NCBI GenBank assembly: GCA_003554665.1
Contig: PWGY01000219.1
Location: forward strand, 1-34,736
Direction of reading: 5' to 3'
DNA length: 34,736 nucleotides
DNA from: Bacteroidales bacterium
GTDB taxonomy: Bacteria > Bacteroidota > Bacteroidia > Bacteroidales > UBA7960
In this document: positions 1 to 34,736 of the stretch, in pieces
How the letters are laid out: the number at the start of each line of letters is the position of its first letter
Position numbering within the stretch: the stretch's first letter is position 1
The notes under the pieces: generated by a model
The model's input: the letters and a program-made list of their open reading frames with translations, nothing else
What the model was told of the DNA's origin: nothing
The model's database searches: none
Made by a program: the position numbers and the translations under genes

Positions 1-60
1 AACAACTCTCTGGCTCCGGCCACGATTTATGGCCTACCCCCACCATCCTCATCCCATGAG

Positions 61-142
61 AACCAACAACCGGAGTGGCGTCAGCCACGACCAACCAACA
101 ACCGGAGGCGCGCAGCGCCGACTAACCAGGGTGCGAAGCGCC
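61..142. repeat. Hairpin repeat array, left copy (three units)
   Basis: Three short inverted repeats follow one another, with AACCAACAACC or a shortened version of it between them. The stems are GTGGC/GCCAC (75-79 with 84-88), GGCGC/GCGCC (107-111 with 115-119, loop GCA) and GGTGC/GCGCC (130-134 with 138-142, loop GAA, one G-T pair). The stem sequence changes from unit to unit while pairing is kept. The array lies just beyond the stop codon of the mscS-type gene, so it may also act as its transcription end, although no T-tract follows. The same units recur at 2007-2333. Confidence 0.8.
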
Positions 143-158
143 GTCAACCAGTATCGGG

Positions 159-1829
159 TTAGTCTTTGTGTTTGAAATGGTTTTCCATGACCTGTTTGAA
201 GTCTTCCATGGTCATGTCATAATGTGGTGTGAGGGAATGCTTCCCGGGAAAGTTTTCCATGTGAAGGGTGCTGGTCGGGAAGGCAAAGCGTACGCCCAGC
301 TTCTCTGCCAGCTTTACAATTTCAATCAATACTTCATGGCGGCAACGAAGCTCCTCTGTCCAGGTGGGTACAGCAAAAAAGATGTAAAAAATGATTTTCA
401 GGGAGAAATCTCCCATTTCGTTGAACTCCACCAGGTAAAAATCTTTTCTGGTTTTGGGGTGCTTCTCCACGATTTTTCTCAATCCTTCGACAAATACCTG
501 AATCAGGTCAGGGGGTGTGTCATAGGTGATGGCAATGTGCATGAAGAAACGCCTGAATTGCCGCAGGCCGTGGTTGTCAACCACTGAGTCAGCCAGCCTG
601 CCGTTGGGAACGTAGGTCAGTGAATTGCGGAAGGTTCTGATCCTTGTTGAGCGGAAGCCTACCTCTTCCACTGTGCCATCCAGTTCTCCGCTGGTAATCC
701 AGTGTCCTACGGAAAAGGGTTTGTCAATAAAGATCATTAAAGAGCCGAAGAGGTTCTTCAGGGTGTCCTGCGCGGCCAGTGCCAGTGCCAGTCCTCCGAT
801 GGACAAGCCCGCCAGCAGGGCAGTGATGTTTACGTCAAGGTTTTGTAAAATAAACAACCCTCCGATGATCACCACAAACACCCGCAATACTTTTCTTATC
901 AGCGGTACAACCTGGTTGTCGAGGCTGGATTCCTTCTGTCCCGCAATTTTTTCCAGGTAGAGCGAGAATACATCCACCAGCTTGTAGAACACCAGCATCG
1001 CAAAAAATGGCAGGATTGCCCTGAAGGCGAAGGTGAAATATTTTGCCAGTTCAACCGGTAACTGGAGCACCGGAAAAACAACCATTACAAATACAAAAAC
1101 CATAAACAGGCTAAGTGGCCTGGCCACCGGCAAAAGGTAAGGCCTGACCAGCCGGTCATAACCCATTTGGGATGCCCCTTTGTAAAGAGCTTTATTCAGT
1201 ATGAAAGTCAAAATTTTATGGATGATAAAACTGACCAGTATGAGCAATAAAATACCGATGTGCTGCCAGAGGTATAATCCAAGGAACATATGGGTGCCGG
1301 CCCGGGGAATCAGGTCAATCAGAAGGTCAGGGCCAAAAGGGAAAACTTCCCGGTGTAAATGGTCAATCTGCTGGATGCTTTCCGGGCTGTAGAGCCACAG
1401 GTCATTCCGTTTGGCAAGATATATTTCCGGCAGATATTGGGTTAAGGTATAGCGGTGTTCGTTGTGTATGGTATCGGTGTAATCAGGATCTTCCGGGGCT
1501 TCATCCGGGCTGATGAAATATCCCTTTCCATCAAGTACCTGTTTAAGTTTGATTGCGGCTTCGCGCGCTTCTTCCAATGTCAGTTCCGGGTGCAGAAAGG
1601 CCTGGGCAGCCTTCTCAGGATCAAAGCTCCCCGGCTGCAAAAAGTGCAGGTGGGTTGTCAGGCTGCTTCTCGGGTTGCTGAGATCCACGGGTACTTCTTC
1701 CGTTTCAGCCCATAATGCAGTGTCAGCTATCTGTGTGTCTTCCGGCTGAATTTCCTCAGCCACTGCGGCTTTGGAAGGAGGGATAGAAAGCATTGCCAGC
1801 AGCAAACAAAAAACCAAATGATTCAACAT
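159..1829 (-). CDS. MscS-family mechanosensitive ion channel with periplasmic N-terminal domain
   Basis: This 556-residue protein is a small-conductance mechanosensitive channel, which releases solutes through the inner membrane when tension rises after osmotic downshock. A signal peptide (about residues 1-22) is followed by a soluble, probably periplasmic region to about residue 180. Hydrophobic segments lie near 185-210, 230-258, 265-290 and 310-360. The last is the MscS pore helix, rich in Ala and Gly (AGLSIGGLALALAAQ), followed by FGSLMIFIDKPFSVGHWI and the beta domain with a YVPNG motif, all typical of the family. The C-terminal domain extends to 556, so the protein is longer than the roughly 286-residue E. 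coli MscS. The gene is monocistronic in appearance, has its own promoter at 1924-1954, and is bracketed by hairpin repeats. The exact ion preference cannot be read from the sequence. Confidence 0.93.
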   Translation of the reverse strand: MLNHLVFCLLLAMLSIPPSKAAVAEEIQPEDTQIADTALWAETEEVPVDLSNPRSSLTTHLHFLQPGSFDPEKAAQAFLHPELTLEEAREAAIKLKQVLDGKGYFISPDEAPEDPDYTDTIHNEHRYTLTQYLPEIYLAKRNDLWLYSPESIQQIDHLHREVFPFGPDLLIDLIPRAGTHMFLGLYLWQHIGILLLILVSFIIHKILTFILNKALYKGASQMGYDRLVRPYLLPVARPLSLFMVFVFVMVVFPVLQLPVELAKYFTFAFRAILPFFAMLVFYKLVDVFSLYLEKIAGQKESSLDNQVVPLIRKVLRVFVVIIGGLFILQNLDVNITALLAGLSIGGLALALAAQDTLKNLFGSLMIFIDKPFSVGHWITSGELDGTVEEVGFRSTRIRTFRNSLTYVPNGRLADSVVDNHGLRQFRRFFMHIAITYDTPPDLIQVFVEGLRKIVEKHPKTRKDFYLVEFNEMGDFSLKIIFYIFFAVPTWTEELRCRHEVLIEIVKLAEKLGVRFAFPTSTLHMENFPGKHSLTPHYDMTMEDFKQVMENHFKHKD

Positions 1830-1923
1830 GGTTCCGGGTTTAAATGATGTTTCTCAGAGGTATATGAATTGTTTGTATAAAAGCCGGCCTGAATGAAACA
1901 ATGGCCGGAAATCATTTACCAAC

Positions 1924-1954
1924 CAAAAATACACAAACCATGGGTTAAACCAAA
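1924..1954 (-). promoter_or_regulatory. Bacteroidota-type promoter of the mscS-type gene
   Basis: Read on the minus strand, TTTG (1954-1951) is followed after exactly 19 bases by TATTTTTG (1931-1924), which matches the phylum's TTTG-N19/21-TAnnTTTG consensus completely. Transcription would start near 1918, giving a leader of about 90 bases before the ATG at 1829. That leader holds the complementary six-base pair CCGGCC (1884-1889) and GGCCGG (1913-1918). Confidence 0.65.
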
Positions 1955-1959
1955 ACTGC

Positions 1960-2010
1960 CAGTAACATTTGACCTACGAGTAAGATGTGACCCACCAGTA
2001 ACATGTGACC
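1960..2010. repeat. Three tandem copies of a 14-15 base motif
   Basis: Copies are CAGTAACATTTGACC (1960-1974), AGTAAGATGTGACC (1979-1992) and CAGTAACATGTGACC (1996-2010), spaced 17-19 bases apart. The third runs directly into the GACCCC/GGGGTC hairpin at 2007-2021. The function is unknown; the regular spacing would suit a protein-binding array or a repeat expansion. Confidence 0.75.
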
Positions 2011-2333
2011 CCTTCGGGGTCTAACCAACAACCTCTCTTGCCGTTTACCAGACCATTGACAGCTTTCCTGTTACAAAGCCCATGAGAACCAACAACCGTC
2101 AGCGCGCAGCGCCGACCAACCAACAACCACTTCGACCATTGACCAGACCACGGGCAGCTTTCCCATTACAAAGCCCATGAGAACCAACAACCGGAGTGGC
2201 GCCAGCCACGACTAACCGGAGGGGGCTTTAGCCCCCGACAAACCAACAACCGTCAGCGCGCAGCGCTGACCAACCAACAACCGGAGGAGGCGAAGCCTCC
2301 GACTAACCAACAACCTGAGAGTGCGGAGCACTC
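2007..2333. repeat. Hairpin repeat array, right copy (seven units)
   Basis: This gene-free stretch between divergent genes holds seven hairpins. They are GACCCC/GGGGTC (2007-2021, loop TTC), GTCAGCGC/GCGCCGAC (2098-2116, one mismatch), GTGGC/GCCAC (2196-2209), GGGGGC/GCCCCC (2221-2236), GTCAGCGC/GCGCTGAC (2252-2270, perfect), GGAGGC/GCCTCC (2286-2300, loop GAA) and GAGTGC/GCACTC (2319-2333, loop GGA). Most are separated by AACCAACAACC. Stems differ but pair, and loops are mostly three bases. The last hairpin lies where the -33 region of the transporter promoter would be. Confidence 0.85.
2047..2193. repeat. 52-base direct duplication containing the linker
   Basis: The segments 2047-2098 and 2142-2193 are imperfect copies of one another. 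Both begin ACCAGACCA, contain CAGCTTTCC and TTACAAAGCCCATGAG, and end with AACCAACAACCG. The second copy continues into a 44-base segment (2174-2217) that matches 53-96 on the far side of the mscS-type gene at 42 of 44 positions. Confidence 0.85.
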
Positions 2334-2346
2334 AATGTTTTTTTCC

Positions 2347-2354
2347 TATCTTTG
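2347..2354 (+). promoter_or_regulatory. -7 box of the transporter-ATPase gene
   Basis: TATCTTTG matches the Bacteroidota -7 consensus TAnnTTTG exactly. It lies 24 bases before the TTG start at 2379. No good -33 TTTG is present at the right distance, because that position is occupied by the loop and right arm of the last hairpin repeat. Confidence 0.5.
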
Positions 2355-2378
2355 GTTGTTGCATAAAACCGTAAAAAC

Positions 2379-5300
2379 TTGGCTACAGCACGAAGATTTG
2401 GCACGTTCAGCGGGGTTTTTACCCCCTCCATTTTGTCTATTCTCGGGGTGATCATGTACCTGCGTCTTCCGTGGATTGTCGGAATTGGCGGGCTGTGGAC
2501 TGCACTGGGGATAATTTTGCTGGCCCATGTGATCTCAATTGCCACCGGGCTGAGTGTTTCTTCAGTTGCCACTGACAAAAGGGTGGAAACCGGAGGCAGT
2601 TATTACATTATCTCCAGAAGCCTGGGGCTGCCCATCGGTGGCACCCTGGGGGTGGCGCTTTTCATTGGCTTATCATTCAGCGTGAGCTTATACTTGCTGG
2701 GTTTTGCTGAAACCTTGCTGTCGTATTTCGGATTTGCGGTAACCCTGCAGAATATCCGCATTGCCGGTTCGGTCACCCTTTTGTTGGTCACGGCTGTAAC
2801 TTTTATAAGTACCTCTCTGGCGATCAAGACCCAATACCTGATCATGGCTGCCATCGGGCTTTCGCTGGTATCGGTGTTTTTCGGTAGTCATGAATACGTG
2901 CCCCGGCAACCCCTGATGATACCGGTTGATGGTGCCCTTCCATGGATTACCCTGTTTGCCATATTTTTCCCGGCGGTTACAGGTTTTCAGGCAGGGGTCT
3001 CCATGTCGGGTGACCTGAAGGACCCGAGGAAGAGTATTCCCCTGGGTACCATCTCGGCTATCCTGTTTGGTATGCTGGTGTATATCAGCCTTGCAGTTTT
3101 TTTCGCCCTGACTGTCAATCGTGAAATACTGATCAATGATCCGCAGGTTCTGTTTCAGATTTCATTGGTACCCCAGCTTGTAATTGCCGGAATACTTGGT
3201 GCCACACTGTCGTCAGGGCTGGTCAGTATTATGGGGGCGCCCAGGATTTTGCAGGCGGTGGCCATGGACAGAATCCTGCCTGCTTTCTTCTCGAAAGGTT
3301 ATGGTGCATCGAACGAACCACGGAATGCCCTTGTGGTTGCATTTTTAATCGCACAGGCGGGCATCCTGATCGGAGAGCTGAATACCATTGCCCGCATTGT
3401 GACCATCTTTTTTATCATCATTTATGGCTTTCTCAATATTACCTATACCCTGGAAAGCTGGGCCGGGAGCGATTTCAGACCTTCTTTCAAAATTCCGCGT
3501 GTGGTGAGCATTATCGGTGCCCTGGCCTGTATTGTGGTCATGATACAGCTTGACCTGCTGGCACTGATCATTGCTTCCGTTTTGCTAATCGCACTGTTTC
3601 TCTTTCTGAAAAAGAAAGAACTAACACTGCAGAGTGGAGATACCTGGACAGGGGTGTGGTCTTCGCTGGTAAAAACAGGGTTGGGAAAGTTGAGTATAAG
3701 TGGGGAAAAATCCCGCAACTGGCGTCCCAATGTGATGTTGTTTAGCGGCGGGGAGAAAAACAGGCCACACCTGATAGAGATGGGAAAGGCCCTGGTGGGA
3801 AAGATGGGTGTGTTTACGAATTTCGAACTGACTGAACAACCAGGAGGTGATATCCTGTTCGGTTTGAAGGAGCAGGAGGTTCCTGCCGCCCCTTCATTGA
3901 AAACCGGTGTCTTTACCCGACGTCATACCTGCCGTGATATTTATGAGGGTATTGATGTGATATCCAGGGTTTACGGGTTTACCGGTTTTGAGCCCAACAC
4001 GGTGCTGATGGGGTGGGCAAGGAATTCGAAACAACCGGAAAAGTTTGCCCGGTTGCTGACCAATCTGAAGCGGCAGGATTATAATTGTGCTTTTCTCAAA
4101 TATGACAAAGAAAAAGGCTTCGGAAACTACAGGAAAATCGATTGTTGGTGGAGCGGGAAAGGAAGGGAACTGTCGTTGATGATTTTCCTTTTGCGATTTA
4201 TCACTTCCAGTGAGCGCTGGAGGACGGCGCAGATACGTGTTTTGGTGGTGAATCCTGACAGCTCAAAAACGGATCGTTTTTACAGCCTGATTAACCAGCT
4301 GCTCGAAAACCACCGCCTCAAAGCTGAAGTGAAAGTGATTCAGAACAGCGTGGAGCAGCGTTCTTTGCGTGATATTATCAAAGGAGAGTCATGGCAGAGC
4401 GACCTGACGTTGATGGAACTGCCCGACTTCAATTTCAGGGAACCGGCCACAACCATTGATAAGGCCAATGCCATTGCTGAAAATGTGCAAACAACCCTCT
4501 TTGTGACCGCCTCATCGTTTTTTGATGAATTCAGTGTGCTGACGCCAACCCCCGAAGTTATGGAAGATGCTGAAAGTGAGCTCCAGCGTCCTTCAGCCGA
4601 TTTGCTGAACCGGTTGAAGCTGTCATCGCGTGAAATCATTGCCAATGAGGTGTATAACATCGGCCGGTCTGCGGCCCGTTTTCTGGAAAAATATTATGTA
4701 CAGTGTCCTGAACACATCCTGGAAAAAAATCAGCGATTTTGTCGCGAGCTGGAAGGTTTTTCCCTCAGAACAATAGACTCTTTAAAAAAGGCAGCGGAAA
4801 AACAGAGTCCGGAGCATCGTTCCCGGGAATTTCTTAAAGTTTTGAATGATTTTTCATTCCATTCTCAGCGGCACATCCAGCTGATGCGTACCCGGCGGAT
4901 AATTGAGACCCGGAAAATGCTGGAGACAGCCAATAAAGAATATCTGGATGAATTACGGGCAATGATGAATGTGATGCCGGAAAAGATCCGCATCAGGTTA
5001 AGCCGGAAAGAATTTGTGTTCAGGAAACATGACAGGCTTCAGACCAGGCTGTATAAGGCGGGCAAGATTGTCGTCGCTTCACTGACCGGCAAACCGGTTG
5101 CTCATAAAATCAATGTTATTCCGGCAGCCCGGTTTTTCCTGTACCACAACAGATTGCAAAGCATTCACCGCTTCATGGAGGACTTTGCTATATATACTTT
5201 TTCGGAAGTGGCTGAAGTGCGGCAGCTGTTCAACGGAATTCATGAACTGATCGAAAAATCAAGGTTGGAAACCGGGAATCGGTCCAGAAACCTGGAACGG

Positions 5301-7529
5301 ATTCGACTGGAACGAAGCCGACTTGCCGCGAAGGTGCAGGTGATTGACAACGAGGGGAAAAGGTTCTATTACAATGCGGGTCAAAAGTTATTTGATGAAC
5401 TTGTCAACGACCTGCAACAGTTTAATTTCCACCTGGAAAGTACCGGAGCCAATATCAGAAGCAGAAACTTCAGGGTTTATTTTAAGCAGGATCCCATGCT
5501 GGTTAAAGAAATAGCAGGGTTTGCGGATACCTGGGAGAAAAACCTGGGGGGATTCATCAATAAGGCTATTCTTGACTTTTACGTGTTATCACTGAAGAGC
5601 AGAATCCATGCAAAGATTCGTAAATATTGCCGTGATTTTCGTGCCTCCCTGGAGTCAGTTATGGTGAAGCAGGTTGAGCAATATGAACATTTTGCCGGAG
5701 AATTGTTGTCAGAGGAAGAGATCCGTTTAGCTAAAATACAGCGGATTGAGCATTCAGGTTTTCAGGCTTTACCGGTTCATGCAGCTTTCCGGAAACTGTA
5801 TGCTGAAATCCGGGAAGTGTTGCTCGATATTCCTGATAAAATTGAGATCAGTGGGGAGCAACTTGATGAAAAGATCCATGATAATGCTTTTGTGGAAACA
5901 GAAAGGGTTGTGGTCAGTTTCCGCAAAACCATCGATTATTACATTGGTGCTGAACTCATTGACCATACGGCCAAAAAAACCCACGAAGCTGAGAAGCAGT
6001 TGCAGCAAAGTGTGTCTGCAATCAAAGACATGGTTCGGCTGCTGAATTTCAGCCTTGACAACGAAAGCAAAGAAGATGATTCAGATCAGCAGGATTACCG
6101 TATTCAGCAGTCGAGAATGCTCGTTAAGAATTTTCTGCAAAAGATATCCGGAGAGAAAGAAAAGATCCGGAAAGTGGGAGAAAGTGTGGAAGAGGTTTTT
6201 GAAAATGGATTAAAGAAAGGGTTTGAGCCATTGTCCTCCTCCACCATCAGTAAAACCAGCATGGCGGTGAAGAAGAAGGTGAAAGAAGCTGAGAACGATG
6301 CCCTGACCAACCGTTTTCAGCGCAAACTGACCAGGATGCAGGATAAAGCACGGGATCGTTTTGTGGATGTGCTTTACAGCAAGAGTGAAGGACAGTTGTG
6401 GGTGAGCCATGTGGAGCAATCAGCCCGGCAGGGGTACGGATCAACCCAGGATATGCTTTCGTTTGTGGAAGCCATTACTCCAGCGCCGGGCCTGATGAAA
6501 GAACTTCCATTTTACTATGCGTCCCTGTTTTCGGGGCAGTCAGGAGCAGGAGAGGATTTCTGGGTCGGAATGCACAGGGAGGTTGCTGATTGTTCCCGCG
6601 CCATTCAGCGTTTTAAATCAGGGTTTCCGGGAGCACTGATCATTACCGGAGAACGGAGTTCGGGAAAATCTTCCCTTTCCAGAAAGATGGCGGAACAGCA
6701 TTTCGGTAAAGAACAGATCCATTCTTTGCGCGCTCCTCAGTCGTGTTCAGCTGATCCGGAGCTGTTTACCCGTAAATTACAGGAGTCATTGGGTGTACGG
6801 AACAATAATATTGAGGATGTTTTCCGCGCACTGCCTGCCGGTAAGGTAATTATCATCCAGGATCTGGGGCTCTGGTGGGAAAGACGACCGGGCGGCGATG
6901 TCGTGGTTGAAATAATCAAGGGGTTGATCGACCGTTTCGGACACAAATGTCTTTTCATTCTCAATGTGAACATTCATGCCCTTCGGCGCATTGACCGGCA
7001 AACCATGCTGATGCGTTATTCGCTGGCCACGGTGAATTGTGCGCCTTTTGATGCCAGGGAGCTGAAGGACATGCTTCTGCTCAGACACCAGGCAGGAGGA
7101 ATGAAGCTCAAGTACAAGAAAAAAGATGAAGACCGGATGAGTGCCTGGGATAAGGCCAGGCTATTTAACAAACTGTTTGATCTTTCGTATGGGAACCCCG
7201 GCACAGCAACCATTCTTTGGCTTGCATCCATCAAAAAAGTGTCAGGTAAAACATTGACCGTGGATTCTCTGTGGCTGCCGGATCCGGCTGTTTTTGAACG
7301 GCTGACCCCCGAGCAATGGTTTTATGTGCATCAGTTTGTGGTAAACCGCCGCTTTTCCATTGAAAAGCTGGCGCTGAACATTGAAGTTTCGAAGGAAAAG
7401 GTTGCAGCGGACATTCGCACATTGGTCAGGGCAGGCGTACTAACAGAAAAATTTGACGGCGTTTTCGCCATTCGTCCCGGTCTGGATCTTTATCTGGTTG
7501 ATCTTTTAAAAGCAAACAAACGATTATGA
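2379..7529 (+). CDS. SLC12-like cation-chloride cotransporter fused to a helical region and P-loop ATPase
   Basis: This 1716-residue protein starts like a cation-chloride cotransporter. Residues 8-38 read GTFSGVFTPSILSILG and on through MYLRLPWIVG. GGSYYIISRSLG (72-83), FFPAVTGFQAG with SGDLKDPRKSIPLGT (196-224), and GAPRILQA (286-293) are family hallmarks. About twelve hydrophobic segments end near 410. An SLC12-type cytoplasmic domain follows (NWRPNVMLFSG near 447, KIDCWW near 586). Residues of about 750-1400 are charged and helical with no domain I recognise. A P-loop GERSSGKSS lies at 1424-1432, a Walker B-like VIIIQD ends at 1495, and a winged-helix-like end covers about 1655-1716. The start is TTG: an in-frame TAA at 2364-2366 rules out anything longer, and later ATGs would cut into the first membrane helix. 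The stop overlaps the next gene by ATGA. The membrane part is certain as to family; the ATPase role is inferred. Confidence 0.9.
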   Translation: MATARRFGTFSGVFTPSILSILGVIMYLRLPWIVGIGGLWTALGIILLAHVISIATGLSVSSVATDKRVETGGSYYIISRSLGLPIGGTLGVALFIGLSFSVSLYLLGFAETLLSYFGFAVTLQNIRIAGSVTLLLVTAVTFISTSLAIKTQYLIMAAIGLSLVSVFFGSHEYVPRQPLMIPVDGALPWITLFAIFFPAVTGFQAGVSMSGDLKDPRKSIPLGTISAILFGMLVYISLAVFFALTVNREILINDPQVLFQISLVPQLVIAGILGATLSSGLVSIMGAPRILQAVAMDRILPAFFSKGYGASNEPRNALVVAFLIAQAGILIGELNTIARIVTIFFIIIYGFLNITYTLESWAGSDFRPSFKIPRVVSIIGALACIVVMIQLDLLALIIASVLLIALFLFLKKKELTLQSGDTWTGVWSSLVKTGLGKLSISGEKSRNWRPNVMLFSGGEKNRPHLIEMGKALVGKMGVFTNFELTEQPGGDILFGLKEQEVPAAPSLKTGVFTRRHTCRDIYEGIDVISRVYGFTGFEPNTVLMGWARNSKQPEKFARLLTNLKRQDYNCAFLKYDKEKGFGNYRKIDCWWSGKGRELSLMIFLLRFITSSERWRTAQIRVLVVNPDSSKTDRFYSLINQLLENHRLKAEVKVIQNSVEQRSLRDIIKGESWQSDLTLMELPDFNFREPATTIDKANAIAENVQTTLFVTASSFFDEFSVLTPTPEVMEDAESELQRPSADLLNRLKLSSREIIANEVYNIGRSAARFLEKYYVQCPEHILEKNQRFCRELEGFSLRTIDSLKKAAEKQSPEHRSREFLKVLNDFSFHSQRHIQLMRTRRIIETRKMLETANKEYLDELRAMMNVMPEKIRIRLSRKEFVFRKHDRLQTRLYKAGKIVVASLTGKPVAHKINVIPAARFFLYHNRLQSIHRFMEDFAIYTFSEVAEVRQLFNGIHELIEKSRLETGNRSRNLERIRLERSRLAAKVQVIDNEGKRFYYNAGQKLFDELVNDLQQFNFHLESTGANIRSRNFRVYFKQDPMLVKEIAGFADTWEKNLGGFINKAILDFYVLSLKSRIHAKIRKYCRDFRASLESVMVKQVEQYEHFAGELLSEEEIRLAKIQRIEHSGFQALPVHAAFRKLYAEIREVLLDIPDKIEISGEQLDEKIHDNAFVETERVVVSFRKTIDYYIGAELIDHTAKKTHEAEKQLQQSVSAIKDMVRLLNFSLDNESKEDDSDQQDYRIQQSRMLVKNFLQKISGEKEKIRKVGESVEEVFENGLKKGFEPLSSSTISKTSMAVKKKVKEAENDALTNRFQRKLTRMQDKARDRFVDVLYSKSEGQLWVSHVEQSARQGYGSTQDMLSFVEAITPAPGLMKELPFYYASLFSGQSGAGEDFWVGMHREVADCSRAIQRFKSGFPGALIITGERSSGKSSLSRKMAEQHFGKEQIHSLRAPQSCSADPELFTRKLQESLGVRNNNIEDVFRALPAGKVIIIQDLGLWWERRPGGDVVVEIIKGLIDRFGHKCLFILNVNIHALRRIDRQTMLMRYSLATVNCAPFDARELKDMLLLRHQAGGMKLKYKKKDEDRMSAWDKARLFNKLFDLSYGNPGTATILWLASIKKVSGKTLTVDSLWLPDPAVFERLTPEQWFYVHQFVVNRRFSIEKLALNIEVSKEKVAADIRTLVRAGVLTEKFDGVFAIRPGLDLYLVDLLKANKRL

Positions 7530-8254
7530 ACCTTTTGCTGTTTTTGGTTGCCGGCTTATTGGTGTTTGGTCTATTCAGGTTGCTTTCAAGGGCCGCCAGG
7601 ATGCTGATAAGTCGCAAAGCTCTTCGCAACAGGATACTGGCTCTTCTGCCGGTTGCGGAATTGCTGATCTGGATCGGTTATGGATTTTGGGGGCTCAGCA
7701 TTCTCTTCGGGGGTTTGGTATATTATGATCTCATTTTGTGGGTGGCCGTTGTATTGTTAATTGTTGCGCTTGCCTGGTTTGTGTTCCGGGATTTTCTGGC
7801 CGGGGTTTTACTGAAGGCCGAGAGGTCGCTGGAGGCAGGACGTTATATTAAAGCCCCTTATGCTGAAGGGTATATCCGATCGCTGGGCGCCCGTTCGGTG
7901 GTGCTTGTCAATGAGAAAGGGGAGATTATGAGGGTTCCTTATTCCCGGATCAATAAAGAGATGATCGTACTGCCTCCGGAAAATGATGAAAGCCTGCCTC
8001 ATCACCTTAAACTTTCGCTGCCGGCTATCCGTGATCCTGAAGTGTATAAACGTCTGGTCGAAAAAGAACTAATGGCCATGCCATGGATCACCGGATCTTC
8101 ACCTTCGGTCGATATTGTGGAGGAGACAGATGGAAGATACCGGCTCCATCTGACGTTTTATACCCATATTCGGAGCCAGGGTGCCCGCGTGGGGGAAAAG
8201 ATCAAAAAAGTATTATCGGTTGCGGCTGACAGTGAATTCAATCAGCTTCCTTAG
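7526..8254 (+). CDS. Small MscS-like membrane protein coupled to the transporter-ATPase
   Basis: This 242-residue protein has hydrophobic segments near residues 3-22 and 40-98. The end of the last (FRDFLAGVLLKAER) and the following SLEAGRYIKAPYAEGYI with RVPYSRIN resemble the pore-helix end and beta domain of MscS channels. The usual Gly/Ala-rich pore helix is poor, so it may not form a standard channel. Its ATG lies inside the stop of the preceding transporter-ATPase gene (ATGA, 7526-7529), implying translational coupling and a shared job. I infer a partner subunit or release valve for that transporter. Its last 42 bases overlap the 3' end of the convergent prenyl synthase gene. MscS-family membership is likely; the function is inference. 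Confidence 0.75.
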   Translation: MNLLLFLVAGLLVFGLFRLLSRAARMLISRKALRNRILALLPVAELLIWIGYGFWGLSILFGGLVYYDLILWVAVVLLIVALAWFVFRDFLAGVLLKAERSLEAGRYIKAPYAEGYIRSLGARSVVLVNEKGEIMRVPYSRINKEMIVLPPENDESLPHHLKLSLPAIRDPEVYKRLVEKELMAMPWITGSSPSVDIVEETDGRYRLHLTFYTHIRSQGARVGEKIKKVLSVAADSEFNQLP

Positions 8255-9184
8255 AGAGTTTCTGGCCGGCACATCAGGAAGAGATTCCATCAGCTCAAGT
8301 GCCTGCTCTTTATATTGGTGCATATACCTGCCGGCATATTCGATGCCGCCGCGGTTATGTACCATGCGGATCAGTTCTGAAGCCCTTTCCGGGTCCTGAT
8401 TGTGGTTTTTTACTGTATTGATGATCCATCGCTTTTCACGTAAAGATGTATTACTGAGGAGATAAATCAGCGGAAGGGTCATTTTCTGATCCCTGATATC
8501 AACACCGGAGGGCTTGCCTTTTACGCGGTCTTTTTCAAAATCCAGGATGTCATCTTTGATCTGGAAAGCGATCCCTGCTTTTTCACCGATGTGGCGCAAC
8601 ACATCCACCTGTTCGGCGGGGGCATCTGCCGATGTGGCTCCGCATGCCAGGCAGGCGGTGATCAGTGAAGCGGTTTTTTTCCGGATGATCTCAAAATAGA
8701 TTTCCTCCTTGATGTCCAGATGTCTGGCTTTTTCAATCTGCATCAGTTCACCTTCGCTCATGTCGCGGACTGATCCTGACACAATCTTCAGCATGTCAAA
8801 ATCATTGTGATCCAGACTCAGGAGTAACCCTCTGGACAACACATAATCCCCGACCAAAACAGAAATTTTGTTTTTCCACAATGCATTCAGCGAAAAAAAG
8901 CCCCGTCGCTCATTGGAATCGTCCACCACGTCGTCGTGAATCAGTGTGGCGGTGTGAAGGAGCTCGATGAGGGAGGCAGCCCGGTATGTTCTTTCGGAGA
9001 TCTCTCCGTAAATATTTGCAGAGAAGAATACAAAAAGCGGCCGGAGTTGTTTCCCTTTGCGCTTGACAATATACCGGGCGACCTTATCCAGCAGTGGCAC
9101 TTTGCTTTTCATGGTTTTGCTGAACCTCTTTTCAAAGGTTCTCATGTGATGGTCAACAGGTGCCTTGATTTCTTCAAGTGTCAT
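8213..9184 (-). CDS. Polyprenyl diphosphate synthase (IspA/IspB family, trans type)
   Basis: The 323-residue enzyme condenses isopentenyl diphosphate units onto an allylic diphosphate, most likely making the long side chain of menaquinone. The first aspartate motif DDVVD is at residues 84-88 and the second, DDILD, at 211-215; GKQLRP near 44-49 is the usual substrate-binding segment. I chose the ATG at 9184 (MTLEEIKAP). A longer reading from a TTG at 9232 would start inside the -33 element of a very good promoter (9202-9233), and homologues as I recall them begin with a similar EIKxP sequence. Residues before DDxxD are bulky (LLHTAT), but chain length cannot be settled by eye. The gene follows glyS and overlaps the convergent MscS-like gene by 42 bases. 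Confidence 0.92.
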   Translation of the reverse strand: MTLEEIKAPVDHHMRTFEKRFSKTMKSKVPLLDKVARYIVKRKGKQLRPLFVFFSANIYGEISERTYRAASLIELLHTATLIHDDVVDDSNERRGFFSLNALWKNKISVLVGDYVLSRGLLLSLDHNDFDMLKIVSGSVRDMSEGELMQIEKARHLDIKEEIYFEIIRKKTASLITACLACGATSADAPAEQVDVLRHIGEKAGIAFQIKDDILDFEKDRVKGKPSGVDIRDQKMTLPLIYLLSNTSLREKRWIINTVKNHNQDPERASELIRMVHNRGGIEYAGRYMHQYKEQALELMESLPDVPARNSLRKLIEFTVSRNR

Positions 9185-9201
9185 GCCGGTCTGATTTTTA
9201 T

Positions 9202-9233
9202 CAAACTTAAGGGATGTGGCGGAGAATTGCAAA
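9202..9233 (-). promoter_or_regulatory. Promoter of the polyprenyl synthase gene
   Basis: On the minus strand TTTG (9233-9230) and TAAGTTTG (9209-9202) are separated by 20 bases, a full match to the Bacteroidota consensus. Transcription would start near 9196, only about 12 bases before the ATG at 9184. This gives the synthase its own transcript apart from glyS and supports the shorter start. Confidence 0.65.
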
Positions 9234-9289
9234 TCACGGATTGCTGCCGGGATGTCCCGCCGGATTCCTTGCCGCCTTTTGCTTTCCGG

Positions 9290-10822
9290 TCAGTGCCGGG
9301 GGCGCAGATCGGTACGCTCAGCAACCACGCCGGCTATTTTTTCAATGGGGATGCGTTCCTGTTTCATGCTGTCCCGCTCTCTGATGGTAACGGTGTTGTC
9401 TTCCAGGGTTTGATGGTCGATGGTAATGCAATATGGCGTGCCGATGGCATCCTGTCTGCGGTATCTTCTGCCAATGGCGTCTTTATCTTCGTACTGGCAG
9501 TGAAAATCATATTTCAGCCGGTCAAATATCTCCCTGCCTTTTTCAGGCAGCCCGTCTTTTTTCACCAGGGGAAGCACTGCTACTTTCACGGGAGCGAGGG
9601 CCGGCGGAATATTCATAACTACCCGTTCAGATCCGTCTTCCAGGGTTTCCTCTTTGTAGGCGTGCGTCAGGATGGCCAGGAAGGTGCGATCCAGGCCTAT
9701 GGATGTTTCCACCACATAGGGCACATAGCTTTCTTCGGTTTCCGGATCGTAGTACTGCAATTTTTTTCCGGAGAACTCCTGGTGGGCGCCAAGGTCAAAA
9801 TCGGTGCGGGAGTGAACACCTTCCAGTTCCTTGAATCCAAAAGGGAAATTAAATTCAATATCCACGGCCGCATTGGCATAATGAGCCAGCTTTTCATGGG
9901 TGTGTACACGAAACCTTTCTTCGGGTATTCCAAGAGCCAGGTGCCAGCGCATCCGTTCTTGCTTCCAGTACTCGAACCATTCAGCTTCCTGTCCGGGTCT
10001 GACAAAAAACTGCATTTCCATCTGTTCAAACTCACGCATCCTGAAAATGAATTGACGGGCCACGATCTCATTCCGGAAGGCTTTGCCAATCTGGGCAATG
10101 CCGAAAGGAAGCTTTTTGCGGCCTGTTTTCTGCACGTTCAGATAGTTCACAAAAATACCCTGGGCAGTTTCCGGGCGCAGATAGATTTTTGATGCCCCGT
10201 CGCTGGCTGAACCCATTTGGGTGTTGAACATCAGGTTGAACTGCCTGACGTCTGTCCAGTTACGTGATCCTGAAACAGGGCAGGCGATACCCAGATCTTC
10301 AATGAGTTGCCTGAGCTCATCCAGCTTTTCATTTTCCAGGGCCGGCACAAAACGGCCTTTGATCTCCTCGATCTTCGCCTGGTTGGCTTTTACCCTGGGG
10401 TTCGTTTCCCGGAACATTTTCTCATCAAAACTCTCGCCGAACTTTTTGGCGGCTTTACTGACCTCCTTTTCGATTTTTTCTTCCAGCTTTGCCAGATGGT
10501 CCTCGATCAGGACGTCTGCTCTGTATCTTTTCTTTGAATCCTTGTTGTCGATCAGCGGATCATTGAATGCCTCCAGGTGTCCGGATGCTTTCCAGACCGT
10601 AGGGTGCATAAAGATGGCCGAATCAAGCCCCACGATGTTTTCATGGTACTGAACCATGGATCGCCACCAGTAATCCTTGATGTTGTTTTTCAGCTCCACC
10701 CCGTTTTGTCCATAATCGTAGACGGCACTCAGCCCGTCATAGATTTCACTGGAAGGGAAGATAAACCCGTATTCCTTGCAATGTGCAATGATCTTCTTGA
10801 AAATGTCTTCGCCTTTGGCCAT
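9290..10822 (-). CDS. glyS: Glycyl-tRNA synthetase, dimeric alpha2 (archaeal/eukaryal-like) type
   Basis: The 510-residue class II synthetase charges tRNA-Gly with glycine. It is the single-chain dimeric type, not the separate alpha/beta GlyQ-GlyS type. Visible hallmarks are the N-terminal IYDGLSAVYDYGQNG (27-41) and WWRSMV, the active-site RPETAQG (216-222), class II motif 2 FRNE (249-252) with REFEQ (263-267), and motif 3 GLDRTFLAI in the second half. The ATG at 10822 gives MAKGEDIFKK, a normal start. It lies 46 bases after the lipid kinase stop on the same strand, with no separate promoter seen, so the two may share a transcript. A 418-residue open frame on the opposite strand is a shadow of this gene. 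Confidence 0.97.
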   Translation of the reverse strand: MAKGEDIFKKIIAHCKEYGFIFPSSEIYDGLSAVYDYGQNGVELKNNIKDYWWRSMVQYHENIVGLDSAIFMHPTVWKASGHLEAFNDPLIDNKDSKKRYRADVLIEDHLAKLEEKIEKEVSKAAKKFGESFDEKMFRETNPRVKANQAKIEEIKGRFVPALENEKLDELRQLIEDLGIACPVSGSRNWTDVRQFNLMFNTQMGSASDGASKIYLRPETAQGIFVNYLNVQKTGRKKLPFGIAQIGKAFRNEIVARQFIFRMREFEQMEMQFFVRPGQEAEWFEYWKQERMRWHLALGIPEERFRVHTHEKLAHYANAAVDIEFNFPFGFKELEGVHSRTDFDLGAHQEFSGKKLQYYDPETEESYVPYVVETSIGLDRTFLAILTHAYKEETLEDGSERVVMNIPPALAPVKVAVLPLVKKDGLPEKGREIFDRLKYDFHCQYEDKDAIGRRYRRQDAIGTPYCITIDHQTLEDNTVTIRERDSMKQERIPIEKIAGVVAERTDLRPRH

Positions 10823-10868
10823 ATTATGCTTTTTATGCGTGTTTTCTATACCTTGATTTTCTGTTTGT

Positions 10869-11792
10869 TCAATTGATTATCACCCGGACACTTTTGGGGA
10901 TGATTTCGAAAGAAAAGGGAGAGTGCCCCAGTGATTCCCCGTCTGCTTCCAGCAATACAGGCTGATCGCATTCGATGTGGATTGTTTTGGCGGTTTGGGT
11001 CACAACCCGTTTATGCTTTTTGATCGTTCCATCATAGAGACGCCGGACGTTGGTGATCACCGACCATTTGCTCAGGTCTTTGATCAGGGTGACATCGAAC
11101 AGTCCGTCATCGGGTTTTGCGTCCGGTGCCTGCCGCATTCCGCCTCCATTGTACTGCCCGATTCCGATCCCGATGGTGAAAAACTTTTCACTGAATTTTT
11201 TTCCGTTTACGGCCACCCGCGTATTGCATGACTTATAGGTAAACAATGAGCCGATCAGATGTTTCAGGTAAAGCAGCGGATTTCCCCTGCCCCTGGATTT
11301 GCTGTCGTTGGTTTTGCTGGCCACCAGCCCGTCGAACCCCACACCTGCCATGTTGATAAAATAACGGGATGACTCCTCTAAGCGGTTGAAATAGTTCACC
11401 GTACCGGCATCCTGCAGCAAAGTTTTTCCCTTTTTCAGCACGAGGATGGCTGCCTCGTAATCCATGGGGATGTCATAGGTTCTTACCCAGTCGTTTCCTG
11501 TTCCCACTGAAATCATCCCGACGGTAATGTCTGTGGTGGGAACGGTGGTCTGACGAAATATCCCGTTCACCACTTCATTGAGCGTTCCGTCACCACCAAC
11601 GGCAATGATTTTGCGGAGCCCCTGCTTTACATGATACTCCACCAGCTCAACGGCATGCCAGGGCCCACGGGTAAATACAGCCTGGTAGCTGAACCCCTGT
11701 TCGTCAAGCAGACCTGAGATTTTATCCCAGTCTCTGCGCACCTTCCCGATACCGGCATTGGGGTTGACAACCACCAACCATTGATCTGTCAT
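10869..11792 (-). CDS. Diacylglycerol kinase-family lipid kinase (YegS/DgkB-like)
   Basis: This 307-residue soluble kinase transfers phosphate from ATP to a lipid hydroxyl, probably diacylglycerol, in phospholipid recycling. The catalytic domain begins with VNPNAGIGK (9-17), and the nucleotide-binding loop GGDGTLNEV lies at 66-74; SVGTGNDWVRTYD follows, all diagnostic for the family. The C-terminal half is the expected beta-rich domain with a late DDGLFDV motif. Length is normal. It is the first gene of a minus-strand run leading into glyS, with a candidate promoter at 11868-11896. Sphingoid-base or undecaprenol substrates cannot be excluded, since the family members look alike. Confidence 0.92.
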   Translation of the reverse strand: MTDQWLVVVNPNAGIGKVRRDWDKISGLLDEQGFSYQAVFTRGPWHAVELVEYHVKQGLRKIIAVGGDGTLNEVVNGIFRQTTVPTTDITVGMISVGTGNDWVRTYDIPMDYEAAILVLKKGKTLLQDAGTVNYFNRLEESSRYFINMAGVGFDGLVASKTNDSKSRGRGNPLLYLKHLIGSLFTYKSCNTRVAVNGKKFSEKFFTIGIGIGQYNGGGMRQAPDAKPDDGLFDVTLIKDLSKWSVITNVRRLYDGTIKKHKRVVTQTAKTIHIECDQPVLLEADGESLGHSPFSFEIIPKSVRVIIN

Positions 11793-11867
11793 TGTTTGTG
11801 TTCTTTCAAAATATTACCGGGCAACATGGACCCATTTGGGAAAGAGCCCCTGTGCCAAAACAGGATG

Positions 11868-11896
11868 CAAAATTAAGAAAAATAGCACAATACCAA
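11868..11896 (-). promoter_or_regulatory. Candidate promoter of the lipid kinase gene
   Basis: On the minus strand TTG (11896-11894) and TAATTTTG (11875-11868) are 18 bases apart. The -7 box is a perfect match; the spacer is one base short and the -33 box lacks its first T. It lies just beyond the asd stop codon and gives a leader of about 70 bases. Confidence 0.45.
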
Positions 11897-11897
11897 T

Positions 11898-12887
11898 TTA
11901 TAACCAATGCTTGTCAATCAGGTAGCGGGCAATCTGGATGGCATTGGTTGCTGCCCCTTTTCTGAGGTTGTCAGCCACGATCCATAAGTTGAGCCCGTTA
12001 TCCAGGGAATGGTCACGGCGGATTCGGCCAACAAAGACCTCATCCCGCCCTTCGGCGTATTTGGGCATGGGGTATATGCTGTTTTTGGGGTTGTCCTGCA
12101 CCACTACACCGGGGGTGCTCTCCAGTAGCTTGCGGATATCATCCTGCCGGAACGGTTTTTCTGTTTCTATGTTTACAGCCTCGGAGTGTCCACCCATTAC
12201 AGGAATTCGCACCACGGTGGCTGTGATCTGAATACCGGGAGCGTCGAGGATCTTCCGGGTTTCGTTGACCAGTTTCAGCTCTTCGGCCGAATCTCCGTTC
12301 TCATCAAAATCGCCTCCGTGAGGGAAGCAGTTCAGGTCGATGGGGTGTGGGTAAGCCATTTCCCCGCTTTCCCCCTCTCTTTCATTGAAGAGTTGCCGGA
12401 CTGCATGAATACCGGTGCCTGTCACCGACTGGTAGGTGGATATCACAAGGCGCTTAATGCCGAATTTCTGATAAATTGGCCAGATGGGAACTACCATCTG
12501 TATGGTGCTGCAGTTTGGGTTGGCAATGATGCGTGTTGATTCTTTGATCTGGCCGGCATTGACTTCAGGTACAACCAGTGGTACTTCTTCCATCCCGCGA
12601 AAAGCGGAAGAATTGTCAATAACATAGGCCCCGGTTTCGGCAAAAGCTGCTGCATATTTTCGTGCTGTGGAGGCGCCGGCAGAGAAGATGGCCAAATCGG
12701 GTTTTGCCTTGATGGCGTCTTCCACGCTCTGTACCTTGAAGGGGTTTCCCCGTACGGTGATTTCTTTGCCCACGGAACGCTCAGATGCGCATGGGATAAA
12801 TTTTGTGAAGGGAATTTGCTGTTCTTCCAGAACCCTGATCATCATTTCCCCGACCAGGCCTGTGGCTCCAATCAATGCAATTACCAT
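11898..12887 (-). CDS. asd: Aspartate-semialdehyde dehydrogenase
   Basis: The 329-residue enzyme reduces aspartyl phosphate to aspartate semialdehyde with NADPH, the branch point for lysine/diaminopimelate, threonine and methionine. The NADP-binding loop GATGLVGEMM is at 7-16. The active-site cysteine is Cys126 in NPNCSTIQ. Arg227 in VRIPV and His234 in GGHSEAV match the substrate-binding Arg and the catalytic His. Length and the SVTGTGIHA motif (154-162) fit the bacterial short form. It stands alone, divergent from the lamin-tail gene, with a -7 box at 12948-12955. Confidence 0.97.
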   Translation of the reverse strand: MVIALIGATGLVGEMMIRVLEEQQIPFTKFIPCASERSVGKEITVRGNPFKVQSVEDAIKAKPDLAIFSAGASTARKYAAAFAETGAYVIDNSSAFRGMEEVPLVVPEVNAGQIKESTRIIANPNCSTIQMVVPIWPIYQKFGIKRLVISTYQSVTGTGIHAVRQLFNEREGESGEMAYPHPIDLNCFPHGGDFDENGDSAEELKLVNETRKILDAPGIQITATVVRIPVMGGHSEAVNIETEKPFRQDDIRKLLESTPGVVVQDNPKNSIYPMPKYAEGRDEVFVGRIRRDHSLDNGLNLWIVADNLRKGAATNAIQIARYLIDKHWL

Positions 12888-12947
12888 ACAGATTTCTTTT
12901 TTAACCGGTTACTATTAATGCCCGCTACCCGGCGGCCTTTACCAAAG

Positions 12948-12955
12948 CAAAAATA
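12948..12955 (-). promoter_or_regulatory. -7 box of asd
   Basis: The minus strand reads TATTTTTG, a perfect TAnnTTTG match, 60 bases before the asd ATG. No clear -33 TTTG is present. It abuts the opposite-strand box at 12957-12964, so the two divergent promoters would overlap. Confidence 0.45.
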
Positions 12956-12956
12956 C

Positions 12957-12964
12957 TACATTTA
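12957..12964 (+). promoter_or_regulatory. Candidate -7 box of the lamin-tail gene
   Basis: TACATTTA differs from TAnnTTTG at one base and is identical to the box used before the class I fumarase. The leader to the ATG at 12986 would be about 15 bases. The -33 region is not convincing. Confidence 0.35.
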
Positions 12965-12985
12965 GACCGGGGTAAAAAAAATGTC

Positions 12986-15589
12986 ATGCGGAAAGCCTTT
13001 TTTTATATAGTACTGTTGTGGCCTTTGGCGGGTTTTGCCCAGTTTGAGGATGATTTCAGCAACGGGGATTTTACACATAATCCGCCGTGGGCCGGGGATC
13101 ATGATGAATTTATTGTGGATCAGGGGATGTTGCGGCTTTTCAGCGAAGGAGGGGGTGTTGCATGGTTGTCTACATCCAGTAAGGTGATCGGTGATACCCA
13201 GTGGGATTTTTGGGTGCGAATGGCTTTTGTGCCATCAGACAACAACCATCCCAGGATTTACCTCGTCAGTGACCGGCCTGATCTGTCAGGAGCACTGAAG
13301 GGTTATTTTATCCAGATCGGGAAAACCGGGACTGATAATAAGCGCCTGTATTTTTGCCGCCAGAACGGGAAGGAAGTGGAGGTGCTTCTGGAAGGCTCCA
13401 TGAACCTGGCCACCACTTCCAATAACCATTTAAGAATCAGGGTTACACGGGATGCGATCGGGAACTGGAGTTTTTATGCTGACCCCTCCGGGGGGCATCT
13501 TTTTTTACCCCAGGGAACTGTATATGATACCACATTTTCCCGGACGTCGTGGTTCGGGATCACCTGCACTTATACCACCACCAACAGCCGCCGGTTTTAT
13601 TTTGATGACTTCCGGGTGGGAGAGATACTTCCCGAGCCACCTCCCCGGGTAACCAGACTGGAAGTGGTTTCCGGGGGCAGTCTTGATGTATATTTCAGCC
13701 AGGCCGTGGATAAAACCAGCGCCGGTTTGGTCAATAATTATCTGGCAAGCGGTGATGCCGGAAGGCCCCTGGTGGCTGCCCCTGACCCTGAACGACCTCA
13801 TGTGGTCCGCCTTTTGTTTGGCCGTAATTTTCAGGAAAACCATCTGTACACCCTTACCGTATCAGGGGTTAAAGGTGCCGGAGGACAGGTAATGGAGTGT
13901 TATTCCGGACCATTTGTAAATTATATGTCTCAACGTTTCGATGTGGTATTCAATGAACTGATGGTTAATAGCCAACCCGTGGTTCAGCTTCCTGCTCATG
14001 ACTGGCTGGAATTGTTTAACACAACCCAGGTTCCAATCAATCTTGAAGGCTGGACTTTGAAATACGGCAATAGTTCGCAGATACTGCCAGAGTCAGTCAT
14101 CCCTCCCGGGGGGTACCTGGTGCTGACTACCGAAACGGCCCTGCCTTTCCTGGAAGATGCCGGAAATGTGGCAGCCGTACCCGGGTTGGGGGTCAATGCC
14201 CTGCCCATCGGCGGGTCCTCCCTTGTGCTGTACGATGATGCAGGGAAAATGATCTCGCATGTCAGTTATTCAGACGCATGGTACAGAGACCAGTCGAAAA
14301 AAGGGGGCGGGTGGTCATTGGAGAAAATTGACCCTTTTAATTTTTGTCAGGGAGCAGGGAACTGGAGGGCTTCAGTTGATCCCAGGGGAGGAACACCCGG
14401 GGAGCCAAATTCTGTGCTGGCAGAAAACCCCGATGTATCTGTGCCGGAGTTGTTGCGGGCCGGTTATGTGGACAGGCATACGATCATCTTGCATTTTGAC
14501 CAGCCCATGAACGATGACGGATTGGGCAGCATAAACAATTACATGGTCAGCGGGGGTGTCGGCAACCCCGTGTCAGCTTTTCCTGTGGATCCTGCTTTTT
14601 CATCCGTTCAGCTGGAACTGTCAAGCCCACTATCAGAGGGCGTTGTATACCAGGTGGAGGTGGCAGAAGGCATCACAGATTGTGCTGGCAACAAACTTCA
14701 GAATTACGTGGTTCCGGTGGCGGTTCCTTTGCAGGCAGCGCCATCGGATATGGTGATCAATGAAGTCCTGTTTAATCCGCCTCTTGGCGGGGCCCGGTAT
14801 GTGGAAATCTACAACCGCAGCGAGCATGTGTTTGACCTGAAAGACTACCTGATTGCCTCAAAGGATACCTTTACCGGCAATCTGTTGGATCCCCGCCTGA
14901 TCAGTGAGGAGAGTCTGCTGATGTTTCCGGGCGATTTTGTGGTATTGAGCAATAACGTGCAGGGGGTGCTGCAGACATTTTATACCAATAACCCCAATGG
15001 GTTTGCCGAAGTGGAGCGTCTGCCGGGCATGACCAACAGCGGTGGGCTGCTGGTGTTGTCCTGCAGAGGGCATGTGACCATTGATAAGCTGACCTTTTCT
15101 GAGGACATGCATCTGCCCCTGCTCATTGATCTCAAAGGGATTGCCCTGGAACGGCTGCACCCCGGCAGGCCGTCAGAGGACAGGCACAACTGGCATTCTG
15201 GTGCTGCATCCACGGGTTTCGGAACTCCCGGCTACAGAAATGCGCAACATCAGGCCTCGCCTGCTGATGCCGGGAGCCTGTTTGAGCTGAGTTCCCCGCT
15301 TTTCAGGCCTGATGGCAGCGGGGCAGATGATGTGGTGCAGGTTTTCTACCGGATCGGTGAGCCTGGTTATGTGGCCAATGTGCTTGTTTTTGACCGTTCC
15401 GGAAGGGAAGTGAAACAACTGGTGAACGGAGAGGTGCTGGCGGTGGATGGAGCCTTTACCTGGGACGGAACCACCAATGGCGGGCAAAGGGCTGCGGTCG
15501 GGATGTATGTGATCTTCCTGGAAGTTTTCAATGCCCGCGGGAAAGTTCATACTGCCAGGCTTCCTGTGGTGTTGGCCGGAGAGTTTTAG
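12986..15589 (+). CDS. Secreted multi-domain protein with two lamin-tail domains
   Basis: This 867-residue exported protein begins with a signal peptide (about 1-18, ending GFAQF). Residues of about 20-215 look like a lectin/laminin-G-like beta sandwich (DDFSNGDF start, FYFDDFRVGE end). Two Ig-like segments with the pattern VYFSQAV.. or LHFDQPMN.. lie near 220-310 and 485-585. Each is followed by a lamin-tail domain: FNELMVNSQ with DWLELFN (about 318-420) and INEVLFNPP with YVEIYN (about 588-700). The C-terminal 100 residues are FlgD-like (FTWDGTTNGG, VGMYVIFLEVF). No enzyme motif is visible. Such proteins are typical surface proteins of Bacteroidota; the FlgD-like end may serve type IX export, but I cannot confirm a sorting signal. 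The gene diverges from asd and converges on comF. Confidence 0.85.
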   Translation: MRKAFFYIVLLWPLAGFAQFEDDFSNGDFTHNPPWAGDHDEFIVDQGMLRLFSEGGGVAWLSTSSKVIGDTQWDFWVRMAFVPSDNNHPRIYLVSDRPDLSGALKGYFIQIGKTGTDNKRLYFCRQNGKEVEVLLEGSMNLATTSNNHLRIRVTRDAIGNWSFYADPSGGHLFLPQGTVYDTTFSRTSWFGITCTYTTTNSRRFYFDDFRVGEILPEPPPRVTRLEVVSGGSLDVYFSQAVDKTSAGLVNNYLASGDAGRPLVAAPDPERPHVVRLLFGRNFQENHLYTLTVSGVKGAGGQVMECYSGPFVNYMSQRFDVVFNELMVNSQPVVQLPAHDWLELFNTTQVPINLEGWTLKYGNSSQILPESVIPPGGYLVLTTETALPFLEDAGNVAAVPGLGVNALPIGGSSLVLYDDAGKMISHVSYSDAWYRDQSKKGGGWSLEKIDPFNFCQGAGNWRASVDPRGGTPGEPNSVLAENPDVSVPELLRAGYVDRHTIILHFDQPMNDDGLGSINNYMVSGGVGNPVSAFPVDPAFSSVQLELSSPLSEGVVYQVEVAEGITDCAGNKLQNYVVPVAVPLQAAPSDMVINEVLFNPPLGGARYVEIYNRSEHVFDLKDYLIASKDTFTGNLLDPRLISEESLLMFPGDFVVLSNNVQGVLQTFYTNNPNGFAEVERLPGMTNSGGLLVLSCRGHVTIDKLTFSEDMHLPLLIDLKGIALERLHPGRPSEDRHNWHSGAASTGFGTPGYRNAQHQASPADAGSLFELSSPLFRPDGSGADDVVQVFYRIGEPGYVANVLVFDRSGREVKQLVNGEVLAVDGAFTWDGTTNGGQRAAVGMYVIFLEVFNARGKVHTARLPVVLAGEF

Positions 15590-15625
15590 GCCTTTGGTGC
15601 ATGCTTCACGGCATAATGTCCATCA

Positions 15626-16321
15626 TCAGGTGGTGATGCCCAGTGTGGCCACCCAAACCCTGACCCCCTTTGTTTCCATCAGTTTCAGCGCACATGCTTC
15701 CAGGGTTGCCCCGGTGGTAAGCACATCATCGATCAGCAGCACTTTCATGTTTTCCAGTGCGGGCTTATCAGGGCATTCGAACACTGTGGATACGTTTTCC
15801 CAGCGATGAAACCGGGACTTTTTTGTCTGGCTTGAAGTTTCTTTTTTTCTGACGAGCAGATCATCCCTGCAGGGTATCTGAAGCATATCACTGATCCCGT
15901 TCCCGATCACCCGGCTTTGATTGAAGCCTCTTTTCTTTTCCTTGTCTGGATGCAGGGGGACAGGGATGATGGAGTCAAGACCTTGAAAAATGGGGGAGTG
16001 TTTCAGGGAGGTCCCGAGTTTTTGCCCCAGCCAGAAACCCAGCTCAAGATCTCCCCTGTATTTGAACTGATGGATCAGTTGCTGTACCATCCCACCTTTT
16101 TGGAAATGGAACAGTGCTGTACTTCCTTCAATGCGAACCCTGCCGTAGAAAACTTCCGATACCCGATTCTCTTTGTGACTCGCAAATCCGGTGCATGGAA
16201 GTGAAGCCAGGCAATAACTGCATATGTGTATTTCACCCCCGAAGAGCTGTTTTTTACATATGCAACATAAATCAGGGTATATCAGGGAAATAAAATTTTT
16301 TATGTAAGTACTGGAGAACAT
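15626..16321 (-). CDS. comF: ComF-family phosphoribosyltransferase-like protein
   Basis: The 231-residue protein has a four-cysteine zinc ribbon at the N terminus (Cys19, Cys22, Cys34, Cys37) and a phosphoribosyltransferase fold at the C terminus with the PRPP loop IDDVLTTGAT at about 197-206. This is the ComF/GntX arrangement, tied to DNA uptake in competent bacteria and to uncharacterised roles elsewhere. Length is normal. The ATG at 16321 gives the expected short helix before the zinc ribbon. It converges on the lamin-tail gene, with 36 bases between the two stops, and no competence genes are nearby, so natural transformation should not be assumed. Confidence 0.9.
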   Translation of the reverse strand: MFSSTYIKNFISLIYPDLCCICKKQLFGGEIHICSYCLASLPCTGFASHKENRVSEVFYGRVRIEGSTALFHFQKGGMVQQLIHQFKYRGDLELGFWLGQKLGTSLKHSPIFQGLDSIIPVPLHPDKEKKRGFNQSRVIGNGISDMLQIPCRDDLLVRKKETSSQTKKSRFHRWENVSTVFECPDKPALENMKVLLIDDVLTTGATLEACALKLMETKGVRVWVATLGITT

Positions 16322-16353
16322 AAATATTGCAGGAATAATCTCTCAAAATTGTA

Positions 16354-16361
16354 TAAATTTG
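16354..16361 (+). promoter_or_regulatory. Candidate -7 box ahead of the coiled-coil membrane protein
   Basis: TAAATTTG matches TAnnTTTG perfectly. The nearest upstream TTG (16327-16329) is 24 bases away, too far for a standard spacer. The implied leader to the ATG at 16556 is nearly 190 bases long and contains a 29-codon open frame at 16400-16489. Confidence 0.3.
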
Positions 16362-16399
16362 CACAGCATTACTCTGTGGTCTTTCTTCTTTCTTTGACT

Positions 16400-16489
16400 A
16401 TGAGGAAATTTATGGCTTTTAATATAGTTAATAATGCGACAGAAGGATGCAATAAACCAGCAAACGGTCATTATTTTCGTTTAATATGA
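16400..16489 (+). CDS. Possible 29-residue small protein or leader peptide
   Basis: An ATG at 16400 opens 29 codons ending in TGA at 16487-16489, beginning MRKFMAFNIV. It lies in the 234-base gap between comF and the coiled-coil membrane protein, about 40 bases after a perfect -7 box. No family is recognised, there is no clear ribosome binding site, and an open frame this short is expected by chance fairly often. Confidence 0.15.
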   Translation: MRKFMAFNIVNNATEGCNKPANGHYFRLI

Positions 16490-16555
16490 CTGCTTGCCCC
16501 AAAAAATCGAATCAAATTAATTCAATAACCAATCAATTCACGTACTCGATTCATT

Positions 16556-17473
16556 ATGGAAACTAAAGGGAGTGTTACGCCGGAGGCAAACAAAAAAAGG
16601 GAGAAAATATACCGTATCACCATTCTTGTTTTGGGTGTACTGGTGCTATTGCTTGGGATCCTGTGGGTTACCAGTCGCCAATCTTTAAAGGAGGTTACCA
16701 CCGAAAGGGAGGTTGCAGAGGAACTCAACCGCGGGTTGCAGCATGAACTGGATTCTGTGCTGGAGGATTACTACAACTTTAAAATTGAGTATGACAGTGT
16801 ATTGGCAGATAAGGACAGTGTCATTCAGGCCAATGCGGAAGAAATCCAGGATTTGATCCGCCGTCAGGAAGATTACTACCGGATCCGCCGTCAGCTCAAT
16901 CTTTTGCGGGAAATTACCCAGAACTATGTGCATGAAATAGATAGCCTGCATAATGAGAACCGGGTGCTGAAGGCCCAGAATGTACAGATGCGTGATGAGA
17001 TCGAGCAGGTTACCAGAAGAACCACAGAGCTGACAGAGGACAAAGAGCAGCTGGAATCTCAGGTGGAAATGGCTTCGGAATTGCGGGCATACCAGATTGA
17101 GCCCTATCCTTTCCGTATTCGTGGGCGCGGACGTGAGGCAGAAACCGACCGGGCCAGGCGGGTGGAGCAAATCAGGGTATGTTTCCTGATTGGAGAGAAC
17201 CCCATAATTTCTGCCGGTGAGATGAATGTATATATGCGAATTGCTGATCCGGATGGAAATATTCTGCGCATGAGTGATGCCATGGAGCATGCTTTCATTC
17301 ACAAAGAGGACACTTTGCAATATTCGGTTTCGGATGTGGTAAACTACCAGAATGAAGAGCTGAATACCTGCCTGACCTGGGAGAGGACGGAAGAATTTGA
17401 GCCCGGTGTGTATTCCATTTCGCTGTTCACCGATAAGCATCGTCTGGGTGAAACAGCATTGGAACTTCGGTAA
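16556..17473 (+). CDS. Single-pass membrane protein with coiled coil and C-terminal beta domain, function unknown
   Basis: I recognise this 305-residue protein as a conserved Bacteroidota type but know no function. Residues 1-18 are polar and would be cytoplasmic; a single hydrophobic helix covers about 19-40 (ITILVLGVLVLLLGILWV). Residues of about 42-175 are a long heptad-rich coiled coil with repeated Asp-Ser-Val-Leu segments. The C-terminal part (about 190-305) contains FRIRGRG, ARRVEQIRVCF and YMRIADPDGNIL, suggesting a beta domain on the far side of the membrane. It is followed by a good terminator at 17486-17522, so it is probably transcribed alone although pheT follows on the same strand. 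A structural or envelope-sensing role is possible but only inferred from topology. Confidence 0.8.
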   Translation: METKGSVTPEANKKREKIYRITILVLGVLVLLLGILWVTSRQSLKEVTTEREVAEELNRGLQHELDSVLEDYYNFKIEYDSVLADKDSVIQANAEEIQDLIRRQEDYYRIRRQLNLLREITQNYVHEIDSLHNENRVLKAQNVQMRDEIEQVTRRTTELTEDKEQLESQVEMASELRAYQIEPYPFRIRGRGREAETDRARRVEQIRVCFLIGENPIISAGEMNVYMRIADPDGNILRMSDAMEHAFIHKEDTLQYSVSDVVNYQNEELNTCLTWERTEEFEPGVYSISLFTDKHRLGETALELR

Positions 17474-17485
17474 ATACATATTTTA

Positions 17486-17522
17486 AGGAGCGGGTGTTCG
17501 CCCCGCTCCTCTTATGTTTTTT
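17486..17522 (+). terminator. Rho-independent terminator after the coiled-coil protein
   Basis: A nine-base stem AGGAGCGGG/CCCGCTCCT (17486-17494 with 17502-17510) with a seven-base loop is followed by CTTATGTTTTTT, giving a T-tract at 17517-17522. It begins 12 bases after the stop codon. Confidence 0.8.
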
Positions 17523-17529
17523 GTTTAAA

Positions 17530-17550
17530 GGTCAAAACCCCGTTTTGACC
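17530..17550. other. Perfect nine-base inverted repeat upstream of pheT
   Basis: GGTCAAAAC (17530-17538) pairs with GTTTTGACC (17542-17550) around a CCC loop, 29 bases before the pheT ATG. It could be an operator or a leader hairpin in the pheT message; the T-run after it is weak, so a second terminator is less likely. Confidence 0.5.
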
Positions 17551-17579
17551 ATTTTCTTTATGGTACAAATACATTAAGG

Positions 17580-20039
17580 ATGCATATTTCTTACAACTGG
17601 CTGAAAAGTTATGTAAATACCCGGAAAGCTCCGGAAGAATTATCGGTGTTGCTTACCGACTGCGGACTTGAAGTGGAAGGGCTGGAAAAAAGGGAAGCCG
17701 TACCCGGCGGGCTGAAAGGGGTTGTGGTCGGGAAAGTTGTTTCCTGTGTGCCACATCCCAATGCGGACCGTTTGGTTCTGACCACCGTGGATGCCGGTGG
17801 TGAGGAACCATTGCCCATTGTTTGCGGTGCTCCGAATGTACGTGAAGGACAGAAGGTACTTGTTGCCACGGTGGGGACAACACTCTATACTGATAAGGGT
17901 TCCTTTGAAATCAAAAAGGCAAAAATCAGGGGAGAACGATCTGAGGGGATGATCTGCGCAGAAGACGAATTGGGTTTGGGTGACTCCCATGAGGGGATCA
18001 TGGTGCTTCCCGAAGATGCTCCCGTGGGAAAGGAGGCGTCGGAATATTTTGTGCTTGAATCGGACTGGCTTTATGAAATTGGCCTGACACCCAACCGCAT
18101 CGATGCTGCTTCTCATATCGGTGTTGCCCGCGATGTGGCTGCCGTTCTTAATCATCAGGAAAAAAATCGTGAACACAGGGTGCTGTGGCCTGACGTAACG
18201 GGGTTTAGTCCAGATAATGAGCAACTGCAGGTTGAAGTCAGTGTCGAAGACCCGGAAGCCTGTCCGCGATATACCAGCCTGACGATTTCCGGAGTGGAGG
18301 TAAAGGATTCTCCTGACTGGCTCAAACAAAGACTGTTGTCAGTTGGTCTGAAACCGTTGAACAACGTAGTGGATGTCACCAATTTTGTGTTACAAGAGGT
18401 GGGTCAGCCCCTGCATGCTTTTGACATGCAATCCATCCCCGGGAGAAAGGTAATTGTCAGAAAACCCCCGAAAGGTGAGGTTTTTGAAACCCTGGACGGT
18501 GAGAAACTGGAACTGACCGGTGAAGATCTGATGATCTGCAGTGAAACGGATCCCATGTGTATGGGAGGAATTCTTGGCGGAATTCATTCAGGGGTCAGCG
18601 AAAAAACCACCGATGTGTTTCTGGAAAGTGCCTGTTTCAATCCTGTCACTATCCGTAAGTCCGCCAGGCATCATGGCCTTAAAACTGAGGCATCATTCCG
18701 TTTTGAGCGGGGGTCTGATCCCGAAATGACTGTCTATGCCTTGAAACGGGCTGCCCTGTTGATCCGGGAAATAGCAGGCGGCCAGATTAGTTCCCGGGTA
18801 AATGATATATTCCCTGGCAAATCGGAACGCCGGCAGATCGAACTGAGTTTCCGGCACATAAATACCCTTATCGGAAAGCCCCTGGCGCCTGAAGAGATAA
18901 AAAACATTCTTGAGGATCTGGATTTTGAGGTTATTTCTGAAAGTAAGACCGGATTTCATTTATCCGTACCTCATTACAGAGTGGATGTGACACGTCCGGC
19001 TGATGTGATCGAGGAAGTGCTTCGTGTTTACGGGTATAATAATGTGGAGGTGCCTTCAAAAATGCATTCTTCCATTGTGATTTCACCCAAACCTGATAAT
19101 GAACAACTGCAGAATGTGGTGGCTGACATGCTTTCCTCCCGAGGGTTCAATGAGATCATGAACAACTCCCTGACCAGGGCTGCCTTCTATGAGCAAGAAG
19201 GCTTTGAACCCGGGAAGTCAGTTACACTTGTTAACCCGCTGAGCCAGGATCTGAATATCATGCGACAGTCGTTGCTTTTTGGTGGTCTGGAGGTGATCCG
19301 GTATAATCAGAACAGAAGGGTGGAGGATCTGAAACTCTATGAATTCGGCAACATCTATTTCAGGGATGCATCTGCCAACCCGTCTGATCCGCTTGATGCC
19401 TACAGTGAACGACTGGTGCTCGGACTTTTCATGACGGGCCGTCGCCAGCCGGAAAATTGGCATGAACCTTTCCCGGCCACAGATTTCTTTGACCTGAAAA
19501 ATGCAGTTTTTGTGGTATTGCAAAGGCTGGGAATTGAAAAAAATGATCTGGATGTAAAACAGCAGGAAGGCCCTGCTCCCTTTGCCTATTCACTGGAAAT
19601 TATTTCAGGAGGCAAACGGATTGGCACCCTGGGCATGCTCAACAGGGAAACCGTGCAGGCTTTTGATCTTAAAGATGAGGTGTTTTACGGAATTTTGGAA
19701 TGGGAAGCCCTGCTCCCCTTGTTTGCAACACGAAAACTGCTCTATGAGCAAGTTCCCCGTTATCCTGAGGTACGCCGTGATCTGGCCTTACTCATTGACC
19801 GCGATATAAGTTTTGCAGAAATCGAAAGGATCGCTTTCGATACCAGTAAAAAGCTGTTACGTGATGTGAACCTGTTTGATGTGTACCAGGATGAAAAACT
19901 GGGCAGGAATAAGAAGTCTTATGCGGTCAGCTTTACTTTGCTCGACAAAGAAAAAACCCTGCGCGACAAAGATGTGGATAAGGTCATGAAGAAGCTGACC
20001 AGTGCCTATGAGAAAAAACTCGGTGCTGTTATCCGTTGA
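17580..20039 (+). CDS. pheT: Phenylalanyl-tRNA synthetase beta subunit
   Basis: The 819-residue beta chain pairs with PheS to charge tRNA-Phe and carries the editing site. The N-terminal tRNA-binding OB domain (about 40-150) shows VGKVVSCVPHPNADRL and CGAPNV. The B3/B4 editing domain follows (about 205-395, with NNVVDVTNFV), then B5 (about 405-475) and the catalytic-like core (about 480-700, YGYNNVEVPS). The anticodon-binding FDX-ACB domain closes the chain (about 725-819, YPEVRRDLALLID). Length is normal for the bacterial long form. pheS is not adjacent, so the two subunits are encoded apart, as in many Bacteroidota. The ATG at 17580 gives the standard start MHISYNWLKSYV. No T-box or attenuator is recognised. 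Confidence 0.97.
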   Translation: MHISYNWLKSYVNTRKAPEELSVLLTDCGLEVEGLEKREAVPGGLKGVVVGKVVSCVPHPNADRLVLTTVDAGGEEPLPIVCGAPNVREGQKVLVATVGTTLYTDKGSFEIKKAKIRGERSEGMICAEDELGLGDSHEGIMVLPEDAPVGKEASEYFVLESDWLYEIGLTPNRIDAASHIGVARDVAAVLNHQEKNREHRVLWPDVTGFSPDNEQLQVEVSVEDPEACPRYTSLTISGVEVKDSPDWLKQRLLSVGLKPLNNVVDVTNFVLQEVGQPLHAFDMQSIPGRKVIVRKPPKGEVFETLDGEKLELTGEDLMICSETDPMCMGGILGGIHSGVSEKTTDVFLESACFNPVTIRKSARHHGLKTEASFRFERGSDPEMTVYALKRAALLIREIAGGQISSRVNDIFPGKSERRQIELSFRHINTLIGKPLAPEEIKNILEDLDFEVISESKTGFHLSVPHYRVDVTRPADVIEEVLRVYGYNNVEVPSKMHSSIVISPKPDNEQLQNVVADMLSSRGFNEIMNNSLTRAAFYEQEGFEPGKSVTLVNPLSQDLNIMRQSLLFGGLEVIRYNQNRRVEDLKLYEFGNIYFRDASANPSDPLDAYSERLVLGLFMTGRRQPENWHEPFPATDFFDLKNAVFVVLQRLGIEKNDLDVKQQEGPAPFAYSLEIISGGKRIGTLGMLNRETVQAFDLKDEVFYGILEWEALLPLFATRKLLYEQVPRYPEVRRDLALLIDRDISFAEIERIAFDTSKKLLRDVNLFDVYQDEKLGRNKKSYAVSFTLLDKEKTLRDKDVDKVMKKLTSAYEKKLGAVIR

Positions 20040-20097
20040 GGCGTAATAGTTAAGACTCCCTTTACCTGGCTTTTAAGGCTTTCTGGCTCGGGGGGCT

Positions 20098-20153
20098 TCA
20101 GGCATCCTGATTACCATGGGGTCTTTCAGGCATTCGGATTACGATGGGGCTTT
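20098..20153. repeat. Tandem 28-base duplication at the end of the permease gene
   Basis: Two copies (20098-20125 and 20126-20153), both beginning TCAGGCAT and containing GATTAC and ATGGGG, match at 23 of 28 positions. The second copy includes the last codons and the TAA (20139-20141, minus strand) of the permease gene; the first lies beyond it, toward pheT. It looks like an old local duplication of the gene end. Confidence 0.7.
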
Positions 20154-21368
20154 CTCTGTGGACTTCCACATATTTCTCACCGGGATCAGTGAAGCCAGTA
20201 ACCCGATGCAGAAGACGGTCACGGCAACCATCAGCAGATCTGTCCACTGAACTGCCACCGGGTAGGCATCAATAATAAATACCCCTTCGGCCTGCAACGA
20301 TATCAGACCAAAGCGCATTTGAGCCCAGGATATCAGTCCTCCCAGCAGAATTCCTCCCAGTGCCCCTCCCAGGCTGATCAGCACCCCTTCTGTCAGGAAA
20401 ATGCGGTGTATCAATCTTTTTGAAGCACCCATGCTTCTGAGCACTGAAATGTCTCTTCGTTTTTCAATGACAAGCATTGTTAGTGACCCGACGATATTGA
20501 AGGCCGCTATGATCAGGATAAAGGTCAGGATAAAAAATATGGCCCATTTTTCTGAGCGCATGATCTTGTGCAGAAAATCCTGCTGCTGAATTCTGTCTCT
20601 GATCACAAAGTCCGGGCCTGCAATTTCCTGCATTTCCTGTTGTACGCGCCTGTGATTTGCTCCTGGCTCCAGGCCTGCTACCAGTGAACTTACCTCATGG
20701 TTTTCGTAATCAAGTAACCTGCGCATCAGCCTAACTGGAACAACCACATACTCCATGTCAAACTCTGCCTGTACGGCAAATACACCCGAAGCGTAATTGG
20801 AGGAAGACCGGAAAGCCTGTGCAGGAAGCATTCCTGTAGTTCTCCCCCTTCGGGGGATGTAGATGTTAAGGGGATTTCGGAAATCCTGAATGTTCACGTT
20901 GAGCATATAGTATACCCCCTGGCCTAGCAGCAAGTGATCCATATCCCCGTCCTGGAGGAGGTATTCTCCCCTTACCAGAAGGGTGTCAAGGCCGGTGATT
21001 TCCCTGTAGGCGTCGTCCACACCGCGCAGGGTTACCAGGTGCTGTTTGTCGCGGTATGAAAGCATGCCCGATTCTTCAAGAACTTCGCTGTAGGTCACCA
21101 CTCCTTCGATGCTTTTGAGTTCTTCCATGGGGAGGTCTTCCAGGGGAAAGGTTTTGCCCTCTGCCAATGTTATTTCCATGTCGGCATGAAAGGCGTTGTA
21201 CAGCGACATGATGAGTTTCTCAAACCCGTTAAACACCGACAATACCACCACAAGCGCCATGGTTCCGACAGCTACTCCCACCACAGAAACTGCCGTAATA
21301 ACATTAATGGCATTGTGTGTTTTTTTGGCGAACAGGTACCGCCATGCTATGTATAAAGGGAATCGCAA
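20139..21368 (-). CDS. LolC/LolE-family ABC transporter permease
   Basis: The 409-residue inner-membrane protein belongs to the FtsX-like permeases that, with a LolD-type ATPase, lift lipoproteins out of the inner membrane for delivery to the outer membrane. One N-terminal helix (about 18-45, preceded by the family's FPLYIAWRYLFAKK) is followed by a large periplasmic domain and three helices (about 273-300, 320-350, 375-400), with the loop SMGASKRLIHRIF. The start is TTG at 21368, because an in-frame TAA at 21381-21383 leaves no ATG in front of the conserved N terminus. It begins two bases after the methyltransferase stop, so translation is coupled. No ATPase gene is adjacent; a separate lolD is expected elsewhere. 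Confidence 0.88.
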   Translation of the reverse strand: MRFPLYIAWRYLFAKKTHNAINVITAVSVVGVAVGTMALVVVLSVFNGFEKLIMSLYNAFHADMEITLAEGKTFPLEDLPMEELKSIEGVVTYSEVLEESGMLSYRDKQHLVTLRGVDDAYREITGLDTLLVRGEYLLQDGDMDHLLLGQGVYYMLNVNIQDFRNPLNIYIPRRGRTTGMLPAQAFRSSSNYASGVFAVQAEFDMEYVVVPVRLMRRLLDYENHEVSSLVAGLEPGANHRRVQQEMQEIAGPDFVIRDRIQQQDFLHKIMRSEKWAIFFILTFILIIAAFNIVGSLTMLVIEKRRDISVLRSMGASKRLIHRIFLTEGVLISLGGALGGILLGGLISWAQMRFGLISLQAEGVFIIDAYPVAVQWTDLLMVAVTVFCIGLLASLIPVRNMWKSTEKAPS

Positions 21369-21370
21369 AA

Positions 21371-22198
21371 CTATCTTGGATTATGAGGTTTCCAGGCTTT
21401 TACAAGCAGCCCGGTTCCGGACCGGTGTGTCCTGTGCACATCAGCAGCATTCAGGATCAGAATAAAGGGCATGGTCAGCAGGTAGTAAATTGGCAAAATG
21501 AACAGAAATGCCCTGGATTTTCCCAGCATGATGATGGGGTACTTCATGGAAATTCTCCAGGAAATACTTCCGGGCTTTCCGTATGTGTACGCTGTTTCCA
21601 CATGTTTGAACCCGGTTCCGGTAAGCTTTTGCTTGATTTCTCCCGTGGCATAACCATCGCGCACATGTTCATCAATAAAAGAGGAGTCATCCTGGTGGTG
21701 GACATCACTGCCCCCGTGATCGGAGGGGGTGCTGATCAGCAAAAGGCCTCCCGGCCTGAGTGAACGGAAAAAATTGGCAAACACCTTCCTGTCGTCCTCA
21801 ATATGTTCCATGACATCTACCGACAAAATCAAATCATAAGTGTCTGGTTGTTCAAATGTTGTCAGGTCATATTGCTGAAAGATGGCGTTGGGTAATCCTG
21901 CCTGCCTGAAAAAACGGGTGCATGCTTCTGTTTCTTCCTGTTTGATGTCTATGCCCCTGATATGCCAGTTCGGATATTTCCGGGCCATGTAATAACTATA
22001 TTGTCCGAAACCGCTGCCCGCATCCAGTACCTGCAGCGACTGGCCTGAATCCCCTGACCTGGCAAACTCCTTCAGATTTTTATGAATATGCCATGTACGA
22101 AGCAGCAGGATATCAAGAAGGCGGTAAAAAAGTTTGCGCGTCCAGGGTCTGCGGCTAAACAGTTGGCCAAGGGTCTGTTTGACAGGTTCGTATTTCAT
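21371..22198 (-). CDS. Class I SAM-dependent methyltransferase, substrate unknown
   Basis: The 275-residue protein carries a Rossmann-type methyltransferase domain. Motif I VLDAGSGFGQY is at about 57-67, the acidic residue ending strand 2 is in GIDIKQEE, and motif II is within DLILSVDVMEHIED. A hydrophobic stretch near the C terminus (about 236-256, FLFILPIYYLLTMPFILIL) suggests membrane association, which would fit a lipid, quinone or polyketide substrate. It sits between rbfA (7-base gap) and the LolC/E-like permease (2-base gap), so the three form a tight operon. The neighbours do not reveal the substrate. Confidence 0.85.
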   Translation of the reverse strand: MKYEPVKQTLGQLFSRRPWTRKLFYRLLDILLLRTWHIHKNLKEFARSGDSGQSLQVLDAGSGFGQYSYYMARKYPNWHIRGIDIKQEETEACTRFFRQAGLPNAIFQQYDLTTFEQPDTYDLILSVDVMEHIEDDRKVFANFFRSLRPGGLLLISTPSDHGGSDVHHQDDSSFIDEHVRDGYATGEIKQKLTGTGFKHVETAYTYGKPGSISWRISMKYPIIMLGKSRAFLFILPIYYLLTMPFILILNAADVHRTHRSGTGLLVKAWKPHNPR

Positions 22199-22205
22199 GT
22201 GCCTA

Positions 22206-22538
22206 TTATTTCAGCAGCTTCTCGATGTTCTCGATATAATCAAGGCTGTCGTCAATAAAAAAGCGTAACTCGGGAACTTTTCTGAGCTGGTTTTTGACAC
22301 GCATTCCGAGGAGTTTACGTATTTCCTTGTTTCGTGCTTCCACTTGCTGGATCACCCTGGCCGCATCTTTCCCAAAAATGCTGAGGTAAATTTTGGCAAT
22401 GGAAAGATCGCTGGTGATATACACTTTGGTTACTGTGATCATCGCCCCAGGGAACCATTCCTGTCCGCCCTGCTGCAAAATTTCACCAATATCTTTCTGG
22501 ATAAGGCGGGAAATCCGGTTTTGTCGGTTTGTTTCCAT
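22206..22538 (-). CDS. rbfA: Ribosome-binding factor A
   Basis: The 110-residue KH-fold protein binds the maturing 30S subunit near helix 1 of 16S rRNA and is needed for late assembly, especially in the cold. The N terminus (RISRLIQKDIGEIL) and the central VTKVYITSDLSIAKIYLSIFG followed by LRKVPELRFFIDDSLDY are diagnostic. I chose the ATG at 22538 (METNRQNR), not the TTG three codons earlier, since homologues begin this way. It heads the operon with the methyltransferase and permease. Confidence 0.93.
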   Translation of the reverse strand: METNRQNRISRLIQKDIGEILQQGGQEWFPGAMITVTKVYITSDLSIAKIYLSIFGKDAARVIQQVEARNKEIRKLLGMRVKNQLRKVPELRFFIDDSLDYIENIEKLLK

Positions 22539-22544
22539 ATGCTG

Positions 22545-22552
22545 CAAAGATA
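22545..22552 (-). promoter_or_regulatory. -7 box directly upstream of rbfA
   Basis: The minus strand reads TATCTTTG, identical to the box before the transporter-ATPase gene. It ends only 6 bases before the rbfA ATG, so the transcript would be nearly leaderless. The -33 region is weak. Confidence 0.4.
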
Positions 22553-22625
22553 CGATAAATCAGATAAACTGACAGAGTAGCCGGGCGTGCTGCAGGTTCA
22601 CTCTTTCAGCTTTACGAATGCCTGT

Positions 22626-22656
22626 TTTGAAAATTTGTCGAAAAATTGTACATTTA
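22626..22656 (+). promoter_or_regulatory. Promoter of the class I fumarase gene
   Basis: TTTG (22626-22629) and TACATTTA (22649-22656) are 19 bases apart. The -33 box and spacing are ideal; the -7 box has one mismatch. The leader to the ATG at 22696 is about 35 bases. Confidence 0.6.
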
Positions 22657-22695
22657 TAGAAGTAAACCCCATCCGTCTTACCAAATCATTAAGCC

Positions 22696-24315
22696 ATGTC
22701 AACCCCCAGCTTTGAATACCAGGAGCCTTTCCCAGTGAAAGGAGACAACACGGAATATTACCTGCTGACCTCAGATCATGTATCTGTGACCCGTTTTGAG
22801 GGCGTACAGATGCTGAAAATTGAACCGGAAGGCCTGACCATGCTCGCAGAAACAGCTTTCAGGGATGCGGCTTTTATGCTTCGTACTGAACATATTAAAC
22901 AGGTAGCGGCCATCCTTGAGGATCGGGATGCCAGTGATAATGACAAATATGTGGCACTGACCATGTTGCGGAATGCAGAGATCTCTGCCAAAGGAAAGCT
23001 GCCTTTTTGCCAGGACACAGGTACTGCGACCATCATTGGCAGGAAAGGGCAACAGGTATGGACCGGGGGCAGAGATGCAGCCGCCCTCTCAAAGGGTGTT
23101 TACCAGGTTTACACCCGGGAAAATCTACGCTATTCCCAAACCATCCCACTGGATATGTACAGGGAAAAGAACTCCGGGACGAACCTGCCTGCACAGATCG
23201 ATATTGCTGCGACCGACGGAGATGAATACCGCTTCCTGTTCATGGCAAAAGGAGGGGGATCAGCCAACAAAACCGCCCTTTATCAGCAGACCAAAGCCCT
23301 GCTCCATCCTGAACGGCTGGTCGCTTTCCTTGTGGATAAGCTAAAGTCACTGGGTACGGCTGCCTGCCCTCCCTATCATGTGGCTTTTGTGATCGGGGGA
23401 ACTTCTGCTGAAATGACCCTGAAAACCGTTAAGCTGGCCACAGCCAAAGAGCTTGACGGCCTGCCGGGTGAAGGCAATGAGGGAGGCCAGGCCTTCCGGG
23501 ACTGGGATCTGGAGCTGCAGGTTCTGGAGGAAGCTTTCAGGCTTGGCATCGGGGCACAGTTCGGGGGTAAATATTTTGCCCTTGATGTGCGGATTATTCG
23601 TTTACCCCGGCATGGTGCCTCCTGTCCGGTGGGGATGGGGGTTTCCTGTGCAGCCGACAGAAACATCAAAGCCAAAATCAACCAGGAGGGAATTTGGGTT
23701 GAGAAACTGGAAGACAACCCGGGCCGGTTCATCCCTGCAGCATATCGCGAAACGGATGATGAAAAAGGAGCAGTCAGGGTGGATCTGGATCAGCCCATGG
23801 AAAACATCCTGAGCACCTTATCGGCCAACCCGGTCGGCACAAGGCTTTCTCTCCGCGGAACCATCATTGTGGCCCGTGATATTGCCCACGCCAAAATCAA
23901 AGAGCGCCTGGATGCCGGTGAAGAAATGCCGCCTTATATGAAGAAACACCCGGTTTATTATGCCGGACCTGCCAAGACACCTGAGGGAATGGCCTCAGGC
24001 TCTTTCGGCCCCACCACTGCCGGGCGTATGGATTCCTATGTGGACTTGTTCCAGCAGCATGGTGGAAGTATGGTCATGATCGCCAAAGGCAACCGCAGCC
24101 AGGCGGTTACCGATGCCTGTAAAAAGCACGGTGGGTTTTACCTTGGTAGTATCGGCGGACCTGCAGCCCTGCTGGCTCAGGAAAACATCAGAGAAGTGGA
24201 GTTGCTGGAATATCCGGAGCTTGGGATGGAGGCAATTTATCGCATCCGTGTGGAAAACTTCCCTGCTTTTATTCTTGTGGATGACAAGGGAAATGATTTT
24301 TACAGCTCACTTTGA
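22696..24315 (+). CDS. Fumarate hydratase class I, [4Fe-4S], fused alpha/beta
   Basis: The 539-residue enzyme interconverts fumarate and malate in the TCA cycle using an oxygen-sensitive [4Fe-4S] cluster. The three cluster cysteines are plain: Cys105 in PFCQDTG, Cys224 in AACPPYH and Cys318 in GVSCAAD, at the same numbering as I recall for E. coli FumA/FumB. The alpha and beta parts are fused in one chain; the beta part starts near 370 and contains [13 protein letters not shown]. The N terminus starts cleanly at an ATG after a good promoter. The class II fumarase follows on the same strand, 127 bases after the stop. Confidence 0.95.
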
Positions 24316-24442
24316 GTGAACATGTTCCGTATGCCTGATGTTGAACATTAAAGAAAGGAAGCTGGCCGGTGTGTGCGATGTATGCATCGACGGTCTGGTT
24401 TTTCTGTCAGGTAATTATTCATTGTATACCAAATCTGATTTT

Positions 24443-25822
24443 ATGTTCAGAACAGCTTATGATACACTGGGTCCGGTGGAGGTACCTGCCGATAAATACT
24501 GGGGTCCTCAAACACAAAGAGCTATCAGGAACTTTAGGATCGGGGATGAAAAGATGCCCCGCGAGATCATTCATGCATTTGCTGTTTTAAAAAAGGCAGC
24601 TGCAATGATCAATCATGATATGGGGCTACTTCAGCTGGAGCATATGCAAGCCATAGTCCGGACTTGTGATGAGATCGTTGCCGGACAGCTTGATGATCAC
24701 TTCCCGCTTGTAGTCTGGCAAACGGGAAGTGGCACACAGACCAATATGAATTTCAATGAGGTGATCGCCAACAGAGCCCATGAAATTCTTGGGGGGCAGC
24801 TGGAAGATGAGCAAAAAGAGGTTCATCCCAATGACCATGTGAACAAGTCGCAGTCTTCCAATGATACCTTCCCTACGGCCATGCATATGGCGGCTTATGC
24901 ACTGATCGCCGACAGAACAATTCCGGGGTTGCGGCAACTGCATCGTGCCCTGGATGAAAAATCAATTCGTTTCAAAGAAGTGGTTAAAATCGGGCGCACC
25001 CACATGATGGATGCCACCCCCCTGACACTGGGGCAGGAATTTTCAGGATTTTCCGCTCAGCTTGCACATGGAATAACCATACTTGAGCAGGCTCTTGAGT
25101 CTCTCAGAGAACTTGCCCTGGGTGGCACTGCCGTTGGAACAGGACTGAATGCACCTGAAGGGTTTGACCTGGCTGTGGCCGCAAGGATTGCCGAAATTAC
25201 CGGGAAACCTTATGTGACTGCCCCCAACAAGTTTGAGGCACTGGCAGCACATGATGCTGTTGTACGTGCCAGCGGTGCTTTAAAAACCCTGGCAGTAAGC
25301 CTGATGAAAATTGGGAACGATATCCGTATGCTTGCATCAGGTCCGCGTTGCGGAATAGGAGAGATCATCCTTCCTGCCAACGAACCTGGTAGTTCAATTA
25401 TGCCGGGGAAGGTAAACCCCACGCAGGCGGAGGCCCTTACAATGGTTGCAGCCCAGGTAATGGGTAACGATATGGCCATTGGAGTTGGCGGCATGAACGG
25501 ACACTTTCAGTTGAATGTTTTCAAACCTGTGATGATCTATAACCTTTTGCAGTCAGCGCGATTGATGGCGGATGCTGCGGTCAGCTTTGCGGATAACTGC
25601 GTGAAGGGAATCACCCCGAATTACGAAAGAATCGGGACGCATTTGCGTAACTCTCTCATGCTTGTAACTTCGCTTAGCCCGCACATTGGGTATGATAAAG
25701 CTGCATCAATTGCCAAAAAGGCCCACGAAGACGGTATTACCCTGAAGGAGGCAGCCATGCATATGAAACTGGTAAGTGAAGAGGATTTTGACCGCTGGGT
25801 TGACCCGGGAGCGATGATATAA
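24443..25822 (+). CDS. fumC: Fumarate hydratase class II
   Basis: This 459-residue enzyme of the fumarase/aspartase superfamily needs no iron-sulfur cluster. Signatures are [19 protein letters not shown] (near 95-115), [23 protein letters not shown], and the mobile loop [12 protein letters not shown]. The TQTNMN and GKVNPTQ forms favour fumarase over aspartate ammonia-lyase. I start it at the ATG at 24443 ([15 protein letters not shown]), the usual N terminus; the open frame goes back to 24338, but those 35 residues match nothing in the family. No strong promoter is visible in front of it, so it is probably read with the class I gene. A strong terminator follows. Confidence 0.92.
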
Positions 25823-25841
25823 TCCAGCCAGTCAGCATAAC

Positions 25842-25874
25842 AAAAAAAGGGACCTGCTCGGGGTCCCTTTTTTT
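25842..25874. terminator. Bidirectional terminator between fumC and gldN
   Basis: GGGACC (25849-25854) pairs with GGTCCC (25862-25867), flanked by seven A (25842-25848) on one side and seven T (25868-25874) on the other. It works on paper in both directions and lies between the convergent ends of fumC and gldN. Confidence 0.85.
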
Positions 25875-25906
25875 GTTGGAATGCCTGAAAGGCTATTTTC
25901 ACGTTC

Positions 25907-26752
25907 TTAGTAATGCCACAGATCCATTTCAAAGTTTCTGATGTCTTCCCTGATACGGTCTGACTCCAGCAGCTGATCAAGACGATCTTCAAAATATTCA
26001 CTGATTACCCGTCCGTCGGGCCTTTGTTCACGATAAACAGTTGCGTTGAAAAATCTGCGGATGAAGAAATCATCGAATGAGATCTGCTGGCCGTCGTTGC
26101 GCCTGTTATATACAGGAGCACTGGCCAGTGATTCGCGTGCGTCTTCGAATGGGATCCAGAACAGGGTCTCAAATGCATCAAGAAACTCGCCTGTATCCTC
26201 GTCTCTGACCAGTCTGGCGGGAGCCAGTCCGATGATGCGCACATCCATGACGCCCCGGCGTGAATCCACAAACCATTCTTCTTTGATACGGAAAATGTAC
26301 ACCTCATTGGGGTTGAAGTCAATGACCACCGTTTGTGGGGTTGTTTCTCCTTCCGGTGTAAACGTCTCGGTCCGGCCCAGATCTCTGAACAATTCTTCCG
26401 GATCCAATGGATCATCCTCAAAACTTTCATCATCAACCGAATAGGCCCTGATGGCTCCCGACATGATGGAGTCCTGGAGCAATTGCATCAGGCTCCGGTA
26501 CCCGCCGGATGGATCTTCCGGGAAATAAAGGGGCTGGTTGATTTTCTGACGGACGTCGATGTTTTGCCATATCCTTTTGGACCAGAGTACATCAGCTTCT
26601 CTCACATGGGGAAGCTCAACCGGCTTGCGTTCTTCCACGGCGCGACGTTCAAAAACTCCGTCTCTTGGTCTTTCCCGCTCTGCCTCCTGTCCGTGACCCG
26701 GAAGGGCGAATAAAAGACCTATCGCAGCTAAGATTACTAAATGTTTTGCCAT
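25907..26752 (-). CDS. gldN: Gliding motility / type IX secretion protein GldN (PorN)
   Basis: The 281-residue periplasmic protein forms, with the lipoprotein GldK/PorK, the ring under the outer membrane that works with the GldLM motor in type IX secretion. The signal peptide (MAKHLVILAAIGLLFALPGHGQ) is clear and fixes the start at 26752; a 44-codon upstream extension overlaps the gldM end and lacks family features. The sequence DVLWSKRIWQNIDVRQKINQPL with NEVYIFRIKEEWFVD is typical of GldN. It is the last gene of the run, 28 bases after gldM, ending at the shared terminator. Confidence 0.93.
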   Translation of the reverse strand: MAKHLVILAAIGLLFALPGHGQEAERERPRDGVFERRAVEERKPVELPHVREADVLWSKRIWQNIDVRQKINQPLYFPEDPSGGYRSLMQLLQDSIMSGAIRAYSVDDESFEDDPLDPEELFRDLGRTETFTPEGETTPQTVVIDFNPNEVYIFRIKEEWFVDSRRGVMDVRIIGLAPARLVRDEDTGEFLDAFETLFWIPFEDARESLASAPVYNRRNDGQQISFDDFFIRRFFNATVYREQRPDGRVISEYFEDRLDQLLESDRIREDIRNFEMDLWHY

Positions 26753-26780
26753 TGGTATGCCTCCGAAAATTATGTTTTCC

Positions 26781-28373
26781 TTAATTGATTGTAAGTGCAA
26801 TGGCTCCCAGGTTTCTGGTGGAGCCATCGGGACCGGGCCTTGTGGTAATACCCCGGAAAGTGATTTCCTGTCCGCTTCGGGCATTGTTGATCACCCCTAT
26901 CATTTCATCGGTAAAAGAAGCTCCGTCTTCCTGACGGTAACGACGGAAATCACCACCGACCACTGTGGTCATTTCAAAACTGCCTATGTCGAAGCTCATA
27001 TCGAACTCAAAGCGATCCATTTCGGCAGTGATCCTCCCTGCCGCCACAAGCACCTGGCGGTCAACGCGGCCTTCACGCCTGCCTGCAATGGAGGCAACCG
27101 GGTCAGGTACAGTTCGGGCACGGAACTCGCTTTCTCCCATTGTTCTTGTTTCGCCGCCAACCAATGCATTCACTGAAACGGTTACATTGGAGGTACCTGG
27201 TTCTATCCGAACCACATGGGTGCCGTCATCCCTTTGAACCAATTCAGCTCCTGAGGAAACGCTGGGACGAAGATTTTCGGTGGGAATACCCGGAGCCGAA
27301 ATTGATACCGGGTTATCCAGTCCGATATAAAAAACGTTCATTTTATCTGCCGATACCGTAGCTGTGGGCCTTTCTACCGTGTATTCGGTTTCGAATGGAT
27401 GTTCCTCAACCACACCCGCTGGAGATGTCACCCTGATAACCCCGCTATGCTGCCGGGACCCCGGGCTGGTTGCGGGAACCCGTAACCGGCCGACGCCATC
27501 TGATACCGGAACTGACCCGACTCCATCCACAACAATCTCCGGATCCTGGCGGGTATCATAGGCTGCTACGAAAACATCTGCTTCGTAGTAATCGCCCTCC
27601 ATCACGATCTGACTTCGCGGGACAACACGCGCCGCAATTTCGTCAAAACGGAAATCTCCGGCGTGAATCAGGTCGTACAGCATGTTGACGGCATCGAACT
27701 GTGCATTCCGTACCTCTGTAACAAGTCGCTGCAGGTTTGTGGCCACGGCCACCGAAATGACCCGGTCAAAGTTCATTTGTTGCCAGTTCACCTGGCGATC
27801 CTGAACGTAAAACGGTCCTTCCACATCCAGTCCGAGTTGGATAGACTGCTCATGCTGATCCAATATGCTGTCTATGGAATTGGTAAAATTGGTAATCTTT
27901 TCCCTGAGGATATGTGCACGTGTGCCGGGTCCGCCATCACGGGCGCCCGGGTCGATGCTGTTTTCCACCAGCCAGAATCTGGAGGAGATACTGTAATTGT
28001 CTTTCCTGCGCTGATCAATCAGGTCGAGCGTGTCTGCCTCCTCAAAAGAGATGCCCTCAACCTCAGCCAGCATTTGGGTACGTTTTGTTAAAATATAGTT
28101 TACCAGTGAATCTGCCTGTTCCTGGAGGTACCTGGCTTCGCCGTAGAAAGGCTGGACATGATCTTCAGAAAACAGCAATCGCTGTTCCTGGAAATCGTCG
28201 TAGACCATATCTACCTTCATTTCGAAATTCCTGTTGGTGTCCTCAATCCCCTGATTGATCAACGGAAAGGAATCAAGAACTTCCACTGATACATTCAGCG
28301 CCATGAGCGACAGGAAAATCAGGTACATCAAGCCAATCAGTTTCTGCCTGGGGGTTTGTTTTCCACCTGCCAT
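26781..28373 (-). CDS. gldM: Gliding motility / type IX secretion motor protein GldM (PorM)
   Basis: The 530-residue protein is the periplasmic shaft of the GldL-GldM motor. A short cytoplasmic start MAGGKQTPRQK is followed by one membrane helix (about 12-30, LIGLMYLIFLSLMALNVSV); the rest is periplasmic, with long helices near 35-260 and beta domains to the end. N-terminal sequence, single helix and length match the family well. It begins 48 bases after gldL and is followed by gldN. Confidence 0.95.
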   Translation of the reverse strand: MAGGKQTPRQKLIGLMYLIFLSLMALNVSVEVLDSFPLINQGIEDTNRNFEMKVDMVYDDFQEQRLLFSEDHVQPFYGEARYLQEQADSLVNYILTKRTQMLAEVEGISFEEADTLDLIDQRRKDNYSISSRFWLVENSIDPGARDGGPGTRAHILREKITNFTNSIDSILDQHEQSIQLGLDVEGPFYVQDRQVNWQQMNFDRVISVAVATNLQRLVTEVRNAQFDAVNMLYDLIHAGDFRFDEIAARVVPRSQIVMEGDYYEADVFVAAYDTRQDPEIVVDGVGSVPVSDGVGRLRVPATSPGSRQHSGVIRVTSPAGVVEEHPFETEYTVERPTATVSADKMNVFYIGLDNPVSISAPGIPTENLRPSVSSGAELVQRDDGTHVVRIEPGTSNVTVSVNALVGGETRTMGESEFRARTVPDPVASIAGRREGRVDRQVLVAAGRITAEMDRFEFDMSFDIGSFEMTTVVGGDFRRYRQEDGASFTDEMIGVINNARSGQEITFRGITTRPGPDGSTRNLGAIALTIN

Positions 28374-28421
28374 AATATTGTCTTATATCTGAAAATTTTG
28401 CTTATGAAAACAAAATTCTTA

Positions 28422-29327
28422 TTATCGGTTTACATTGAAATTCATCGCGGAAAGCATGTTTCCGTAAACGCTGTTAAGTGATTTAATGTTTGCGGTCAGC
28501 TTTTCCATCTCTTCCTTGTATTCTTTTGAGCTTTCCGCAGAAGCACTGATGTTATCCACGACCGTACTCATGGTTTCGTGGTATTTTTTGGATGCTTCCG
28601 ACTGGGTGGATGCTGCCTGCATTTGCAGTTCATAGGCGGTGTTCAGTGCTGAAAGGCTCTTTGTAAGACCTTCTGTTGCATTCAGGTTTTCCCTGGCATT
28701 GTCTGCGGTTTGTTTATAAGCACTGCTCATATCGCTCATGGAATCTACTGCCTGCTTCAGATTATTGTTGTATTCTTCGGCAAGACTCAGATCGTGCTTG
28801 AGGTATTCTGATTTGTTTTTGTACGACTGGCTGAGTTCAAGTACTGACTGGGAGGCATTCTCCATGTTCTTGATATACTGGTTTGTCGCAACCGTTGCAC
28901 TTGAAAGTTCTGCCAGTTTTGCGGCATTGTCACTCAGGTTTCGCAAACCTTTACCCAGATTGTTGATCAGTTCCGGCCCAATGTCAGCTTCCTCCATGAG
29001 TTTATCAAGATTAGAGGAAAGGGTGATATTCTGGTGGGTCGCAGCGGCGGGAGGAGCCGCTCTCAAACTACGTGATTCAGGCGGAGTTTCTGACTCGATT
29101 CCTGCAAGCTCAGGATATACAAGGCTCCAGTCGGGTTCTTCGTGTACATGCTCAAATGCTGAAAAGAAAAATACCATGGCTTCCACGCCCATCCCGACTA
29201 CAAGGGCATAGTCGGCGAACGGCCAGTGCATGATCTTAAAAAGTGCCCCGAGAATTACCAGTGAGGCCCCCCATCCGTAGAGCCTGGACATGAAGGTTTT
29301 CCATATTTTCGTTCTTGCGAATTTCAT
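28422..29327 (-). CDS. gldL: Gliding motility / type IX secretion motor protein GldL (PorL)
   Basis: The 301-residue protein is the inner-membrane stator-like part of the proton-driven type IX secretion motor. Two membrane helices occupy about 15-33 (YGWGASLVILGALFKI) and 39-58 (ADYALVVGMGVEAMVFFF). Glu49 in the second helix, with Lys31 and His34 after the first, are plausible counterparts of the proton-path residues known from GldL studies; I have not aligned them. The remaining 240 residues are cytoplasmic and largely helical. It starts 47 bases after gldK. Confidence 0.95.
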   Translation of the reverse strand: MKFARTKIWKTFMSRLYGWGASLVILGALFKIMHWPFADYALVVGMGVEAMVFFFSAFEHVHEEPDWSLVYPELAGIESETPPESRSLRAAPPAAATHQNITLSSNLDKLMEEADIGPELINNLGKGLRNLSDNAAKLAELSSATVATNQYIKNMENASQSVLELSQSYKNKSEYLKHDLSLAEEYNNNLKQAVDSMSDMSSAYKQTADNARENLNATEGLTKSLSALNTAYELQMQAASTQSEASKKYHETMSTVVDNISASAESSKEYKEEMEKLTANIKSLNSVYGNMLSAMNFNVNR

Positions 29328-29374
29328 CTGTTATTGATTTTGATTGTTTATTTATTGGCTTAATTAATATGCGT

Positions 29375-30682
29375 TTAATATACATTGGAAGCTCCCCGGC
29401 CATCATCCCTGTCGCGACCTGGGTAGGTTTGTACACTCCGGAATCCGATATAGGATTTGGCCGTATCCTGGTATTCATACGCCCTGGTGCTGACCTGCAA
29501 AAAGTACCCGATATCTTTCCATGAGCCTCCCCGGATTACTTTACGTTTCAGAGAAGGGGGGTCATCTTCTGCGGCTTCATACTGATAATCAGGGCTCAGA
29601 TCATGTGCAAAATTGTAAAACGACTCGTCATAGGCATTGCGGGTCCATTGCGACACGTTTCCGGCCATGTCATAAAGCCCGTAGTCATTGGGGGGGTAAT
29701 ACCCTGCAATGACTGTATACAGTCCTCCGTCATCCGTGTAATTGCCCCTTAATGGTTTAAAGTTGGCCAAAAAGCAGCCTTCGGAGTTTCTCATGTAAGG
29801 ACCGCCCCAGGGATACGGACTGTGTTCCAGACCTCCGCGCGCGGCATATTCCCACTGTGCTTCTGACGGAAGTTCAAAATCCATGGCAAATGGCTGATCC
29901 CTCCCTGCCAGATAGCTGTTCAGGTATTGGGTGCGCCAGACATTGAATGCACGGGCCTGAACCCAGTTGACCCCGACAACAGGATAGTGGTCATAGGTGG
30001 GATGCCAGAAGTATTGCTTGGTCATTGGCTCATTGTAGGAATAAGAGAAATCCCTGATCCATGCCAATGTGTCAGGGTAGATATGGGTTTCATGTTCCAT
30101 AACCAGTTCACCACGGGGTATATCGCCCTCACGATCTCTGGCAGCCCTTTGCAGGTCAACGGTATAATAACGGTAAATCAATTGCCTTGTGTCGATTTCC
30201 CGCCGGCGAAAAAAACGTTCCTGTTCGGGCAGGTAAAGCTCGGAAAGAATGTCCCGCTCTTCCTCACCATCCCACTGAATCCTTTCATCCCAGTTCAACA
30301 TGGGCGGATCAAGGGGCATGCCATATTCATCCTCAAAAATGGCGAAGTCCTCGTTGAAGTCTGCCAGAAGGCTTCTTGCCAGTGAATCCCTGACCCAGTG
30401 CACAAACTGGCGGTACTGGTTATTGGTGATTTCCGTTTCGTCCATGTAAAAGGCCGGCAGGGATACTGTTCGCGATCCGGCATTCTGGGAGTATGCAATA
30501 TCCTCGTCAGATGGGCCCATGGTAAAACTACCCATCGGAATGTATACCATTCCTGGCGGATCTGCATAAAAAGCATCGGGTCTGTCCTGCACACCAACAA
30601 GGTGTCCCCGATCACCCCTTCCGATCCAACCGCAACTGGTAAATAAAATCGCTGCAAATGCAACAGTCAGTATTCTTTTCAT
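29375..30682 (-). CDS. gldK: Gliding motility / type IX secretion lipoprotein GldK (PorK)
   Basis: The 435-residue outer-membrane lipoprotein forms the periplasmic ring with GldN. A lipoprotein signal ends at Cys17 (LFTSC). The body is a formylglycine-generating-enzyme/sulfatase-modifying fold (GMVYIPMGSFTMG near 45, WVQARAFNVW, AGNVSQWTRNAY, RKVIRGGSWKD, SYIGFRSV), as in all GldK/PorK. The catalytic cysteines of true formylglycine-generating enzymes are absent, as expected for a structural protein. It follows porP after 104 bases. Confidence 0.95.
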   Translation of the reverse strand: MKRILTVAFAAILFTSCGWIGRGDRGHLVGVQDRPDAFYADPPGMVYIPMGSFTMGPSDEDIAYSQNAGSRTVSLPAFYMDETEITNNQYRQFVHWVRDSLARSLLADFNEDFAIFEDEYGMPLDPPMLNWDERIQWDGEEERDILSELYLPEQERFFRRREIDTRQLIYRYYTVDLQRAARDREGDIPRGELVMEHETHIYPDTLAWIRDFSYSYNEPMTKQYFWHPTYDHYPVVGVNWVQARAFNVWRTQYLNSYLAGRDQPFAMDFELPSEAQWEYAARGGLEHSPYPWGGPYMRNSEGCFLANFKPLRGNYTDDGGLYTVIAGYYPPNDYGLYDMAGNVSQWTRNAYDESFYNFAHDLSPDYQYEAAEDDPPSLKRKVIRGGSWKDIGYFLQVSTRAYEYQDTAKSYIGFRSVQTYPGRDRDDGRGASNVY

Positions 30683-30786
30683 GGTGGCTTCAGGTTATTA
30701 TAGTGGCCATTTTCTATTTATCTTTTCCTAACTTTTTCTAATTTTTGCCAATTATAATATGTATTGTATCGACTTGAACGGCAAAA

Positions 30787-31737
30787 TTACAAAAATCTGA
30801 TATTTCGCTGTATTTCTTCCAATCTTTCCAGCCCCAGATCAAAACAATACTGGAGCATTATTTCATGGCTTCCGTAGCTTCGCCCCATCCTTCCGAGGGG
30901 AGAAGTGGTTACATCGTACGAATAACCAAAGCTGATCTGATCAAAACTTACCCCAAGCATGAATACCACGGCATCCTGAGGTCTATAACTAACGCCGCCC
31001 CAAAAGCGGTTATTGTATGTAACCATGGTATTCAGGTCGTACTGGAAGGAAGACATGTCTGTTTTTATCAATACTGAGGGGCTGATCACGTAATCCGGAT
31101 TTCCGGGCCAGCTGATGTTGTAACCAGCTGTTGCGTAGCCATGTCGCCTCAGCGAGTAATCACTTTCACCCAGGCCTCCCCGGGCCTGCCTTAATTGCGA
31201 AAAAGAAAGGCCCGCCCAGGCTTCGTCATCCAGCATGTAAAACCCGCCGATGGCAAAATCGGTAAAAATATGGCTTTCTTCATTGCCGATCAGTACCGGG
31301 TCACCCGAATCAATGGGATTAAGTGATGAAAAATCTATGCGTTTATCCTGGAAGCCAGCCTGGGCACCCAGCCCAAGGCGCCCCATCCCCAGGTTCAGGT
31401 GATAGGCGTAAGATATTTTGACTCCAACATTGGTTTCCGGACCCAATTGATCCTGTATGAAGCCCAGGCCGACACCTCCCCGCAGAAAAGGAATGGGGGA
31501 ATCCACATTAAGGCTGTAAGTTTCGGGGTTCAGCCGGTTTCCTTCATCGTCGCGGAACCCAACCCATTGCTGCCGGGCAATGGCTGTGGCACATATGGCC
31601 TGCCGCATGCCGGCCACACCCGGATTGATCCCCATGTTGTTGAACATGTTATGGCTGAACTGGGCCTCTTGCTGCGAAAAAGCCATCCCGCAGAGTGAGA
31701 AGGAAAGTACAAATACCATGAGGCCCTTTTTAATCAT
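30787..31737 (-). CDS. porP: PorP/SprF-family type IX secretion outer-membrane protein
   Basis: The 316-residue protein has a signal peptide (cleavage near GMAFS-QQ) and an outer-membrane beta-barrel type body. QFSHNMFNNMGINPGVAG is the N-terminal family motif (PorP/SprF), and alternating aromatic strands run to the end (SHEIMLQYCFDLG). Members link the GldKN ring or surface substrates to the outer membrane. Its place just ahead of gldK-gldL-gldM-gldN is the order in Porphyromonas porP-porK-porL-porM-porN, so I use porP over sprF. A candidate promoter lies at 31814-31821. Confidence 0.92.
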   Translation of the reverse strand: MIKKGLMVFVLSFSLCGMAFSQQEAQFSHNMFNNMGINPGVAGMRQAICATAIARQQWVGFRDDEGNRLNPETYSLNVDSPIPFLRGGVGLGFIQDQLGPETNVGVKISYAYHLNLGMGRLGLGAQAGFQDKRIDFSSLNPIDSGDPVLIGNEESHIFTDFAIGGFYMLDDEAWAGLSFSQLRQARGGLGESDYSLRRHGYATAGYNISWPGNPDYVISPSVLIKTDMSSFQYDLNTMVTYNNRFWGGVSYRPQDAVVFMLGVSFDQISFGYSYDVTTSPLGRMGRSYGSHEIMLQYCFDLGLERLEEIQRNIRFL

Positions 31738-31813
31738 TAATGCTGCCTTTATGCGATGGGTTAGTGGTTGAACGAAAAAAATCTGATGTTATTGAATGCG
31801 TATAAAAATCAGT

Positions 31814-31821
31814 CAAAAATA
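31814..31821 (-). promoter_or_regulatory. -7 box ahead of porP and the gld operon
   Basis: The minus strand reads TATTTTTG, a perfect TAnnTTTG match, in the 142-base gap after the arginase-fold gene. The leader to porP would be about 70 bases. No good -33 box is present at 19-21 bases, so this is only a candidate. Confidence 0.4.
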
Positions 31822-31879
31822 CAATAAATATTTAAACCTGGCTGCGTTTTCAAGCCGCTTCGTACATTGACTCAATGGC

Positions 31880-33067
31880 TTATACAAATTTTTGATAAAC
31901 CTGCCACCATTTTTCAGGTATTTCATTCTGGCAGGCCTCCTGGTAGTCCCTGTATGAACAGGGAACCAGAAACTGCCTGTCATATTTGCTTTGCAACTTG
32001 GGCGGACAGGGGACTTCCATCCACCAGCGGTCACTTTTTTTGCTTTTGTAAAAATTAATCTTATTCTGGAACTCTTTGATGGATACCACATACTTGATAA
32101 AATCGGCCGAGTCTTTGATATGTTTATCCGGAAAGTCTTCCTTGCGGTTATAGAAACCGTCAATAAAATACCAGATCATCTGAGCCACCAGATGGGTTGT
32201 TTGCTCACCGTGATCGTAAGCCGGGTTGATCTCATAAAAACCAATGGAGCTGAGCTTGTCGCTCAACCCTGCATAGCGAACAATCTGGCAGGCTTCTTCA
32301 CCGTATAACCCATTCGGGGAAGCATTGGCATTGGCCGGCGCATCGGATTGCCGGATGCTTGACACATCGAAGCTGAACAAATCCGCGTTGCGGACAATGG
32401 GTTCGGTATCTTCCAGATTATTATTGACCACACCCAGGCGGTACACATCAAAAAAGAGCCGATCCATCAGCTCAATGGCGTCCTGGTCAACAAAATATGT
32501 CTGGTAGCCCAGGTTGGTAAAGTTAAAGAGGTAATTGGGCTTATGAGTCAGTATGGTGCTCAGGTAGTTATTGCTGGTTAGTGTTTCGTCTTTTTGCAGG
32601 CCGATGTCAAACCGGGAGTCGACAGAGACGATGTTGATAATTTGTCCGAGCGATTCATAGGCCTGGTAATTGGCATAGGTAATATCCTGCCCCCCCCCGA
32701 TAATCACCGGGGTGATGTTTTTTCGAAGCAACTCTGCTACGACTGATTTTACAGCAAAATAGGTATCTCTGACCTGATCCCCTGCATTGATGTTTCCCAG
32801 ATCAGCAATCCGGGGATTGGCAGACCCCCTGAATAAACGGTATAAATGCTTTCTTACGTAGTCCGGAGCCAGCGAGCAGCCTTCATTCCCGGCGGCATGG
32901 CGATCCTCCTTAACCCCAATCAGGGCAATGTCTGCCTTTTCCAGGTCGGGGAAACCCGTCCGGGGGTCGTTGGTCATGATAGAACGACCCAGAAGCAGGG
33001 GGTGTGGCTGGCTGTCTTTCAGCAGATCACTTTTGCCTACAGCTTCAAAAAAATCAGCAATATCCAT
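31880..33067 (-). CDS. Arginase-fold (ureohydrolase) protein with degenerate metal site
   Basis: This 395-residue protein has the ureohydrolase fold and would be auto-named formimidoylglutamase. Compared with arginases, the first motif GGDH/GGGH is GGGQD (His to Gln127), the DAHxD motif is DSRFD (150-154; His to Arg152), and the DVD motif is DVS (234-236; second Asp to Ser236). Asp150, Asp154, Asp234 and a Glu near 257-258 remain. With three of the metal ligands changed, ordinary binuclear manganese hydrolysis is unlikely. A C-terminal extension past about 320 (SDRWWMEVPCPP) is also unusual for arginases. It follows topA by 15 bases and precedes porP, so it may belong functionally to the type IX secretion cluster. 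It has no signal peptide and should be cytoplasmic. Confidence 0.85.
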   Translation of the reverse strand: MDIADFFEAVGKSDLLKDSQPHPLLLGRSIMTNDPRTGFPDLEKADIALIGVKEDRHAAGNEGCSLAPDYVRKHLYRLFRGSANPRIADLGNINAGDQVRDTYFAVKSVVAELLRKNITPVIIGGGQDITYANYQAYESLGQIINIVSVDSRFDIGLQKDETLTSNNYLSTILTHKPNYLFNFTNLGYQTYFVDQDAIELMDRLFFDVYRLGVVNNNLEDTEPIVRNADLFSFDVSSIRQSDAPANANASPNGLYGEEACQIVRYAGLSDKLSSIGFYEINPAYDHGEQTTHLVAQMIWYFIDGFYNRKEDFPDKHIKDSADFIKYVVSIKEFQNKINFYKSKKSDRWWMEVPCPPKLQSKYDRQFLVPCSYRDYQEACQNEIPEKWWQVYQKFV

Positions 33068-33082
33068 GTAATTCCAAAAAAA

Positions 33083-34736
33083 TTATTTCCCCTTTTGGGT
33101 TTTCTTCGGGGTGGTTTTCTTGGTTTTACGTGGTTTTTTCTCAGAGGTTCCGCTATCGATGATTTTTCTTGCCTCCTCAAGGGTTATTTTTTCCGGATCC
33201 ATGTCTTTGGGGATTTTAAAGTTTTTCTTGTTGAAAGAAATATAGGGCCCCCAGCGTCCTCTCAAGATCCGGATTTCAGGTTCTTTGTCGAACGTTTTGA
33301 TGATTTTTTTCCTGTCACTTTCCCGCTTTTCCTCAATCACCTCAATGGCTTTTTCAGCCGAGATGGTCAGGGGATCTTCTTCCTTTGGAATGGAGTAGAA
33401 TTTTCCATCATGCCTGATATATGGCCCGAACCGTCCGACAGCAGCGACCATCTCTTTGCCCTCGTACTCGCCTGCTGTACGCGGCAGTTTGAACAAATCC
33501 AGGGCTTCTTCCAGAGTAATGGTTTCCAGACTCTGGTCTTTTCGAAGACTGGCAAAGCGGGGTTTTTCCTCCTCCTCCGCATCGCCGATCTGTACCATCG
33601 ATCCGAAACGCCCGATTCGTGCATACACGTTGCGGCCACTTTTTGGGTCTTTCCCAAGGAGGCGCTGCCCGCTGCGTTTTTCAGACTTTTCCAATGTGTT
33701 TTCCACCTGTTGGTGAAAAGGCCAGTAAAATTCATTGATCACGCTGGTCCAGTCTTTTTGGCCGGCGGCCACTTCGTCAAATTCTCTTTCCACCCTCGCG
33801 GTGAAATGATAGTCCATGATGTCGGTGAAATACTCCATCAGGAAGTTGTTGACCACAATGCCGATGTCTGTGGGGAAGAGTTTATTTTTTTCCGCCCCGG
33901 TGACCTCCTGCTGTTTTTGATCCGTGATCGAGTTTTCTTTCAGCCTGATCACATCGTAGGCGCGTTTGACCCCTTCCCGGCTTTCCTTGACCACGTATGC
34001 CCTTTTCTGCACGGTGCTGATGGTGGGTGCATAGGTGGAGGGTCTTCCGATACCCAATTCTTCCAGCTTTTTGACCAGGCTGGCCTCGGTATACCTGGGC
34101 GGATGCTTGGTAAAACGTTCTGTGGCTGTCATTTCATCCAGTGGGAGTTGCTGCCCCTCTTTTACGGGAGGCAATATTCCTTCAGCAGCAGCTTCCTCCT
34201 CCTCGTCGTCGGTCGATTCCAGGTAAACTTTGAGGAACCCGTCAAACTTGATTACTTCTCCGGTGGCGGTGAATTTCTCCGTTGTTTTTGAGGGAGCGAT
34301 GGTAATGGTGGTTTTTTCCAGTCTGGCATCACTCATCTGGGAGGCAACAGTCCGCTTCCAGATCAATTCATAGAGTTTTTGCTCGGAAGCATCATTGCCC
34401 GCCCGGTGGGCGTTCATAAAGGTGGGCCTGATGGCTTCATGTGCTTCCTGTGCCCCTTTGCTTTTGGACGAATACTTCCGGAGTTTCACATAATCCTCGC
34501 CCCAGACCTTTTCGATCTCTTCACGGGCCATGGCCATGGCTGTTCCGGAGAGGTTCACCGAGTCGGTTCGCATGTAGGTGATCTTTCCCGACTCATAGAG
34601 CTTTTGGGCCACCGTCATGGTGCGAGCAACCGAAAACCCCAGCTTTCTGCTCGCTTCCTGCTGCAGCGTGGAGGTGGTAAAAGGAGGCGCGGGAGATTTT
34701 TTTGCCGGCCTTGTGTCAATGCTTTCAATGGTAAAA
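33083..34736 (-). CDS. topA: DNA topoisomerase I (type IA), C-terminal part, cut by the window edge
   Basis: About 550 residues of the type IA topoisomerase that relaxes negative supercoils are visible; the TOPRIM domain lies beyond 34736. The reading frame stays open to the edge, so the ATG at 34618 is internal. The catalytic tyrosine is in ITYMRTDS (codon 34576-34574). Zinc fingers are replaced by three visible C-terminal repeats: FGSMVQIGD.., GRFGPYIRHDGKFYSIP and GRWGPYISFNKKNFKIP, each followed by an ITLEEA or ISAEKA segment. The chain ends in a lysine-rich tail (KKPRKTKKTTPKKTQKGK), as in many Bacteroidota TopA. An arginase-fold gene follows after 15 bases. A 481-residue frame on the other strand is a shadow. 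Confidence 0.96.
   Translation of the reverse strand, partial: FTIESIDTRPAKKSPAPPFTTSTLQQEASRKLGFSVARTMTVAQKLYESGKITYMRTDSVNLSGTAMAMAREEIEKVWGEDYVKLRKYSSKSKGAQEAHEAIRPTFMNAHRAGNDASEQKLYELIWKRTVASQMSDARLEKTTITIAPSKTTEKFTATGEVIKFDGFLKVYLESTDDEEEEAAAEGILPPVKEGQQLPLDEMTATERFTKHPPRYTEASLVKKLEELGIGRPSTYAPTISTVQKRAYVVKESREGVKRAYDVIRLKENSITDQKQQEVTGAEKNKLFPTDIGIVVNNFLMEYFTDIMDYHFTARVEREFDEVAAGQKDWTSVINEFYWPFHQQVENTLEKSEKRSGQRLLGKDPKSGRNVYARIGRFGSMVQIGDAEEEEKPRFASLRKDQSLETITLEEALDLFKLPRTAGEYEGKEMVAAVGRFGPYIRHDGKFYSIPKEEDPLTISAEKAIEVIEEKRESDRKKIIKTFDKEPEIRILRGRWGPYISFNKKNFKIPKDMDPEKITLEEARKIIDSGTSEKKPRKTKKTTPKKTQKGK

Follow-up and report, generated by a model that had tools for sequence, protein, structure and literature searches.

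The window analysed here, a stretch of 34,736 nucleotides from a Bacteroidales bacterium (contig PWGY01000219.1), contains an open reading frame on the plus strand (2379-7529) that encodes 1716 amino acids in a single intact frame, beginning like a cation-chloride cotransporter (CCC) and ending like an ATPase. The locus raises the question of whether the two halves really form one protein and, if so, what an ATPase could be doing on the chain of a secondary transporter. How salt uptake is tied to release is an old question of osmoregulation and, for the SLC12 family, a medical one too.

Domain organization and distribution of the fused protein

Judged from its sequence, the gene encodes one protein composed of a CCC permease with its cytoplasmic domain, a helical rod and an AAA+ ATPase with a C-terminal winged helix (Table 1). 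Its permease and cytoplasmic domain are homologous to those of NKCC1 (SLC12A2) and other CCCs (TC 2.A.30), the homology spanning the permease as well as the C-terminal domain. Indeed, the permease domain matches NKCC1 in the PDB (E 1.5e-71) and the family profile matches NKCC and KCC structures (E down to 5e-99); PF03522 reaches only 13.1 bits on the CCC C-terminal domain, which is under its cut-off. The AF2 model of the rod has a mean pLDDT of 85.4 and a pTM of 0.74. A Foldseek search with this model gave no structural match at E<=0.001, and hhalign gave only a weak sign of internal duplication.

Table 1. Features of the fusion gene and of the neighbouring MscS-like genes (positions in the window).
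Feature	Position	Strand	Residues or length	Evidence
CCC/SLC12-type permease domain	2379..3638	+	residues 1-420	PF00324 E 2e-43; TIGR00930 E 4e-110 (under its cut-off of 953 bits, which none of the matches in the 247 genomes surveyed reaches either)
CCC cytoplasmic C-terminal domain	3666..4538	+	residues about 430-720	profile against 8ste, 6vw9 and 6vwa, E 1e-7 to 3e-7
Helical rod (long helices, two small strand pairs)	4611..6503	+	residues 745-1375	AF2 model
AAA+ ATPase domain and C-terminal winged helix, stop codon included	6516..7529	+	residues 1380-1716	
Walker A, GERSSGKSS	6648..6674	+	residues 1424-1432	K1430 in 118/118 distinct fused proteins
Walker B, VIIIQD	6846..6863	+	residues 1490-1495	D1495 in 117/118 distinct fused proteins
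MscS-like partner, hydrophobic N-terminal part followed by MscS beta domain	7526..8254	+	242 aa	PF00924 31.9 bits (cut-off 20.2); hydropathy
Full-size MscS channel, divergent upstream	159..1829	-	556 aa	PF00924 E 8e-21

For the last part of the protein, structure prediction, with a pTM of only 0.52 over the C-terminal part of the fusion, points to an AAA+ core followed by a C-terminal winged helix, a fold that appears closest to ORC/Cdc6 and whose structural neighbours also include RFC, NSF D2 and TnsC. The initial annotation, which had read the gene as an SLC12-type transporter linked by a helical stretch to a P-loop ATPase ending in a winged-helix-like part, was thus confirmed, a nucleotide-binding fold being predicted where the ATPase had been placed. 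The AAA+ core, the winged helix and the Walker A and B motifs are common to the fusion and to the ORC/Cdc6-type AAA+ proteins; unlike these, the fusion has its AAA+ part joined to a membrane transporter, and in the window protein all Pfam AAA models remain under their cut-offs. In the 118 fused proteins, the position two residues after the Walker B Asp, a candidate for the Walker B acidic residue, is occupied by E (61), G (46), A (9) or D (2), and N1531, a candidate for sensor 1, is kept in 107. Two arginines of the winged-helix part, R1657 and R1658, show a conservation of 90% or more. Among the rod-AAA+ proteins scanned, only generic Pfam models exceeded their cut-offs in this part (AAA_16 in L081 and AAA_22 in L099), no NCBIfam model did, and no family-specific model of either collection was found. 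AAA_16 and other models had also been precomputed for some of the 65 proteins described below.

The K+-site and Na+-site residues of NKCC1 were taken from the available part of PMC7035313, matched to the fusion by alignment and counted in 118 distinct fused proteins (129 sequences in all, contig-cut loci and the broken locus L054 among them). At the K+ site, Y383, P496 and T499 of NKCC1 correspond to Y105 (kept in 113/118; four gaps, one F), P198 (115/118; three gaps) and T201 (112/118; three gaps, three other residues), and at the Na+ site S613/S614 correspond to S278/S279 and A610 to A275, each of these three residues being kept in 115/118. Both sites of NKCC1 are thus recognizable, the K+ site by the Tyr of TM3 and the Pro and Thr of TM6, and the Na+ site by two Ser of TM8, as in NKCC and NCC. 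The Tyr equivalent to NKCC1 Y686, which we take to be a chloride-site residue, is present in 118/118. Two further positions differ from NKCC1: the equivalent of W300 is Leu in 108/118, and that of N298 is T, S or A. Residue 204 (window 2988-2990), which corresponds to L502 of NKCC1, is Glu in 53/118 and Gln in 30/118; this position presumably has a chloride-site role, and Glu or Gln would be unusual there. Five Na+-site residues, W300 included, are called invariant within a group in the accessible text of PMC7035313, whereas Leu at the W300 position fits the bacterial signature in that of PMC11641049. Also according to PMC11641049, CCCs with a Na+ site, including those of bacteria, are marked by ATLSS, and the window fusion carries this motif. 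The kept K+-site and Na+-site residues, together with ATLSS, favour Na+-K+-Cl- symport as the predicted activity of the fusion transporter, with an ion selectivity made unsure by Glu or Gln at residue 204, by T, S or A at the N298 equivalent and by Leu at the W300 equivalent.

When residues 720-1716 were used as a query, 65 proteins were retrieved, of which 61, the window's own included, have 1683-1763 aa and a permease domain; the remaining four are P0041, P0046, P0064 and P0065. Alignments A1/A2 comprised 64/65 proteins of this search, and alignment A3 comprised 33 loci, the window and three proteins. A scan of one genome per species, in which 80/106 matches were kept, gave 76 loci and is biased towards fused forms because one of its two patterns lies within the transporter part. 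All four profiles were matched by one ORF in 68/76 loci (61 complete in one frame, six truncated at the start by a contig end, and L054, in which two ORFs share the permease between them), while the other eight are cut by contig ends (six) or split into consecutive ORFs (L050 and L070). This makes 61 whole four-part fusions, of 1670-1821 aa from stop to stop, 12 loci cut by contig ends and three broken into consecutive ORFs. The halves are consequently not always separate genes, and the earlier statement that the fusion is no assembly artefact withstood the comparison. Furthermore, in a tree of 65 chosen AAA+ domains all 38 CCC-fused rows fall on one side of a 100/100 branch. The fusion can be taken as real and old. 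At the three broken loci the MscS-like gene described below still lies downstream, and either a natural split or a frameshift may explain the break.

Records of the fusion are labelled Bacteroidota, Pseudomonadota, Myxococcota, Latescibacterota, Delongbacteria, Cloacimonadota, Rhodothermota and Neomarinimicrobiota, and named strains with such records are Perlabentimonas gracilis and Plebeiobacterium sediminum. Two MAGs labelled Roseobacteraceae (L064 and L071) carry the fusion, for which horizontal transfer or mis-binning may account. In each of two genomes (G016 and G018), two matches lie in frames of fused length (1708-1750 aa) and a further copy is free of the transporter. Isolate names of MAGs from Siberian soda-lake sediments stand on 33/76 loci, to which sampling bias may contribute; such sample names occur in the available parts of PMC6146748 and PMC6704655.

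Two other observations concern the window itself. A repeat array of short units separated by ACCAACAACC lies just upstream of the fusion gene (2017-2330 and 62-103), with nine copies in the window against 0.11 expected. At 12986-15589 an 867-aa protein with lamin-tail, Big_5 and FlgD-Ig/CHU_C-like domains is encoded, which is probably a secreted surface protein.

The MscS-like partner gene

The start of the next gene overlaps the stop of the fusion gene by 4 bp. Its product is predicted to be an MscS-like membrane protein with a channel function that is only putative; the profile of the partner family matches MscM, MscS and YnaI in the PDB (best E 1.5e-10, the others weaker). A relative of MscS lies directly downstream of the fusion in 71/76 loci. 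Two of the five exceptions end at a contig edge (L033 and L040), while in the other three the absence of a downstream MscS gene does not have a contig end as its cause, L021 and L068 having none and L073 having a divergent MscS gene upstream. The overlap is exactly 4 bp in 38/71 loci and the gap, overlaps included, is at most 50 bp in 62/71, where the start codon nearest to the stop was taken, a choice that favours short gaps.

This near-constant pairing was set against the background frequency of MscS genes, which is about one per 587 kb (137 genes in 80.4 Mb from 20 of the genomes). Unfused CCCs of Bacteroidota belong to the same transporter family and are common in the phylum, their strong matches having mostly about 725-860 aa, but they are devoid of the ATPase part. 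For the strongest unfused CCC match in each of six genomes, the nearest MscS gene either lay 82 kb or more away or was absent from the contig (none nearby in 6/6), whereas for three fused CCCs in the same comparison an MscS gene was found within 4 kb, as the adjacent gene.

The partners in the CCC-fused clade belong to the MscS superfamily, together with MscS, YnaI, MscM and MscK, and keep the signature of the beta domain; they differ from that family in being short (about 240 aa), in a lower mean content of Gly and Ala in the pore stretch and in being tied to an AAA+ gene. A Gly/Ala-rich pore helix TM3 is the pattern of MscS channels. Over 26 aligned columns of the pore-helix stretch, the 43 fused-clade partners compared have a mean Gly+Ala fraction of 0.18 (range 0.04-0.35), and the 20 that accompany other forms have one of 0.31 (range 0.12-0.39), so that the ranges overlap. 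The partners of the other forms have a canonical-looking pore helix (consensus ASxGIAVGFASQDILKNIFGGF) and match MscS, YnaI, MscM and MscK in the PDB (E down to 6e-23), and the two sets of partners are homologous to each other (E 8e-22 over 234 columns). Alignment A6 comprised 42/70 MscS-like partners and P0066. Because its pore-helix stretch is on average poorer in Gly and Ala, the partner of the CCC-fused clade may not conduct.

As for the full-size MscS channel encoded upstream in the window, an orthologue is found on the opposite strand within 4 kb upstream in 16/51 loci with enough sequence, these being the window's nearer relatives only.

The helical-AAA+/MscS module outside the CCC fusion

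A search of 18 fusion-carrying genomes yielded further rod-AAA+ copies, in frames of about 1015-1087 aa. Profiles of the transporter-free proteins and of the C-terminal part of the fused ones, which share no rows, are homologous over 842 columns (E 5e-62), and over 439 columns when the rod is compared alone (E 2e-19). Ten further loci were obtained, five of which (L077-L081) hold a complete transporter-free gene of 1011-1068 aa, adjoined in 5/5 by an MscS gene on the same strand. Three others (L082, L085 and L086) have a cut ATPase gene with MscS adjacent, which brings the number of loci with MscS to 8/10; no MscS gene was seen at L083 (probably a truncated fusion) or at L084, both of which are situated at the end of a contig. 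The MscS pairing therefore follows the ATPase part, being found with transporter-free relatives and not with the unfused CCC genes of the six genomes compared.

The wider survey covered 247 genomes, drawn evenly from the phylum of G001 with G001 included, and its counts are lower bounds, three candidates having been scored in nearly every genome listed: rod-AAA+ matches were found in at least 54/247 genomes, weak matches included, and frames of fused length in at least four. Thirty loci of all forms, chosen from this survey, were examined, and 29 of them have an MscS-like gene as a direct neighbour, namely 4/4 of the fused form (L087 and L090 being repeats of L049 and L056), 10/10 of about 1000 aa, 9/9 of the short form (L112 being truncated at a contig end) and 6/7 of 1295-1540 aa, L102 being the one without.

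Among these loci the ATPase part is also found behind a second kind of transporter. Indeed, the proteins of L097-L099 carry an N-terminal sodium/proton exchanger domain (PF00999, E 1e-18 to 4e-21), and that of L097 matches the CPA2 model TIGR00932 (E 4e-9), under its cut-off. In L097-L100 the operon consists of a gene for a protein of 414-422 aa, in which no Pfam match was found, followed by the antiporter-rod-AAA+ gene, the MscS gene and TrkH; L100 was placed in this group by its operon, as Pfam scores nothing on its N-terminal part. TrkH is a same-strand neighbour throughout L097-L101; in L101 both TrkH and TrkA are present, on the same strand and on the opposite side of the ATPase gene. A protein search retrieved eight antiporter-rod-AAA+ clusters with PF00999, L097's own included, of which two, from a Melioribacteraceae bacterium and a Melioribacter, are named 'cation:proton antiporter'. 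In the AAA+ tree the four antiporter-type rows (L100 assigned by operon) form a group of their own (100/100). Further forms of the AAA+ protein with 1295-1540 aa occur in L101 (6062-10459), L102 (3160-7782) and L103 (6909-10796); no Pfam match was found in their N-terminal parts, which are possibly other transporters or sensors.

The MscS partner, the transporter-free forms and the antiporter fusion together mark the ATPase part as a module of its own, and the existence of both CCC and antiporter fusions means that it has been joined to two monovalent-ion transporters, either by two joinings or by exchange. By sequence comparison, the conserved core is a helical-AAA+/MscS module, to which ion transporters of two or more kinds have been attached. 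The initial annotation, whose reading of the fusion stood, had overlooked the MscS-like partner, the transporter-free forms and the antiporter fusion.

Possible function and relation to known systems

The setting of TrkH, antiporter, CCC and MscS genes suggests a control of salt and turgor, and the soda-lake isolate names mentioned above fit such a role. In the initial annotation, the added part had been proposed as a candidate sensor of cell volume, nucleotide or a partner that might gate the transporter. In the reading preferred here, to which we would give about an even chance, the gene pair 2379-8254 is an ATP-dependent osmotic controller that ties salt uptake to the state of the membrane. 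Its first part, a CCC-family Na+-K+-Cl- symporter, would bring salt into the cell; on the same chain, ATP binding and hydrolysis in the ORC/Cdc6-like AAA+ head would alter assembly or shape, and the helical rod would relay this change to the cytoplasmic domain of the transporter. As a third part, the MscS-like membrane protein of the overlapping gene would work with the AAA+ part and probably report membrane tension. A stretched membrane would thus turn salt uptake off and solute release on, low turgor would do the reverse, and uptake and leak would thereby be kept from running at once. What the sequences show is the fusion, its domains, the conserved ion and nucleotide sites, the near-constant MscS pairing and the reuse of the module with a second transporter; contact among the three parts, control of flux by the ATP state, the direction of that control and the sensor role of the MscS-like protein are our inference. 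More generally, and tentatively, the helical-AAA+ protein and its MscS-family partner might be a portable turgor-control module that is joined to different secondary transporters and couples ATP state, membrane tension and salt flux.

In the chief rival reading, the main target of the AAA+ module is its MscS partner, the two forming an ATP-gated release valve, and the transporter serves as an ion sensor or membrane anchor. This would account for an MscS pairing that is constant with or without a transporter and for the canonical-looking pore helix of the other-form partners, which match solved MscS channels to E 6e-23; against it, fused-clade partners are short, with a lower mean Gly and Ala content in the pore-helix stretch, albeit with overlapping ranges, and the Tyr, Thr and Ser side chains at the cation sites of the transporter are retained. 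On these grounds activity seems more likely for the transporter than for the channel, and the release valve is considered unlikely. A further reading, in which the protein is a membrane-tethered regulator of transcription or of the nucleoid that responds to ion flux and contacts DNA through its ORC/Cdc6-like AAA+ part and winged helix, is improbable, even with DNA-binding AAA+ proteins (ORC/Cdc6 and TnsC) among the best structural neighbours and with the winged-helix residues R1657 and R1658 conserved as described.

A sensor ATPase with a membrane protein is a common plan of defence and cell-suicide systems, and the locus could be read as one of these, with a STAND-like ATPase as sensor and the MscS-like protein as pore effector; nSTAND matches under cut-off in some relatives and weak PADLOC matches of P0065 and P0041 point that way. 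This reading appears very improbable: P0001 and P0066 match no defence family of PADLOC, the CCC and antiporter fusions and the TrkH neighbours point to ion homeostasis, and a gene of 412-436 aa with an adjoining gene of 207-211 aa stands beside the ATPase gene in 10/30 loci, which has the look of vertical inheritance (these gene pairs were judged by size and place, and only one was identified, as an amidase). Finally, the idea that sequencing or assembly had joined neighbouring genes, for which the consecutive ORFs of L050, L070 and L054 (broken inside the permease) might speak, is refuted by the 61/76 loci with one complete frame and by the 100/100 group of CCC-fused rows.

The osmotic controller preferred here can be compared with several known systems. 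Unlike NKCC1 and other CCCs, the fusion has about 1000 extra residues, formed by the rod and the AAA+ part, and a near-constant MscS-like neighbour. In TrkH-TrkA and Kef, a cytoplasmic nucleotide-binding part controls the transport of monovalent cations, which recalls the TrkH neighbours of the rod-AAA+ gene in L097-L101 and the additional TrkA in L101; RCK/TrkA domains are Rossmann folds, however, and not AAA+, and to our knowledge the definition of these systems includes no MscS partner. Neither do we know of a portable helical-AAA+/MscS class that is joined to transporters. No description of the fusion or of the ATPase-MscS pair was found in the available portions of the open-licence literature, including the accessible text of PMC4301019, PMC10219603, PMC9784483, PMC3924187, PMC4230888, PMC11641049, PMC7035313, PMC6146748 and PMC6704655. 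We rate the system as a new kind of arrangement whose parts are members or relatives of known families.

A single locus thus unites a transporter of the NKCC type with an ATPase and an MscS-like protein, and the pairing of this ATPase with MscS recurs beside an antiporter. The named strains with the fusion make the osmotic-controller reading testable. Should the module control flux, it would represent a novel mode of regulation for secondary transporters and offer a bacterial model for the control of CCCs, and a role would be assigned to the rod-AAA+ family, whose scanned members have no family-specific Pfam or NCBIfam model.
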